From Gyrodactylus bullatarudis (Eukaryota; Platyhelminthes; Monogenea; Gyrodactylidea; Gyrodactylidae), in the NCBI GenBank assembly GCA_012064415.1, contig SSNU01000104.1, positions 1 through 64,000 of the forward strand: 64,000 nucleotides of DNA, written 5' to 3'. The translations under genes and the position numbers were made by a program. The notes below the pieces were generated by a model. The model was not told the origin of the DNA. It worked only from the letters and a program-made list of their open reading frames with translations, and did not search any database. Every line of letters begins with the position of its first letter. Position 1 is the stretch's first letter. Below are positions 1-64,000 of this stretch, one piece after another.

Positions 1-608
1 GAGTTTTGATCATTTAAGGCAACAGTGTTAGAAGTAGGGTTTTCACATTGAGGTTGAGTTATACTTGCTTTTGGTGGTTTTCGTTTGTCAGCCGGTATAG
101 AGGGTGTGATTATTATCCCCTTCGGAGCAAATTCATTATAAATCAGACTAAGGATTTGATTAGGAATATGACTATTTGATGAGATTTTGTAATAATGATT
201 GTCAGAGTTTGAGTTGGCGTTGTGGAAAGTAATTGAAAGTTTACGCTTAGGAAAGAGTTCTTGAATAAATTTGGAAATGGTGTTGATGTTGAAACCAGGT
301 TTATTGATTCCATGGATGATTAGGCTGTATTTATTCGGAGAAGTTGGATTTGCTTGGGAGACACCAGTGAGATTTCTGGTTCTGGATGGAATAGTATTTG
401 ATAAATAGTTGATTGGGGCGACTTGGGCATAGGAGTTTCTTTGGTTGTTGAAAGTAGATTGATCCTGCTTATGAGAAGCGACTTGCAGTTTGCGAAGTAG
501 ATCTAATTCGGCTAAAATATCTTCAAAATATGAAATTGGAATAGTGATAAGTCCATCTTTAGGCGAGACATTCAAAGTTCGCGGTACGTGTTGGGTAGAT
601 TCAAACAT
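1..608 (-). CDS. Open frame cut by left edge, probable transposon ORF1
   Basis: A frame of 202 codons starts at ATG 608-606 and stays open to base 1, so the C-terminus lies outside the window. In sequence this AT-rich an open run of that length is very unlikely by chance. The product begins MFESTQHVPRTLNVS and is rich in Asn, Ser, Pro and Ile. Around residues 90-170 a stretch starting KYSLIIHGINKPGF and continuing to the basic, Pro-rich KRKPPKAS could be an RRM-like fold of the type in LINE ORF1 proteins; this is inference. C-ending codons are commoner than in neighbouring intergenic DNA. No splice site is needed. It could also be one exon of a cellular gene. I do not recognise a specific family. 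Confidence 0.55.
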   Translation of the reverse strand, partial: MFESTQHVPRTLNVSPKDGLITIPISYFEDILAELDLLRKLQVASHKQDQSTFNNQRNSYAQVAPINYLSNTIPSRTRNLTGVSQANPTSPNKYSLIIHGINKPGFNINTISKFIQELFPKRKLSITFHNANSNSDNHYYKISSNSHIPNQILSLIYNEFAPKGIIITPSIPADKRKPPKASITQPQCENPTSNTVALNDQN

Positions 609-3600
609 TTTTTTGGATAGAAAAAGTAAATCAAGTAAGAGCTTGTTTCAACAAAATGCTAAATGTTGACTTATGGCACTAACTAGAAAAAGTTGATAAA
701 CGTAGAAATAAGCTAAACCTTGTGAAAAAACAAAATTAGAAAATTAGAAGAAAGTAAAGAAAAATAGTTATTAATACATTCTAAATAATTGATTGTTAAG
801 AACGGAATACTTATCAAAATATGATTGAATATTTTTTAGCAAAAAACTTTACCTAGATTAAATGATTAGATCATGTCAAGAAAGAAAGAAAGACTAATCA
901 AAATGATTTATTTTCCTAAGGGAACAGTTTTCTCAATGAGCAAGGGAAGATTTCAATTTTTCACAAGAAATTTGATTATGTTCAAAGGACAGATAATGAT
1001 TAGGAAAATGTTTTAGATGAGGGATGGAGATATTTAAGGATCGACGAACCCTGGTAAGAAAACAAAAAGTATAGTTACGATAGTTTAGTTTATCATATCT
1101 AGATGGATTGTACACAACATCTTTTCATCAAGGGCTCAAGTTATTATGAAGATTTTGGTGAATCAAATCAGACGGCGATATTAGAAAAGAATTAGGAGTT
1201 TACGCGATTTTTTAGTTTCGAGTTGAAATTTTAAATGTCTCTAAATTTTGAGTCTTTTAATTAGGTTTCCAAAAGATCTTTCTTCGATTGATGAACAAAG
1301 TCGATAATTTTTTGTGTAGATCATAAATTCCCAAATTAATTGAGTATGGCTTCACTCTCTTCTATATAGAAAAATATATAGAAACTGGAAAAAAACATTC
1401 GTTAATAGAGAGGAAAAAGTTTAATGAAATTGAACAAATTTACAGATTTTAATCGATAACTCATGTCCACATCGCCCCCTTTTTACTGTCTCAGAATATT
1501 TTTGTATGAAAGAAAAGTATTCAAATAATCTGTTGTTGTTGTTGTTGTTTTCATAAGGGGAAAAGTATAATTCTTTTAGTCTAAGGATTATGAAAAGACG
1601 AAATTCTCAGTCAAATTCAAGTTATTTAGTATTTTGACAAGTCTGACTACTAGTTTTGCAGTAAATGAGAATTTTATCTAAAAACAGATTGTATTCTAAG
1701 GAATAAAAGGAAATTTCTCTATTCAAAAAAAATCAAACTCTTAACCCATCTAGTCCAAGTTCAGTCATTTATCCGACAGGAAACTTTTTCAGGCCATAAT
1801 TCTGTTTTAAAGAAATTGAAAATTGTTTATTAAACCACTTTTCTATGATTTATTAAATTTCAGTAATTTTTTTTAGAAGTTATGAAAATTTTGAGATCGT
1901 TTTTGAAAAAAATTTGAAGATCAAAGAAAAGAAAGAAAGTTTTATCGAAAACCATATCCGTAGAATCCGAAAATAGGATCAACTTGAAGTCATTCCTCGA
2001 GATAAAAGAGTTGGCAATTTTCGGGGTAAAAAATTGCATTTTCTCAAACAATGAAAATTTTCAAATTTGAAGACATTTTAATTTTTAAGTTAAATTTTTT
2101 TGTTGATTTTGAGGTGTGAGTGGTTACTTTTTGATTATCTTCTTCAAAATTAGATCAAGGCTACTAAAGGTTGTTGTTACTTTTACTTGTGATTTATAAT
2201 ATAAATTGAGGAGTATTCAATGATCAGTGTATTTTGTCATGGAAATCTCTCTGATCTGTGGGCAAACCGATAGAGAAAACCTCATTTCAAGAAATGGCTT
2301 TTTTACTACATTCGTCGCCATAAGCAATTTTTTCTCTGGCTTATCTGTATGAATAAAGATTTCTCACTTTATTTGCTTATTCTGGGACTAATTCTCATTC
2401 TAGAAAAAAATTCTTTTTAAAGGTAAGATATTTTCAGATAGAATCACCAAGATTAGTGTTTCTATTTGAGACTCTAATGTTGGTTGATATGAAGTTGGAA
2501 ATCTTTGATTTTTACAAAAATCTCTCGATTTTTTCATCAAGAATTTGAATGTTTTAGATATTTTTTGGAATCCTACTCATGCTGCCCATTTTTACCAGTT
2601 GAAGAAAAGAATTCTGAAAAGAATTATTTTTATAAAAAATATGGCCATTTTTCAAATTTCAATTTAGCTCCAAAATCCCATTTTTTCGAACTTTGCACCA
2701 AAATTTTTTATTGATTTGAATGTTGGAGGTTGATCAAAAGGAGGTTTTCAGGATCAAGATTATACAAGAAAGCTGACTGACACTGTCAAATTTTCGAGGG
2801 ATTTTGAACTATCGAAATTTCAATGGGATTTTGAAGCCAAATGGGAATTTGAAAAATGGTCATATTTTTCATAAAAATAATTTTTTCAGGATTTTTTTAT
2901 TCAACTGGTAAAAGTGGGAACAAAAAATCTTTTGGGGTCATTTGAAAAAAATGATAGCCAAACTTTTTATTTATCGATTCTATTCAGTCTTTACTCTGAA
3001 AGAAAATAATTTTTCATAATTCTTATTTTTCTTTAAAGAAAAATTTTTTAACTTCTGTAATGATATTCTATGATTTTTAGAACAAGAAATGTAACTGAAA
3101 TGAGAGATTATAGAAAGGAAAAGCCTTGTTTTGTAAGAGGAAATTTTACACACAAGATTATTTTCCCTTGTCAACTTTCAATATGCCCATCACCATGAAG
3201 TCCATCTATATGTATTGAATTCATCTATTGGTATGGACATTTTTATAGTTTCAAAATAATGAGAGAGAAAAAAACAGACCAGATGAACTCATTTTTATTG
3301 GAAATCCCTACCTTCCCTGTCTTTCTACTAGGGATATCTTGATTTAATCTTTACTATTCTTCCATGATACGAGGGAGAAAATTCTTTCTTTAAATAAATC
3401 TATAAATAAGAGGAACAATAATTGCTAGGTAGAAATCCTTTGGGCTAAAATTATCTACAGGATTTTATTTGTAACAAAATAAATGGATTCGACCATTTTT
3501 TAGTTGGTCATTGCTTAATCAATTTAATTCTGTTTTTTAATTTCCTCTGAAATTTTACAGCATTAGTTAATGTGTAGGGCTAAGTATTTTTGTCAAGATT

Positions 3601-5286
3601 CTGTAGCATGATTGACATTGGGATTTAAGGAGATGTAACTTGAAATGAAATTGTCCTTCAACAGCTTTTAAGATGGACCACTTCATCTCAATCATCTAGA
3701 AATTGCATATAGCTCAAGGCAAAGAGGAGAGACTTGTCGTGTATATTAATATTTTTCCCTTTAACTTGCATGTAAAACATCCATCATAATCAATGATTGA
3801 TTTGAACTATGGAAGGAGGGGAGAGGGATTTTTGATTATTATGATAATGGCAACATGCAATTTTCCTAATTTCGACATTCATATTGTCAACAATAAATTG
3901 AATCATGAGTAAATCTTTGAAGTATTTATCTTTGATCAGATAATAAACTAGTGAGGCCTATCTCAATTTCCTTTTAAATTAAATTTTTTTCCATGGATAG
4001 AATGCCCATTGACAAAGCATTTGTGTATAAAATACATCATGTTGGGCTTTTGGAAGTTTTCAAGAAACTCACTTAGAAATTTTGATTTCCTGACTTAAGA
4101 ATCAAGGCTGAGACATACTGAGGAATCATAAAATAATACAATCCAGAAGATACTTCTATTATTTCCTAAAAAATTAACGCATAAACTCAAAAATTATTTT
4201 CTACCCTAATATAGATATTAAAGCATGAGAATGATATAACAAAACATGTTGTTGAGTAAAAGACAAGTAATTATTTAGATTAAATTTCTTTGAATAGTAT
4301 GGATTTATTCTACTTTTTCAGATTAATAAAAAAAATTAAAACAAAAGTAAAAACAATGCAAGTATAAAAATAATTATCTAATTCATCATGAGATTTAAAC
4401 ATGTAGACGAATTTACGAAAATAATTTTATACCATCAAGTTTATTACAAGAATATTTTTCATAACAAGAAAAGAGTCAGGATTTTATTTAAATTTAAATT
4501 GAAAAACACATCAAGTTACTCAATAATCAAGGTTTTGATTGCATTTTGTTGGAAACTATCTATACACTTATTGGCAAGAAAAAATGTTCAATAGGTTATA
4601 TGAAAAATTTAATAATTGCATTCAAATTATAAAAAATAATATTCATCAATAAAAATTACTCACCTTTTACACTATCAAATTGTTTCGATACAATTTGTTT
4701 AACAACAAATGAAGACATTACAAATCAATTCCGAGTCAAGATATCCTTCTTGGTCGTATTAGCATATGAGAAAGAAATTTATCAATGTATTTCAAGGTGG
4801 CACCTGAATTCTATTCTGAGTTGATAGGACGAATTGATTCCGTGTATTTAATTGGTTAGGATAAAATTCAATGAAATATCTCCTTTTGACACATTTAAAA
4901 AGTCTGAAGGCTATAATTTTCGACAAAAACTAAGGGTGGTTGGTATTATTCTTTTTAGTTGAATATTCTAATAAAGTTTCGATTTTTGACCAACTACAAA
5001 ATTACCCATTTTGACGGAATATAAGGTAAACTAATGTTGTATTTTGGATAATTGAGACAAATAAAGCTTGTTGAAACTTATTATTTCAAACTTGATATCA
5101 TTTACTCCGAAATAAACTAATTGATAATGTAGAAAATCAATGGAGGAGCCTGATTTTAAGCATGTATTTGAACTTCATAAAATTTTTGATTGTGCGATTT
5201 GAATAAAACAATCAAAAAATTTTCAAATTCCAAATCTGAACTTATTTTCAGTATCAATCCACCGCCCTATATAAATTTTGCAAATT
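609..5286. other. Gene-poor intergenic region
   Basis: About 4.7 kb in which no exon with conserved coding content was found on either strand; the short open frames look like chance frames in AT-rich DNA. It holds a short GTT/TTG microsatellite near 1538-1555, one copy of a dispersed repeat at about 2483-2790, and low-complexity A/T runs. A pyrimidine-rich stretch ending in AG at about 5250 resembles a splice acceptor just upstream of the RBM25 start codon and may mark a 5' UTR intron or a trans-splice site. Confidence 0.6.
2483..2790 (+). repeat. One-ended copy of the long-TIR dispersed repeat
   Basis: Begins GTTGGTTGATATGAAGTTGG and runs through a block containing GGAATCCTACTC, CCCATTTTTTCGAACTTTG and GATCAAAAG. 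The same order of blocks occurs inverted at 29985-30243 and, without the first ~70 bp, directly at 28220-28445, with related copies in the introns of the 34072-51656 gene. No matching inverted end was found downstream, so this copy looks truncated. Confidence 0.6.
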
Positions 5287-8200
5287 ATGACATCTTATCC
5301 TTTTCCTACGACAGCCCCGGCACTGTATCAAAGTGAATTTTCTAATTATATTTTTAGCTGTCCCTGTTCCTGCCCCAGCTCCTTTGCCTATAACTACTGT
5401 TCAAAATTCAACTGCTGTTGTTACATCTCCGTCGATAACTAAAGTTGTGAACACTGTTGTTTCTTCAGAAAAGCCTCCAGTTACCACAGTTTTTGTAGGA
5501 AACATTGCTGAATCGGTCCCAGATAATTTAATCAAGTCTTTACTTATGGTAAGCAGATATTTATTTACATTTTTCTTTAAGCGTTGTGGAAATATTCTTA
5601 GTTGGAAACGAATTCAAGGAGTCAATGGAAAGTTGCAAGCTTTTGGATTTTGTGATTTCGAGCGTCCAGAAGCTACACTCAGATGCGTTCGTCTCTTAAA
5701 CGGTCTTAAAGTTGATATGAAAAATTTATTAGTTAAAGTTGATTCCAAAACTGAAGAACTTTTAGCTGAATACAAAAAGAAACATCATGACATCCTTAAT
5801 CCAAAAGATGATGATGCTGTCAAAATCGCTCTAACCACTATTCTTGAAGAGCATGACAGAACACCTTATTCAGATGCCAGTAAGTTTATTGAATAGCACT
5901 AAAAAATAAGAGTTCTGGTGTTTAACAAAATAACTAACATGGCACTCCAATTATTCTTATATAGTGACTAAAAAGCCTTCTCAATCAAAAGAATTAGACT
6001 GGAAAACAATGCAAGACATGGATTTGGACCAGGACAAAAAAGAGCTAATCAATAAAGAAATCAATTCTTTCCGATCAAAATTCGAAGTGAGTTCTTAAAA
6101 ATATTCTGATAAATTTGAATTGAAATAATTTTAACTTTTCCCCTCTCTCAAATTTATATCATCAAATTCCAACACACTCCTTTGAAACGCTATGTTAGAG
6201 AAATAATGTAAATTCTAAGAGTAAACTAAAAGTCTACCAATTTCTGTTCGTCTATTGAACCGGAATCCATAATCATACCGGGCAGATGGTGAGTAAAAAA
6301 TCTAAAAAAAATTTTCGGTAAAAATATTTTCTTTTCTTCTGTACAAATGAAGCTCTTTAAAATGAGAAAAAGAGAGTAGCCTTGATCAAGCAATAGCAAT
6401 CTATGATTTTTATTATGTCCGCATCCTAGTGAGAGATTTTATCGAGGGCAGGCCCTTTGTGAGTTTTTTTGAAGTTAATCTTGAATACCTCATATCTTGT
6501 AAAAAATTACCTTTTATAGTTATATTATTTATCAAAATAAACTGAGGAATTATCAAATAATTAAACTAATCATTTAAAATCTTAATCAAAAGGGTTCTGA
6601 AGAAGATGCTAAAAAGGAGGAAGCAAAACGACAGAAACTTTCTGCTATCGGGGCTCAAGCCATGGCTTTTGGTCGTGTGAACGAGGTTGAAATTCGTGAT
6701 AGCAACAGGCGGCGTTCTCGATCTCCAAGGTCTCCCGAACGTCGTCGTAAAGGAATTGCAACTGTAACTAATCCTTCTACCGGAGTAAATGCCTTCAGTA
6801 GCGGTGGTAATGCTAGATCTCGTCAGGAAAAAGAACGCAAAATTGACGAAGAGGAAGAAATTATTCGAAGAAGATTAGCGAGAAAACTCAAGGAAAAAGA
6901 AGAGTCATATCAAAGACTTTTGGAGAGTTGGGAGGCAAGAGAAAGGAAAAAGGCAATGGAATATGAAAAAGAGAGAGACAGGATCAAGAAGAAGAAGGAG
7001 GAAACAGAAGCTGAGGCAGAAAGACTTTTAGAATTCTTTGACGAGTACGATGATGAAACAGAAGATTTTAGATACTACATGTGAGTTACCTTTGCTATTA
7101 TTCCTTAGCCTATCGATTTATTTATTTAAAATCCTTTCAACTTTTCCTTGCTTCAATTAATTAATAAAAAAATAAGTCTCAAGTACAAAACTTACTTTGA
7201 TTTTTATACTCTTGAATTTAATTTATAGTGGAACAGCCCTTCAACGTCGACTTGCAGATAGGCAAACTGAGATAGCATCAGATGAAAAAGACCGACAAAA
7301 AGAAATTGAACAACTTGAAGAAGCTAGATCAAAGCTTCTTGATTCCAACGATCCGAATGCAGAAACCATAATTCTACAAATGGAACAAAAGATGCAAGAA
7401 CATTTGAGAAAGCGATTCAATCAAACCTCCAACGAATCAGATCCCAAGACTAGCCAAAAGATACTTGAAGTTGCCAGAGAAGCTATTTACGCCAAGAGCA
7501 AAGCTGAAGAGGAGGCTAGAAAGAAGTTGGAAAAAAATCCAGTCAACTTTCCCATGAGTCAAGTTGTCAAACCGCCTTCATCCAAAGCCGATCAAGCCTT
7601 TTATGATGCTCAAAAGGAAGAGGAAAATGAAGAAAAAGCCCTTCTCGAGGCTTCACAGGTGAGATCTCACTACAATTTCAATTAGATAAATTTCTATTCA
7701 ATCGATATGCAATTGATTGAGAAAACTTTTGAAATCCATATACATACTCCATACATTTTTATGTGTATGTGGGTAAATAATCTATTCGTGAATTATAAAT
7801 ATAAAAAATCAATATTTTTACCTAGGTTAAATTTGTACCCGGCTGGATACCGAAAATAGAACAAAAAGAGAACCTCACCGCTGAAGAGGAATCAGAGGCT
7901 ATAGCTCAGGCTGCTGCCAAACTCACGGAAGAAGAACGTAGTCGGCTCGTTAAACAAATTATCCAAAAAATACCCACAGATAAAGATTCCTTATTTGCCT
8001 ATCCCATTGAATGGGAACATGTAACTCTTGAATTCATCAATGAGAGAATACGCCCTTGGGTAGATAAAAAAATGTTGACATATCTTGGTGAAGTGGAGAC
8101 AACTCTTTCTAATTTTATTTGCGAACAGCTTCTCAATAAGAATACACCTCAGAAAATTCTGCAAGACATCTCCATGGTAATTTTATTATATTCATGTCTC

Positions 8201-8323
8201 TTTTTTCCTCTCTAATCACAACTATTTTTTAAGGTTCTCGATGATGAAGCTGAAGGTTTTGTTGTGAAAATGTGGAGACTCCTGATTTATGTTATAGCCG
8301 AAAAGAAAGCTGGTCTCAAATAA
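5287..8323 (+). CDS. RBM25: RBM25, RNA-binding splicing factor (RRM + PWI)
   Basis: Nuclear splicing regulator related to yeast Snu71. Eight coding exons by splice signals and phase: 5287-5332, 5358-5548, 5582-5879, 5965-6086, 6593-7080, 7229-7658, 7826-8176, 8234-8323, giving 671 aa (human about 843). A Pro/Ala-rich N-terminus is followed by an RRM at about 58-135 (TTVFVGNIAE, KLQAFGFCDFE), a charged Arg/Glu coiled region with RRRSRSPRSPERR, and a C-terminal PWI domain at about 575-671 (LFAYPIEWE, RIRPWVDKKM, EGFVVKMWRLLIY). The first two introns are only 25 and 33 nt. The 33-nt intron lies inside the RRM, is a multiple of three and has no stop, so its retention would add 11 residues. The start is the first ATG after an in-frame TAA at 5272-5274. 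AATAAA lies at 8398. Family identification is firm; the first exon is less certain. Confidence 0.93.
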
Positions 8324-8680
8324 TGGATGCCCTCATGTGTTAGCTGTATGTATTTGTGTATAACATAATGACCCGTTACAATCCCTTTCCAGTGAAAAAT
8401 AAAAATATGTACACATTCACCAAATTCACTAATGTCAATGAGTCAATAAATATTTTTATCTTGAAAGTGTTGAATTTGTAGTCCAATTAAGAAACAATTG
8501 ATATTTTCCCTGCAAAAATTGTAGTTTTTGCTTTAAAGCTCAAATTCAGGGAGTCAGAGTCTGACTGTCAGACTAAAAACATGGACTCAAATTATAGCCC
8601 AATGAAAAAATGTGATATCTTGCTTAAATTGGACTCTCTAATGAGAGATTTTTGAACTCATTCAGCCACGTAAAGTTGGA

Positions 8681-8728
8681 ATGTCACATTTATACAAGAT
8701 GTGCATTCTATCTCGACGTGAAACAACA
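8681..8728 (+). other. Candidate first coding exon of ABHD13
   Basis: The ABHD13 body starts at an acceptor (CAG 8900-8902) with no in-frame ATG near it. This 48-nt stretch starts with ATG, gives 16 codons, ends in phase 0 before GTGTAT and would join in frame to GCT 8903. The donor is weak and there is no homology support, so it is only a possibility. Confidence 0.25.
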
Positions 8729-8902
8729 GTGTATGCTTGATCGGTTGTGTGTATGTGTGATCTTTTTCATGTGTGTGAAAGAGTTTGGTGATTTCTCTCA
8801 TATTTTGCACCAATACAGTATTAAAATAAGGATCTAGCACAATTCATCATCTCGCACAGAATATGATTTAGATATTAATTCAGCATTTCTTTTCTTTTTC
8901 AG

Positions 8903-10243
8903 GCTCAAGAACGTCCCCTGTTGAATTCTTTTGCTTCAGAGAGTAACAATCAATCATATAGTACAGAAAACTCTTCAGATTTACCCAAGGACAATACTGA
9001 TTTAGGTTTACCCCCGAAAAATTTTGAAAAAGAGTGCTGTTGTGTACCGGTCATGCGTAAAAGGGTGAAATCATTCAGAAATGGTAGGCTTTTTCGAAGT
9101 CAGTTCTGGCAAACCTATTGCCAACTGGACATGGAAAAGTTTCGACCTGACTTTGACCGAGAAAAAATGCAAAAATACTTAACTTATCATATACCAATGG
9201 CCTCGAGTCTCCTCATGACATTCCTCTATGCAATTTCAAATGGTTTTTTGGCTGGATTCCTTCTTATCTTGTGGATTTTAATCATGTTCCAATCCCTGAT
9301 GCATAGTCTTGAAATGAGAACAGTCTATGCTGAAGCTCAACCCCCAACAAATCGTTTCATAGTTGATCGCCCGAAACAATATGGCTTCAAGAGTTACGAA
9401 ATTATCGAATTGAATACAAAATCTGAGAGTGCCACAATTACCGGATACTTACTTTTTCACTCTGAGAAGCATGACGATATTCCAACCATTTACTTTTTGC
9501 ATGGAAATGCTGGAAACATGGGTCACCGACTTCAAATGTGTAAAATTATAATGAATGCGCTCAAGTGTAATTTCTTCATCATTGATTATCGGGGATATGG
9601 TTTGAGTACAGGCTATCCCTCCGAGGCAGGACTTTGTGAAGATTGTCAGATTGGCTTTGATTTCCTGATACAACGTCAGGATATTGATAAATCAAAGATT
9701 TTTGTATTCGGTCGGAGTCTTGGCGGGGCATTGGCAATTGATTTGGTAACCAAGCCAAAAAATGAAGGCAAAATTGCTGGGTTTTTATTAGAGAACACAT
9801 TCACAAACCTTCCGGAAATTTCCTGTGTCATCATGTCCAAGGTGATGGGCAACCTCTTGAGTTATGTTCCAAATTCCTTCTTTTACAATATTTATCCCTC
9901 GTCAGCCAGATTGGAGAATTATTCTCATACTCAGAGAGAAAATAAATTGCCCGGTCTCTTCATGGTTGGTGACAGTGATGCTTTAATACCTCCGAGAATG
10001 ATGAAATCAATGGCAAGTAGCTATTTCATTTATGACGAAGATGTCTCGAATAACGGTTATCAAGCCTTGAAATATTTAAACAGTCTTTCACCAGATAAGT
10101 TGACAAAAGGTGGTTTGATTATATTTCCTCAGGGAAATCATGATAACACCTGGACTCAGCCTCATTGGCTTGATGTTGTTGTCAACTTCATTGAGAATGT
10201 CAAGAATAATCAAAAGAGTATTAAAATTTATGATTTTATGTAA
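8903..10243 (+). CDS. ABHD13: ABHD13-like alpha/beta hydrolase (5' end unresolved)
   Basis: Membrane-anchored serine hydrolase of the Bem46/ABHD13 family; physiological substrate unknown. One long exon follows acceptor CAG 8900-8902 and reads AQERPLLNSF before the first family-like residues. Counting from TTG 8921 as residue 1, a hydrophobic segment lies at about 97-125 and the hydrolase domain follows: oxyanion region HGNAGNMGHR (194-203), DYRGYG, nucleophile elbow GRSLGG with Ser266, acid Asp353 in GDSDALIPP, and His407 in GNHDNTW. All three catalytic residues are present. At 440 aa it exceeds human ABHD13 (337), mainly through an acidic, Ser-rich N-terminus and an insert near 370-395. The initiating Met must come from an upstream exon (candidate 8681-8728) or be a later ATG such as the Met codon near 9053. 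It is tail-to-tail with the gene at 10299-11344, 55 bp apart. Confidence 0.9.
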   Translation, partial: AQERPLLNSFASESNNQSYSTENSSDLPKDNTDLGLPPKNFEKECCCVPVMRKRVKSFRNGRLFRSQFWQTYCQLDMEKFRPDFDREKMQKYLTYHIPMASSLLMTFLYAISNGFLAGFLLILWILIMFQSLMHSLEMRTVYAEAQPPTNRFIVDRPKQYGFKSYEIIELNTKSESATITGYLLFHSEKHDDIPTIYFLHGNAGNMGHRLQMCKIIMNALKCNFFIIDYRGYGLSTGYPSEAGLCEDCQIGFDFLIQRQDIDKSKIFVFGRSLGGALAIDLVTKPKNEGKIAGFLLENTFTNLPEISCVIMSKVMGNLLSYVPNSFFYNIYPSSARLENYSHTQRENKLPGLFMVGDSDALIPPRMMKSMASSYFIYDEDVSNNGYQALKYLNSLSPDKLTKGGLIIFPQGNHDNTWTQPHWLDVVVNFIENVKNNQKSIKIYDFM

Positions 10244-10298
10244 AGGAAATAGAACAATTAATCTTTCGATATTTTCTATCTAAAAAAGTTTTATTTTT

Positions 10299-11344
10299 TT
10301 ACTCTGAATTGATAACATCAAAAGTTGATTGTAACAGTTCTCTATAGAAAGAATTGCCAACGTTATCATAAAGTCTTTCGGGCTTACAGTCACGATATAA
10401 AATAGAGGAAGGTCTCATTACATCTCCATCCAAGTGTGAATTGTAGACATTATCGCTTAGAGCACAGTGCACCATGGACTGGCAACCAATTTCAGGTCTA
10501 AGGAAGAATAAACTAGAGACAAACTGCATCAAGTATCTTTTGATAATGTTTGAATTTTCCCTTATCTCACGATTAAGTTCGGTTTTCACAACACCGCCAG
10601 TAACGACAATGTAAATGTCAGTCTTTTTCTCTTTAAGTTCAGAGAGATGCTTGGCATAAATATTGAGAGCATGCTTTGACACACCATAACTCAACATTGG
10701 AGACCATTGAGGAAGAAGGAAAAACTTATTTATGGAAGAGTCCATTGCTGTACTGCGAGACGAAAGACTTGAAGAAACAAATATTATTCTTGGCTTTCGA
10801 TCTGATGTTGAATTCAAGTGTTTTTTTAGTGTTTCTGTAAGTTTAACGGTACCGAGATAGTTGACAGTGGCATTCATGTCAAGTCCTTCGAATGGAGATG
10901 AGTTCTTGTACGAAATAATTCCAGCATTGTTGATGAGAACGTCGATGGGCATTTTATCAGAAAACTCTTGATCGAGATTTGATATTGATTTGAAATCAGA
11001 TAAATCTCCATAGTGAATGTCAATAACAGCGTTAGGATATTTTTTGGAAAATTCTGCCTTTAATGTATTTGCTTTTTTCACATCTCTAATAATGATGATC
11101 AATTTGAAAAAAATTACCGAGATATTAGGGATAAAACTTTTGAATGTGGAAGCAATCGGTTTAAAGATGATTTTCCAATTCCTGATGTTGATCCAGTCAA
11201 AACAATGTGAAGTTGGTTCTTTGGAGAACAATTACAAACAGTTCGAGATAAAGCTGCTTTCATTCTTTTGATGCATATCAAAGTGGTTGTTAGAGTTGTT
11301 ATTGCCATGATCAAAATAACAGATGGCATAAGAAAATTAGTCAA
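10299..11344 (-). CDS. Short-chain dehydrogenase/reductase, RDH/DHRS-like
   Basis: NAD(P)-dependent oxidoreductase of the classical SDR superfamily, closest in layout to retinol-dehydrogenase-like and DHRS enzymes; substrate not predictable. Two exons, 11344-11118 and 11085-10299, joined across a 32-nt intron (phase 2), give 337 aa. An N-terminal hydrophobic anchor (about 6-25) precedes the Rossmann motif TGSTSGIG (50-57), NNAG (128-131), a Ser-rich strand FVSSSLSS and the catalytic YGVSK (Tyr209, Lys213). Without the intron the frame shifts right after the cofactor motif, which confirms the splice. An AATAAA on this strand lies only a few bases past the stop. Its 5' end faces the zinc-finger gene at 11746. 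The Met at 11344 is the most upstream in-frame one that puts the anchor at the N-terminus. Confidence 0.88.
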
Positions 11345-11745
11345 AAATAGTAAAGACTAGTTTGGATTTGTAGATTTCGATTTTCTTTTCAAAGTTTATA
11401 TATGATTAAACAATAATTATATTTTGATTTAAACTATTTTACTAAATCAAATTCAAGGTCGAATTGGGTTTCTAAAGTTAAGATACTTCAATCTTCAATC
11501 TGATTGGTCAAACAAATCTATTGGTAAAAATCCTTTCTACTACTTTTCATATTGAGACTCGAAATGACACGAATTATCTAGAGTGGAAACAGTACAAATG
11601 ATGACAAAAACTCATGTTTTGTGAGCGATTTCATTTGTAATTTTGAACTTTAATTAGACTAAGAAATCGTAAAGACTCTTTTCATAACACAAAACAAAAT
11701 GGAAAACAGATTTTAACTAAGAATACGAAGCGTAGTACTCAGACA
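11345..11745. promoter_or_regulatory. Shared 5' region of two divergent genes
   Basis: A 401-bp interval between the start codons of the SDR gene (-) and the zinc-finger gene (+). It must hold both promoters or 5' UTRs. I see no TATA box or repeated motif that I can name with confidence. Confidence 0.4.
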
Positions 11746-14700
11746 ATGAAGAGATCCTTTAATAAATCGGAACGTGAACGAAGTAAAAGTCCCAATTACA
11801 ATGAGCCACCAAAACTTGAAATTATGGCCTCATTAGATGACGATGAAGACATAAATTCATCTTACGAATATCCATCAGTGCTCTTGTCAAATGATGAATA
11901 CCTAAGGCCAGGTCGTACAATAATCAATTGTCCCTGTGATAAATGTGATATTAAATCATCCAAAGTCATTGAAATTGTATCTCATTTCCGGGATAATCAT
12001 CGAAAGGAATCTGATGATAATCAGACTTCGATTAATCTTTTCACCTGTCCATTATGCTCATCCACACGTTTTGAAGCAGAAACAGCAAGCTCGAATCTTA
12101 GTATTCTACAAGATCATACTGTTCGATACCACGGTAAGAGTTTAACGAGGGTAAATTATTATTTTATAATTTTTTAAAGAATGATTTCCCGCTGCTATGC
12201 TCAATTCTGATTAATACTCAACAACCAAAGCGAAATTCAGAAAAAAATACTCTCCCTAATAGGAAAAAAAATTTTGGTAAGTTAACCATTCTATCAATCA
12301 GAGTTATTATTAATTATCTCAAAATTTTTCTCATGCACAAATTTTTACGCATTCAAAACTTTGGTTAAACTAAGCTTGCATTTTCTTTGTATTAAATTTG
12401 ATTGGCTGTTGTTGTATAGATTAAGCTCTAATTTCATTGGACAACACCCACGCTTCTCTGATTGGTTTGTTATTCTAAAAATATTTTTGTTATGTATTTC
12501 ATACATTTTAATTTAGTTGATTTTCGATAAATTTTATATCATTATTTCCTCATTCCTTTTAATATTAATGTTATAAATTATTTAATCTGTCTGACGTCAT
12601 ACCTGTAATTCTTATCCCAATAGATTTTTTATGCTATGTAAAATTAAAAAATAGTCATGGGTACTTCCTATATCTATCAAAGCATACCTCTCTGCCTAAT
12701 AATAAAATAAAAACAATGGCCAAATAAGCAACATTTAAAATTAGTTAGTAGAGTAAAATTAGCGTGGCGATTTGAAGCTTATCTCTTATCGTGAATTGCA
12801 TTCATGTCTCATTCTAAATGTTGGACTTTCAATTTTCTCTCAATCGATAAAACAAAGTTAGATTTAATTAGTTTCTCTTTTATCATTTAACGAAATTGAG
12901 TAAATTATTCCTTTTTTCTTTTGAAGTGAAACAAACGTCTGCAGATGAAAATTTGGATAACTATCCACATGGTAAGCTTAGGCTTTTTATGTACAAAGTA
13001 ATATTTAAATTTTGATTTTGTATTCCAATTTCTGTTAGATGAATTCAATCAAAAAGGTTCTAGTAAAGCTGGTAGTATTTCAACTCATTCAGCGGCAATG
13101 ACACTTGCCTCACTCCAGCAGATTCTGGAAAAACCTCATGAATCTGAGAAAAAGGCCAAAGTCTACGATAACGAATTTAAACCACCAAAAACTCCAAGCA
13201 GAAAGAAGAATTCTCTGGAAGCCCTCTCCAAGGTTGCCCATTTCAACAATATAATCAATGCACCAAAGCCAACCCAGAATATATCAGAATTCAAAGATAA
13301 CAAAAAAGTCGAATTAAATAACATTAGTGGACTCCACACTTTAGCCTTGTTGTCAATGCAGAATCATGATGCTCTTGAAAATTCAAAGAGTTCAACCAAC
13401 AATTCACCTCCCTCTATTAACGAGACAAAGATGGTATCATCAAATAACAATGTCCAACGTCAAATATTACCCAAAATAACTCAAGTTAAAGTACAGACAT
13501 CTACGTCATTAACGATACCAGTGAATTCCTCTACAAATAAGTCATGTACGAAATCAGAAACCCTCGATCCAGGATCCAGTAAAGGAAACAAGATAATTCC
13601 AGGACTGCAACATTCCAAAGAGGCTAACAACACCCTCAAAGGATACAATCAAAACGCCAATACAACTCAGCAATTCAACAAGAGACCATTGCCTCCCCTT
13701 GCCATTAAGCCGGCAACTTCTCAGACAAGTCAGACTAGAAATAACTCCTCAGGCGTCATGCATTCAGCAGTTGCTCCGTCTGCTAAAATGGCAAAACTTG
13801 CTATTCCTCCACTAAGCATAAATTCTTCTACAGTAAGGAAACAGTTCTTTTGCATTTTCTCTAATCATTAGAAATTAATCATTAATTAATTTGAAATGAA
13901 AAAGGATTTCTACTTTAAGGGAAGGCACCTTTATTTTTAATTTTTCAAATTCTTTCTTCAATGTACATTAAATGTATATATATGCCTGCGTGTATGAATC
14001 CGTATGGATGGATTCTACAAAAAAATGTGATTTTCCATATGAAAGTATACGCATGCCACTACTTTAGTACAAACTAGAATCATGAATAAAATGTGAATTT
14101 TAAAATACTTGATATATAATTCATGAATAATTTTTGACTAACCCATCTCTGATTGGTTGAAATGATCAACATATCTAAAGGTTAAATGACCTCAACATTT
14201 GCTTACCTTGTCATAATAAAATACCTCTAATGTGTGATATGTATATTAATTCAGTAATATATATATATATATACAGCATCCCAAGTTGATATTACCTGCA
14301 AATGTGGTTAGTTCAACTTCCCTTTCATCCACCCCAGCATCAGTGTCTGGAAATCCTGCAAAGGCATTACCAAAGCAACAAAATACTAATCAAAAGATTA
14401 TTGTTGCCAACACTGCTCAGTTGACGAATAAGACCCTGAATTCTGTCTCCAGCATTGTGAATAATCCAGATACTTCAAACAATTCAAATTTAATTTCTGT
14501 GAGAGACTTGATTAACTTGCAATGAAAACTCTATAGTTTAGGCCTTTTTATATATGTAATTGTAGTAGACTAATTGTTTTTATCATTGAAATAATTTCGA
14601 GAATTGAAAACAATTTTACTTATTTTATTCATTCTAGACATCTCAGTCTCTTCAAGATTCAATTGCTTCAAATAAGAATCTAACCGCATTAATGTTACAA

Positions 14701-15781
14701 ATCCAGAATCCTCAGCAACCACAGTCCAACTCTATAACCACTAACAATTCGAATCCTACACCTTTAGCCATAATATCAGGGTCTTCAACAATGAAGATGC
14801 CAATAGTCTCAACTGTTAACACACCATTTGTTGGGCCAGTTTTTACTAGCAATCTAGAAGAGGACAACGCCCTCATTAGGAACAGCCCGATAAGGCTCAT
14901 GATAAACCCTGAAACATCAGTTAAAGCAAATAGTAATAACTCATCGCCAGAGATCAAGAAGAATCCCGACCTGATGAAACATATGGCTATCGTAAAACCT
15001 TCAGGTATTGTCACAAATTCACCCTCTATTATTGCATCTAATAATACTTCGATGACCGCCATTTCCACTACAAATAATAGTGAATCAATAAAAATACCTT
15101 TTGAGAATGCCAATCTCCTTGACAACATTCAGAAGAAGAGCCAACCACGAAATAATGTCAGCATAAAAATGAATGCTGCATCAGTTATTTCAAATCAAAG
15201 AAGTCAAAAGTCTCAGGCACAACAGTTGTTGAAACAGCGTAAGTTTTCTTCGAAAATCTATTCCTATTTAGTTTATTGATTTACAAAGATTACCTTGAGC
15301 ATTTCATTTGTAAAATGGCCTCCGAGTATCTGGGAAATTGCCATTACTCAATTTGATCAAACATTTCTACATGCTTAAGTCTAATTTATCACCAATAACA
15401 ACAGAAATCTGGAATTATTCTATTTTATATTCTAGATGATGTTTTTGTCCAACTTTGAAGTTGAGTCTGTCTAATGAATACCTATCTGTAGAATAAACTC
15501 ATTGAAAAGTCATTTATAAAAAATTATTACATTCAATAAAATACACTTTTCTGAATATAGCACTCCTAAAGATTCTTCCAAAGCCAACCAAGGGATCTAA
15601 TCAAGTAACTGAAAGCGTCCTCAAACAGACCAACAACAATATCAGTTCAAAGAAAACAAATAGCGAGTCTATCCTTGTCAAGGTTGACAACTCATCAGCT
15701 AAGGGACCAAGGGCTAGTAGTCTACGCTCAAATCATACTAAGAATTCTAATAATCTTAAAAACATTACTCCAATTCATTGA
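11746..15781 (+). CDS. C2H2 zinc-finger protein with long disordered tail
   Basis: Six exons by splice signals and phase: 11746-12133, 12927-12971, 13039-13832, 14277-14498, 14638-15238, 15561-15781, giving 756 aa. Two C2H2-like fingers lie near the N-terminus: Cys64/Cys67 with His80/His85, and Cys101/Cys104 with His124/His129; the second has a long 19-residue spacer. The rest is low-complexity Ser/Asn/Thr/Pro with short basic patches (KTPSRKKNS) and no recognisable domain, so a nuclear DNA-binding or scaffold role is only inferred. I do not recognise an orthologue. The acceptor at 14271-14276 follows a pure AT repeat instead of a pyrimidine tract. Exon 4 needs the GTGAGA donor at 14499 to avoid a stop at 14523; an unspliced form would end there with 8 extra codons. 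Confidence 0.75.
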
Positions 15782-18700
15782 GGAAAAGTACTCAAAAGAG
15801 GACAAAAGACCACTACGCGCTCATTCTCATCAACTTTCAAGAAAAATCTTTCCATTTTTTAAAAAATGAAATTTACTCGATAATATCATTATTGTACCCT
15901 TGATATTATTATGATAAAAATCATACAAGAATAATAGCCCATTGACTTGTAATTTCACTATTTTTTTTAAAAATACCACCCCAATTTTGGGTAATATTCT
16001 TCACAACAATTTTCCATGGATTCAAACAAACCATTAAACATATTAATAATATTATCTAATGATGATAAATGTATTACCAGTTACCTGTATAAAAATATAT
16101 ATTCCATGAATTTGTAAATAATATGTTCCCCACTCCTAAACAAACAAAAGAAGCAGTCTGCAACTTACTCAAGATTATTTTTCCTTGGGACTTTGTTGTA
16201 TTATTTTTTTAGAAAGTATCCCTCATCCTTCTACTCCGTTGTTTGCCCAAGCCTACTATTTTTTCATTGAAACAATGCATATTTAAGATTAAGTATTGTG
16301 GTCAAAAAGACTACTACTCTGTGTATGAGAACACGACCCAGGTAATGTCCATTAATTTACGCGCATAAAATAAAATTGAATGATGAAAGAAGAAGAAAAA
16401 GAACCAATATCATTTGTGATACACACTGTGTCTATCAATTGTTGTTATATATTATTATAAACCACTTCTAATACAATTATTATTAATAATATATACCATT
16501 TTGAATTTACTTTACATTCATTGTCCAAATAATATATAATAATACAACTTTTGCTAAATTTTTCACATGACAAGAAAAGATACAGTCATTACTAACTATA
16601 GTACATCATTATTATCCATCCATTAATCGAATGAATGAACCAGACTCAAGTCCTGCAATGAGTGAGAACAACAGGGGAGGAGGTTGTGTGTGTCCTCTGT
16701 CTGATTAAGGACGTCATGCAGTAATTTTTTCTCTCGCACCCAGCCAAATCATGCCATCAAGACTATGACTGTAGTAGTACATTGACTCAACACTAACGCT
16801 TTTGCATTAGTCAAAGGTGCACTTGGTTATACAATGGTATACAGATTAAGGTTGAAGCAAAGTCTACAATTATCTTGACCATTTGCTCAGTCGATAGAGA
16901 ATTCATTGAAATGACTATTTTGAAAAATCGCGCCAACATATACTTGCTAGTAAAAATTGATCACTGATCAAATTATTACACACAGGTTTTACACAAAACC
17001 TCTTGTATACATGTACATTGTACAAACCAATCTATCTATTGAACCAAATATACATAATTTCTCGAAACAGATTTATTCGGGTCTTTTATCAGAAAAATTA
17101 GTTTTATTCGTTCTTAAAGCAAAATGAATATCATGAAACTGACCGAATAAACACAGGTTGAAAATTTGTTCGATGAGTTATCAATAATAATAAATGTAGT
17201 GCATTCGATCAGATTCACGTCAACCACAACCAATTCCTCTGATAGAAGGGGTCTATTCAGATGAGTGAATTACTCAAGTCATCATAAGACAGCCATCTAG
17301 GAAGAAGCGTTATAGAGTTTATTAATCCATGGAAGTTTGTTCCAAAGTTTTTAGACTTTTGCCCAAATGAAGTGACCTGGCAAACTCGTCTCCTCAAACC
17401 TTTCTCATGAGTTATTTTACTAAATTTTTATTAAAGTTTTTCAGTGCTCAGGTCTTTTAGTATCTCCAATAAGATGCGGAGAAGTCACACATCTTGAATT
17501 AGAGAGATAAGACTCAGCGTTTATTTAATTTATAAGAAACAATCCAAAAATTTATGGAAGACATTAACATTTCAATTTGACCTCCAATCACTCACAAGCT
17601 GATAATTTAAAATTAGTATCCTAGTCAGCAGAACGAGCTCCATCGAAATGAGTAATGCGTTTCAAATAAAACTTTCGACTGATCTACACTTTTATGTATA
17701 ATTATTAATTAATGAAATTCTCTTTTAAACAAAGCAAATTTATTCTCACATCAGAGGATATAATTTTCAAAGTTAATTAAAGATGTATGTTTCTTTGTAT
17801 CTGATTTATGTTTGCAATATCCATTAGTTTGATCTCAACGAGACATTTTCAAATAAATTTTGGAGAATTCTCTCCTCTATAAAATTATTTATTAATAATA
17901 ATAATCCTACACGTTGTTTTATTGGATGAAACCAAATTCGTTATCTTAATCTTTCAATCTACTATTATTATTATCGTTAAAAGAAAAATAAAGTTGTCTG
18001 TAGCCAATCAGGAAGGATTGATCTCCAGGAATATTATCCAATCATTGGACAGGCCATAAAATTAACCTACATACTTCATCTTTACTCTTGATTGGAAAAA
18101 TAAATAATCTACACTCTCTGAATGAATGTTTCCGAGAATAAATAACTCGATTTCTTACGAGAATAATTAAATTGGTCTGGATTGGGTTCTGGGAATTACA
18201 CTTTTCTCATCTGTACACTTTTTTAGGTTTGACAGATCTTTTCTAATAAAGCCAAATTAGAAGTGAGCTTGTAACTTTAAGAACGACCTCTTATTATTAT
18301 TATTATTAATTTGCGGTACGAAAAATTTGATAAGAATGACCAGAAATATATTTATGGGGAAAGATATGCTAAGAAGTAAATTTTAAATTTGATTTTAGCG
18401 TCATTCTGTATTTCTTAGTTTTTTATTTAAATGGCTGATTCATCCAATGGGAATTCATGTTAAATGGTAGTTTAAGAATTTCTTAATAAGAGAAGAATAA
18501 AAAGTAAAAAATTATTAGAATTTTCAAAGTTGAAAAATTTTTAAATGTCCAGTTCTTAATTTCAATTTGAGAATTTTTTATATCTTCATATCGACTTTAA
18601 TTTTTGATTCATTTACCAACTTTACAACATGAATTTGTTAATAATTATGCAGTTGATTTTGATTGGAAAACGATTTTAATTGGTTAAACCAAGGACCAAT

Positions 18701-19309
18701 CAGAAGAGAATTTCAATATGATTATTATCATTATCGTCTTTGTAGGAATGGAACTAGCAGTAAATTCCTTTTGTTTGCATTATGAGTTATCGATTTTTTG
18801 TAACCTTTAGAGAACTCATATAAGTACCTCAAATGCACAATTGCTCCAATCGCAGAAGCTGAAAATAAGTGGAAAACTAATACTTATTAGTCGAGAAAAA
18901 ATTTCCACATGAACTAGAAAAAAGACTTTTTTACTTGTCTAAAATTAGTAGGGCATATTTCTCGAAAAAAAATCAAATATAAACCTGCCTAAAGGAATCA
19001 AGAATTTTATCTGAAATATCATGTCTTGTTTTTTCTCGGTTATCAGAAAGCTCAGAGAAGAAAGGATGAAACCAGCTAATTTCTATTCATCATATCCAAA
19101 ATAACAAAGTTACAGCCCTAATAATTATAACTAGTGATTTGGTCTTGAATTTTTATAGGCTTTATAAAACCCCTCTACTCATAAGGGTATTTTATTATTT
19201 TAAGTAGAAATCTGTACATTGATTTAATTTATTGACTGGAAAAATCATTGACAGGAAAAAAATTTATTGTATGAAATAAAAATGCTAGGAATTAAAAATA
19301 GAAATAATC
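15782..19309. other. Intergenic region, no gene seen
   Basis: About 3.5 kb downstream of the zinc-finger gene and downstream of LC3. It is AT-rich with several TAT/ATT trinucleotide-like runs (near 16440-16560 and 18292-18310). I found no conserved reading frame, RNA gene or transposon terminus on either strand. Confidence 0.55.
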
Positions 19310-19310
19310 T

Positions 19311-19974
19311 TTATTTTCCAAATGCTTCTTGACTAGTATAAGTGACGTAGAGGAATCCATCTGAAGCTTTATTTGAGTCATAAACTTCCCCCATTGAAAC
19401 AGACATAGAGATTATGTTTGTTTCTTCCACCAAGAGATAAATTCCAATGGAGCCAGATAAATTTAATCTGTTTCTGAAAAAAAATCAACTTTAATAAAGA
19501 AAACAGTAAACACACTATACAAATTGAGTACAGTATAACAAACTTTGAAATCTGAATACTTACCGGAGAATCGAAACAAACTGAGAAGCTGTTATATCTC
19601 TGGGTACTAGGTATTTTGATTTTGTCAAGTTGGGTAAGTTGTTCTCTTTAGAGTATTTTTCGACAATTACCTGAAATTGAAAAAATGAGGTTAGATTTAA
19701 GGATAGATGAAAAATTCGGAGGAAACCAGAACCAAAAAATGATCCATAATTTTACCGGAATTTTATTAGGAAACTTCACGAGAATAGAGTTAGATTCTGC
19801 AAGTCTGACTTCTAGTATCACACAAAGTTTTAGATAGGCAAAAGTTAGAATTTAAAATAATTGTTCTTCAGATGAATACTCACCGAAGGGTTTCCTTTCC
19901 CTGAAAGGTATATTATCAATATTTAAGGAGCTTTCATAGCTGACTGTAGATAAATTATCTAGATCTCTATTCAT
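19311..19974 (-). CDS. MAP1LC3: LC3-type Atg8 autophagy ubiquitin-like protein
   Basis: Ubiquitin-like protein conjugated to phosphatidylethanolamine on autophagosomes. It has no long open frame and emerges only after splicing four exons: 19974-19884, 19811-19756, 19670-19564, 19473-19311, giving 138 aa. Diagnostic blocks in order: RERKPF at the end of exon 1, KFPNKIP, VIVEKY, LVPRDITASQF, YLLVEE, DGFLYVTY and the C-terminal TSQEAFGK. The Phe-Gly processing site is present, with one residue (Lys138) after Gly137 for Atg4 to remove. The spacing between the RKPF block and KFPNKIP equals that of human LC3C (14 residues), supporting the LC3 rather than GABARAP group. The N-terminal ~24 residues are acidic and Ser-rich. 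AATAAA overlaps the stop codon. It is divergent from the TMX gene, with 191 bp between start codons. Confidence 0.93.
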
Positions 19975-20165
19975 TTAATTCAAAATTGCAACACTTTTGA
20001 ATTACCACCATGAATACCTATTTGAGATTTTGTCCTTGTTTAGTAAATTAATAAAATTAAAAGATTTAATAAATTTTTCTAAGAGTTGTTTTTGTCTTGT
20101 TTCCGGCAGCCAGATTCTCTTATTATTTTCCTTAACCTTCAAACAACATTTTAAAAATTTGTAGT
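19975..20165. promoter_or_regulatory. Shared 5' region of LC3 and TMX
   Basis: 191 bp between two divergent start codons; any promoters and 5' UTRs of both genes lie here. No specific motif identified. Confidence 0.4.
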
Positions 20166-21014
20166 ATGAATTCGATTTTACTGGCCTGCTTATTTTATGT
20201 AAGCTATGCCCTTGAAACGGAGCTTAACCATCGTAATTGGCATCAAGTTACGCAAGGAAAATGGTATATTAAAATGTGAGATGATTCCCCTAATATTGTT
20301 TAAGATATGCCCCTTGGTGTCCTGGCTGTAATCGAATTCAAGATCAATGGAAGCGTATTGAAACAACAAAATTCAAAGAGAATGTTCAAGTTGCTTCCGT
20401 CAATATAGACAACGAATTCGTTATTCCAACTATTCTCGGAATAACTTCAATTCCTTCCATATTTTAGTGAGAAAATTATCCATAAAATTATTGAATATTT
20501 CATCTTTTGTCATTTCAGAATCTAAATGTCTTATTCATTAATAATTATCAGAAAAGGTAATAAATTTTATTTTTTAGTATCGATAACGGCGAATTCTATC
20601 TATACAAAGGAAATTTCGATTACATTGGATTCAAAGGTTTTATCGAAGATGAGCTCTATTTTAACGTTGATAAAATCTCTCCTTATTTTACACCTTCATC
20701 ATTCCATATGCAATTAGCTTTCTACGTACTGAGTTTTGCAGCCTATTTTTATGAATTTTATATCTACCTGAATACAACTGCTAGACTTCACTACATTCTA
20801 TCAGGAGTTCTAGCTTTTGGATCATTTATAGTTATTGCTTTCATAATTACTTATGTAAGTCTAAAAAATTAGTTTAACATAATATTTTTTAATTATTTTC
20901 TAATCTTATACACAGATTATAATATTCACGCTGCTAAGAATAATTAAGCCCAAGCTGTTCGGAATTAAAGTTGTAAGACATGATGAACAGGTTGAAATGA
21001 AGAAGAACGAATGA
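20166..21014 (+). CDS. TMX1: TMX-type transmembrane thioredoxin of the ER
   Basis: ER membrane thiol oxidoreductase of the protein disulfide isomerase family. Exons 20166-20275, 20305-20466, 20578-20854, 20916-21014 give 215 aa. A signal peptide (about 1-15) is followed by a thioredoxin domain with active site WCPGC (Cys42, Cys45); TMX1 in vertebrates has WCPAC. The strand containing the family cis-Pro reads ITSIPSIFYIDNGEF. One or two membrane segments follow (about 130-150 and 160-190), the second split by an intron. The tail ends KKNE, which fits the KKXX retrieval signal of ER membrane proteins. The first intron is 29 nt. Exon 2 to exon 3 uses acceptor 20576-20577; nearer AGs would create a stop. 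AATAAA lies 16 nt after the stop. TMX1 rather than TMX4 is a best guess. Confidence 0.88.
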
Positions 21015-21345
21015 TTTGTTAAAAATTCAAAATAAATCTGTTTCTTGAAAAAATCCTAAAATTACAGAATCTAGCCGAAAGGCCTTATCTAATTCAATTA
21101 CCCGATGAAACTTGATTTTCGAATATATAGCCTAAGTTAAATCATTTTTTTAATGCTACATTCATCATCATTCAATGAATCTGACTCATCATGAATCATT
21201 CATGTTTTTCAAAATGGTTCACAGATATACAAAGAAACTTACCTTACAATCATTTTGTTTTTTTAAAAGGTTTTATGTAAATTTGATTTTAGTGATCCAA
21301 GCTCAAGATTATTAAATAACTCTATTTGAATAAACACCTAATTAA
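21015..21345. other. Spacer between TMX and pyruvate carboxylase
   Basis: 331 bp between two genes in tandem. It carries the TMX poly(A) signal at 21031-21036 and the 5' region of pyruvate carboxylase. Nothing else recognised. Confidence 0.45.
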
Positions 21346-24300
21346 ATGTTTACAAGATACTCACTGACTTCAAGAAAAGAAAGAGTTTATATGTCTTATA
21401 TAAAAAGATATCTTTCGCAAACCTCTCATCAAAAGCTACATAAACCGATTAAGAGACTGCTTGTTGCTAATAGAGGAGAAATTGCAATTCGAGTTTTTCG
21501 AGCATGTACAGAAATGGGAATTCAATCTGTTGCCGTCTATAGTGAGCAGGATCGCTTTCAAATGCATAGACAAAAGGCTGACGAAGCTTATCTAATCGGA
21601 AAAGGTCTTACACCTGTTGGGGCGTATTTGAACATACCAGAAATAATTAAAGTCGCTAAAACGTATGATATTGATGCGATCCATCCTGGTTATGGATTTT
21701 TAAGTGAAAGGTCAGATTTTGCAGCCGCTTGTGAAGATGCCGGTATAGTTTTTATTGGACCTTCTGTTGATGTGGTCCGAAAGATGGGTGATAAAGTTGA
21801 AGCTAGACAAACAGCTATAAATGCTAATGTAGCTGTTGTTCCTGGAGTGAACAAACCTCTTGATAATGTTGATCAAGCAGCTGAGTTTTGTGAAAAGTAC
21901 GGATATCCAGTAATACTTAAAGCTGCTTATGGCGGTGGTGGTCGAGGTATGCGAATTGTCAAGAAGGCAGAAGTAAGTAATGTATAATAATTTAATTGAA
22001 TATTTTTTTATCCTACCTTCAAACATCAAAGGTTGGAAGTTGAGGATTTTTTCTTTCAAGATTTCACGAATTTTATTCAAGATCAACCATTGCAGCTTGT
22101 TAGAACAAAGATGTGCCCTTAAAAGTTAACAAAAAAAAAGAATCATAATTACAATATGATTTACTATATTTCATAATTCTTAAAGTTCAAGTAATTTTTT
22201 TTCTAATTTGACACCCCTGAAATTATCTATAATCGTTTGGTCATGGTTTTGACAAAAATTGATATTCCTTTCAAAATTATATAGATCCCTGTGCCGGATA
22301 ATTAAAATGCTTCTTGATTTTATATTAAAAACTTGAGAAAGAGGTTTCTTGCGGGTTGGGGAAATATTTAAAGGGATCCAGACTTTTTCGATAGAACTAG
22401 GAATTTCAAGCATTTTTTTGCACCGAAGCATGTATCGATAAAACCATTATTGCTACTATTGAGTAGCATTCATGTTTGAAAGTCGTGAATTTTTCAAATT
22501 GCCACCAAATTCTAAACTTTATTACAATAAAAATCTGATTATTAATTGGGTTAACACCATAATGTGGAGAATAATATTATTTCAGATAATTTATTTGAGT
22601 TCTGAATTCCTCTTTAAGAATTTTGAAAAAGCTTCACCCCCTCCTTGTGTCAGGTAAATCCTAATTTTCAAACTAAGAGACAAGCGAACCAAAGTTGGAT
22701 CTATCTAAATTATCTAAGTTATTAAAGAATTAATTTTCTTTCCCCCAAAGGAATTGAAGCAGAATTATACATTGGCAACATCAGAGGCCAAAGCTGCTTT
22801 CGGTAATGGGGCAATGTTCATTGAAAAGTATATCGAAAGACCTCGCCATATTGAAGTTCAATTGATGGGTGACAAAACTGGAAATATTGTTCACTTTTAC
22901 GAAAGAGATTGTTCTGTTCAACGACGTCATCAAAAGGTCATTGAGATTGCACCAGCTCCAAATCTGAATCCGAAAATTCGACAAGCAATGCTGGAAGATG
23001 CTATAAAACTCTGCAGACATGTTGGCTATGAAAATGCTGGAACTGTGGAGTTTCTTTATGACCAAAAGGAAGAAAAATATTATTTCATTGAAGTTAATGC
23101 TAGACTTCAAGTGGAACATACAGTCTCGGAAGAAATCACGGGGTAAATATTTCATTTGTAGAGTTATATCGTCTAAATGCTGTTTTATTCAATTTGAGCC
23201 TGGATCTCAAGTTTTTGTATAGAAAAAACAAAAGAATAGATATTTAGAAGGTTGTGCAAATGTACAAGAAATTAAAAATAGGGTTCCTTTCAGTCAGTTT
23301 TTACCAAGATCTAATTTTAAAATGTTTAAAAATGGACAAAGATAATCCCAACCTTTTATCAGAATCGACTTGGTTCAGACCCAAATAAACGTTGCTCAAG
23401 GGAAAACTCTGGAGGAATTAGGAATACGTCAGGAGGAAATAATCCCAACTGGATATGCAATTCAGAGTAGGATAACCACTGAGGATCCGTCCAAGAATTT
23501 TCAGCCAGACTCTGGAAGGATAGAAGTTTTTCGTAGTGGTGAGGGTATGGGCATTCGATTAGATTCGGCTTGCGCCTTCTCTGGAGCCTACATATCTCCG
23601 TATTATGACTCATTGCTTTGCAAGATAATTTCTCATGCCAAAACGTTTAAGGATTCAGCCATTAAAATGGAAAGATCTCTGAAAGAATTCAGAGTTCGTG
23701 GAGTCAAGGTTAGTTTTTTGGAAAATCTTTTCAAACCATATAAGCAAATCAAATTCTTGGTTCACGTTCAGTAATAATTTTCCCAGTCTTAATTTTATTT
23801 TCAAAATAATTGGAAACTATACATTTTTCCTATAAAATCATACTTTTTCGAATAAGCACAAAGTAGAAATTACATTGTTTTTAGACATTAAACCTACTAG
23901 CTAAGTGTGGTCACTGGTTATTACTATATCCTTGTGAATCTAACTTGATGGAGATTGTCTTCTCACACCTAGATGTTAGAGTTCGGATAAGTAAGTGTCA
24001 ATTCCATAAGAGAGTCAAATAATATTTAACTCACGGTGGCAGATGTATACGTGTTTCGTCCTTATTAGGACTCGTCAGTACATACTTTTTCGATTTTGTT
24101 CTGTTATAAAAAATCTAGATCGTAAATGGAATTTTTTGATTTTTCATTGAGAATTTTACTACGAGTAATGACAAAATTGGGCTTTTTGAATTGCGTGAAT
24201 TTTGATGATTTTATGGAAAATGGGATTTTTGTATATCAGAACATGAAAAATTTTCATTTTTATTTTCCCGGGTTAAAAAAAAAATCAATTTTTGATTAAG

Positions 24301-27300
24301 GCATGGAACATTTTTGGGGTAAAATAAAATTTTTCTATCACCTTAATCTTGACGTGGTAGAATAAATAATTTTTAGACAAATGTTCCGTTCATCCTGAAT
24401 GTTTTATCAAATGAAAAATTCTTGGCTGGTAATTTGGACACTTGGTTCATTGAGGAGTTTCCTGACCTAATGAAAATCGATCAAACACGGAATCGAGCCC
24501 AGAAAATGTTGTACTACCTTGGTGAGGTAATGGTAAATGGCCCTTTGACGCCTCTATCCACAAACATTCCATCCTTGAATATAAGTCCGACAGTACCCGA
24601 TCACGAAGGTATGTCTGTAGTTCTATAGAATTCTTATTATATAATATAGTAATATTATTGATCTTGTATTAATCCTCTTTATTAGTCATACAAATACAAG
24701 ATGGATTGTGATTAGTCATACACTCAGTTGAATCTAGCATATTTATCCCAAAGTTTGTTCATCTTTTCAGCCTCTGTGTGTTTATCATATTTGGGTGGGA
24801 TAGTGGTTTAAATTGCTGATTTGCTAATCTATTGATCAAGCAATTTGATTTCGGTATCAGAAGAATATAGAAAAATAAATTTCATCAATCATTGCTCAAT
24901 TTTTAGAATAAATGAATTTTTTTCCTCAAGAGAACGGATCTAAAAAAGGATGGCGTTACATTTACAAGGATCAAGGCCCAGAAAAATTCGCAAAAGCAGT
25001 TCGCGATCATAAGAGCCCGTTGTTAATGGATACCACACTTAGAGATGCACATCAATCTTTATTGGCAACTCGAGTTCGAACTTTTGACATGCTCAAAATA
25101 TCACCATTCTTAGCCAATGAAATGTCTAGCCTCTTTAGCGTGGAAAATTGGGGAGGTAAGTTGACTTTTGAAAATCGCTTCTTCAAAAATTTAAGCATTG
25201 TGAAATCAGTTAGACCTCAGAAGCTCTGCATGATTTGGGATTTTGATCTTACTTAATTTTAACTTTTTTAACAAAACGAAAATTGTAATTATAATTGCAC
25301 CACAATAACATCCCCACCTGTTTTACATAAACTCAAACTGATCAGAAGATTCCTACACTACCATAATTTAACAGAAATATCAAGCCACAGTAGAGTCTGA
25401 CGAGATCCGGTGAAAGAAAGAGTATTTATTCACCTATTAACTTACAGTCATTTTGCGAAATTAGTGGACAGTATTTCGATATTATAGGAGTCGTTGACAA
25501 AAAAAATTAGTGAGCAAGTTCCCGAAATAAGGATAATAAGATGTGGTTTCTCAAAATTAGTGTTCCTTTTCTCGAATTTAGTGGAATGTTTAAACAAAAC
25601 TACTAGAGAGTTTTACAATATTAGGAGAATGAGATAATTGTAGGTTAGGATCTATTCGAATATAGTGGAGAGTTTATCGGAATGGAGAGACAATATATTT
25701 CGTTTATAGAGGAAAATTTTTTCAATATCAGTAAAGAAGCCTAATGTTGTATAACTCTCTAGTAATTTTTTTTTTAATTCGAAAAAATGAACACCTCGGA
25801 TCATCCTGAAGTGATGTTCGACCATTTCGAAACAAACTGAACCATCTTTGAATTGTTGAACGAGAAACAATATGCCCTTAAACAGATTCCATTTTGATGA
25901 GCTTCAGTAGCTGATATTCCAAGCATAAAGTTGTAGTAAATTATTGCTCTGACATCAGTCTCATATAAATCCATAATTTTTTCATTATTGAAAGAATTTC
26001 AAAGACTAAGAATAAGAAAAAAAATTCTACGAAAAATTCTGTATCTATAAACGTGTATTCTTTCAAACAAGATTCCACCGTAATTTCATATTTGAACGAG
26101 AAAAAGTTTGCTTAATACTTTTGAAACAACCTAATATTACAATTTTGCCCCAGTTTTGGTGCATGAGAAATCGCACACCCCAATTTTTCTCATCAAGACA
26201 CTGAAACGATTTTCGATAGAATTTATTTTGGAAACTTGTTCACTAATTTTGTCAATGGCTCCTCTAATATCGAAATACTGTCCACTAATTTCATAAAATG
26301 ACTGTAATAAATTAATTATTGAATAATAGAATAAAGGGCCTTCATTATGCCTAATTTTTGGTCATAAATTATAACTCATAATTGAAATTTTTATTTTGGA
26401 TTTAATATTCAACATTAACTTGATGTAACTCATAAATACTAGCAATTATTGCAGAAATTAAAACTACTTTACATAATAATAATTTATTTCAATGTTATAT
26501 TCTTAAAAAAGGAGCTACATTTGATGTATCCATGCGCTTTCTCCACGAATGTCCATGGGAAAGGTTAGAGAATATGAGACAGTTGATACCAAATATTCCC
26601 TTTCAAATGTTACTGAGAGGAGCAAACGCCGTCGGCTATACAAACTATCCAGATAATATTGTTTTCAAGTAAGCGTAGATTGATTTCCATTTGAATTTCG
26701 TTTTTATGCCTCAGTAATTTAGTCGTTTACATTTATTGATGGACCAACTCTTTTGATTACTATTACAGTCAAGATCCTAACTGGTCCGAAGAATGATTTT
26801 AAATCTAATAATTATTCCTTAAATACAGTCGTAGTCAGAACAGGTGCAGCACCAAGATAAAAAAGATCGGCTGAATAAAAGGTTAAATAGAAGTAAATAT
26901 CGTGACCATAAAATTCCACATTTGTTCATTTGGTAAATCTGTTCTGACCTCGACTTTAATCATAAATTTACATACGAAAGATTAGAATGAAATTAAATTT
27001 ATTCTATCAGGCCATTAAAGCGGTTCGTTAAAGTATTTTATCTAAATTTTTAAGTAAGAAATAACTGATGGATCAGTCTAAAAAATTAACATTAGCTTTT
27101 GTGGCCATTTCCTTTAAAATTTCATATTTTCAGATTCTGTGAGCAATCAGTAAAAAGTGGTATAGATATTTTTAGAGTATTCGATTGCTTGAATTTCCTA
27201 CCAAATCTTATTGTTGGTATGGAGGCAGCTGGTAAAGCTGGCGGTATAGTCGAAGCAAGTTTCTGTTATTCAGGAGATTTGTCTGATCCATCAAAGACAA

Positions 27301-30300
27301 AATATAGCTTGGATTATTACCTTAAAATGGTAGACGAATTGGTTAAGGCAGGCACTCATATCATTGGAATTAAAGATATGGCTGGTCTCTTGAAGCCTAG
27401 TTCGGCCAAGATTCTCGTTGATGCTATTCGACAAAAGTATCCAGATAAACCTATTCATTTACATACACATGACACACCAGGCGCAGGAATCGCTACTTAT
27501 TTGGCAGCTATTGAAGCTGGCTGTGATGTTGTTGATGTGGCTGTTGATTCCATGTCAGGGATGACGAGTCAGCCGAGTATGGGTGCACTTATTTCCTGCT
27601 TGAAGAATGGCGAAAAGTGAGTTTCCTCGTTCAAACATCTAACCTTTGTTAATTGTACTTTAATCAAAATTATAGTGCCACAGATATTGATTTAGAAGAT
27701 GTGATAAAATACTCTGCATACTGGGAACAAGCTCGTCTCTTATATGGACCATTTGAGTGTACAGCCACAATGAAATCAGGAAATGCAGATGTCTACACCA
27801 ATGAAATTCCTGGAGGTCAATATACAAATTTGCAGTTCCAAGCATTTTCCCTAGGCCTTGCAGATCAATTTGAATTGGTGAAGAAACGGTATGCCGAAGC
27901 AAATGAGCTTCTTGGAGATATCATCAAAGTCACTCCATCGTCCAAGGTGGTGGGAGATTTGGCACAATTCATGGTCCAGAATAAGCTCAACAAGGAGGAT
28001 GTTCTAGAGAGAGCAGGTCAGTTGAACTTTCCAAAGTCGGTCGTTGAATACTTTGAGGGAATGATTAGTGTTCCCTATGGAGGATTTCCAGAGCCCCTCA
28101 CCTCAAAAGTAAGTCAACCAAATTTAACGTTTAATTTAATCTAATTGAACCAGATTTTTATTCAGTAGTTATTTAAACATCAGATTCTAGAGGGGTTCAA
28201 AGCAGTACCAAAGCTATATGTTTAAGTTTTTTGGAATCCTACTCAGGTTGCCCACTTTTACGATTCGAATAAAAAAATTCTGAAAAAACTTTTTATAAAA
28301 AATATGGTCATTTTCCTAATTCCGATTTGGCGCAAAAATCCCATTTTTTCGAACTTTGAACTGAAAATTTTTTATTGATTTCAAAGTGAGAAAGTGATCA
28401 AAAGTTAATTTTCAAGATCACAATAAGACAAGAAAGCCGAATCTGTTCTAATGCATAACTTCATTATTGTGATTGAGGTATTCACGTAAATTTTCAAATA
28501 CGTCCGAAAATCCACTTAAAATCATATTTGGAAAATTAGAAAGAAGATTATATTAAAGCCATATGTACATTTCATAAAGCATCATCAGTGGCAATACTTT
28601 AAAAATGATAAAAGTTAAGAATTCATTGAAGATAATAATTTACAAATTATGAAAGAAATAGTGAACGTCGAAGAAAATCAGAATATAATGAGCTAAAAAA
28701 ACACCAAAACTCTCCAATAAGTAGCAACAGTGGAGAGAAAAGTGAAAAAGCTCACATAGGCCAAGGTAGTTGAAGATTATAAGAATAGTTTTTTTGAACA
28801 CATAAGTTTGGTTTGTATAGATTTATGAAGAATTTCTCCTTCACCCAAACGTCTGTACTGTCATCCCCTGCATTTTTGTATAAAATTGAAAAGTTTGAGA
28901 TTGAAGCTTCGTGCCCTTCTTGTCTTAGATGCCTGGTCACTGTTGTATCTTTCTTAAGATGATCGTTCCCTCTAGTTGATAACTTCCTAATTGTACGATC
29001 TATATATGTAGCTCCACAGTCACATTGGAATTTATAAATCAATAGAGTTTTCTCTTCAGGTTTCAGTGAATCTTTATGAATTAGGTTAAACAATCTCTGA
29101 GTTTTAAATAAAATTTTCAATTGTATGTTGTTATAATGTTGATTAATCAGATCAGTTAACTTTCTTCTTAAATCGTTACTAAAACCATCTCCTTTGAAAT
29201 TAAGTCTCATGAAAATCGTGGTTTTCTCAACTTCATCTGTGTTTTCAACGACATTTCTATCGACTGGTAAGTTGATAAATTTGTCTACAAATTTATTAGG
29301 ATAACCTTTTTCCATTAAACATATCTATTTCTTTAGGTATTTCCTCTGGACTCACTATTCTTCTTATCCTCTTTCGTAGGCCAATTACTAAACCAACTTT
29401 ATGTGAAACAGGACTAAAACTGGCATAATGGATATATTTACCATTGTCAGTCTTTTTCTTGAAAATGTTTCTTTGAATTGACCCATCTTCTTTTCTGGTT
29501 AGTTTCACATCTAAGAAGCTTAAAATATCATTAGATTCTTTTTCCATAGTAAACTTAATAATAAGTTTCATGAAAATCGTGGTTTTCTCAACTTCATCTG
29601 TGTTTTCAACGACATCTCTATCGACTGGTAAGTTGATAAATTTGTCCACAAATTTATTAGGATAACCGTTTTCCATTAAACATATCTTCGTGTTCTCTAT
29701 TTCTTTAGGTATTTCCTCTGGACTCACTATTCTTCTTATCCTATTTCCTAGGCCAATTACTAAACCAACTTTATGTGAAACAGGACTAAAACTGGCATAA
29801 TGGAGATATTTACCATTGTCAGTCTTTTTCTTGAAAATTTTTCTTTGAATTGACCCATCTTCTTTTCTGGTTAGTTTCACATCTAAGAAGCTTAAAATAT
29901 CATTAGATTCTTTTTCCATAGTAAACTTAATATTTGGATTGATTGTTGACATTGGCCAAATCGTAAATTTGGGAATCGTAAAATAGTGAATCTTTCGAAA
30001 ATGTGTCGGTGATATTTGGCTTTCTTGTCTTATTGTGATCATGAAAATCAACTTTTAATCACTCTCTCACTCTGAAATCAATAAAATTTTTTTCAGAATT
30101 TTTTAATCCAAATCATAGTAGTGGGCAACATGAGTAATACCACTAGGATTCCAAAAAATCTTTAATATATTCGAATTTTTGATGAAAAATTTTGTAATTT
30201 TTTGTAAAAATCATAGATTCCCAACTTCATATCAACCAACTTTAAATTATATTTACGAGAAAACAATAAAACTCTATAGACAACAGACATGGGATTGATC

Positions 30301-31029
30301 AAGTTTTTTGAAATCTTTAATTATATTTAGGTACTAAAAGGGAAAAAGCCATTAACCGAAAGACCCGGATTCAGCATGAAGCCTTTTGACTTTGATGAGC
30401 TGCAGAGTGAACTGAAAAAGACTTTTAATCGTAATTTTACAGATAAGGAGCTTCTCTCCTCAGCCCTCTATCCGACGGTGTTTAAGGATTTTGTGAAATT
30501 CCAAAATTCGTACGGTTCTGTTGATAAACTTCCCTCAAATATTTTCTTCAATGGTCCAAGAATTGGCGAAGAATTTGAGGTTGAATTGGAACCAGGAAAA
30601 AAGATATTTGTTAAAACCCTGGCCAAAAGTAAACTAACAGCTAGTGGTCAACGAGAGATTTTCTTTGAACTAAATGGCCAACTGAGATCTGTTCTAGTTA
30701 ACGATAAAAATGCATCAGGAGTAAGTTATTTTTCGAACCAACAATATCAAACCCATAGGTGTATTTATAATATATTTTAGAATATAAAAATTCATCCCAA
30801 AGCAGACCTCGCAAATCCAAAAACCATCGGTACATCTATGCCTGGGGAGTTGTTGGAAATTCGCGTTAAAGAAGGCGACAAAGTTAAGCAGGGTCAAATT
30901 TTAGGAACATTAAGCGCCATGAAAATGGAAGTTAATATTTCCAGTACCATTGATGGTGTCATCAAAAAGATCCATGCAAGCCCCGGACAAAAGCTAAACG
31001 GAGAAGACTTGATTTTTGATCTTGAGTAA
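21346..31029 (+). CDS. PC: Pyruvate carboxylase, complete, ten exons
   Basis: Mitochondrial biotin enzyme making oxaloacetate from pyruvate, bicarbonate and ATP. Exons 21346-21972, 22751-23142, 23363-23708, 24377-24608, 24931-25155, 26512-26668, 27134-27616, 27676-28108, 30331-30720 and 30781-31029 join in frame to 1177 aa, matching the ~1178 of animals. A basic, Ser-rich N-terminus fits a mitochondrial presequence. The biotin carboxylase domain shows GYGFLSE, the Gly-rich [16 protein letters not shown] and [12 protein letters not shown]; the carboxyltransferase domain shows [35 protein letters not shown] and TATMKSGN; the biotin carrier ends the protein with SAMKME, biotinyl Lys1143. Introns hold a hammerhead module (23709-24376), a MITE (25156-26511) and a Penelope remnant (28109-30330). 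AATAAA is at 31076. No break or missing key residue was seen. Confidence 0.97.
24041..24085 (-). ncRNA. Type I hammerhead ribozyme, short stem III
   Basis: In pyruvate carboxylase intron 3, on the strand opposite the gene. Core CTGACGA at 24078-24072, stem II of four pairs (24071-24068 with 24061-24058) with a 6-nt loop, GAA at 24057-24055, stem III of only two pairs (24054-24053 with 24050-24049), and a 5-bp stem I (24083-24079 with 24047-24043). The predicted cleavage site follows A24048 (GUA). Very short stem III is typical of hammerheads in Penelope-like elements and retrozymes. Cleavage activity is inferred, not shown. Confidence 0.72.
25445..26304. mobile_element. TA-flanked MITE in pyruvate carboxylase intron 5
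   Basis: About 860 bp bounded by inverted termini starting CAGTCATTTT and flanked by TA on both sides (25443-25444 and 26305-26306), as in Tc1/mariner/pogo-type insertions. The inverted similarity extends for about 80 bp (GAAATTAGTGGACAGT, TTTCGATATTA). Variants of an AATTAGTG/TTAGTGGA phrase recur five times in the left half. No transposase frame remains, so it is non-autonomous. Confidence 0.72.
28558..28592 (-). ncRNA. Decayed hammerhead ribozyme of the Penelope copy
   Basis: Downstream of the GIY-YIG frame on the same strand. CTGATGA at 28588-28582, GAA at 28573-28571, stem III of three pairs (28570-28568 with 28565-28563) and stem I of four pairs (28592-28589 with 28561-28558) are intact, and the cleavage site would follow A28562. 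The eight bases between the two core halves no longer form a stem II, so it is probably inactive. Confidence 0.45.
28752..29945 (-). pseudogene. Penelope-like element, RT thumb plus GIY-YIG, broken
   Basis: Reads, 5' to 3', the end of the reverse-transcriptase region ([46 protein letters not shown]) and then a GIY-YIG endonuclease ([24 protein letters not shown]). The palm with the catalytic Asp pair is missing. A stretch of about 372 bp is tandemly duplicated in frame (second copy begins near 29560); a frameshift near 29310 separates the duplicated part from the GIY-YIG frame (28752-29315). It is closely related to the copy at 54148-55240. Expression in the host intron would be antisense. 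Confidence 0.85.
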
Positions 31030-31427
31030 TCGAAATTTTACTTTACTTATTTGAATATTTGTAGTTTAGATGGAAAATAAATTTTTACTAACATTCATCA
31101 CCTTTTACTGCATTACCATTGATAATTCATCACTCGGTATTTGTGGATAAATAAATAAAACTGACCTTAACTACTTTAAAGTACATCGTGGTAACTTAAA
31201 ATTTTAATTGCTCTCAATTACTAAAAATCAATATACATTGGATAGATAATTATTCATCCTGAGATTTCATAAGATGATACAAGATGGGATTTTTCAGAAA
31301 GTGAATCATTTTATCATAGATATGAGAGAAAAATAGTAGTTCTTTTGCAAAAGAAAGGCATAAATTTATTGAATCAAAATGAAAAAACATTTTCATGTAT
31401 CAAAATTATAGCAAAACTCTATATTGG
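31030..31427. other. Tail-to-tail spacer, PC and LRRC40
   Basis: 398 bp holding the 3' ends of two convergent genes; AATAAA for pyruvate carboxylase at 31076-31081, and an AATAAA on the minus strand near 31365 for LRRC40. No other feature seen. Confidence 0.5.
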
Positions 31428-33350
31428 TTATGAGCAACGACTTTTAAGATATTCTAGGACAGCTTTACTACCCATTTGAAGGAGTGACGGTCTAGGAACA
31501 CGAAAGAGGTTACCCTCAAGACCTAGATAGTTTAATTGTTGACATTGGCCAAGTTCATCGGGCACTAGAGTTATATCATTATCACTCAAGTCTAGGAAAT
31601 TTAATCTGGGCATATTGTCTGGAAGTAACAGTTTCACAGTTGGAACACTTTTGAGTTTACACATTTTAAGTGAAAGAAACTCGAGAGATTTACAAGCAGG
31701 CTCTTGTAGGAAGGGTTGAATTGTCCAAGTATCAGCTTCGATCCTTTCTCCGAGCTCTTTATTTGCCTCCAGTTTGAGGGAAATTAATTTTTTCAACCTT
31801 GATAAGGATGGATTTATAACTTGTAACAGATTTCTTGACAAATCGAGATGACTGAGGCTCTCAAAACGATCAAAGTCGTCAGGAAGTGACTTTAGCTTAC
31901 AATTGATCAATACGAGAGTGCTAAGATTCCTGACGAATGAGAATACGCCCAACGGCAATAGAGGAAGTTCTCGATTTGAAAGATTAACTTCAATAACATT
32001 ATTCTTTGGTGATAGAGAATCGTATATGAGAGATGACCAATCTTCACAATCCGGTAGTGGTATCTCCTTACTTTCTGCATTTGCCCATTTATTTATACGA
32101 GCTTCTCGTTTGATAGACCAGTCCAGTACTCCGGATGAGGAGACACCAGGTAGATTCAGCTCTACTTTCTTATCTGAATCACACATGGGACTTTTGTTGG
32201 AGGTTGGACTGATTTTATTGTCACCATTTGAATCGCAAACTCTCCTCTCCAAAAGTCTTTTAATTTCAAAGTAGCCCTCTTCAATAACATTATTGGGGAT
32301 ATTTCTTATCGGATTGCCTGTTATTGTAAAGTTTGAGAGTCTTTTCAACTCTACCAAATTGACTGGTATCTTGTTAATATCATTGTGGGCCAACTTCAGT
32401 GTGATTAGAGAAGGACAAAACTCATGAATATTGTCCTTGATAATCTTGATTTTGTTATGAGAGAAATCAATAATCTCCAAATTATCAAGCTTCATAAGCT
32501 TTAGATCATAGTCTTCGATTGAGTTGTATGCTAAAATGCATTCCTTTAGAGATGTGAAACAAGAAATGTTTGACAGACTTGTGAATTTATTGTGATGCAG
32601 ATTTAGAAATGTTAAACGACTCTGTTTAGGCTCGAAATCGGTACCCAAAAAGGTTAACTTGTTATAAGCTAAATCCAATGTCTCTAAGTTTGTTAATGAT
32701 TGTAAAATTTCTTGATTAATTGTGGCTATTTCGTTATTGTCGGCGCATATTTTTCTAAGGGAATTGGGAAGATTTTTGGGAAAGTTTCTAATTTTATTAT
32801 GACTCAAGGATAATTGCTGTAGCTTCCTCATTTTGAAAAATACATCATCATCAAGAAAATCAATTTGATTATTGGCAATATTCAGGATAACAAGGTTTTC
32901 CAAATTCGCAATGTTATTTGGTAACTTTTCGATTGAATTATTGGCAATGGAGAAACTTAACAGATTTTCTAGATCAGAAATGTTTTCAGGAATTTCACAT
33001 ATCAAATTATCACGAATATCAAAACTTTCTAGCGAAGAAATAAGTTTAAGATCCCCTTTGATTGACTTTATAGCATTCGATGAAAGATTAAGTTTCTTTA
33101 TAGGTTTAATATCCCACCATTTTAGTTCTTCTTTATCTTCATTAGCAAAGTCGATAACTTTTTCGTTTTGTGGCAAACTTTGTATCAGTTCAGTATTTAT
33201 TTTCCAAACTGACTCAGGAATTTCAGTCAATTCTTTGCAAATTAAATTGAGAATGCCTGTGTTTTGACAGTTTTTGAGAATATCCTCGACATTCTCAGCC
33301 TTTCTTTCGAGCTTTAAATTTTTTCGAAACTCGGAAAATTTTGAAGGCAT
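31428..33350 (-). CDS. LRRC40: LRRC40, leucine-rich repeat protein
   Basis: Single-exon gene of 640 aa (human LRRC40 is 602). About twenty LRR units of the LxxLxLxxNxLxxLP type run through the protein in two blocks, residues ~90-365 and ~440-630, separated by a less ordered linker at about 370-430 rich in Ser, Asp and Lys. The ends match the family: LNLICKELTEIPESVW near the N-terminus and ELGQCQQLNYLGLEGN, FRVPRPSLLQMG, AVLEYLKSR at the C-terminus. There is no signal peptide or membrane segment, so it is intracellular; the molecular role in animals is poorly defined. The lack of introns is notable next to intron-rich neighbours and could reflect an old retroposition. It is head-to-head with the RPL37A gene. 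Confidence 0.9.
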   Translation of the reverse strand: MPSKFSEFRKNLKLERKAENVEDILKNCQNTGILNLICKELTEIPESVWKINTELIQSLPQNEKVIDFANEDKEELKWWDIKPIKKLNLSSNAIKSIKGDLKLISSLESFDIRDNLICEIPENISDLENLLSFSIANNSIEKLPNNIANLENLVILNIANNQIDFLDDDVFFKMRKLQQLSLSHNKIRNFPKNLPNSLRKICADNNEIATINQEILQSLTNLETLDLAYNKLTFLGTDFEPKQSRLTFLNLHHNKFTSLSNISCFTSLKECILAYNSIEDYDLKLMKLDNLEIIDFSHNKIKIIKDNIHEFCPSLITLKLAHNDINKIPVNLVELKRLSNFTITGNPIRNIPNNVIEEGYFEIKRLLERRVCDSNGDNKISPTSNKSPMCDSDKKVELNLPGVSSSGVLDWSIKREARINKWANAESKEIPLPDCEDWSSLIYDSLSPKNNVIEVNLSNRELPLLPLGVFSFVRNLSTLVLINCKLKSLPDDFDRFESLSHLDLSRNLLQVINPSLSRLKKLISLKLEANKELGERIEADTWTIQPFLQEPACKSLEFLSLKMCKLKSVPTVKLLLPDNMPRLNFLDLSDNDITLVPDELGQCQQLNYLGLEGNLFRVPRPSLLQMGSKAVLEYLKSRCS

Positions 33351-33489
33351 TATAATAATTCAAGACTTGAATCAAAATTAACTTTTGATTATCTTCTAAA
33401 ATAAGTTTCCTCAAAACAAAATTTCAACTTTCTTAATATGGATTTTGTTTGAGCCATGCACTTTCCTTCGCACATTTCAAAAATTACTC
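33351..33489. promoter_or_regulatory. Shared 5' region of LRRC40 and RPL37A
   Basis: Only 139 bp separate the two divergent start codons. A pyrimidine-rich stretch CACTTTCCTTCGCAC at about 33458-33474, just upstream of the RPL37A ATG, may act as a TOP-like or initiator element common in ribosomal-protein genes; this is inference. Confidence 0.4.
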
Positions 33490-33788
33490 ATGGTAAGTCA
33501 TACTTAAGTTACTCTTAGGCAAAACGCACAAAAAAAGTCGGTATTGTTGGTAAATACGGTACCAGATATGGTTCCTCAGTTCGTAAAACCTGCAAAAAGA
33601 TTGAACAGCAGCAACATGCCAAATACAACTGCTCATTCTGTGGTAAAAACGCCATGAAGAGAAAAGCTGTCGGAATATGGCATTGTAAAGCTTGTCAAAA
33701 GACTGTTGCTGGAGGAGCTTATGTCAACAACACCACATCAGCCTCAATTATCCGTGCAACCATCAGAAGACTTCGTGAAACTCACTAA
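33490..33788 (+). CDS. RPL37A: 60S ribosomal protein L37a (eL43)
   Basis: Zinc-binding protein of the large ribosomal subunit. Exon 1 is just the ATG (33490-33492); a 26-nt intron (33493-33518, GTAAGT...TTAG) separates it from exon 2 (33519-33788). The 90-aa product starts [19 protein letters not shown] and carries the four zinc cysteines Cys39, Cys42, Cys57 and Cys60 (CSFCGK and CKAC), with GIWHC and KTVAGGAY as in other animals (92 aa in human). AATAAA at 33787-33792 overlaps the stop codon. Identification is certain; the intron is required because the coding frame has no other ATG before the conserved AKRTKK. Confidence 0.97.
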
Positions 33789-34071
33789 TAAACTTTGTAT
33801 ATTTACGAATTCACCAAGTACATGTTTCTTTCTCAATTTTCTCTGGATAGACACGAAAATAGTTCAAAGATCATTTGTCTTGAATAACAATATTTCATGT
33901 TTTCGCTGGTATTTAGCTAGTTCTGGGTTTTGGTTAGTAAAGAAAATTTCTTCTTCACTAATAGGCAATGAGTAATTAATCCTAATATCTCCGTAATTTC
34001 CTTTTAACTCAATTATAAAGCATTAATTGGACATAAGCCGTCTTGAAATATTAATAATTTAATTAACCAAA

Positions 34072-37000
34072 TCAACTAAGGTCTAGCCAACCTTTTTTAG
34101 AATACATTAAAATCTCAGTCATAATCTGGTTCATCCTAGCCACTTCCTCCACCTCCTTGAGCATTTCCATATTTGGCATGATTTTACTAGTTGGTTGTTT
34201 TATTGAATCATGGGTTGTGTTGACTTGGAAGTGGTCGTCATTTGATCTTTGCATCAAGTTAAGTGCCCAAACTTTAGCAATGTTGTTTATGTTCATTTTA
34301 TTCTGGCCGGAACATTCGTCAACTCTCTTGAAATGATCAATTAGGTATATCAAAATCTTTTTATTACAACTTGACAAGTTTTTCAAAGCAGAAGAATATC
34401 TTCCTGCTCTTTCCTGATCTTGAATGTCTAAAATAAAAGAGTAGCAATAATTTAAAGAACATAAAAAATAAACTTTTGATCCATCTACTTTCAAGTATTT
34501 TTCAGTTTTGAACATTAAATTAATCAATAATCACTTTTTTCCACAGCGGCAAGTGCCTGGTATGTCTCATAGTCAATAAGTGGATCTGGAGATTCTCTGA
34601 ATAACTGTTTGACTAAATTTGCTACAGCGTGAATTTCACAGTCTGAAATCAGTTTTATCCCTGTTTTGAAATCTAAACAAAAACCACAAACAAATTTTTG
34701 AATGAACCACTAATCGATTTAAAAAAAGTACTCGTATCAATTTCTCTTCGCATATTCTGTACAATATCCATGGTTCCAGCAATCCTATAGATTCCCTCCT
34801 CGTACAAGCCTCTTCTCTCTATCTCCTCAATCAGGGTTGTTATGATTATTGGAATTTCTGGTATGGGATAATCATCATCTTTCAGGACAGACTTTTCCCC
34901 TCCCGACAAGGCATTGTTAGCGATAATTCTCTGACGTTTCTTTTCTGTTTCAATGATATCTTTTCTGAAATAGACAAAGGTGGTAGCATTAAATTCACTA
35001 CATGAAACTGGAAAAAACCCGATTATTCTATGAAAGCTTTTTCCTTGAAAACTTGATCGGTTCCTTCATTCATCCATAGCCAATGGCTATTAGCCATGCA
35101 AGGATGCGGTAAAGAGTATTTGAATTTGGAAGTCAAATATGATAATACTTTAATCCAATCTCTAGTATATATAAACCAATATTTTAATTAACTGTCACTA
35201 AAACGTAGATCAAAGGTCATACAGATTCATTTAGTTGAATAAAATTGTCAAACGAGATGGTAATGGATCAGGTAAAAGAAATTGTGAAAATCCCACTATA
35301 CAAGACATTCAAGGTAGAAAAAAATCTTTTTAGACAACAGAAGATACATTATTTGAAGGACTTTAATCAAATTTTCATGCACTTTTAACATCTACAAAAT
35401 CTAAAGATCAATATCTTCATAATAGCACAGAGCATTGGTTTTTTAAATACTGTATTTATATTTTAATAAAAATCAAGAATTTTGACCTATTTGATAGAGT
35501 CTACAATTTAAAGAATACAATTAAAGATTATTGCAAGTTTTATTCAAATAGAGAAATGCATATAGACTAACTTTCCTCTGCAAAGTTTAGAGCAGTGCTC
35601 AGCAATATTAAATCCTAAAGGACAAAACATAGAATTTAAAAACTAAAATCTACGTCATTGAATAATTTTCTAGCTTTGAATCTCATTCTTCAAAACTCAG
35701 TTATTATTTTCGAACTTTCTCAATAATTTTCTATTCTATTAAAACATATTAAACATACTTGAAGTTTTGATAATTTATTTTAAAATACACATCAAGATAA
35801 GGTCTAAAAGAGCCATGAAAAATATTCCGTTTACTACAAGTTTAAATATAAATTTTTCTCATTGATCCGACCTACTTCACCCCTAAAGTCCGACTGGGTT
35901 ATTTCTATCATGCATCATTTATCAATTCATATATACCTTCAAATTTACCCAATTTTTGAATAATTGTCCTAAGATAACTGTAGATTCGTAATCAGCGTAT
36001 TCAAATATTTGTATTAGCCAAAGGCTTGAATGCAAGTCATGGGAAAAAATTCTCTGGCACTTTAAAGGTGACAACTTAAATACAACTTAATTATTCTGAT
36101 GGAACTCTTGTGATCGAACCAAGAAGTATCCATAGGTATAGATTCTATTAATAAGTTATTGACTGTAGTCTGGATTGACTAAGGAACTCAAAAAATTATT
36201 GAATACAAAGAGTTAAAATAAACCTTAAAGAACGACTCATATTTGAACCTTGACAATCTCTTTGAATAACACGGGTAGTGATTTGAAAAATATTTTATAA
36301 GATCTTGATCTTTATAATATTTCTGGAATCAAATTTAAAGTTAATTTCAGATCTGCTTTCAGAATTTTGCTAGCGTTAATATTTTGGCCGCTATGGCCAA
36401 AAAAACAAAAAATGCTAATTTTGAGTAGCTGAATGAACTTAACTGATATTTTTGGTACAAAAATATAAGAATCTGAAACTGATTTTATCCTCAGTAGAAT
36501 GAGCGTAAAATTTCGTGTTAATTAATGGGTAATACGCGGATTCAGCGCTTTCGCAAAGGTTTTTAAAATCCGCCTAAAGTTTGAAAAAATTGAAAAATCC
36601 TTTAAAAAATGCATATTTTTCGAGTATTTTTCTTCTTATTTGACGCGTGGAATCCACACAGTGGATTTAACAAAATTTGATTTCATCAGAATTTGGTATT
36701 CTGACGTAATTATAATAAACCTAACTGACATGAAGATGAGAATTTACTTTTCTTTTTAAAAACTCAATATATTTCTCCGGAAAGTCAGGAAAAATTTATT
36801 TTTCGAATTCCATGAGTCAATAAGTTGTGGAATTTGAAAAAATTTCTGAAAATATTCAATCTGACCAAAATTAAGCCGCTATTTTGATTTTCAAAATTGC
36901 ACTTTTTCAACCTTCGAACACAAAATTTCTATTGATTTCAAAGATTTGAAGCAGTTAAATGCAGATATTCGAGATCAGCATTAGAAGAAGAATTCGAATT

Positions 37001-40000
37001 CGGCTGCAGAAATTCACAGAAATTTGTCATTATTGTGGGAAATCGAAAAATTTGAATTTATCGATTATCACAAAGAGAAAAGATTCAAAATTTAAAAGAT
37101 TAATTTTTTCCTGACATCTCGGAGAAAGATATTGAGTTTTTTGTAAAAAAATTAAATTCTCATCTTTATGCCCACTAGCTTAGAATGGTATTAACACATA
37201 TATACATCACGGGAGGGCATCCAATGATGATAAATATCAAATAGATTTTACCAAAATATAAAACAGACATTTAGGAGGAACTTCAAGAGTTGAATAAAAA
37301 ATGTAAACATACTCAAGAAGGGCAGTAAACTTTTTGGCGAAAATATTCTGCTTGATAATGGAAGCTTTACGTTTGAATACTTGACTGTGTTGCAAAAGAT
37401 TTAAGGATATATTGAAGATAATCTGTAAATAGAGAGAGAGAGAGGGAGTATCATATGAGAATATTTCACATCAACCACAATGTAGTAGACTCACTCGAGT
37501 ACTCTCATAATCCATAGTAACAGTTGAATGATTTATATTCTCATAATTTGTCAGGTAATCATGGGCCAACTGTGTGAGAAACATTATCAAACATTATTCA
37601 ATTTACATTCAATTTGTATTCTCTGAGGTCTTTAAAATCCAAAGCTAGAATTGACATGAAGATGAGAATTTACCAGAAAAACTAAATACTTTTTCCACTT
37701 AGCTAGTAACAAAAATGTTTTTTGGATCTCATAATGAAATGAGATAACAGGTTGTTGATAGGAAAAAAAAATTTGGCCATTTTTGGAAGATGCACCAATC
37801 TCCCACTTTTTCAATCTTTGGGATTAAATATTTTTAAGAATCGATTCGAAGATTTACAACAACTACATGCAGATTGGTAAAAATTTTCAATCAATATCAG
37901 ACAAGAGTTCGGATTTCCTCAGAAATTCATCATTATTGTGGGAATTCGAACAATTTGAATTTTTTGATTATCACGAAGGAAAATGATCCGAAATGTGTTA
38001 AATCTTCGAAATCGATTAAGAATTTTAAGCTTACTGATTTTTTTTCGTATTGTAAGAATTAGACTAGTTTTGGCCAAATTAATTTTTTTTTATTTCAGCA
38101 TTTTAAAATTTTTTCCTAACTATCTGGAAAAAAATTAAAGTTTTTGTAAAAATAGTGAATTCTTATCTTCATGTCAATTCTAGCTTTAGAACTTCTAGAC
38201 TTGAATAGGGCAATAACACGATTAAAATTTATTGTGATTCAATGGTATTCTATTATAACTTTTCAAATAAATCTTTTTAACATGCTTTCTTCGTCATGAA
38301 TGTGCGTAAGAATTTGACCGAAGAATAAAAACTTTAAAAAGCCCTTTAGTATAAAATTAAACAACAGCTATAAAGTGAATTCTTTCTAGCTCTTTAAATT
38401 TTATTTATTGTTTTTTATTCATATAAAAGCAATAAACTAAAGCTAATTAATATGAGAATGGGAATTTACGATTTTACAAAATTCTTGAGTTGATTTTTAG
38501 GATCACGATTAGACAAAGAAATCGAAAATGCTGCATCAAATTTTGAGATTTACTCCATCATAGTGTAAAAATTGAAATGTGATTTTTTGATCAATTTCCC
38601 TACTTGAAAATCGATGAAATTTGATGATCAAAATCCCTGAAATATAACGATTTTATCAAAATTTTTATGGTTTTCTTGTCTTATTTTGTTCCTAAAAATC
38701 AACTTTTGATCATTCAGTTTTGAAGTTTAAAAATAAGTTTTTAAAAATTTTATACTCTTTTCTGTCAAAACAGGCCTCATGATCTCGATTCCAAAAAATC
38801 TTTCTTAACGAGAAAAATTGAGAATTTTGTTAAATTCCTAAAACTCCCATCTTCATATTAACTGGGCATATATCAAATACAAAATATAAAAAACTTACAA
38901 CTAATTCAAGTTGTGCTATCTGAATATCTCTCTTGAATAGGTTGAAGCAAATCATCTGAGACTGATCCATGTCCAACTCAAAAGTCTGAAATAATTTTAA
39001 AAATGGTTCATGTTCAATGATCGTTGATGAAACTGAAAATTCTTTTCAAGGTGGGCATTTTTAAGATTTGATTACTAAGGGTTGTTTTTTTCTATCTTGA
39101 AAAATCTGACTAAACAAGAAATTATTATTCGATAAAGCCTGCTTTTCGAATTTATAAATTAGTGTTTTATAGAGAAACAGATTCATTCTACAACTTTAGA
39201 TGAATCAATCATGAAAAGATTGGTCACTGAATTTACTAATTGATTTGGTGCAGCAAATTATATAAACAATCACATTTATGTATAAAGTATTAAGTTGTTT
39301 AAATAGATAGAAAACTGGTGCAATATATAATTTGTATTTAACCTCATCTTCACGTGTTCACTTTCCTTAACTAAAACATGGCGACATGGAGCTCAGATAA
39401 GACCCTGATTATTCCTGATTCGTTGAGGGACTTTGATCATTTTATGTGGACAGTTGCCCGGATGTTCAAAGTGGCTAAAGTTACCAAAGATGAGGTCAAA
39501 ATTGACAAATTCTGTTCGCTGTTAGATGTACCATCGGCTCACAAGGTCAGGGCTTTATACCCTGGTGAGAATGATTTGGATGATGTATCATGGCCAGACT
39601 TTGTGGCAGCTTTGAGAACGTATATTTGTCCAGTTCCTTTTATATGGTCGGCGAGAACAGCCTTTTTTGACATCAAACAAGATGGACGACCGTTTAAAAA
39701 GTACACAGAGGTCTTTATGGAGGCGGCTGCAGTGGCAAAGGTTTCGGATGAACAAATCATAACCCAAATAATGAGGGGTTTGGATAATCACAAAATCGTG
39801 TCCAGAGTCACTGAATTGGATGAGGCGGTGTCGCTTGAAGTGGTCATAAAGAAGATAAAGGCCTTGGAGAAAAAAATTGATAATGAAGTGGCACAAGCGA
39901 TCAGACTTAAACCCAATGAGCAGCCCGAAGTCAATGCCATGATGGCTAGCACGAGATACTCGAGGAAGAATCCCTTCTGTTTGACTTGCAAGAAGAAGGA

Positions 40001-43000
40001 ATATCACCCAGAATCCATCAAAAAGTATGCGACATGTCGAAAGTGTAAGAAGAAAGGCCATTATGCAAGTGATTGTAAGAACCCGCAAGTCAATGAAGTA
40101 AACGAAGTGGTAGCAGAAAAAAATTTGTCTGACATCTCAATAAAGCATAGTGCCCTTTATTCATGTGTTTGTTCTCTGAAGTATGTAGAAATTGAAATCA
40201 ACACGGCAAATAAGATCAACATGCAGTTATTGGTAGATAGTGGCAGTTCAGTTAGTTTAATTCCCAGATGGTTTGCTGAGACTCATAAATTTGAATGTGA
40301 AGCCTTGTCAGCGTCGGTTAGTGGAGTTGATGGAAGTAAGGTCAAAGTGTCTGGTATCGTCAGAAACCTAAGCATAAGCTACGATGGGGCCAGTTGTGTG
40401 TGTTCTTTCCTGGTAATAGAGCTGGAGAAATTTATTTTGAATCGGCAAACGTGTGAGGTGTTGGGCATTTCATTATCTCTGATGCAGTCAAATCATGTAC
40501 GTATTAATGGTGACTCTTTCAGCGCTATCCTCAGATTAGCACGTGAGATTGATAAACGGAGCTTAATATTTCATCATAAGAATGTACCTGTCTCACTCAT
40601 GCCAAAAGTTGAATCGACTCTTAAAGAATGGCTGAAGGCCGGTATCATTGAACCAGTAGATAATCCTATCATGTCTGCACCTCTATCAATCGCACATAAA
40701 AAACGGTGAGATTAGGCTCACAAGTGGATATCACAGGACAGCTAATTTGTTCATTGATCCTGGCTGTTATCCCATCCCACGCATCGAGGAACTTCTCTCA
40801 AAGGTTTCTAATTGTAAATATTACTCGGTGATTGATCTTTCAGATGCATACCATCAAATTGAATTGGAAGAGAAGTCGAGGTACTTGACGTGCATATCAA
40901 CGCACTTGCGTTACTTCCAATTCACCAAGTTACAATTCGGATTATCAGCAGCCCCAAGGATATTCAAGGATATTCATGACGAAAGCATTGGCTGGAATAC
41001 CTCTGATCGCGGTGTTTCAGGATGATATTATAATTGGTGGATGAACGGTGGCAGAGCATGATGAAGTCTATGACATGGTTTGCAGCAGGCTGAAAACCCA
41101 TGGCTTCAAAATCAATTTGATGAAGCTTCAGAAACGTAGTGAGAAAATTCAATTTATGGGATTCATCATTGAGAATGGGAAAGTCCTACCTGATTTAACC
41201 AAAATTAGATCGTTAGGTGCACCCACCAATAAGACCCAATTGCGGAGCCTATTAGGTTTGCTACAGTATTATGGTATGATGTGCCAGAGTTATTCGTCGG
41301 TACTGAGCAAGGTATTTGCTTTACTACAAAAGAATGTGGAATGGCATTGGTTTCAGGAGTATTCGAATGCCCTTGAGACAGTGTTGACTGGAATTGCCAA
41401 AGCAAGTGTTATGATATTTGATCCGAACAAAATGGTGTACTTAAGCACAGATGCGTCAGTTGAGGGCCTGGGTGCAGTTATTTCTTATGATCCCGAAATG
41501 AAACAGGTCATCCATTACTCGAGTAGACTACTCAAACCAGCCAAAAAAATGTACTCCAATTTGGAGCGGGAAGCGTTAGCTGTAGTGTGCGGTGTCCGGA
41601 AGTTCTACAGGTACCTGATTGGCAAAAAGTTTGTCATTCAGACGGATCACAGTCCACTACAATACATATTCTCTGACCATTCGGAAAACAGACGGGTCTC
41701 CTCGAGGGTTGATGGATGGAGACAATGGTTGTCGTTATTCAATTATGAAATCAAGTATAGAGAAGGTGAAAGAATGTCATTGCCAGATGCCTTGTCAAGA
41801 GTAGGTATAAAGGATGAGGATGTTGACATGGATGATGAATTCATGGTAGTGCCACAAGTCAACTTAGTGTATCCGGATGGCTCTCATGAAACGCTCCTGA
41901 AGGCTATCAAAGAAACGGACCATCAGTTATATTGTATGTTAATTAAAGTAATCCAACGCAAGTGGAGTGGTAATACTAAGTCAGTGAGAGTTCAGTCAGT
42001 TCAAGGAGGATCTATACGTAGAGGAAGGTGTAGTGTACATTGGTGATAGAGTGGTTGTTCCTAAACCATTGAGAACGGTTATATTAGAAGCTCTGCACAA
42101 TAACCATCCGGCAAGAGATGCTATGTATGGAATGGCCAAGAGGTATTGCTGGTGGCCAGGAATGTATTATGATGTAGACCGTTGGGTGAATGGTTGCCTT
42201 ACGTGTCAGAGAAGTCGCAGAAGACGCCTCAATACTAACTTGGGAGTGTGGACGGAAACAGAGGCCTGCATGGTCAGAGTGCATGTGGAATGTGGCTCAT
42301 ATTGATACTAGTGTTGGTTGATTCCTTCTCCAAGTGGTTTCAAATGAAAATTTTACCGTCCTTGTCAGCTGAACACACCATTGATGCGCTTCATGAAGTC
42401 TTCCAATCGATTGGGTATCCAAGAGTGTTGGTATCGGATAATGGGACTAATTTTGTGGCTTCTCAAATGAAGGAGTACGCCGAGGCCAAGAACATTTCAC
42501 TTGTACAAACTCCTCCGGGTCATCACCAATCGAATGGCATTGCAGAATCACTCATCAGAGATCTACGAATGTTTTTGGCAAAGACGGTGATAACGAACAT
42601 CAGGAAAGTAATCAATGAATTTGTTGCCCACAGAAACTCCACGCCCAATTCAAAAGGCCTTACCCCCAATGATATCATATTCTCTTTTCGACCGAATTCT
42701 GAAATGGACTTGGCGCTTATGGATAGCAAGTTGCAACAGGCACTGGTGTATATCGAAGGAAAAGGCTGGTCCGAGCCAACTGAGGTTACTAAAAGTTTAC
42801 CCCACACTTGGAGAGATATGAAAGGAAGGCTGGTCCATGATGCGGATATACTACCTGTGAGGGGTAAAGCTGCAATACCCTCTCTCATCATCGCTGAAGC
42901 AAGCTCGAAAACCCCGAAACCGGTGAGGGATAGGAAGCCTACTAGCAGGTTGATTGAAACTTGTCTGTTAACTTTGGTGCAGCAAATTATATAAACAATC

Positions 43001-46000
43001 ACATTTATGTATAAAGTATTAAGTTTTTTAAATAGATAGAAAACTGGTGCAATATATAATTTTTATTTAACCTCATCTTCACGTGTTCACTTTCCTCAAC
43101 TAAAACACTAATAATATACTATGCAGCTATCTATTTATGAGACCAACTTTATGATAACATGTCTTATATTCTGTTTGATGGAATTAGACAGGAATAAATT
43201 TCTGCTTTTGTAAGGTTGTAGTAAATTTATCATTTAATTTGTATCGATTAGATAATGATATCATAAATAAAGGTAAATTTACCTGATTCCAGGTTATCTT
43301 TCCATCGACTGGTGTCATCACTTTGGTTCGGGCCACTGTTTCAATCTGATCATAAGAGTCTAACTCGATTGACAAGTGATAGTCTAAAATTGAAATGGTT
43401 GAAATCATCAAAAGTGTTTAATCAAGCAAAGAATATAGAAGTCTTTTAAATCCTAAAAGAAATAATTTTGTGGGAAATATTGCCGAACTTCTTCAAATAT
43501 ATTAGATTCTGATTTTAAGAAAATTTTTGTGATATGGTGGGGATGGCCTGATGTATCTAGGGCATCTTTCTTCTCTTTAGGTAATGATGTAACGTTGATT
43601 GTCCTTTGGATAATTTTCTCTTTCTACCCCGATTCGTAATAGCAGGTTTATGTTGCTGACCGGAGTCTTTTGTGCTAATTACAGGTTGAGAGATAATTCG
43701 ATTATAATGGGAGGTTAAAACGTAAAAAACGGAAAAACTCTGTCTAAAAACAGATTTCAAAAATTCGATTTTTACACCTCTTCTAAATTAGATAACCAAA
43801 AACCAATAGCAGATTCGGAAAGCTCACAAAATTTTGATCCTGATAGCCTTTTAAAATTTTTAAAAATCTCTTCGGAAAGTCTATTTGTTCTCTAAAACAT
43901 GGTGAAAATTCAACAAAAAAAACCAAAAATTCGAACATTACCTTTATTTGGCGTTAATTTCCGAAAGCCGATAAAACTCCACCCCTACAAAAGTCATATC
44001 AATCGACGCAGAATTTAATTTCTCATCTGATTGCGAAAATTAATTATAAAAATTTGGGAAATTTGGAATTTTGGGAAATATCGTTTTTTCCCGATTATCT
44101 CAGAAATTATAGTGAATTTTACAGATCTGAGCACAGATTCGGGATCAGCGCAAAATTTTACACCAGAATCAATTTTATTTTACTTTTTACCGCAATTTTG
44201 AGTTTTTTATGACCCCCTGTGTTATCAACTTCCGTTGACTTTTCTAGATTTTCACATTCTCTCTCGACTGTAGTTGTAACGGGGACTGATTTGTTGAGTT
44301 GATTACTTTGAGACGTATATAAACTACTTGCTCTTCTGTTTCATTGATTGCAATCTTGTCAGCTGTCTGGGCCTCAGGATTCTGGGTGGATCCTCGAGAA
44401 TCTTAGCAACCTTTTGCAACTTTTTACATTGTGTGAACCTTTTCTTGCCAGTGATGCCCAGTTTAGTTGCCAAAGATCAGGCTTCAAATCTCTAATGTAG
44501 TGTGACTCAGCCTTGCAAAGGACCTCTTCCTTGGTTGAACGTGAATCACTTGGATTGACTTGGTATAATATGCTGAAGTTGTTCACATCAGCAGTGCGAT
44601 TTGTTGAACTGAGTTGCTCCTGGACCGACGAACCTTTGTTTCCCGCACTGAGGTGTTCCTTTATTCTTACCTTGACTGGTCTCACTGTCTGCCCAACGTA
44701 GGAAGAACCACAATTACATTTAAACAAGTATATAACCCCTTTTCTTTCAAGCCAAGGGATTGAAACCTTGTTTAAATCGGGAATCAATTTCGTTGTTCTA
44801 AGGAAGTTTATGACCAGGAAATGCTCGTTTGGTTATTTCAAATAACTTGTTATTGAGTATTTGATGTGCAGCATCTCCTTAAAACGGCAACAGCAAATAT
44901 GTATAATGCCTGCGCTATCAGGCATTGTATAAATTTGGACCAAATAGATCTTCAGGAAGTTGTTCGTCATATATTAACTATGACGTTGTTCGCTCGCTAG
45001 CATGAAGACAACATAATCAGATAGTAAGCAACCAACGTTTTGGTCAATTGTAAAAATTGATTACTCAAAAATTAAACTCAGGGCACTATATGAAATACCT
45101 ATAGATAATTTTTATTCAAGTTTTATCAGTGTTATAAAAAGGTAACAAAGTTCTTTCGACATTTACTTATAAGTTACTAGTAGTAGTTTATCTAAAAGTC
45201 AGCTTTACCCTGATACCTTTTGACATTTACTTTAGTTTTAAATTTTTTATTACTCTACCCTTATTACTAAGCTTAATTGACATGAAGATGAGAATTTACT
45301 ATTTTTACAAAATACTCTATATTTTTCTCCGGATTCACAGGAAAAAATCGTTTTCTGAATTCTAAAATAGAATCAGCAAACAAGTTGTGGATATTTTAGT
45401 AGTAACGAATTTCCCGGGATTCTGGAGACTGCCAGGTATTCTTAACCAAACCGAGTAACAAGTTTAACCCTTGCACAAAATCTGGGGTCTGAGAGACCAC
45501 AAATGAACTTCCACTAAAGATAACTTATATAAAAATTAATTTTTAAGGCTGGTCTTCTAGGACATCCCTAAACAACTAATAAAAAGGCTTATTCATAGTT
45601 TATCTTAGGTTTCTTTTTTTCCCTAGTTGACTAGGATATTATGAAATCATTTGTTACTTATAAGACATATGGGGTCTCCTAGACCCCAAGTTGGTAAGTC
45701 TGCTTATATAAGGCTTGTATAACTTATTGGAATATAAAAACAATTTTCTATCTAAAAATTCATTCTGTTTTTCATGGTTAACACAAATAGATGTATTCCT
45801 CTTTGACTGACTTTCAGATTTTTTTGTTACTCAAAGCAAGATTTACTGAATTTTCAAATTTGAGACTTGAAGATTTATAACGGTAATACCTACAAAAATT
45901 TCGTTCAAATTCGTAAATCGAAACATTAAGAATTGATCATAGAAGTTCTGTAAACGACCCAAAATTACTAGAATGGCAAATTTCTTTGAACTTTTATGGC

Positions 46001-49000
46001 CGAATTTGACTGTACTTTTCACCGAGAAGAAAGGATGGCTTACTGTCAAAATCCAAGTTTCCAGAAACTGTATGAATCCTGGTAACAAGAATTCCGGAAA
46101 TTGCTTCTTCATAATCTAACGTAAAAGAATAAATCAATAAATAAATTGAACCAACTCAATAACTAAACTGATCACGGTAATGTTTACACAAAGTCTGTCT
46201 GAAAAATTGCAAAAAAAGTTAATTGATCAACAATTAAACTCTATATAATCTTGATAGGTTGAATGAATTTCAACCTTTTGAGCATAATTGATATTTTTTA
46301 TCTACAGTACAATTATTTTCTGCTTAGGTGATATATTTCCCATATTCGTTTTATTTGGCAATGAATTATTCCGAATCGCTGAATATTATAGCTTACAAAG
46401 GATCCCTACCTGACTAGTAAAAAAGAAATAATCTAAGAATGCATCTTATAATCTTTTTAAGTAAAGGTGCTTTAGTTTCTTTCAGATAGCGAGTGAATTG
46501 TATGTTTTATTCGTAAGTTTAATTGGGAATCCACTTTCAAACTATTACACTCAATGTTAGCTTCTAGAGGTTCTACTTTTATTTCTATAATCGTGAAAGA
46601 ATACTTGAAATTCTATCGAAATGAAATTGATACGAATGCGAAAAAATACGATTAACTCACCTGAGAACAAATGAATTCCATATGCATTCAAACTGGGAAG
46701 CTAAAGATACAAGAAAAATTGTTGAAAATCTTTTTGAATACTATTGAAATAAAGACATAAAATTAAAATCGTAAATGGCCTAGTATTTAGATGAAACTTC
46801 TATATTTTTACAAGAAGCTCCAATAATTTTCTCCAGACAGTTAGGAACATTGAGAATGCGCAAAATTCCCCCTTTGAAAAACATTTGACTTCAAAAATTT
46901 GATTGATTACACAGATTTAAGTAGATAGAAAAAATTGAATTTGGTTAAAAATATTTCTTTTTGCAAGAAAAAGTAGTATTTCATAATTTTTGCTCATTCT
47001 TCTTCGGGTTCAATTTCCCACAGCCATGATTGATTTCTGTGGCCTAATTCTGCATGTGGAATCTGGAAAACTACATTAAAACTGTATTCCTATAAATTGT
47101 ATAGCTTTTTTCAAAACAATATTAACGTACAGCTCCAAAATTAAATTAGAAGATCTAATTTTGCTGATTGAAAAATATACCATTTGGGACTAAAGGGGGG
47201 AGGGGGAGTTGAATAGTTCTTCACATGTTCTCTTCGGAGTATCATCACCAAAAAACATTAAATAATTTAATCAACTAACAGGCTATGATTCATTCAATTC
47301 GTATTAAAAGTAATAGCCGATGAAAAACAAAGAAAAAATCGATGAGTTTATTAACATTATACAGGCTCAAGAGATGCTTTTTATCATCAAATCACAAATT
47401 CAACATGAAATATTGGGGTATTCATTTTGAAATCCAAATACTTATGGAGTTTTGGTTTTCTCATCTTGTTCATCCATGATCTGCATTATATCTTACAATG
47501 ATACAATAAAATTATTATTAAGAGTTAGTTTATAATCAATAGAGTTGAGCAAAGTTTACCTTTTTTTCTCAACAAATCTAAAAAGCGATGATGCAACAGA
47601 TAATTTGAATTTGAAATATATGTAAGCTACATCATTAGAAATGGGACGATGATGATGATATCTTGGTATTAAGAAAAATTTTATGCATAAATCTAGGTCG
47701 CTAAGCAAATATTCAAATTAGTCTAGGCCTATTTTTTATATTAACAGTACGAAAACTTATGATATAGTCGGACAATCAAAAAATTCGAACATGATCATAT
47801 AAATTTTAAGAAAGTCTTACTCATTCTTTTGATGGTGTAAATTTTGAATTATCAACTGAAAGAGAATTTTCAATGATCCAAGATCTCGGAATAATAAAAA
47901 GTTTCTTAATGACCATAAAATTTGAATATGGGGAGTATAACCCAAGAAGAGAGTATTCAAGAAATCAACTAATCTGATATAAACCAAATGTTTGATTATA
48001 ACGTTGTTACTATAACAATCCCTGTAATTTTTATGATCCTTATTCTTAAAGAAATACTACACCTTTCTCTCCCCTTTCTCTTTCTACAGATAGGCCAATG
48101 CAAGCCAGAAGACAACATAGTCAGGTAGCAAGCGAAAAACGTTATAGTCAATCTATGTGAAACAACTCCCTGAAGAATTACTTGGTTCAAAATTATAAAC
48201 CAAATGTATTGTATTCTCAACTTGAATTTTCGGTGAAAACTATAAATCCTAGACTTCTTATCAACTAAACCTACCTCTAAGGACTACAATGCGAGAGGTC
48301 CTAGGTTGAAATCCCAGGTTGTGGCATACTGACGAGTCCAAAAATAGGACGAAACGCGCGTATATGTCTACCATATATGTATACTTGGATTATTTCTAAA
48401 TGCTTTGTGAGTTTTCTTTAGTACCAGTCTCGATGGGATCCATTAGTAAGCTGTAACATTCAGCAACATGGGCTAATCCATTACCAAATAAGACGTTCCT
48501 GTGGGATTTATTACCTAAGCACCTAGAACGAAATATTTCTAGTCAACCTTTGTAAGTATAGGTGCTGCACTATTCATGAGTCTATAAGAGGCCAGAACAA
48601 AAAAAGTATATCTAAAAAAACATAAGAAGGATTTTTGAAAATATAAAACTCGCTAAATTTCCCTTTCTCAACGTATGATAATAAAAAAAATTTTAATTTT
48701 GTCACAGAGAAATTCAGAAACATTGAACCATGTGAACCTTGAGTAAACCTATCAAAATTTTTTTTATACCTTTTTAAATTTGTTAAGAGCTGGCATCAGC
48801 TCATGGTTCGATGGAGCCTTTTGACTGTGGTTCAATTTTAGATTGAGTTCGTTTATCGTATTAATCCATTTGTTGCGCTCCTTCTCAGAGTCAATCAATA
48901 AGTTATAGCATGTATTATGAGTTCCTATTGTGAACTCAACCTTTGGCGAGTTCAATATCAGCTCCAATTGCTAATTAAATATACAAAGAAAGGTAATAAT

Positions 49001-51656
49001 CTTCTAGCCTTTAGAAATATTTCTTTTCATCTCACCAATTTTGCCAAATCTTCGATTATCTTCTTGTAGCGTCGATCCTAAATAAAATATAAAATAAACA
49101 TGTGCTATTTAGAGGGAAAGAATGCCGCACTAAATGATTTTCATTCGTTTTATTTCTTCTAGTCTTCTATCAGAATGTTAATCTTTCCTAAGCTAATGCA
49201 TGATTTTAGATTATTTTCATCCAATTTGTTGTTCATAAGTTCATTGACGATACATAGTATTAGGATGGTCCGAGAGATTGATTTATTACTACTATTTTCG
49301 TAACCACGATGTAACTTTCAGTTGGCTAATTCATTAACAGGTATACCTGAAACTAATCGGCAGCACAGAAATATTCTGTCTGCTAAAAAGTCTATTTATT
49401 CATAAATGCGGGTATATGTATTTCAAAAAGAGTTAGTTTTGCCTAGATTATAATCCTTAATTTTTTTAAGTTATTAAAAGTACATTATAATTAGTCATTA
49501 CATATTTTGATGAGTGTATTACTCCGAAGTCTCTGAAATTTTTGAAATAGACAACTGAAATGATATTGAACTTTTCAATAAAGGCATGGAAGCATGTAAG
49601 GGGCGAATAAAATTTTTTATGACCCTAATATGAAGGCTTATTTAGTGATTTGAGAATATCATATAAACATAATAATATCAAAATATTCTTCCATCTAAGC
49701 TCTCTGCTAAATATTTATGAAGGTATCAAACTTGTATTCATTATTCCTTCATATGTATAACTAAATTGAATTCATATCGGAACTCAAAAGTATTCTCAAC
49801 ATTCGTTAATAAGAGAATTATCAATAAAAGAATTACAATGAGAATGAAACTAACAGTTGTAGGAGTTTGCTTTTTCTGTTGAATTAATTGCCTTATGGAG
49901 TTTTTGGTCTCTTGAATTTTCGCTTCACGTTTCCTCACCACAGACTGATCTGAATAAAGGATGCGTTGAAAAAATTGATAATGTATCGAAATCATCTTTG
50001 ACTCACCAAATTCAATTTGCTTATTATAGAGAGTGAATTCAGATAGAGGTATCTTCCATTTGATGTCGAGATATGTATCAAAGTTATTTGTGGATCTACA
50101 AAATGAGAAAATAAGTCATTCAGTCAGTTATGAGAATGAAGGAAGATAATCTTTGTTCAGAAAATAATAATACAGCCTTAATTACATTAGTATTATTAAG
50201 TGAGTACTAAAAGTCCAAATTACGTGTACTTTAATTAAGCAGTTCTCTCTTTCGAATTGCTTTTAGTTTCTATATATGTTCGCAGGCAGAAACCTTTTAA
50301 AAGGAAATTTGACAATAAAAAATCTGTTTAAAACATTAGATCATACACATTTACAATAATTTCAAAAAATAAATAAATAATTTATTGACTACTTGTTAGT
50401 AAGCAGAACCAAAATACTGCTATAAACCTTTTTTTATTTACCTTCGACCTAAAATGTAAAATAAAACTTGATCTTGCTCAATGCTCAATGATAAACACAG
50501 CTTTACTGGTAAAATTAACTAACACTTTGAACAACTTCTTCCTCAGACAGATGAGAACATCATTGAAGAGCAATATCTGTCTCAGCTTTCTCTCTCCCAA
50601 GATTGAGTTTGTCAATTCTACCATGAATCTCCAAAGGATCAATCTGCGTTCTTTTTCGACATTTTTATTCATCTGAAAGTAAATATTCATTCAACCTGTA
50701 TTTTGTTGATATTGATCTCAATTTTCAGATGATCGTTGATCTGAATCGTTAAAAGGATTTGTATAGAAAAAATTTACTCACAGTGATACTTTCAACTTGA
50801 GCCATGAGACTTTTGGATCTGACCTCTTTCGGTTGACTTTTTATACGATCAAGTTCCGCTTCTGAGTCTATTTGTGAAACAAAATTGATTTCGGTTAGAA
50901 GACTGTTGAAAATATTTCTCATTTCTTCTGTGAAAGCTTCATCTTTGGATAGTTTCTGGAATTTTTAGCAAAATCGATCTTACATCAAAATTCAAAACAG
51001 TTTGTGATATCCATGAAGTCGGTTGGTTAAGTGCAGCTGAATTGAATAGAAATTGTAAGAAATTTACTTTTATAATCAACTAGGCCCTGATCAAGAGCCT
51101 TTATCTGACAATTGAAATCTGTAGACTTAGCCAGAGGAACATTGTTCAATAAATTATTGGATTTTGTCATTTTCAGGGAATAAGAAATAAGAACAAAATG
51201 TCTATTCAATATGGTATCAATCAAATTTGTCAGATTTTTAGAATCTGGATTTTGCATGAAAAAATCAATAGCATTCTTGAATAAAAGTTGATTCGAGCAT
51301 AACTCTGATATTGAACTATAAATCTCATTATTCTCAATCTGGGAGGCAATTGTTTCCAATACTTTCAAAAGTTCACAGTGCTTATCTTCTATAAAGTGTA
51401 TATTCTTTAGGTTTGATTTGATTTCAGGTGTGAGCTCTATTATTGGTCTCTGAATGTAAAAATTATTCGTAGTTACATGACCGAAATGTGTCTCACAATC
51501 CTCTGAGTTTCCTCTATAGTCAGAATTCGAATCATCAAATTCTGTTTTATTGAAGGGAATGAAGAGTAGATTTGATATAATGTCTTTCTCAGATAAATCT
51601 TGACCGCTTTTTAAATCAATTAGTCCTGAAATTTCTTTCAGCTTATCATTACTCAT
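34072..51656 (-). CDS. ABR: BCR/ABR-type Rho GEF-GAP, sixteen exons
   Basis: Rho-family regulator with DH, PH, C2 and RhoGAP domains. Exons, 5' to 3': 51656-51068, 51036-50984, 50955-50782, 50672-50507, 50448-50442, 50095-50007, 49949-49855, 49077-49036, 48970-48770, 46700-46661, 43383-43283, 38985-38899, 37422-37313, 34964-34732, 34672-34535, 34427-34072; all phases agree and give 826 aa (human ABR 859). The DH part (about 1-270) is divergent. The PH domain shows RKLRQILLFNDVLICL, KWKIPL and KERNKWI; the C2 region shows DYHLSIELDSYD and ITWNQ/TFELDMDQSQ; the RhoGAP domain shows IEEIERRGLYEEGIYRIAG with arginine finger Arg645, and HFKRV. Oddities: introns of 31 and 28 nt near the 5' end, a 7-nt microexon, and transposons in the introns. 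The start follows an in-frame TAG. The BCR N-terminal oligomerisation/kinase part is absent, as in ABR. Confidence 0.88.
36723..37175. mobile_element. Long-TIR MITE, copy in BCR/ABR intron
   Basis: Left end TGACATGAAGATGAGAATTT and, about 450 bp on, its inverted partner AAATTCTCATCTTTATG. The inverted similarity continues inward about 60 bp (ACTCAATAT, TTTCTCCG). No coding frame. Confidence 0.65.
37641..38187. mobile_element. Long-TIR MITE, best-preserved copy
   Basis: 547 bp. The left terminus AAAGCTAGAATTGACATGAA, continuing GATGAGAATT, is mirrored at the right end with a single mismatch over about 30 bp. The interior contains GGATCTCATAATGAAATGAG, also seen at about 61690. No coding frame. 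Confidence 0.75.
38446..38863. mobile_element. Long-TIR MITE, third intronic copy
   Basis: 418 bp with ends TTAATATGAGAATGGGAATT and the inverse of TTAATATGAAGATGGGAGTT, a subfamily with TTAATATGA in place of TTGACATGA. The interior shares GGATCACGATTAGACAA and GATCATTCAGTTTTGAAG with the 28220/29985 blocks. Confidence 0.65.
39241..39378 (+). repeat. 5' LTR
   Basis: Left LTR of the Ty3/gypsy element. It contains a possible TATATAA-like stretch near 39270 and ends at A39378, which is also the first base of the gag start codon. Confidence 0.85.
39378..42994 (+). pseudogene. gag-pol of the Ty3/gypsy element, frameshifted
   Basis: Frame 39378-40709 reads gag with CCHC knuckle CRKCKKKGHYASDC, then protease (LLVDSGSSVSLIPR) and the start of RT without a stop between gag and pol. 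Frameshifts near 40710, 41025, 42045 and 42300 break the rest: RT at 40747-41025 (YSVIDLSDAYHQIEL, LQFGLSAAPRIF), the catalytic box VFQDDIIIG straddling the break near 41020, RNase H at about 41400-41780 (VYLSTDASVEGLGAV), the integrase zinc finger (HNNHPARD, CLTCQRSR) and catalytic core (VSDNGTNF) at 42033-42994. The RT box has Phe in place of the usual Tyr. The element cannot make an intact polyprotein as it stands here. Confidence 0.88.
42970..43107 (+). repeat. 3' LTR
   Basis: Right LTR, differing from the left one at only a few positions (for example GTTGTTTAAATAG versus GTTTTTTAAATAG), so the insertion is fairly recent. Its first three bases are AAC instead of TGA. Confidence 0.85.
43557..43760 (-). 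other. Small basic open frame with a PIP-like motif
   Basis: 67 codons ending in a Lys/Arg-rich tail. QSTLHHYLKRRK near its C-terminus resembles a PCNA-interacting peptide (Q-x-x-hydrophobic-x-x-aromatic), but the second aromatic is Leu. It lies 3' of the Penelope GIY-YIG fragment at 44374-44787 on the same strand and may be transposon-derived. It could well be a chance frame. Confidence 0.2.
44374..44787 (-). pseudogene. GIY-YIG fragment of a second Penelope family
   Basis: A frame of 137 aa containing GVIYLFKCNCGSSYVGQTVR followed by RIKEH, the N-terminal half of the GIY-YIG nuclease seen in Penelope-like elements. It is clearly different from the 28752 and 54148 copies (more distant sequence), so it represents another lineage. 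The reverse-transcriptase part is not visible upstream. It sits in an intron of the BCR/ABR gene, on the same strand as the gene. Confidence 0.75.
45004..45055 (+). repeat. Dispersed repeat shared with 48108-48155
   Basis: GAAGACAACATAATCAGATA, then a variant of AGCAACCAACGTTTTGGTCA. The second copy at 48108-48155 lies about 170 bp upstream of a hammerhead core. Both may derive from Penelope-type terminal regions. Confidence 0.45.
45275..45420 (+). repeat. One-ended copy of the long-TIR MITE
   Basis: Starts AATTGACATGAAGATGAGAA and continues with TTTTTCTCCGGA as in the complete copies, with no inverted partner found nearby. A weaker related start occurs near 46790 (TTTTTACAAGAAG, TTTTCTCCAGACAG). 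Confidence 0.5.
48260..48385 (+). mobile_element. SINE-like module with box B and hammerhead
   Basis: A tRNA-like T-arm (GAGGTCCTAGGTTGAAATCC, with box B at 48304-48314 matching 9 of 11 consensus bases) directly precedes a hammerhead core. This order, Pol III promoter then hammerhead, is that of the schistosome Sm-alpha SINE family. The limits of the element are not visible; no target duplication was found. Confidence 0.5.
48323..48368 (+). ncRNA. Type I hammerhead ribozyme
   Basis: Self-cleaving RNA motif. CTGACGA at 48329-48335; stem II of four pairs (48336-48339 with 48347-48350) with loop AAAAATA; GAA at 48351-48353; stem III of three pairs (48354-48356 with 48359-48361) and a 2-nt loop; stem I of six pairs including one G-U (48323-48328 with 48363-48368). 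The predicted cleavage follows A48362 (GUA). The phrase GGACGAAACGCGCG is the same as in the schistosome satellite hammerhead. It is in a BCR/ABR intron, on the strand opposite to that gene. Confidence 0.85.
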
Positions 51657-51852
51657 TCTCTCTGAGAACTATTAAATTTCAATTTACTTTTTAAATTAGT
51701 ACAAAACGTATAATAAAAACTATTTTGCATATTTATTGTTTGTGAACTCTAAAATTTTTAAATTCAAAATTTAATTTCATTTTGAGATGGAGCTTATAAA
51801 AATGGAAATTAATATATCTTTTACTATGAAATGAGCAAATTGCAACTCTAAA
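51657..51852. promoter_or_regulatory. Shared 5' region of BCR/ABR and the Thr-rich gene
   Basis: 196 bp between divergent start codons; very AT-rich. No identifiable motif. Confidence 0.4.
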
Positions 51853-54800
51853 ATGGAATTAGATGAAAAAAAGCAAAATGATCAGGAAAATCAAGAATGT
51901 ATGATGTATTTTAATTATTTTCCCTATCTCAAGTCTTTGATAGTCCACCAGAAGAGGTCGTTGAGAGTGTTGTGAATGTTACTACATCAAAAAATGCAGA
52001 TGGAAGCCTCAATCGCACTACCAGGAGAACTAAAAAGACTATTGTGACAACTGTACGAAAAATATGTGTCAAGAATTCTGTTCCAATAAGTGAAGTCGAT
52101 GAAAGTTTTGTAGAAACTAGCAAAGTAGAATCTAAGCCAGATGAAAATAATAAGGGCCTTATAATTAACACTATAACTTCTGAAGGCGATGGAGGAACTT
52201 CTGCAACGTTTGCCTATCTTCCTCCAACGACAAAAGTTTCCGAGGTAAGTTTTGAGTTTAGCCTTAATTTCATGTCAAATATTCGAAAATTCTTAATATA
52301 TGCAAGCTTATTCTATCGATTATTTAAAATTACTTTTATGGCAATAACTCGCTGTAGAAATGTACAATTTACATACAACTCTTGAAACAGTATCTCTACA
52401 TCAAATTTACTTTCTCAATATTTTTATATCAGTATGTTGTTGAGGAGAACTCCAAAAGTGGTGAACGTAAAACTCGAACACATACAACTACAACATCAAT
52501 GAGCGCTACAGCCCTCTTGAATACTCGAAGCAAGTTCAAGACAGAATCCTCATCGTGAGTATTTCATGATATTTATGAAAAAAGTAAAGGATTTAATAAT
52601 TTTTTTCGAATAACCATTGGCATTAATTGTAGATATAATAGAATCATCGTAGGAATAAACATTTTTTTATTATCTTTCATAAATAATAAAATTATAATCT
52701 CTAATTGCTTACGATTGCAAGGCTAAAAAAAGCTAAGGGGGAAAAAACAAGTGGGCACTTGGTTATGGAAAAAATCACCATCTGAATGCTAAAATATCCT
52801 CTAGAATAGATTTTCTTTTTCTCCCAGCTGGAAACAGAGATGGAGAGTAAAAAAGAAAACTTAATTCTTCTCTAATTTCAATTAATAAATCACGAGACAA
52901 AACATAGGGATGGTTTTGTTTGAAGACATAAAAATTCCACAAGAAAAACCCTCCTCTTTTTTTACTTGCTGTTGGGCAGGAGGAAAACTTGTATTACATG
53001 AGAAAAGTTGGATAGAGCATTTAATTTATCGATAACTTTTTCTCCCTTGGCTTTCATCCTATCTCGCTTTCTCCTTCTTTCTTACCAAGCAATGCACATC
53101 TGCACAAATTTACTGGCTAATCAATATATTTGACAACTACTAATACTGCTGCTGCTATTAGTTGTTCCTTTTTAGCTTCTTGTTTTCCTTCCTCCCTGGA
53201 ATTCAACATTCAACAGTTATCATTATTAGTATTACACTATGCTTTATTTGGTTATTCATGATGCTCCCAATCTAACCACATGTTTGAAATTGTTACAAAA
53301 GTCCTTCTTTTTCCCCTTGAATGATCCAATATCAATTTTTCAAGGGATATGGTATTTTACAGAGATGTTAAGTCCGAGAATAATTATTTCCGATATGATA
53401 TCTCAAATAACATTGAATTCATTTCTTTAATGGTATCTTTTTTAAAATTCATTTATTCTATGGTACGTTTTTTAAAGTTGATTTTAACAAAAAATTTCAT
53501 CTCAAAATGAAAAAGAGGGAATTTGGCTCTAACTCTTTGAAAATATTTTTTCTTTGTATCGTAAAAGTGGTTCTCATGATCTAGATTTAAAAAGATCTTC
53601 ATTAAATTCAAATTTTTGATTGAATAACTGAGAATTTTGTTAGAAATATAAATTCCCATTTTCATATTAACTTTAGTCTTGGAAAAGTTCTTAAAAATTC
53701 ATGAAATTCTATTTGTTGAAATGAATAAACTTGAAGTTTTCAGAGTGTAAGAAATCAACTTCAAAAAAAACATACCTCACGATGAAAGTAATGATGATGG
53801 CATATGGGAGAAACATAACATAGAATAAATATTTTGATCCATCAAAATATCAATGTTATTTTAGATACCAGACTTACCATATCTCTTAAAAGTAACCATG
53901 TCTGACAGATTATAAATACCCCATTTTTGAATAACTTGCTCTATTTGAAAACAAAAACAAATTTTTGAAAATCCTCTGTTGGCAAAGTTTAGAATTTGGG
54001 ATTAATACTACATGTATAATATTAGAGGGATATTTCTATATTAATCCTATATAAATGCTTATCGATAATAATAATCTCTAACCCTCTACGTCCCAGCATA
54101 TCATTTCTTTTTAATATTAGAAATGATTCATTCAGATCTTAAAACATGAATATCCGAGATGAACAAGATGGTTTTGAACTACAGAGTAATGAGATAACTT
54201 ATCTTAGGATTTGCTGTACGAATGTTCCTTTGTCTTTGTTTATTCAAAAAGATGGTATAGCTATGGGATCACCTCTAAGTCCTCTTTTAGCAGATATCTT
54301 AGGTTAGTTAGAATTAAATAAAATGTCTGATACTACCAATACTTTCACTGATTTATGCATCAGATATGTTGATGACACTTTTATTCAAATGTTTCAGTAG
54401 ACGATTTTTTCTTAAAGATGAATTCGTTTCATCCTAATATTAAATTTACGATGGAAAAAGAGTCTAATGAGAGTTTGAGTTTCTTAAAATGTCAAACTAA
54501 CTAGGAAGGAAGATCGGTCAATTCTAAGAAATATCTACAAGAAGAAGAATGATAATGGAAAATATCTTCATTATGCCAGTTTCAGTCCTCTATCTCATAA
54601 AGTTGGCTTAGTAATTGGTCTAGGAAAGAGGATAAGAAGGATTGCTAGTCCAGAGGAATGGCCAAAAGAAATAGAAGAGTCAAAATTACGTTTAAATGAG
54701 AATGGTTATCCTAACAGATTTGTAGACAAATTTATCAATATGTCTGATGATGTAGATGAAAGGGTCGACAGAGATGAAGGAGAGAAGACAACCATATTCA

Positions 54801-57800
54801 TGAAACTTAATTTTAAAGGTGATGGTTTCTGTAATGATGTAAGGAGACGACTGGTTAATCTTATTGATCAACATTATGATAATATACAATTGAAAATTGT
54901 ATTTAAAACCCAAAGATTATTCAGTTTGATTCATAAGGATTTACTAAAGCCTGAAGAAAAGACTCTTTTGATTTACAAATTCCAATGCGACTCTGGAGCT
55001 TCTTATATAGAACGTACGATTAGGAAATTGTCAACTAGGTCAAATGATCATCTAAAGAAGGATACAGCAGTGAAAAGACATATCAAACAGGAAAATCATG
55101 AGGCTTCGATTTCTCAATTTTGTATAAAAATGCGGGTGATGACAGCACAGATTTGTGGGTGAAGGAGAAATTCTTCATCAATCACTTTAAACCAAACCTG
55201 TGTTTTCAGAAAAATTACTCTTATAATCTTCAATTACCTTTTATGAGCCTTTGTGAGCTTTTTCACTTTTCTCTTCACTGTTGCTATTTATTGAAGAGTT
55301 TTGGTGTTTTTTCAGCTCACATTATATTCTTATATTTTTCAACTTTTACTATACTTATTTCAAAATTTGTAAAATATTATTTTCAATGAATTTTAAAATT
55401 TTATCATTATTTATGTGTCACTACTGATGAAATGTACATTTCGTGAATAAAAAATCTTTTCTCATGTATCTACAAATATGATTTTAAGCGGATTTTTGGA
55501 CGTTTTTGATAAATTACGTAAATCATATCAACGCCAATATCACATATAAATACCCATGGATTTAATTTGAGTAGGGTTTTTCTATAATGAAAATGAAGTA
55601 GTTTTTCATAAAGAAGTATGATTAATCTATGAAAATATTGATATTTCAAGCATGACTATATATAGATTATCTGATTTTCAAATTATAGGCAGCTACAAGA
55701 TAGGTCTAATCTTACTGTAGACTGATCAGTAGGGTAGGGTTTAATTTAAAGCCTCATTTTCATACAAACATAAAAACATAAATTTTTATGAGTTCTTGCT
55801 ACGAAATCAATCAAATTCTTGAATATCCTTATCAACAATTGAGTTTTTACTTTTTAAAATCGAAAATGGTAATTTTGTCTTTAAAAGAAGCATAACCATG
55901 AAATTCATTGTCCTATGATGACGATGGGAATAAGTCATTCCTCACAAATACTGTATGCCTAGTTCTTTTATAAAAGGGTTATTTAGGGAAATATTAGGTT
56001 GCGTCAAAAGAAATGAGACTTTAGAGATAAAAAAATATATTCAAAAATCTGCATAAAAAAGAGAAAAATCAGGTATCAAAATATTCTCCAGCAGAATTAA
56101 TACATTTCTGCCAACGAATAGGAAGCTGATCAATCCCATCAGCGTAAAACTCTTGACTTTTTGAATCAAAAAAGTTGATAAGGCCATTTTCGACTTCTCC
56201 TTTGTTGAGGAATTTTTTCCCCTTTAAAAAGTGTTGCATCGACCTGAAAAGATGATAATCTGACGGGGCTAAGTCAGGACTATAAGGAGGATGTTCTATG
56301 ACATCGATATTCTCATCTTGAAAAAAATTTTTGACATCTCTTCCCAGATGAGGTCGGGCGTTATCTTGTTGGAATGAAATCCTTCCAAATCTTGGGAATT
56401 TATCCTTCAATTTGGCAACCATCTGCCTTAATGAGTCTAGATATCTTTGAGAAGTGACAGTCTGACCATAATCCATAAGCTCATAGTGGATTACTCCTTT
56501 TCTTGTCCAGAAAACTGTGAGCATAACTTTCTTCGAGAACCTGTTTGGAGAGGGTTGAGTTGCTTTCTCCCCAACTCGTTTCCAAGACCTTTTTCGACTC
56601 TGATCCTGAAGATAGATCCACTTTTCGTGGTTGACAGGGGTATTTTGAAAAATGCCGGGACACACCGGAATATTTTTGAAAAATGCCATGAAATTTTTCA
56701 ATTTTTGTCTAAATCTCTATCTTGATGTATGTTTGCTTAGTTTTTGTCTTGATATCCTGTTGCCAAGATTTCTCAATTCAATGGTTTAGGAAAAGGTGCT
56801 CCAACCCCAATCTCTCTGCCCGGTGTGGTGTAGTGGTATCTCTCTCACCTCTCATTCGGACCCTCTTACTCTCGGTCCTAGGTTCAAACCCCCCCACACC
56901 GGGCATATTGAACACTCTTTCCCTGTTCCCTTATTTTTACAAATAATTTCTATGAATAAATATAAATGTTTCAATTTCAAAAAGAAAAGTTTGCTTAGTT
57001 TTTGTCTTGATATCCTATTGCCAAGATTTCTCAATTCATTGGATTACGAAAAGAACATAAGAAAAAGTCAATGGATCCAAATGTATTCAACGTATTTTTC
57101 ACAAAATTTTTTCTGCCTCAGATCTGTATCTCTTTTTCTTTGGCCGTCCTCGCTGAGAGATCTTGTCTTTACCTATCAAATCTGTTTCCGCGAGTTTATT
57201 TATGTCGCAGTAGATCAATTCATTGCCGTACATTTTGATCATTTCATTTACTTTGAAATGTTTCGCGACCATATGCTCGAAAGGTTTGATAAATGAATAT
57301 TAGGTGGCAATGATATGTGCGGAGGTAGGTTTTTAGGGGGTTTGGTTGCTATAAGATTTTTTTTTGTTGATGGGAGATCATTTATGTAAAGAATCGTAGC
57401 CTCATAGGGATTGCTAATACCTTGGCAACCGGCATTTTTCAAAATACCCCTGTCAACCACTATTATTTCCCTAAATAACCCATGAAATAATTTCTTTATA
57501 AGTACTGTATTATAATAAGATATAGATCGTTAGATAGACCTAAATTAGTTTTGTGCCATCTTTATGGGTCTAATTCATCTCAGAGGCCCTAAAAATTTTC
57601 CATAGGGAAGAGTGCCTGCCTTGTTCTCTTAAGAAACAAAATTTTCCTTTTACATTCACCGACACACATCGTACTCTCTCTCGAGTATGCTCTTGAGAAT
57701 AGAGTAAAATTAAAATTAAATTAAACAAAACATAAATGGGCTCTTCATCATCATATATCTGAGATAATATATTTCAAGAGTCATGAAAATTAATCAACTT

Positions 57801-60800
57801 AATTCATGATTGAAAAAAAAACAGAAAAATGATTTTTTTTTCAACTCTAGCTCTCAATAGTTTTGAAAGATATTTAGAAAAGGGTGATGGGAATTGTCTT
57901 TAGAGATTTGTTTATCTCCTTTTTTCCCAATCGATATCAAATTTTTGTCTCTGCTGATGTCTTGTTCCCTTAACCATCCTGACATGAAAGCAATTGCAAA
58001 AATTGTGAAACACCTTTCTACTTACTACTTTCATTCTAATAATCTGCTACCAAGGTTTATTCACTTTTTGTTATGTCCACCCAAGAATTGGAAAAATGAA
58101 ACAAGTATCTATATCTCCCAGAAAAGATATATTACAGTAATCTGATAGAGAATATTTCATTTAATTAAAAGATGAGTTTGACAAACGCTCAAATAAAATT
58201 ACATATACTAGATTTTTATTTAAAAATATTATTAAAATAGTTATGAGAATCTGAGAGTTGTGGTACAAGTTGTATAAGATATTGACAAATTTTTGAAATG
58301 TTTTTGGATTTTAAAAAGCTATAATCAATTTGGAATCTGGTTCTGAGAGGGAGAAGGATATTGAGTAAATTAGAATATCCTCGTGAAGCTCTCAGATTGT
58401 ACTGGCTGGTGGAATTGGGCGCAAATTTAGAGTAGAAGACAGCAGAAGAGGCCGTGTATTGAAACCTTTCTAGTTTCTTACTGGTCCCAACAGGTAGATC
58501 ACAGAGAATACCTGATCCATAGTCAAGATGAGGTAGAATTAAAGATTTGTATAGCTTGAGACGAAGAGACGGATTATTGACAAATTTCCTGAGAAAGTAG
58601 GTTTTAAACCGTACTTTTTTGAGGATTTCTTTTGAATGGATACTGGTTTTGAGATTGTGGGCTTATGAGAGTCCATGATCTTTGATGAAGGACACTGTAT
58701 TGAAAGGTGTATGATGATTTGAAAGGGAGTTCTTAATAGGCATAACTTTAGTTTTACTTTGATTGATCTTGAGACCTATTGAAGAAATTATAATAATTAT
58801 CAAGCTCTAAAATGTCTTGCTGTTTTTCAGACTACTTGTGAAATTGTGATTATGTAATACAAATTTTCAGCGTTAACATAAAATTTTAATTTTTTCCATA
58901 CTCTTTATAACAAACTTGAATTCTAGTTTTTTAATTTCTCTGCATAATTTTGATCCCAAATAGCTACTTTTTAAAAAGATGTCTTGTTCCCTTTCATGTT
59001 TATATCTTTTCCTTGATTTTTTCATATGTAGTTGTATCCCGTCTTGTTTTCTTGAACGTAGATCAATTGATGTGAAATTACATTCTCTACTAGCCTGTGT
59101 GTTCAATCTATTTAGAGATCATCTTGCTTCTATCAAAGTCCTAGTCTATGTGAAAGGTTTCAAGTCTCATCATTCACATATAATTGGAAAGATGATTACA
59201 TTAATTACCTAAATTATAATTTTTATAACTAACTGCGTCTTTATGTTTGTCAACTTGACTTTTATTTGATCCACCTACTTATATTCCCTACTTATCTCTA
59301 GATCATCTTTTGGGTTTCTCATAATAGAATAACAACTACCCACCTTACTTTGTTGGGTGACAAAAAAATTTCTTTCTTATTCAACTTAGAAAAATTAAAC
59401 CAAACTAAAAGTCAGCTAGCTTTCTTAATATTATTCAAATTGAAACAAAGTTATTAGCTTGTGGTTATCTCCACTATCTAAGGCAGGCATTTTTTTAGTC
59501 AAGAATGAAATTCTCAATCATCTGATACCTATATAAACTAAAATGATACACAGATTTTAAATCTGGTCTTGGAATTTCCCAAAACTGGAATTACTAAATG
59601 ATCAAAATCAATCAGTGAAATTAATCAATAGGCTAACAAACCGTTATCTATACCTGAATATCTGACAAAATTCAAATTTTAAAAGTCTTAAAAGTCTAAA
59701 TGATTCTTTTTCTCACAGGGAAGCAGATCGATTATTAAAATTTTACAATCCTGATTCATCATTGCATGAACTGGAGGAGACTGCTAATACAGAATTAGCT
59801 CTAGGAAATGAAGAGGATCTTGAAGACGTGAAAAACTATGTCCTACCAGATGGCTCCAAAGTAATCAAGAAACGTACAAAGATCTCCACAAATGATGGAT
59901 CTCATGCTGAAAAGGAACACATTTCTGTCATACCCAATACATCAGAGGACGACAAAGATGGGAAATTAATTACGGCTGAAAAGACTAGTGAAAAATTGCA
60001 GACAAATAATGCCTCAAGAACAACCACAACCACTACAACAATAACTAGGAGAATTCTTTCGTTAGTTTAAATCTAAGAATTTCCTTATTTATTTAACAAT
60101 ATCTATAGTTGTGTAAGCTCTTGAACCCTTGAATAGAGCACTTCTTTTCCTCAATGGATTTGTCTTCGCTAAAAGAAGTGTTTTTAAGATTTATAGATAT
60201 AAAAAACTATTCTCAATCTCATCTTTTTCATCAAGATATCGAAATTTTCGGAAGACTTTTTAGAAACTGGTTCAGGTCATTTTTACAGACTCATTACGAT
60301 GATCAGTTCGAATTGACAGTTCATTCATAAATTGAATAGTGATATTTGGTTCCCTCGTCTAACGTCATCTTTTTCGAAATTTTTTGTCTTGAATCGGTGA
60401 AAGTATCCCTTTTGAACCAGTTTCTAAAAAAACTTTTAGAAAATTTTGTATGGATAAATTGCTTAGATTTTGTACATTACCAACTCACAAGTTAATTTAG
60501 CTCTTGACGAACGAAGATATTTAAAACTCTAACTAATCTGGTTTTACACTATAATGTGAAGTAGGAAACTGGCCGGAAAAAATACGATGAACTTAATTAC
60601 TGTATTTTAAAAATCGTTAAAGCAATTTAAATTGAGTTATAGTTATAGGCTTCAAAAAGATCTCAATCGTAAACTCTAAATGGCTCACTTTTACCATTTG
60701 ACGAATTATTTTCTTTAGAAAAATACTAATTTTTTTAATTCTGACCTGGAAATTCTTATTGATTTTGAAGTGAGAAGGTGATCAGGAAAAGTGTTGTAGG

Positions 60801-63508
60801 ATCGAAATTAGACAAGAAATTATTTTCAAATTAATAAACATTTTCCAGCTCAGAATTCTTAATAAATAGGCGTTCAACGATTATGAATTGTAATTTATGT
60901 AAAACGCATAGAACCACAACTTTTTATCAAATTTTTATCTTCTTTTTTGACTTCTTATTCCTCTTATTATCAGGATCTATGATAATTCCATCTCTTACTT
61001 GTTGGTCTAGTTATGCGAGGTAAGCTAACCAAGCAAGAAATAAACATATTTGGGTTTCATTCGTAACCAAATAATTTAGCTCAAATATTTCTTATTTATC
61101 ATGGATTATTGATCATCAACTCATCCTGCTGAAATACCAAAGGATAATTTGAGAACACTTTTAAAGTATAGTCTTGAGTACTTTTACTGACTGAATAGAG
61201 TCACTGTACATATCTTTATCTACTTCTCTCCCATTTTTTCGCATCGTAGCATTCTTGTTCATTTTTCCAGGAACGATTCTCTACCTCGACATGAATTCCT
61301 TTGTGTGAGATCATTATAAAGACGACCCATATCTGCTCGATTATGCATTTATTTACTGTGTATTTATTTTTGAATTATAATTCCTATCTTGGTGTCAAGA
61401 ATTTTCATTACAGGTGTTTGCTTTTCTTCTTTGTCTATTTACATTTCCATTATGTATAAATTTTCCTCTGTAATAATCAGTACTTGGCAAAATTCTAATT
61501 TCTCGAACAGAATTGCAATTCGTTACCCTTTTCTTTTGTTTCATTAAATATTGGAACCCGGTAGAGAAATGTTAAACAATCTAATGTGTTATGGAAAAGT
61601 GTGATTCAAAATTTATTCCATCTTAAGTTACGAGAATCTACCAGTTTTACAAATAACTCGATATTTCTCTTAGGAATAGAAATATTTTTTGGATCTCATT
61701 ATGAAATGAGCCAACAAATTGTTAAAAGAAAAAATATCCGAAAAACATTCAATCTTGCCAAAATTAGAAGATGCATCAAAATTTTAACTTTTTGATCAAC
61801 GAATTCTCCTGAAGAAGTTCACAAAAATTCGTCATTACTGTGGGAAGGAAAATTATCCAAAATTTACAAGTTTAACTTTTTCTCGAAGATTTCGAGTTTC
61901 TCTTAATCTCTATGGCCAAATTCGAATTCTTTGTCAACTTCAAATTTGTTCAACTCGGTAAAAAATTTGAGGTTGAAAAAGTGGACTAATTTATTGGCTT
62001 ATTCCATAATGGGATCCAAAAGTTATTTGTGTCACTGATTAATCGGAGAAAAATATTGAGTTTTTCGTAGAAATTGTAAACTCTCATCTTCGTGTCAAGT
62101 CTAACTTTAGGTGCAAAATGAAAAAGATTTATAAAATTTTTATGTTTTTGAAGATCCTTTATTCCAATTACTAGGGCCTCAAATGTCCTAAAATGTCTAC
62201 TTTTTCCTTGAGGTCTATTTTTGATGAAAATGCTGAAAATTCATTCCAAAATGTTATACCTGATAAAGGGTCAAAATTAGAATGTCCTAAAATGGTCTAA
62301 AACAAATTTCTCGTCCTAAAACTAAAAGTCCTATTTCTAACGTCCTAAAATTCAAAATGGCGTGCACTTAAAAAGATTGTTGCATGCTTCTCTCTAATTG
62401 GTCGAAAAATATACACTACCACGTGTATTAAAATATTTCAACCAATCAGAAGCAAGCATTTATATTCAATATCTATTGCTTTGTTTCATTTTTGAATCAT
62501 TCATTTGAAAATGGTTAACAACTCTAATAGGTGCATGAAATACAAGTCTCAGTATCCAGATTTGAATATAATTTTATGTTAAATTTTAATAAAAAAATTC
62601 AATAAGTTCTATATACTTACAAGTAGTCTTATATCATTTCGTAAAAATATAGCAAGGTCCTAAATAGGACGTTGGTTGAGATCTAGTGTATAAAAATGTC
62701 CTAAAAGTTCTTTTAGAGGTCTTAAAACTTGAGGCCCTACTAATTACATGGTTTCTTCTAAAGTAGAAAATATATCCTTCAATTTGTAAAATGTATCTAA
62801 ATTTTCACTTGAGACAAAATTTCCCTTTTGTCTTCCTTTACTTTTCTCATGTTAATTATACGTGATTTTCAAGGGAATTGTTATTTCTCTAGTCTCTTTA
62901 CTTAGCTCTCAGAATTATTACTAATTTGAATTTTTTTTCTTTTAGAAATTCATCAAGTGAGTCCTATTTTACTACAACATTTTACAGTCAAAATTATTTT
63001 TAGTGTAGTATCTTTCTGGGTGCTTATTATTGAGCTTTACTCGTGGGTTTTGAGAACTGTTGAGATTAAATCTTCCTATGTCAATGTGTATTTCATTAAC
63101 CCTTAAAGACGTAGAGAAAATTTGTCGGGGTACACGCAGACCTCGAAAGTGAATTTTTTTTTCAAAACGAGTCATTTTTAAATTGACATAATTACTCAAT
63201 GGAGTATTGTAGCTTGATAAGTCATCGATCATTCGAAAGAATATTAGTTCCTCTTTCAGAAAAGTGGTCAATAAATATTTTCCAGTTTCTCTGAAACAGA
63301 ATTATTGGTTGAGAAAGTTACCTTTATTCTGTTACTTATCTAGTTTTTCTCACATTTCTACCAATAATCTCAAGATGTAAAACTTATCTTGAATTTCTTG
63401 ATTAATAGTTCCCAATCCATTCAAAAAGTATTTCCAGCGCAATGAAAAACGATCTGAGAACCTGGAAGAAGACACCGATTTCGACGGATTTACTGACTTT
63501 TGGGAAAC
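51853..63508 (+). CDS. Unrecognised Thr/Ser-rich charged protein, 3' end open
   Basis: Four exons are supported by splice signals and phase: 51853-51898, 51934-52244, 52433-52554 and 59719-60060 (frame continues to a stop at 60068-60070 if unspliced). They give about 273 aa of low-complexity, probably disordered sequence. Short phrases recur: NADGSLNRTTRRTKKT, LPDGSKVIKKRTKIS and two Thr runs (THTTTTSM, RTTTTTTTITRR). No domain is recognised. The first intron is 35 nt; the third is 7.2 kb and full of transposon remnants. A further exon-like segment at 63438-63508, flanked by TTCCAG and GTGAGT, is open in two frames (reading RNEKRSENLEEDTDFDG in one), and its membership in this gene is uncertain. 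The gene may continue beyond the window. Confidence 0.55.
53453..53680 (-). repeat. One-ended copy of the TTAATATGA repeat
   Basis: On the minus strand begins AAAGTTAATATGAAAATGGG and continues with a degenerate version of the block seen at 38446 and 29985. In intron 3 of the Thr-rich gene. Confidence 0.5.
54148..55240 (+). pseudogene. Penelope-like element with RT palm and GIY-YIG
   Basis: The fullest Penelope copy here. The RT palm is visible (DGIAMGSPLSPLLADI, then RYVDDTF with the catalytic Asp pair near 54370), followed after stops and frameshifts by the thumb ([20 protein letters not shown]) and an uninterrupted frame 54740-55162 with the GIY-YIG domain ([20 protein letters not shown]). 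A frameshift near 55125 splits off the last ~40 residues. At least three stops make it inactive. The 3' flank to about 55510 aligns with that of the 28752 copy, but there the hammerhead core has lost its stem II segment (CTACTGATGAAATGTACAT near 55427). Confidence 0.85.
55994..56626 (-). pseudogene. Mariner transposase, N-terminal third lost
   Basis: Cut-and-paste transposase of the mariner family. The terminal repeat TTAGGTTGCGTCAAAAG at 55994 follows a TA. On the minus strand the frame reads HEKWIYL, RKGVIHYELM, FQQDNARPH with the second catalytic Asp and HPPYSPDLAPSDYHLF with the third (DD34D type). The first catalytic Asp and the DNA-binding domain are missing because the 5' part was deleted at 56626, where the sequence passes into the outer element through a shared GTGG. 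The rest is open to the stop at 56069. Confidence 0.85.
56731..56796 (+). repeat. Direct repeat, left copy (about 65 bp)
   Basis: Starts GTTTGCTTAGTTTTTGTCTT. The same sequence with about five mismatches is at 56990-57055. Together they bracket a tRNA-like module. Confidence 0.8.
56817..56905 (+). tRNA. tRNA-like / SINE head with Pol III boxes, probably not a functional tRNA
   Basis: Box A TGGTGTAGTGG (56826-56836) and box B GGTTCAAACCC (56881-56891) fit the consensus for RNA polymerase III. The ends pair perfectly over 12 bp (TGCCCGGTGTGG with CCACACCGGGCA), longer than a 7-bp tRNA acceptor stem. At 89 nt with no clear anticodon arm it is more likely a tRNA-derived SINE head than a working tRNA. 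Its T-arm stretch GTCCTAGGTT is also found at 48298-48307, next to the hammerhead. Confidence 0.5.
56990..57055 (+). repeat. Direct repeat, right copy (about 65 bp)
   Basis: Second copy of the 56731-56796 sequence. If it is a target duplication of the tRNA-like element it is unusually long; a local duplication is the alternative. Confidence 0.8.
58216..58800 (-). pseudogene. LINE reverse transcriptase, C-terminal remnant
   Basis: On the minus strand, from about 58785, the frame reads IGLKINQSKTKVM, then after a stop at 58663-58665 continues open to 58216 with YKSLILPHLDYGSGIL and KKLERFQYTASSAVF. This is the conserved end of the RT domain of CR1/jockey-type non-LTR elements (LNxxKT and IlPhLdYg..iW blocks). 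Upstream, LKQQDILELDNYYNFFN is visible in another frame, so there is also a frameshift. No palm or endonuclease part remains. Confidence 0.72.
61623..62104. mobile_element. Long-TIR MITE, copy near right edge
   Basis: Left end TTAAGTTACGAGAATCTACC with ACTCGATATTTCTC further in, mirrored by GGAGAAAAATATTGAG and CTCTCATCTTCGTGTCAAG at the right end. The interior GGATCTCATTATGAAATGAG matches the 37641-38187 copy. Confidence 0.6.
62172..62739. mobile_element. hAT-type MITE with 8-bp target duplication
   Basis: 568 bp. Ends TAGGGCCTCAA and TTGAGGCCCTA are inverted, the first bases (TAGGG) are typical of hAT elements, and the flanks CCAATTAC (62164-62171) and CTAATTAC (62740-62747) differ by one base, as expected of an aged 8-bp duplication. 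The body holds several GTCCTAAAA phrases and an inner palindrome (TGCTTCT...TTGGT with ACCAATCAGAAGCA). No transposase. Confidence 0.75.
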
Positions 63509-64000
63509 GTGAGTATCTTATAGAAGTTTTCTTCCAATTTGTCATGTTTTGATATCGGTATTATATCGATAATTTTTTTGAATTGAGCGGCTACCCTTAC
63601 TAGGTGGTAACGATAACACTGTGTGTCAAAAAAAAATTTCCAAAAATGTAATAGGGTAAGATCCATTTGTTTTTGATCCAAAATTTCACGCTGATTCCAA
63701 ATCTGGTCTCAGAATCTAAAAGTTGGGTTCAGTTTGGGAGATATTGAAGAAAATTGAAAAATGAGAATTTTAGGAAAATTGAGTGTAGTTTTTCGATTAA
63801 ATTAATTTGAAAAAGCAATTAAACCTTATTATAATTAGGCTCATTATGTAGAGCAATTAATTCTGCGTCGATTGGTATACAGATCAATGTTGCACCTACT
63901 CAGAACTGGCGAAAATTTTAAATAAGAACTTCAAACGGTAGAAAAAATCATCGAAAAAATCCACTAAAATTTACATTTAAAACAGACTCACGGCTTTATA

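Follow-up and report, generated by a model that had tools for sequence, protein, structure and literature searches.

The hammerhead ribozyme detected in a 64-kb stretch of Gyrodactylus bullatarudis DNA (the window, i.e., the whole stretch that was analysed) belongs to a dispersed family of 369-bp repeats, which we read as a tRNA-type hammerhead SINE or retrozyme that is likely moved by the enzymes of Penelope-like elements (PLEs), probably from circular RNA. As judged from the genome sequence, many copies form head-to-head pairs, most of which end at two sites, one of each per pair, and nearly half of which lie between flanking repeats. PLEs are described as a strong candidate for the copying of animal hammerhead circles on the grounds of co-occurrence, type I hammerheads, and tandem copies (PMC7229834, available part), and retrozyme repeats are said, in the available part of a review, to show no motif that reveals the copying enzyme (PMC7761336). 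In the hammerhead SINE, it is the scars of insertion that point to enzymes of PLEs, a finding that bears on the copying enzyme of animal hammerhead circles and on how ribozyme-carrying elements move.

The ribozyme occupies positions 48323–48368 on the plus strand, where Rfam model RF00163 (Hammerhead_1) matches from 1 to 45 of its 45 positions with 39.4 bits and an E-value of 1.8e-6, the curated cut-off being 34 bits. This is the sole Rfam match above cut-off in the whole window, and a laxer Rfam scan of the window revealed no second ribozyme at E ≤ 1. The sequence-only reading that preceded this analysis had claimed a well-formed type I hammerhead with all core residues and three stems, and both core and stems are seen in the Rfam alignment: stem I has six pairs, stem II is GUCC/GGAC, and stem III is ACGC/GCGU. 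Its cleavage triplet, GUA rather than GUC, is read at 48360–48362, and its predicted cleavage position A48362 agrees with these coordinates, the cut being predicted after this residue (letters checked). Stems II and III look like the Rfam consensus, which we take to mirror the schistosome Sm-alpha hammerhead. Because the 46 nt do not stand out in free-folding energy (z −0.24; 74 of 200 shuffles equally good), support for the hammerhead comes from the covariance-model score and from the copies. We regard the motif as confirmed at the sequence level, with self-cleavage as a prediction.

A genome-wide covariance-model search for copies, which the sequence-only reading had proposed, yielded at least 72 RF00163 matches at E ≤ 1 in the 77.3-Mb, 471-contig genome assembly, at least 29 of them above cut-off; these are lower bounds since 73 were scored among 11,180 loose candidates. 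BLAST with positions 48180–48480 gave at least 57 genome matches (40 scored among 621 candidates). A search with the tail brought up 879 preliminary candidates. From the loci L042 and L001 we derived a dispersed repeat unit of 369 bp (unit positions are given as U), which consists of a leader, a box A-like TTGGACGAGTGG at U63, a box B-like GGTTCAAATCC at U100, the hammerhead from U119, and a tail that stops near U339 or U371. The twelve core letters tested are unchanged in 40 of the 51 hammerheads extracted from copies, 25 of which also retain all 14 pairs, and GTA is the triplet in 47. The proposed family of hammerhead-carrying SINEs or retrozymes is thus supported by the dispersed unit, by box A- and B-like motifs in the relatives, and by the shared GTA. 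A chance hammerhead-like sequence would be compatible with the unremarkable free folding, but it is at odds with the E-value and the intact core letters and is refuted by the genome copies from both searches; we assign it a negligible probability.

Further copies with covarying stems had been expected: the copies exist, whereas the covariation is weak because the stems are nearly invariant among copies. Changes on both sides of a pair that still allow pairing occur in three cells (51 copies, 14 pairs), all in stem I, and we do not take them as evidence. Selection on the ribozyme was also considered and rejected: across all 53 loci, the hammerhead letters vary less than the rest of the unit (0.044 versus 0.060), a difference that is gone in the 30 loci selected independently of the ribozyme, where the hammerhead is no better conserved (0.052 versus 0.051). 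A diverged hammerhead in L088 (minus strand, about position 306), with UCC/GGA as stem II and ACGCGUUU replacing ACGCGCGU, hints at more subfamilies.

In kind, the element combines the attributes of a tRNA-derived SINE (dispersed short non-coding copies with flanking target repeats, of at least 8 bp in 16 of 34 pairs) with those of a metazoan non-LTR retrozyme (a non-coding repeat of a few hundred base pairs with a type I hammerhead). The head-to-tail dimers or multimers of retrozymes were not found in the 53 loci, in which the longest stretch is 451 nt, or 1.2 units; nor did the search for tandem copies suggested by the sequence-only reading bear out, no array of whole direct units being present in these loci. 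The element is not a PLE itself, the 369-bp unit being too short for an ORF with reverse transcriptase and GIY-YIG domains.

The window copy is a 5′-truncated, single-armed element at about 48281–48581 on the plus strand. Similarity to its relatives starts at 48281 and stops at 48577–48581, and the unit itself matches at 48292–48581. By comparison with the relatives' fuller heads, and with arm likeness judged by eye, 48281–48316 (plus) is a remnant of the tRNA-like head that starts inside the anticodon-like arm and has lost box A. A T-arm or box B had been reported just before the hammerhead; a box B-like GGTTGAAATCC is indeed present at 48304–48314 (plus), but it is one letter off the relatives' motif, and box A is absent. 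The tail contains a putative hairpin at 48519–48565 (plus), with an outer stem (48519–48525/48559–48565) and an inner stem (48523–48528/48537–48542) that share letters, and the end site B described below lies directly 3′ of the inner stem. Site A (U369–U373) forms the 3′ outer end of the copy at 48577–48581 (plus). No flanking duplication was found for this copy (L031), which we regard as a dead copy of a non-autonomous retroelement, i.e., of a tRNA-type SINE with a type I hammerhead.

The tRNA origin of the head rests on boxes A and B since ARAGORN detected no tRNA in the window or in the 73 hammerhead-associated heads, and Rfam none in the fuller copy L049. A fuzzy box A was recovered in 23 of the 73 hammerhead-like starts, at least three of the 23 being spurious. 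The head presumably resembles tRNA-Ser.

Several other sequences in the window were recorded. Diverged stretches of the 369-bp unit at 46321–46471 may represent an older insertion of the hammerhead SINE; one on the minus strand matches at 75% over 112 nt, and the others are short and include one on the plus strand. At 24035–24080 on the minus strand, 46 nt match the hammerhead portion of the unit (80%) below Rfam detection. Just upstream of the window copy, 48007–48199 is a different dispersed repeat that is also present in L004, L034, and L053. A retrotransposon with gag-, protease-, and RNase H-like domains, and an integrase-like part recognized by eye, spans 39375–42994, and a mariner-like transposase fragment is found at 56069–56716. 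The closest named match of an ABHD13-like protein, among the best 120 of 1429, is from the monogenean Cichlidogyrus casuarinus (40%), followed by Schistosoma and the monogenean Protopolystoma; for an LRR gene, the nearest match is from Spirometra (32%), a dragonfly ranking third and Dicrocoelium sixth. The protein matches point to a flatworm, most likely a monogenean, as the host and do not support a schistosome.

The evidence on how the family moves comes from the anatomy of its insertions. We fetched 60 loci, which are not a random sample because they were obtained via the ribozyme (30) or the window sequence (30), and removal of seven double fetches left 53 distinct loci. BLAST pieces were grouped by script, leaving out pieces of ≤20 bits and clusters of <100 bp. 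The 54 insertions recognized comprise 34 that were scored as head-to-head inverted pairs, including some doubtful ones (L060, with a 26-nt match as left arm; L051, with a right arm of 21 nt; and L039, with an over-extended left end), and 20 of single orientation (12 minus, 8 plus). The outer ends gather at two positions separated by 32 nt, called site A (median U371) and site B (median U339). In 22 of the 34 pairs, each outer end lies on one of these sites, 14 of these pairs being A/B and eight B/A with neither A/A nor B/B observed, an outcome with a probability of 2.4e-7 if the ends were independent (p 0.5); in 12 pairs, at least one end lies away from both sites.

Exact repeats of 8–13 bp flank 16 of the 34 pairs compared with 0.6% of 9,885 mismatched flank pairs from different loci (repeats reaching as far as 5 nt into the element were accepted in both), which argues that a head-to-head pair is one insertion. 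The remaining 18 pairs have no flanking repeat of at least 8 bp, and repeats of at least 7 bp are found at three of the 20 single-arm insertions (L018, L028, and L038). In L045, the pair interrupts a copy of the resident PLE-A, 12 letters of which are repeated. The two arms overlap across at least 30 unit positions in 20 of the 22 A/B-type pairs, which shows that they are two cDNAs and not one that was split. Two features looked for as marks of PLE machinery are therefore present in the family, namely, head-to-head copies within one target duplication (34 of 54 insertions two-armed, repeats at 16 of 34) and two start sites about 30–40 nt apart with a tail on one end (U371 and U339, one each in all 22 classifiable pairs). 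Six arms (in L033, L035, L037, L042, L049, and L059) have their inner end at U289–290, perhaps reflecting a pause or microhomology in the joining of two cDNAs.

Inverted pairs might instead be produced if an ordinary hammerhead SINE were moved by a LINE, as SINEs usually are, through twin priming or nested insertions. SINEs are described as mobilized by non-LTR retrotransposons (PMC10886601, available part), and no tail of a partner PLE was found among the PLE-A and PLE-B sequences tested. Twin priming splits one RNA, however, and is hard to reconcile with arms that overlap, and nested insertions would neither place one duplication around the whole pair, as in 16 of 34, nor impose an A end and a B end on each pair, as in 22 of 22; we consider LINE-driven movement unlikely. 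Inverted arms and target repeats would also suit a foldback DNA transposon that carries a hammerhead in its arms by accident, but arm length and inner end vary from copy to copy, the two ends differ in length by about 32 nt, and 20 of the 54 insertions have a single orientation, so that we hold this origin to be very improbable.

The genome contains PLEs that could be compared with the SINE. Two PLE queries taken from the window each have at least 150 genome matches. Fragments of the first family, PLE-A, lie at 28480–29939, which includes a 371-bp direct duplication (29201–29560 and 29562–29932), and at 54435–55540; a piece of a second family, PLE-B, lies at 44374–44832 and contains Pfam GIY-YIG. 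The longer PLE-A frame encodes RVT_1 and has a C-terminus resembling the GIY-YIG piece of the window (36% over 110 aa), no Pfam domain was detected on the short PLE-A window pieces, and none of the best 120 of 521 PLE-A relatives is named Penelope. By pattern, a hammerhead-like motif follows the PLE-A ORF, and no Rfam match was obtained in 20 PLE-A loci. In PLE-B, a hammerhead-like pattern lies immediately ahead of the start of the following ORF in five of seven downstream stretches.

The 3′ ends of PLE-A fall into two groups (about 297–321 and 356–374), approximately 50–65 nt apart rather than 32, and in six PLE-A loci whose two arms could be paired, a short end always goes with a long one (6/6). 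These six pairs were hand-picked by eye among 30 loci, with L061, L064, and L065 (further pieces) unused, and a flanking repeat was identified by script in one of the six; in L067 and L082, a shared repeat of 11 and nine letters, respectively, appears only on the assumption that the BLAST match stops about 12 nt early. The comparison thus sets SINE pairs of which several are doubtful against a control of six chosen loci. The SINE tail resembles no PLE tail in the 30 PLE-A loci or in the seven PLE-B stretches (one mostly N), and no partner PLE was recognized by its tail in these two families.

Available parts of published studies describe PLE insertion in similar terms. A typical Penelope insert has a duplication of 9 bp and inverted pLTRs, mostly head-to-head, one of which may bear a 31-bp tail (PMC3846280). 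The PLE enzyme of Anolis is reported to cut and extend both target strands and to start at two adjacent internal RNA sites, which accounts for the tail (PMC11167929). The rule of one site per strand that emerges from the A/B pairs is therefore not what the Anolis study describes since the available part of that study reports no strand difference in the start site.

The arms also indicate what kind of RNA was copied. Of 66 arms that end at A or B, 44 extend beyond the predicted cleavage site of the hammerhead (U158/U159) and a single arm ends at U150–170, so a linear RNA cut at this site was not the usual template; the cDNA runs through the cleavage site. Eleven of 93 arms extend from U1 into the end of the preceding unit, two of them marginally (L034 by 7 nt and L054 by 6 nt), the longest arm reaching 451 nt (1.2 units) and exceeding one unit. 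Such junction-crossing arms may be explained by a circular or a multimeric template, and the lack of any array of whole direct units in the 53 loci would favor the circle. PLE-type insertion from linear uncut or multimeric transcripts, in which the hammerhead plays no role, is a tenable if doubtful alternative: hammerhead mutants of the Anolis PLE insert normally in vitro (PMC11167929, available part), most classified arms pass the cleavage site (44/66), and the longest arm covers 1.2 units. Transcripts of this kind would, however, have to supply the preceding unit to the 11 junction-crossing arms in a genome whose 53 sampled loci show no whole-unit direct array, and animal hammerhead repeats are described as being expressed as circles (PMC7229834, available part).

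A fold of the template is compatible with defined start sites. None of 100 shuffles folds as well as the L042 unit (z −2.7 linear, −2.5 circular), whose tail, inspected by eye, has a stem GCACCUA/UAGGUGC before site A and an inner stem CUAGAA/UUCUAG before site B, the two stems having letters in common. Folding an alignment of 36 tails, some of whose rows are ill-aligned, returned no pairs, and we treat the tail hairpins as a lead only.

Movement by PLE enzymes from a probably circular RNA may then be pictured as follows. Boxes A and B of an intact unit would drive its transcription, probably by Pol III; longer RNA would be cut to a length of 369 nt by the hammerhead and circularized by a host ligase. 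A PLE reverse transcriptase with GIY-YIG endonuclease would cut the target strands about 8–13 nt apart and begin cDNA synthesis within the RNA from two fixed positions separated by 32 nt, each used on one target strand, and the two cDNAs would meet head to head and be joined. Pol III transcription, cleavage, circularity, and the PLE protein as the inserting agent are steps that we infer. We lean slightly toward the full version, in which the SINE is moved by a PLE enzyme and not by a LINE, the two tail hairpins of a probable hammerhead-made circle set the start sites, and a dimeric enzyme uses one per strand, producing the lopsided pair. If this is true, the proposal that animal retrozymes move by way of PLEs would gain direct structural support. 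The one-site-per-strand rule makes a specific claim, open to testing, on two-strand initiation by a PLE enzyme, and the 369-nt unit offers a compact natural template for testing PLE initiation.

Hammerhead SINEs as a kind are already known: the hammerhead SINE-like element of Schistosoma mansoni is described as tRNA-derived (tRNA-Gln-TTG; PMC2770079), a member of the S. mansoni family has 335 bp (PMC8490949), and platyhelminths are listed among the hosts of metazoan hammerhead repeats (PMC7229834; available parts of all three). In the open-licence literature, we found no paper combining hammerhead ribozyme and monogenea, and those combining hammerhead and Gyrodactylus are, by title, not on ribozymes; among the matches listed, no title concerns PLE-moved SINEs, and none pairs "SINE" with "mobilized by Penelope." The new part is thus the insertion anatomy, no animal hammerhead SINE with PLE-type insertion ends having been found in the open-licence literature searched.

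With Sm-alpha and Sj-alpha, the SINE shares dispersal, a type I hammerhead, and a flatworm host; the S. mansoni element is described as tRNA-derived (PMC2770079, available part). It appears to differ from them in matching no named tRNA by the tools used and in having GUA; the head-to-head A/B pairs are a feature of the SINE studied here, the comparison with Sm-alpha having covered the Rfam hammerhead consensus. Like metazoan non-LTR retrozymes, it is a non-coding unit of a few hundred base pairs with a type I hammerhead, low GC, and resident PLEs (PMC7229834, available part). Unlike them, it has box A- and B-like motifs, whereas retrozymes seem to be without promoters according to the available part of a review (PMC7761336), and it occurs as inverted pairs and single arms, not in tandem arrays. 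With PLEs, it has in common head-to-head inverted copies, flanking repeats of 8–13 bp, and an extension of about 32 nt at one end, but it contains no ORF and no pLTR and has no sequence in common with the PLEs tested; its hammerhead is canonical and over the Rfam cut-off, in contrast to PLE-A, whose 20 loci gave no Rfam match. Adineta Penelope with a gene in trans resembles the SINE in that inserted non-PLE sequence shows the anatomy of a PLE, with a duplication of 8 bp (PMC3846280, available part), but its cargo lies between pLTRs, none of which was found in the SINE.
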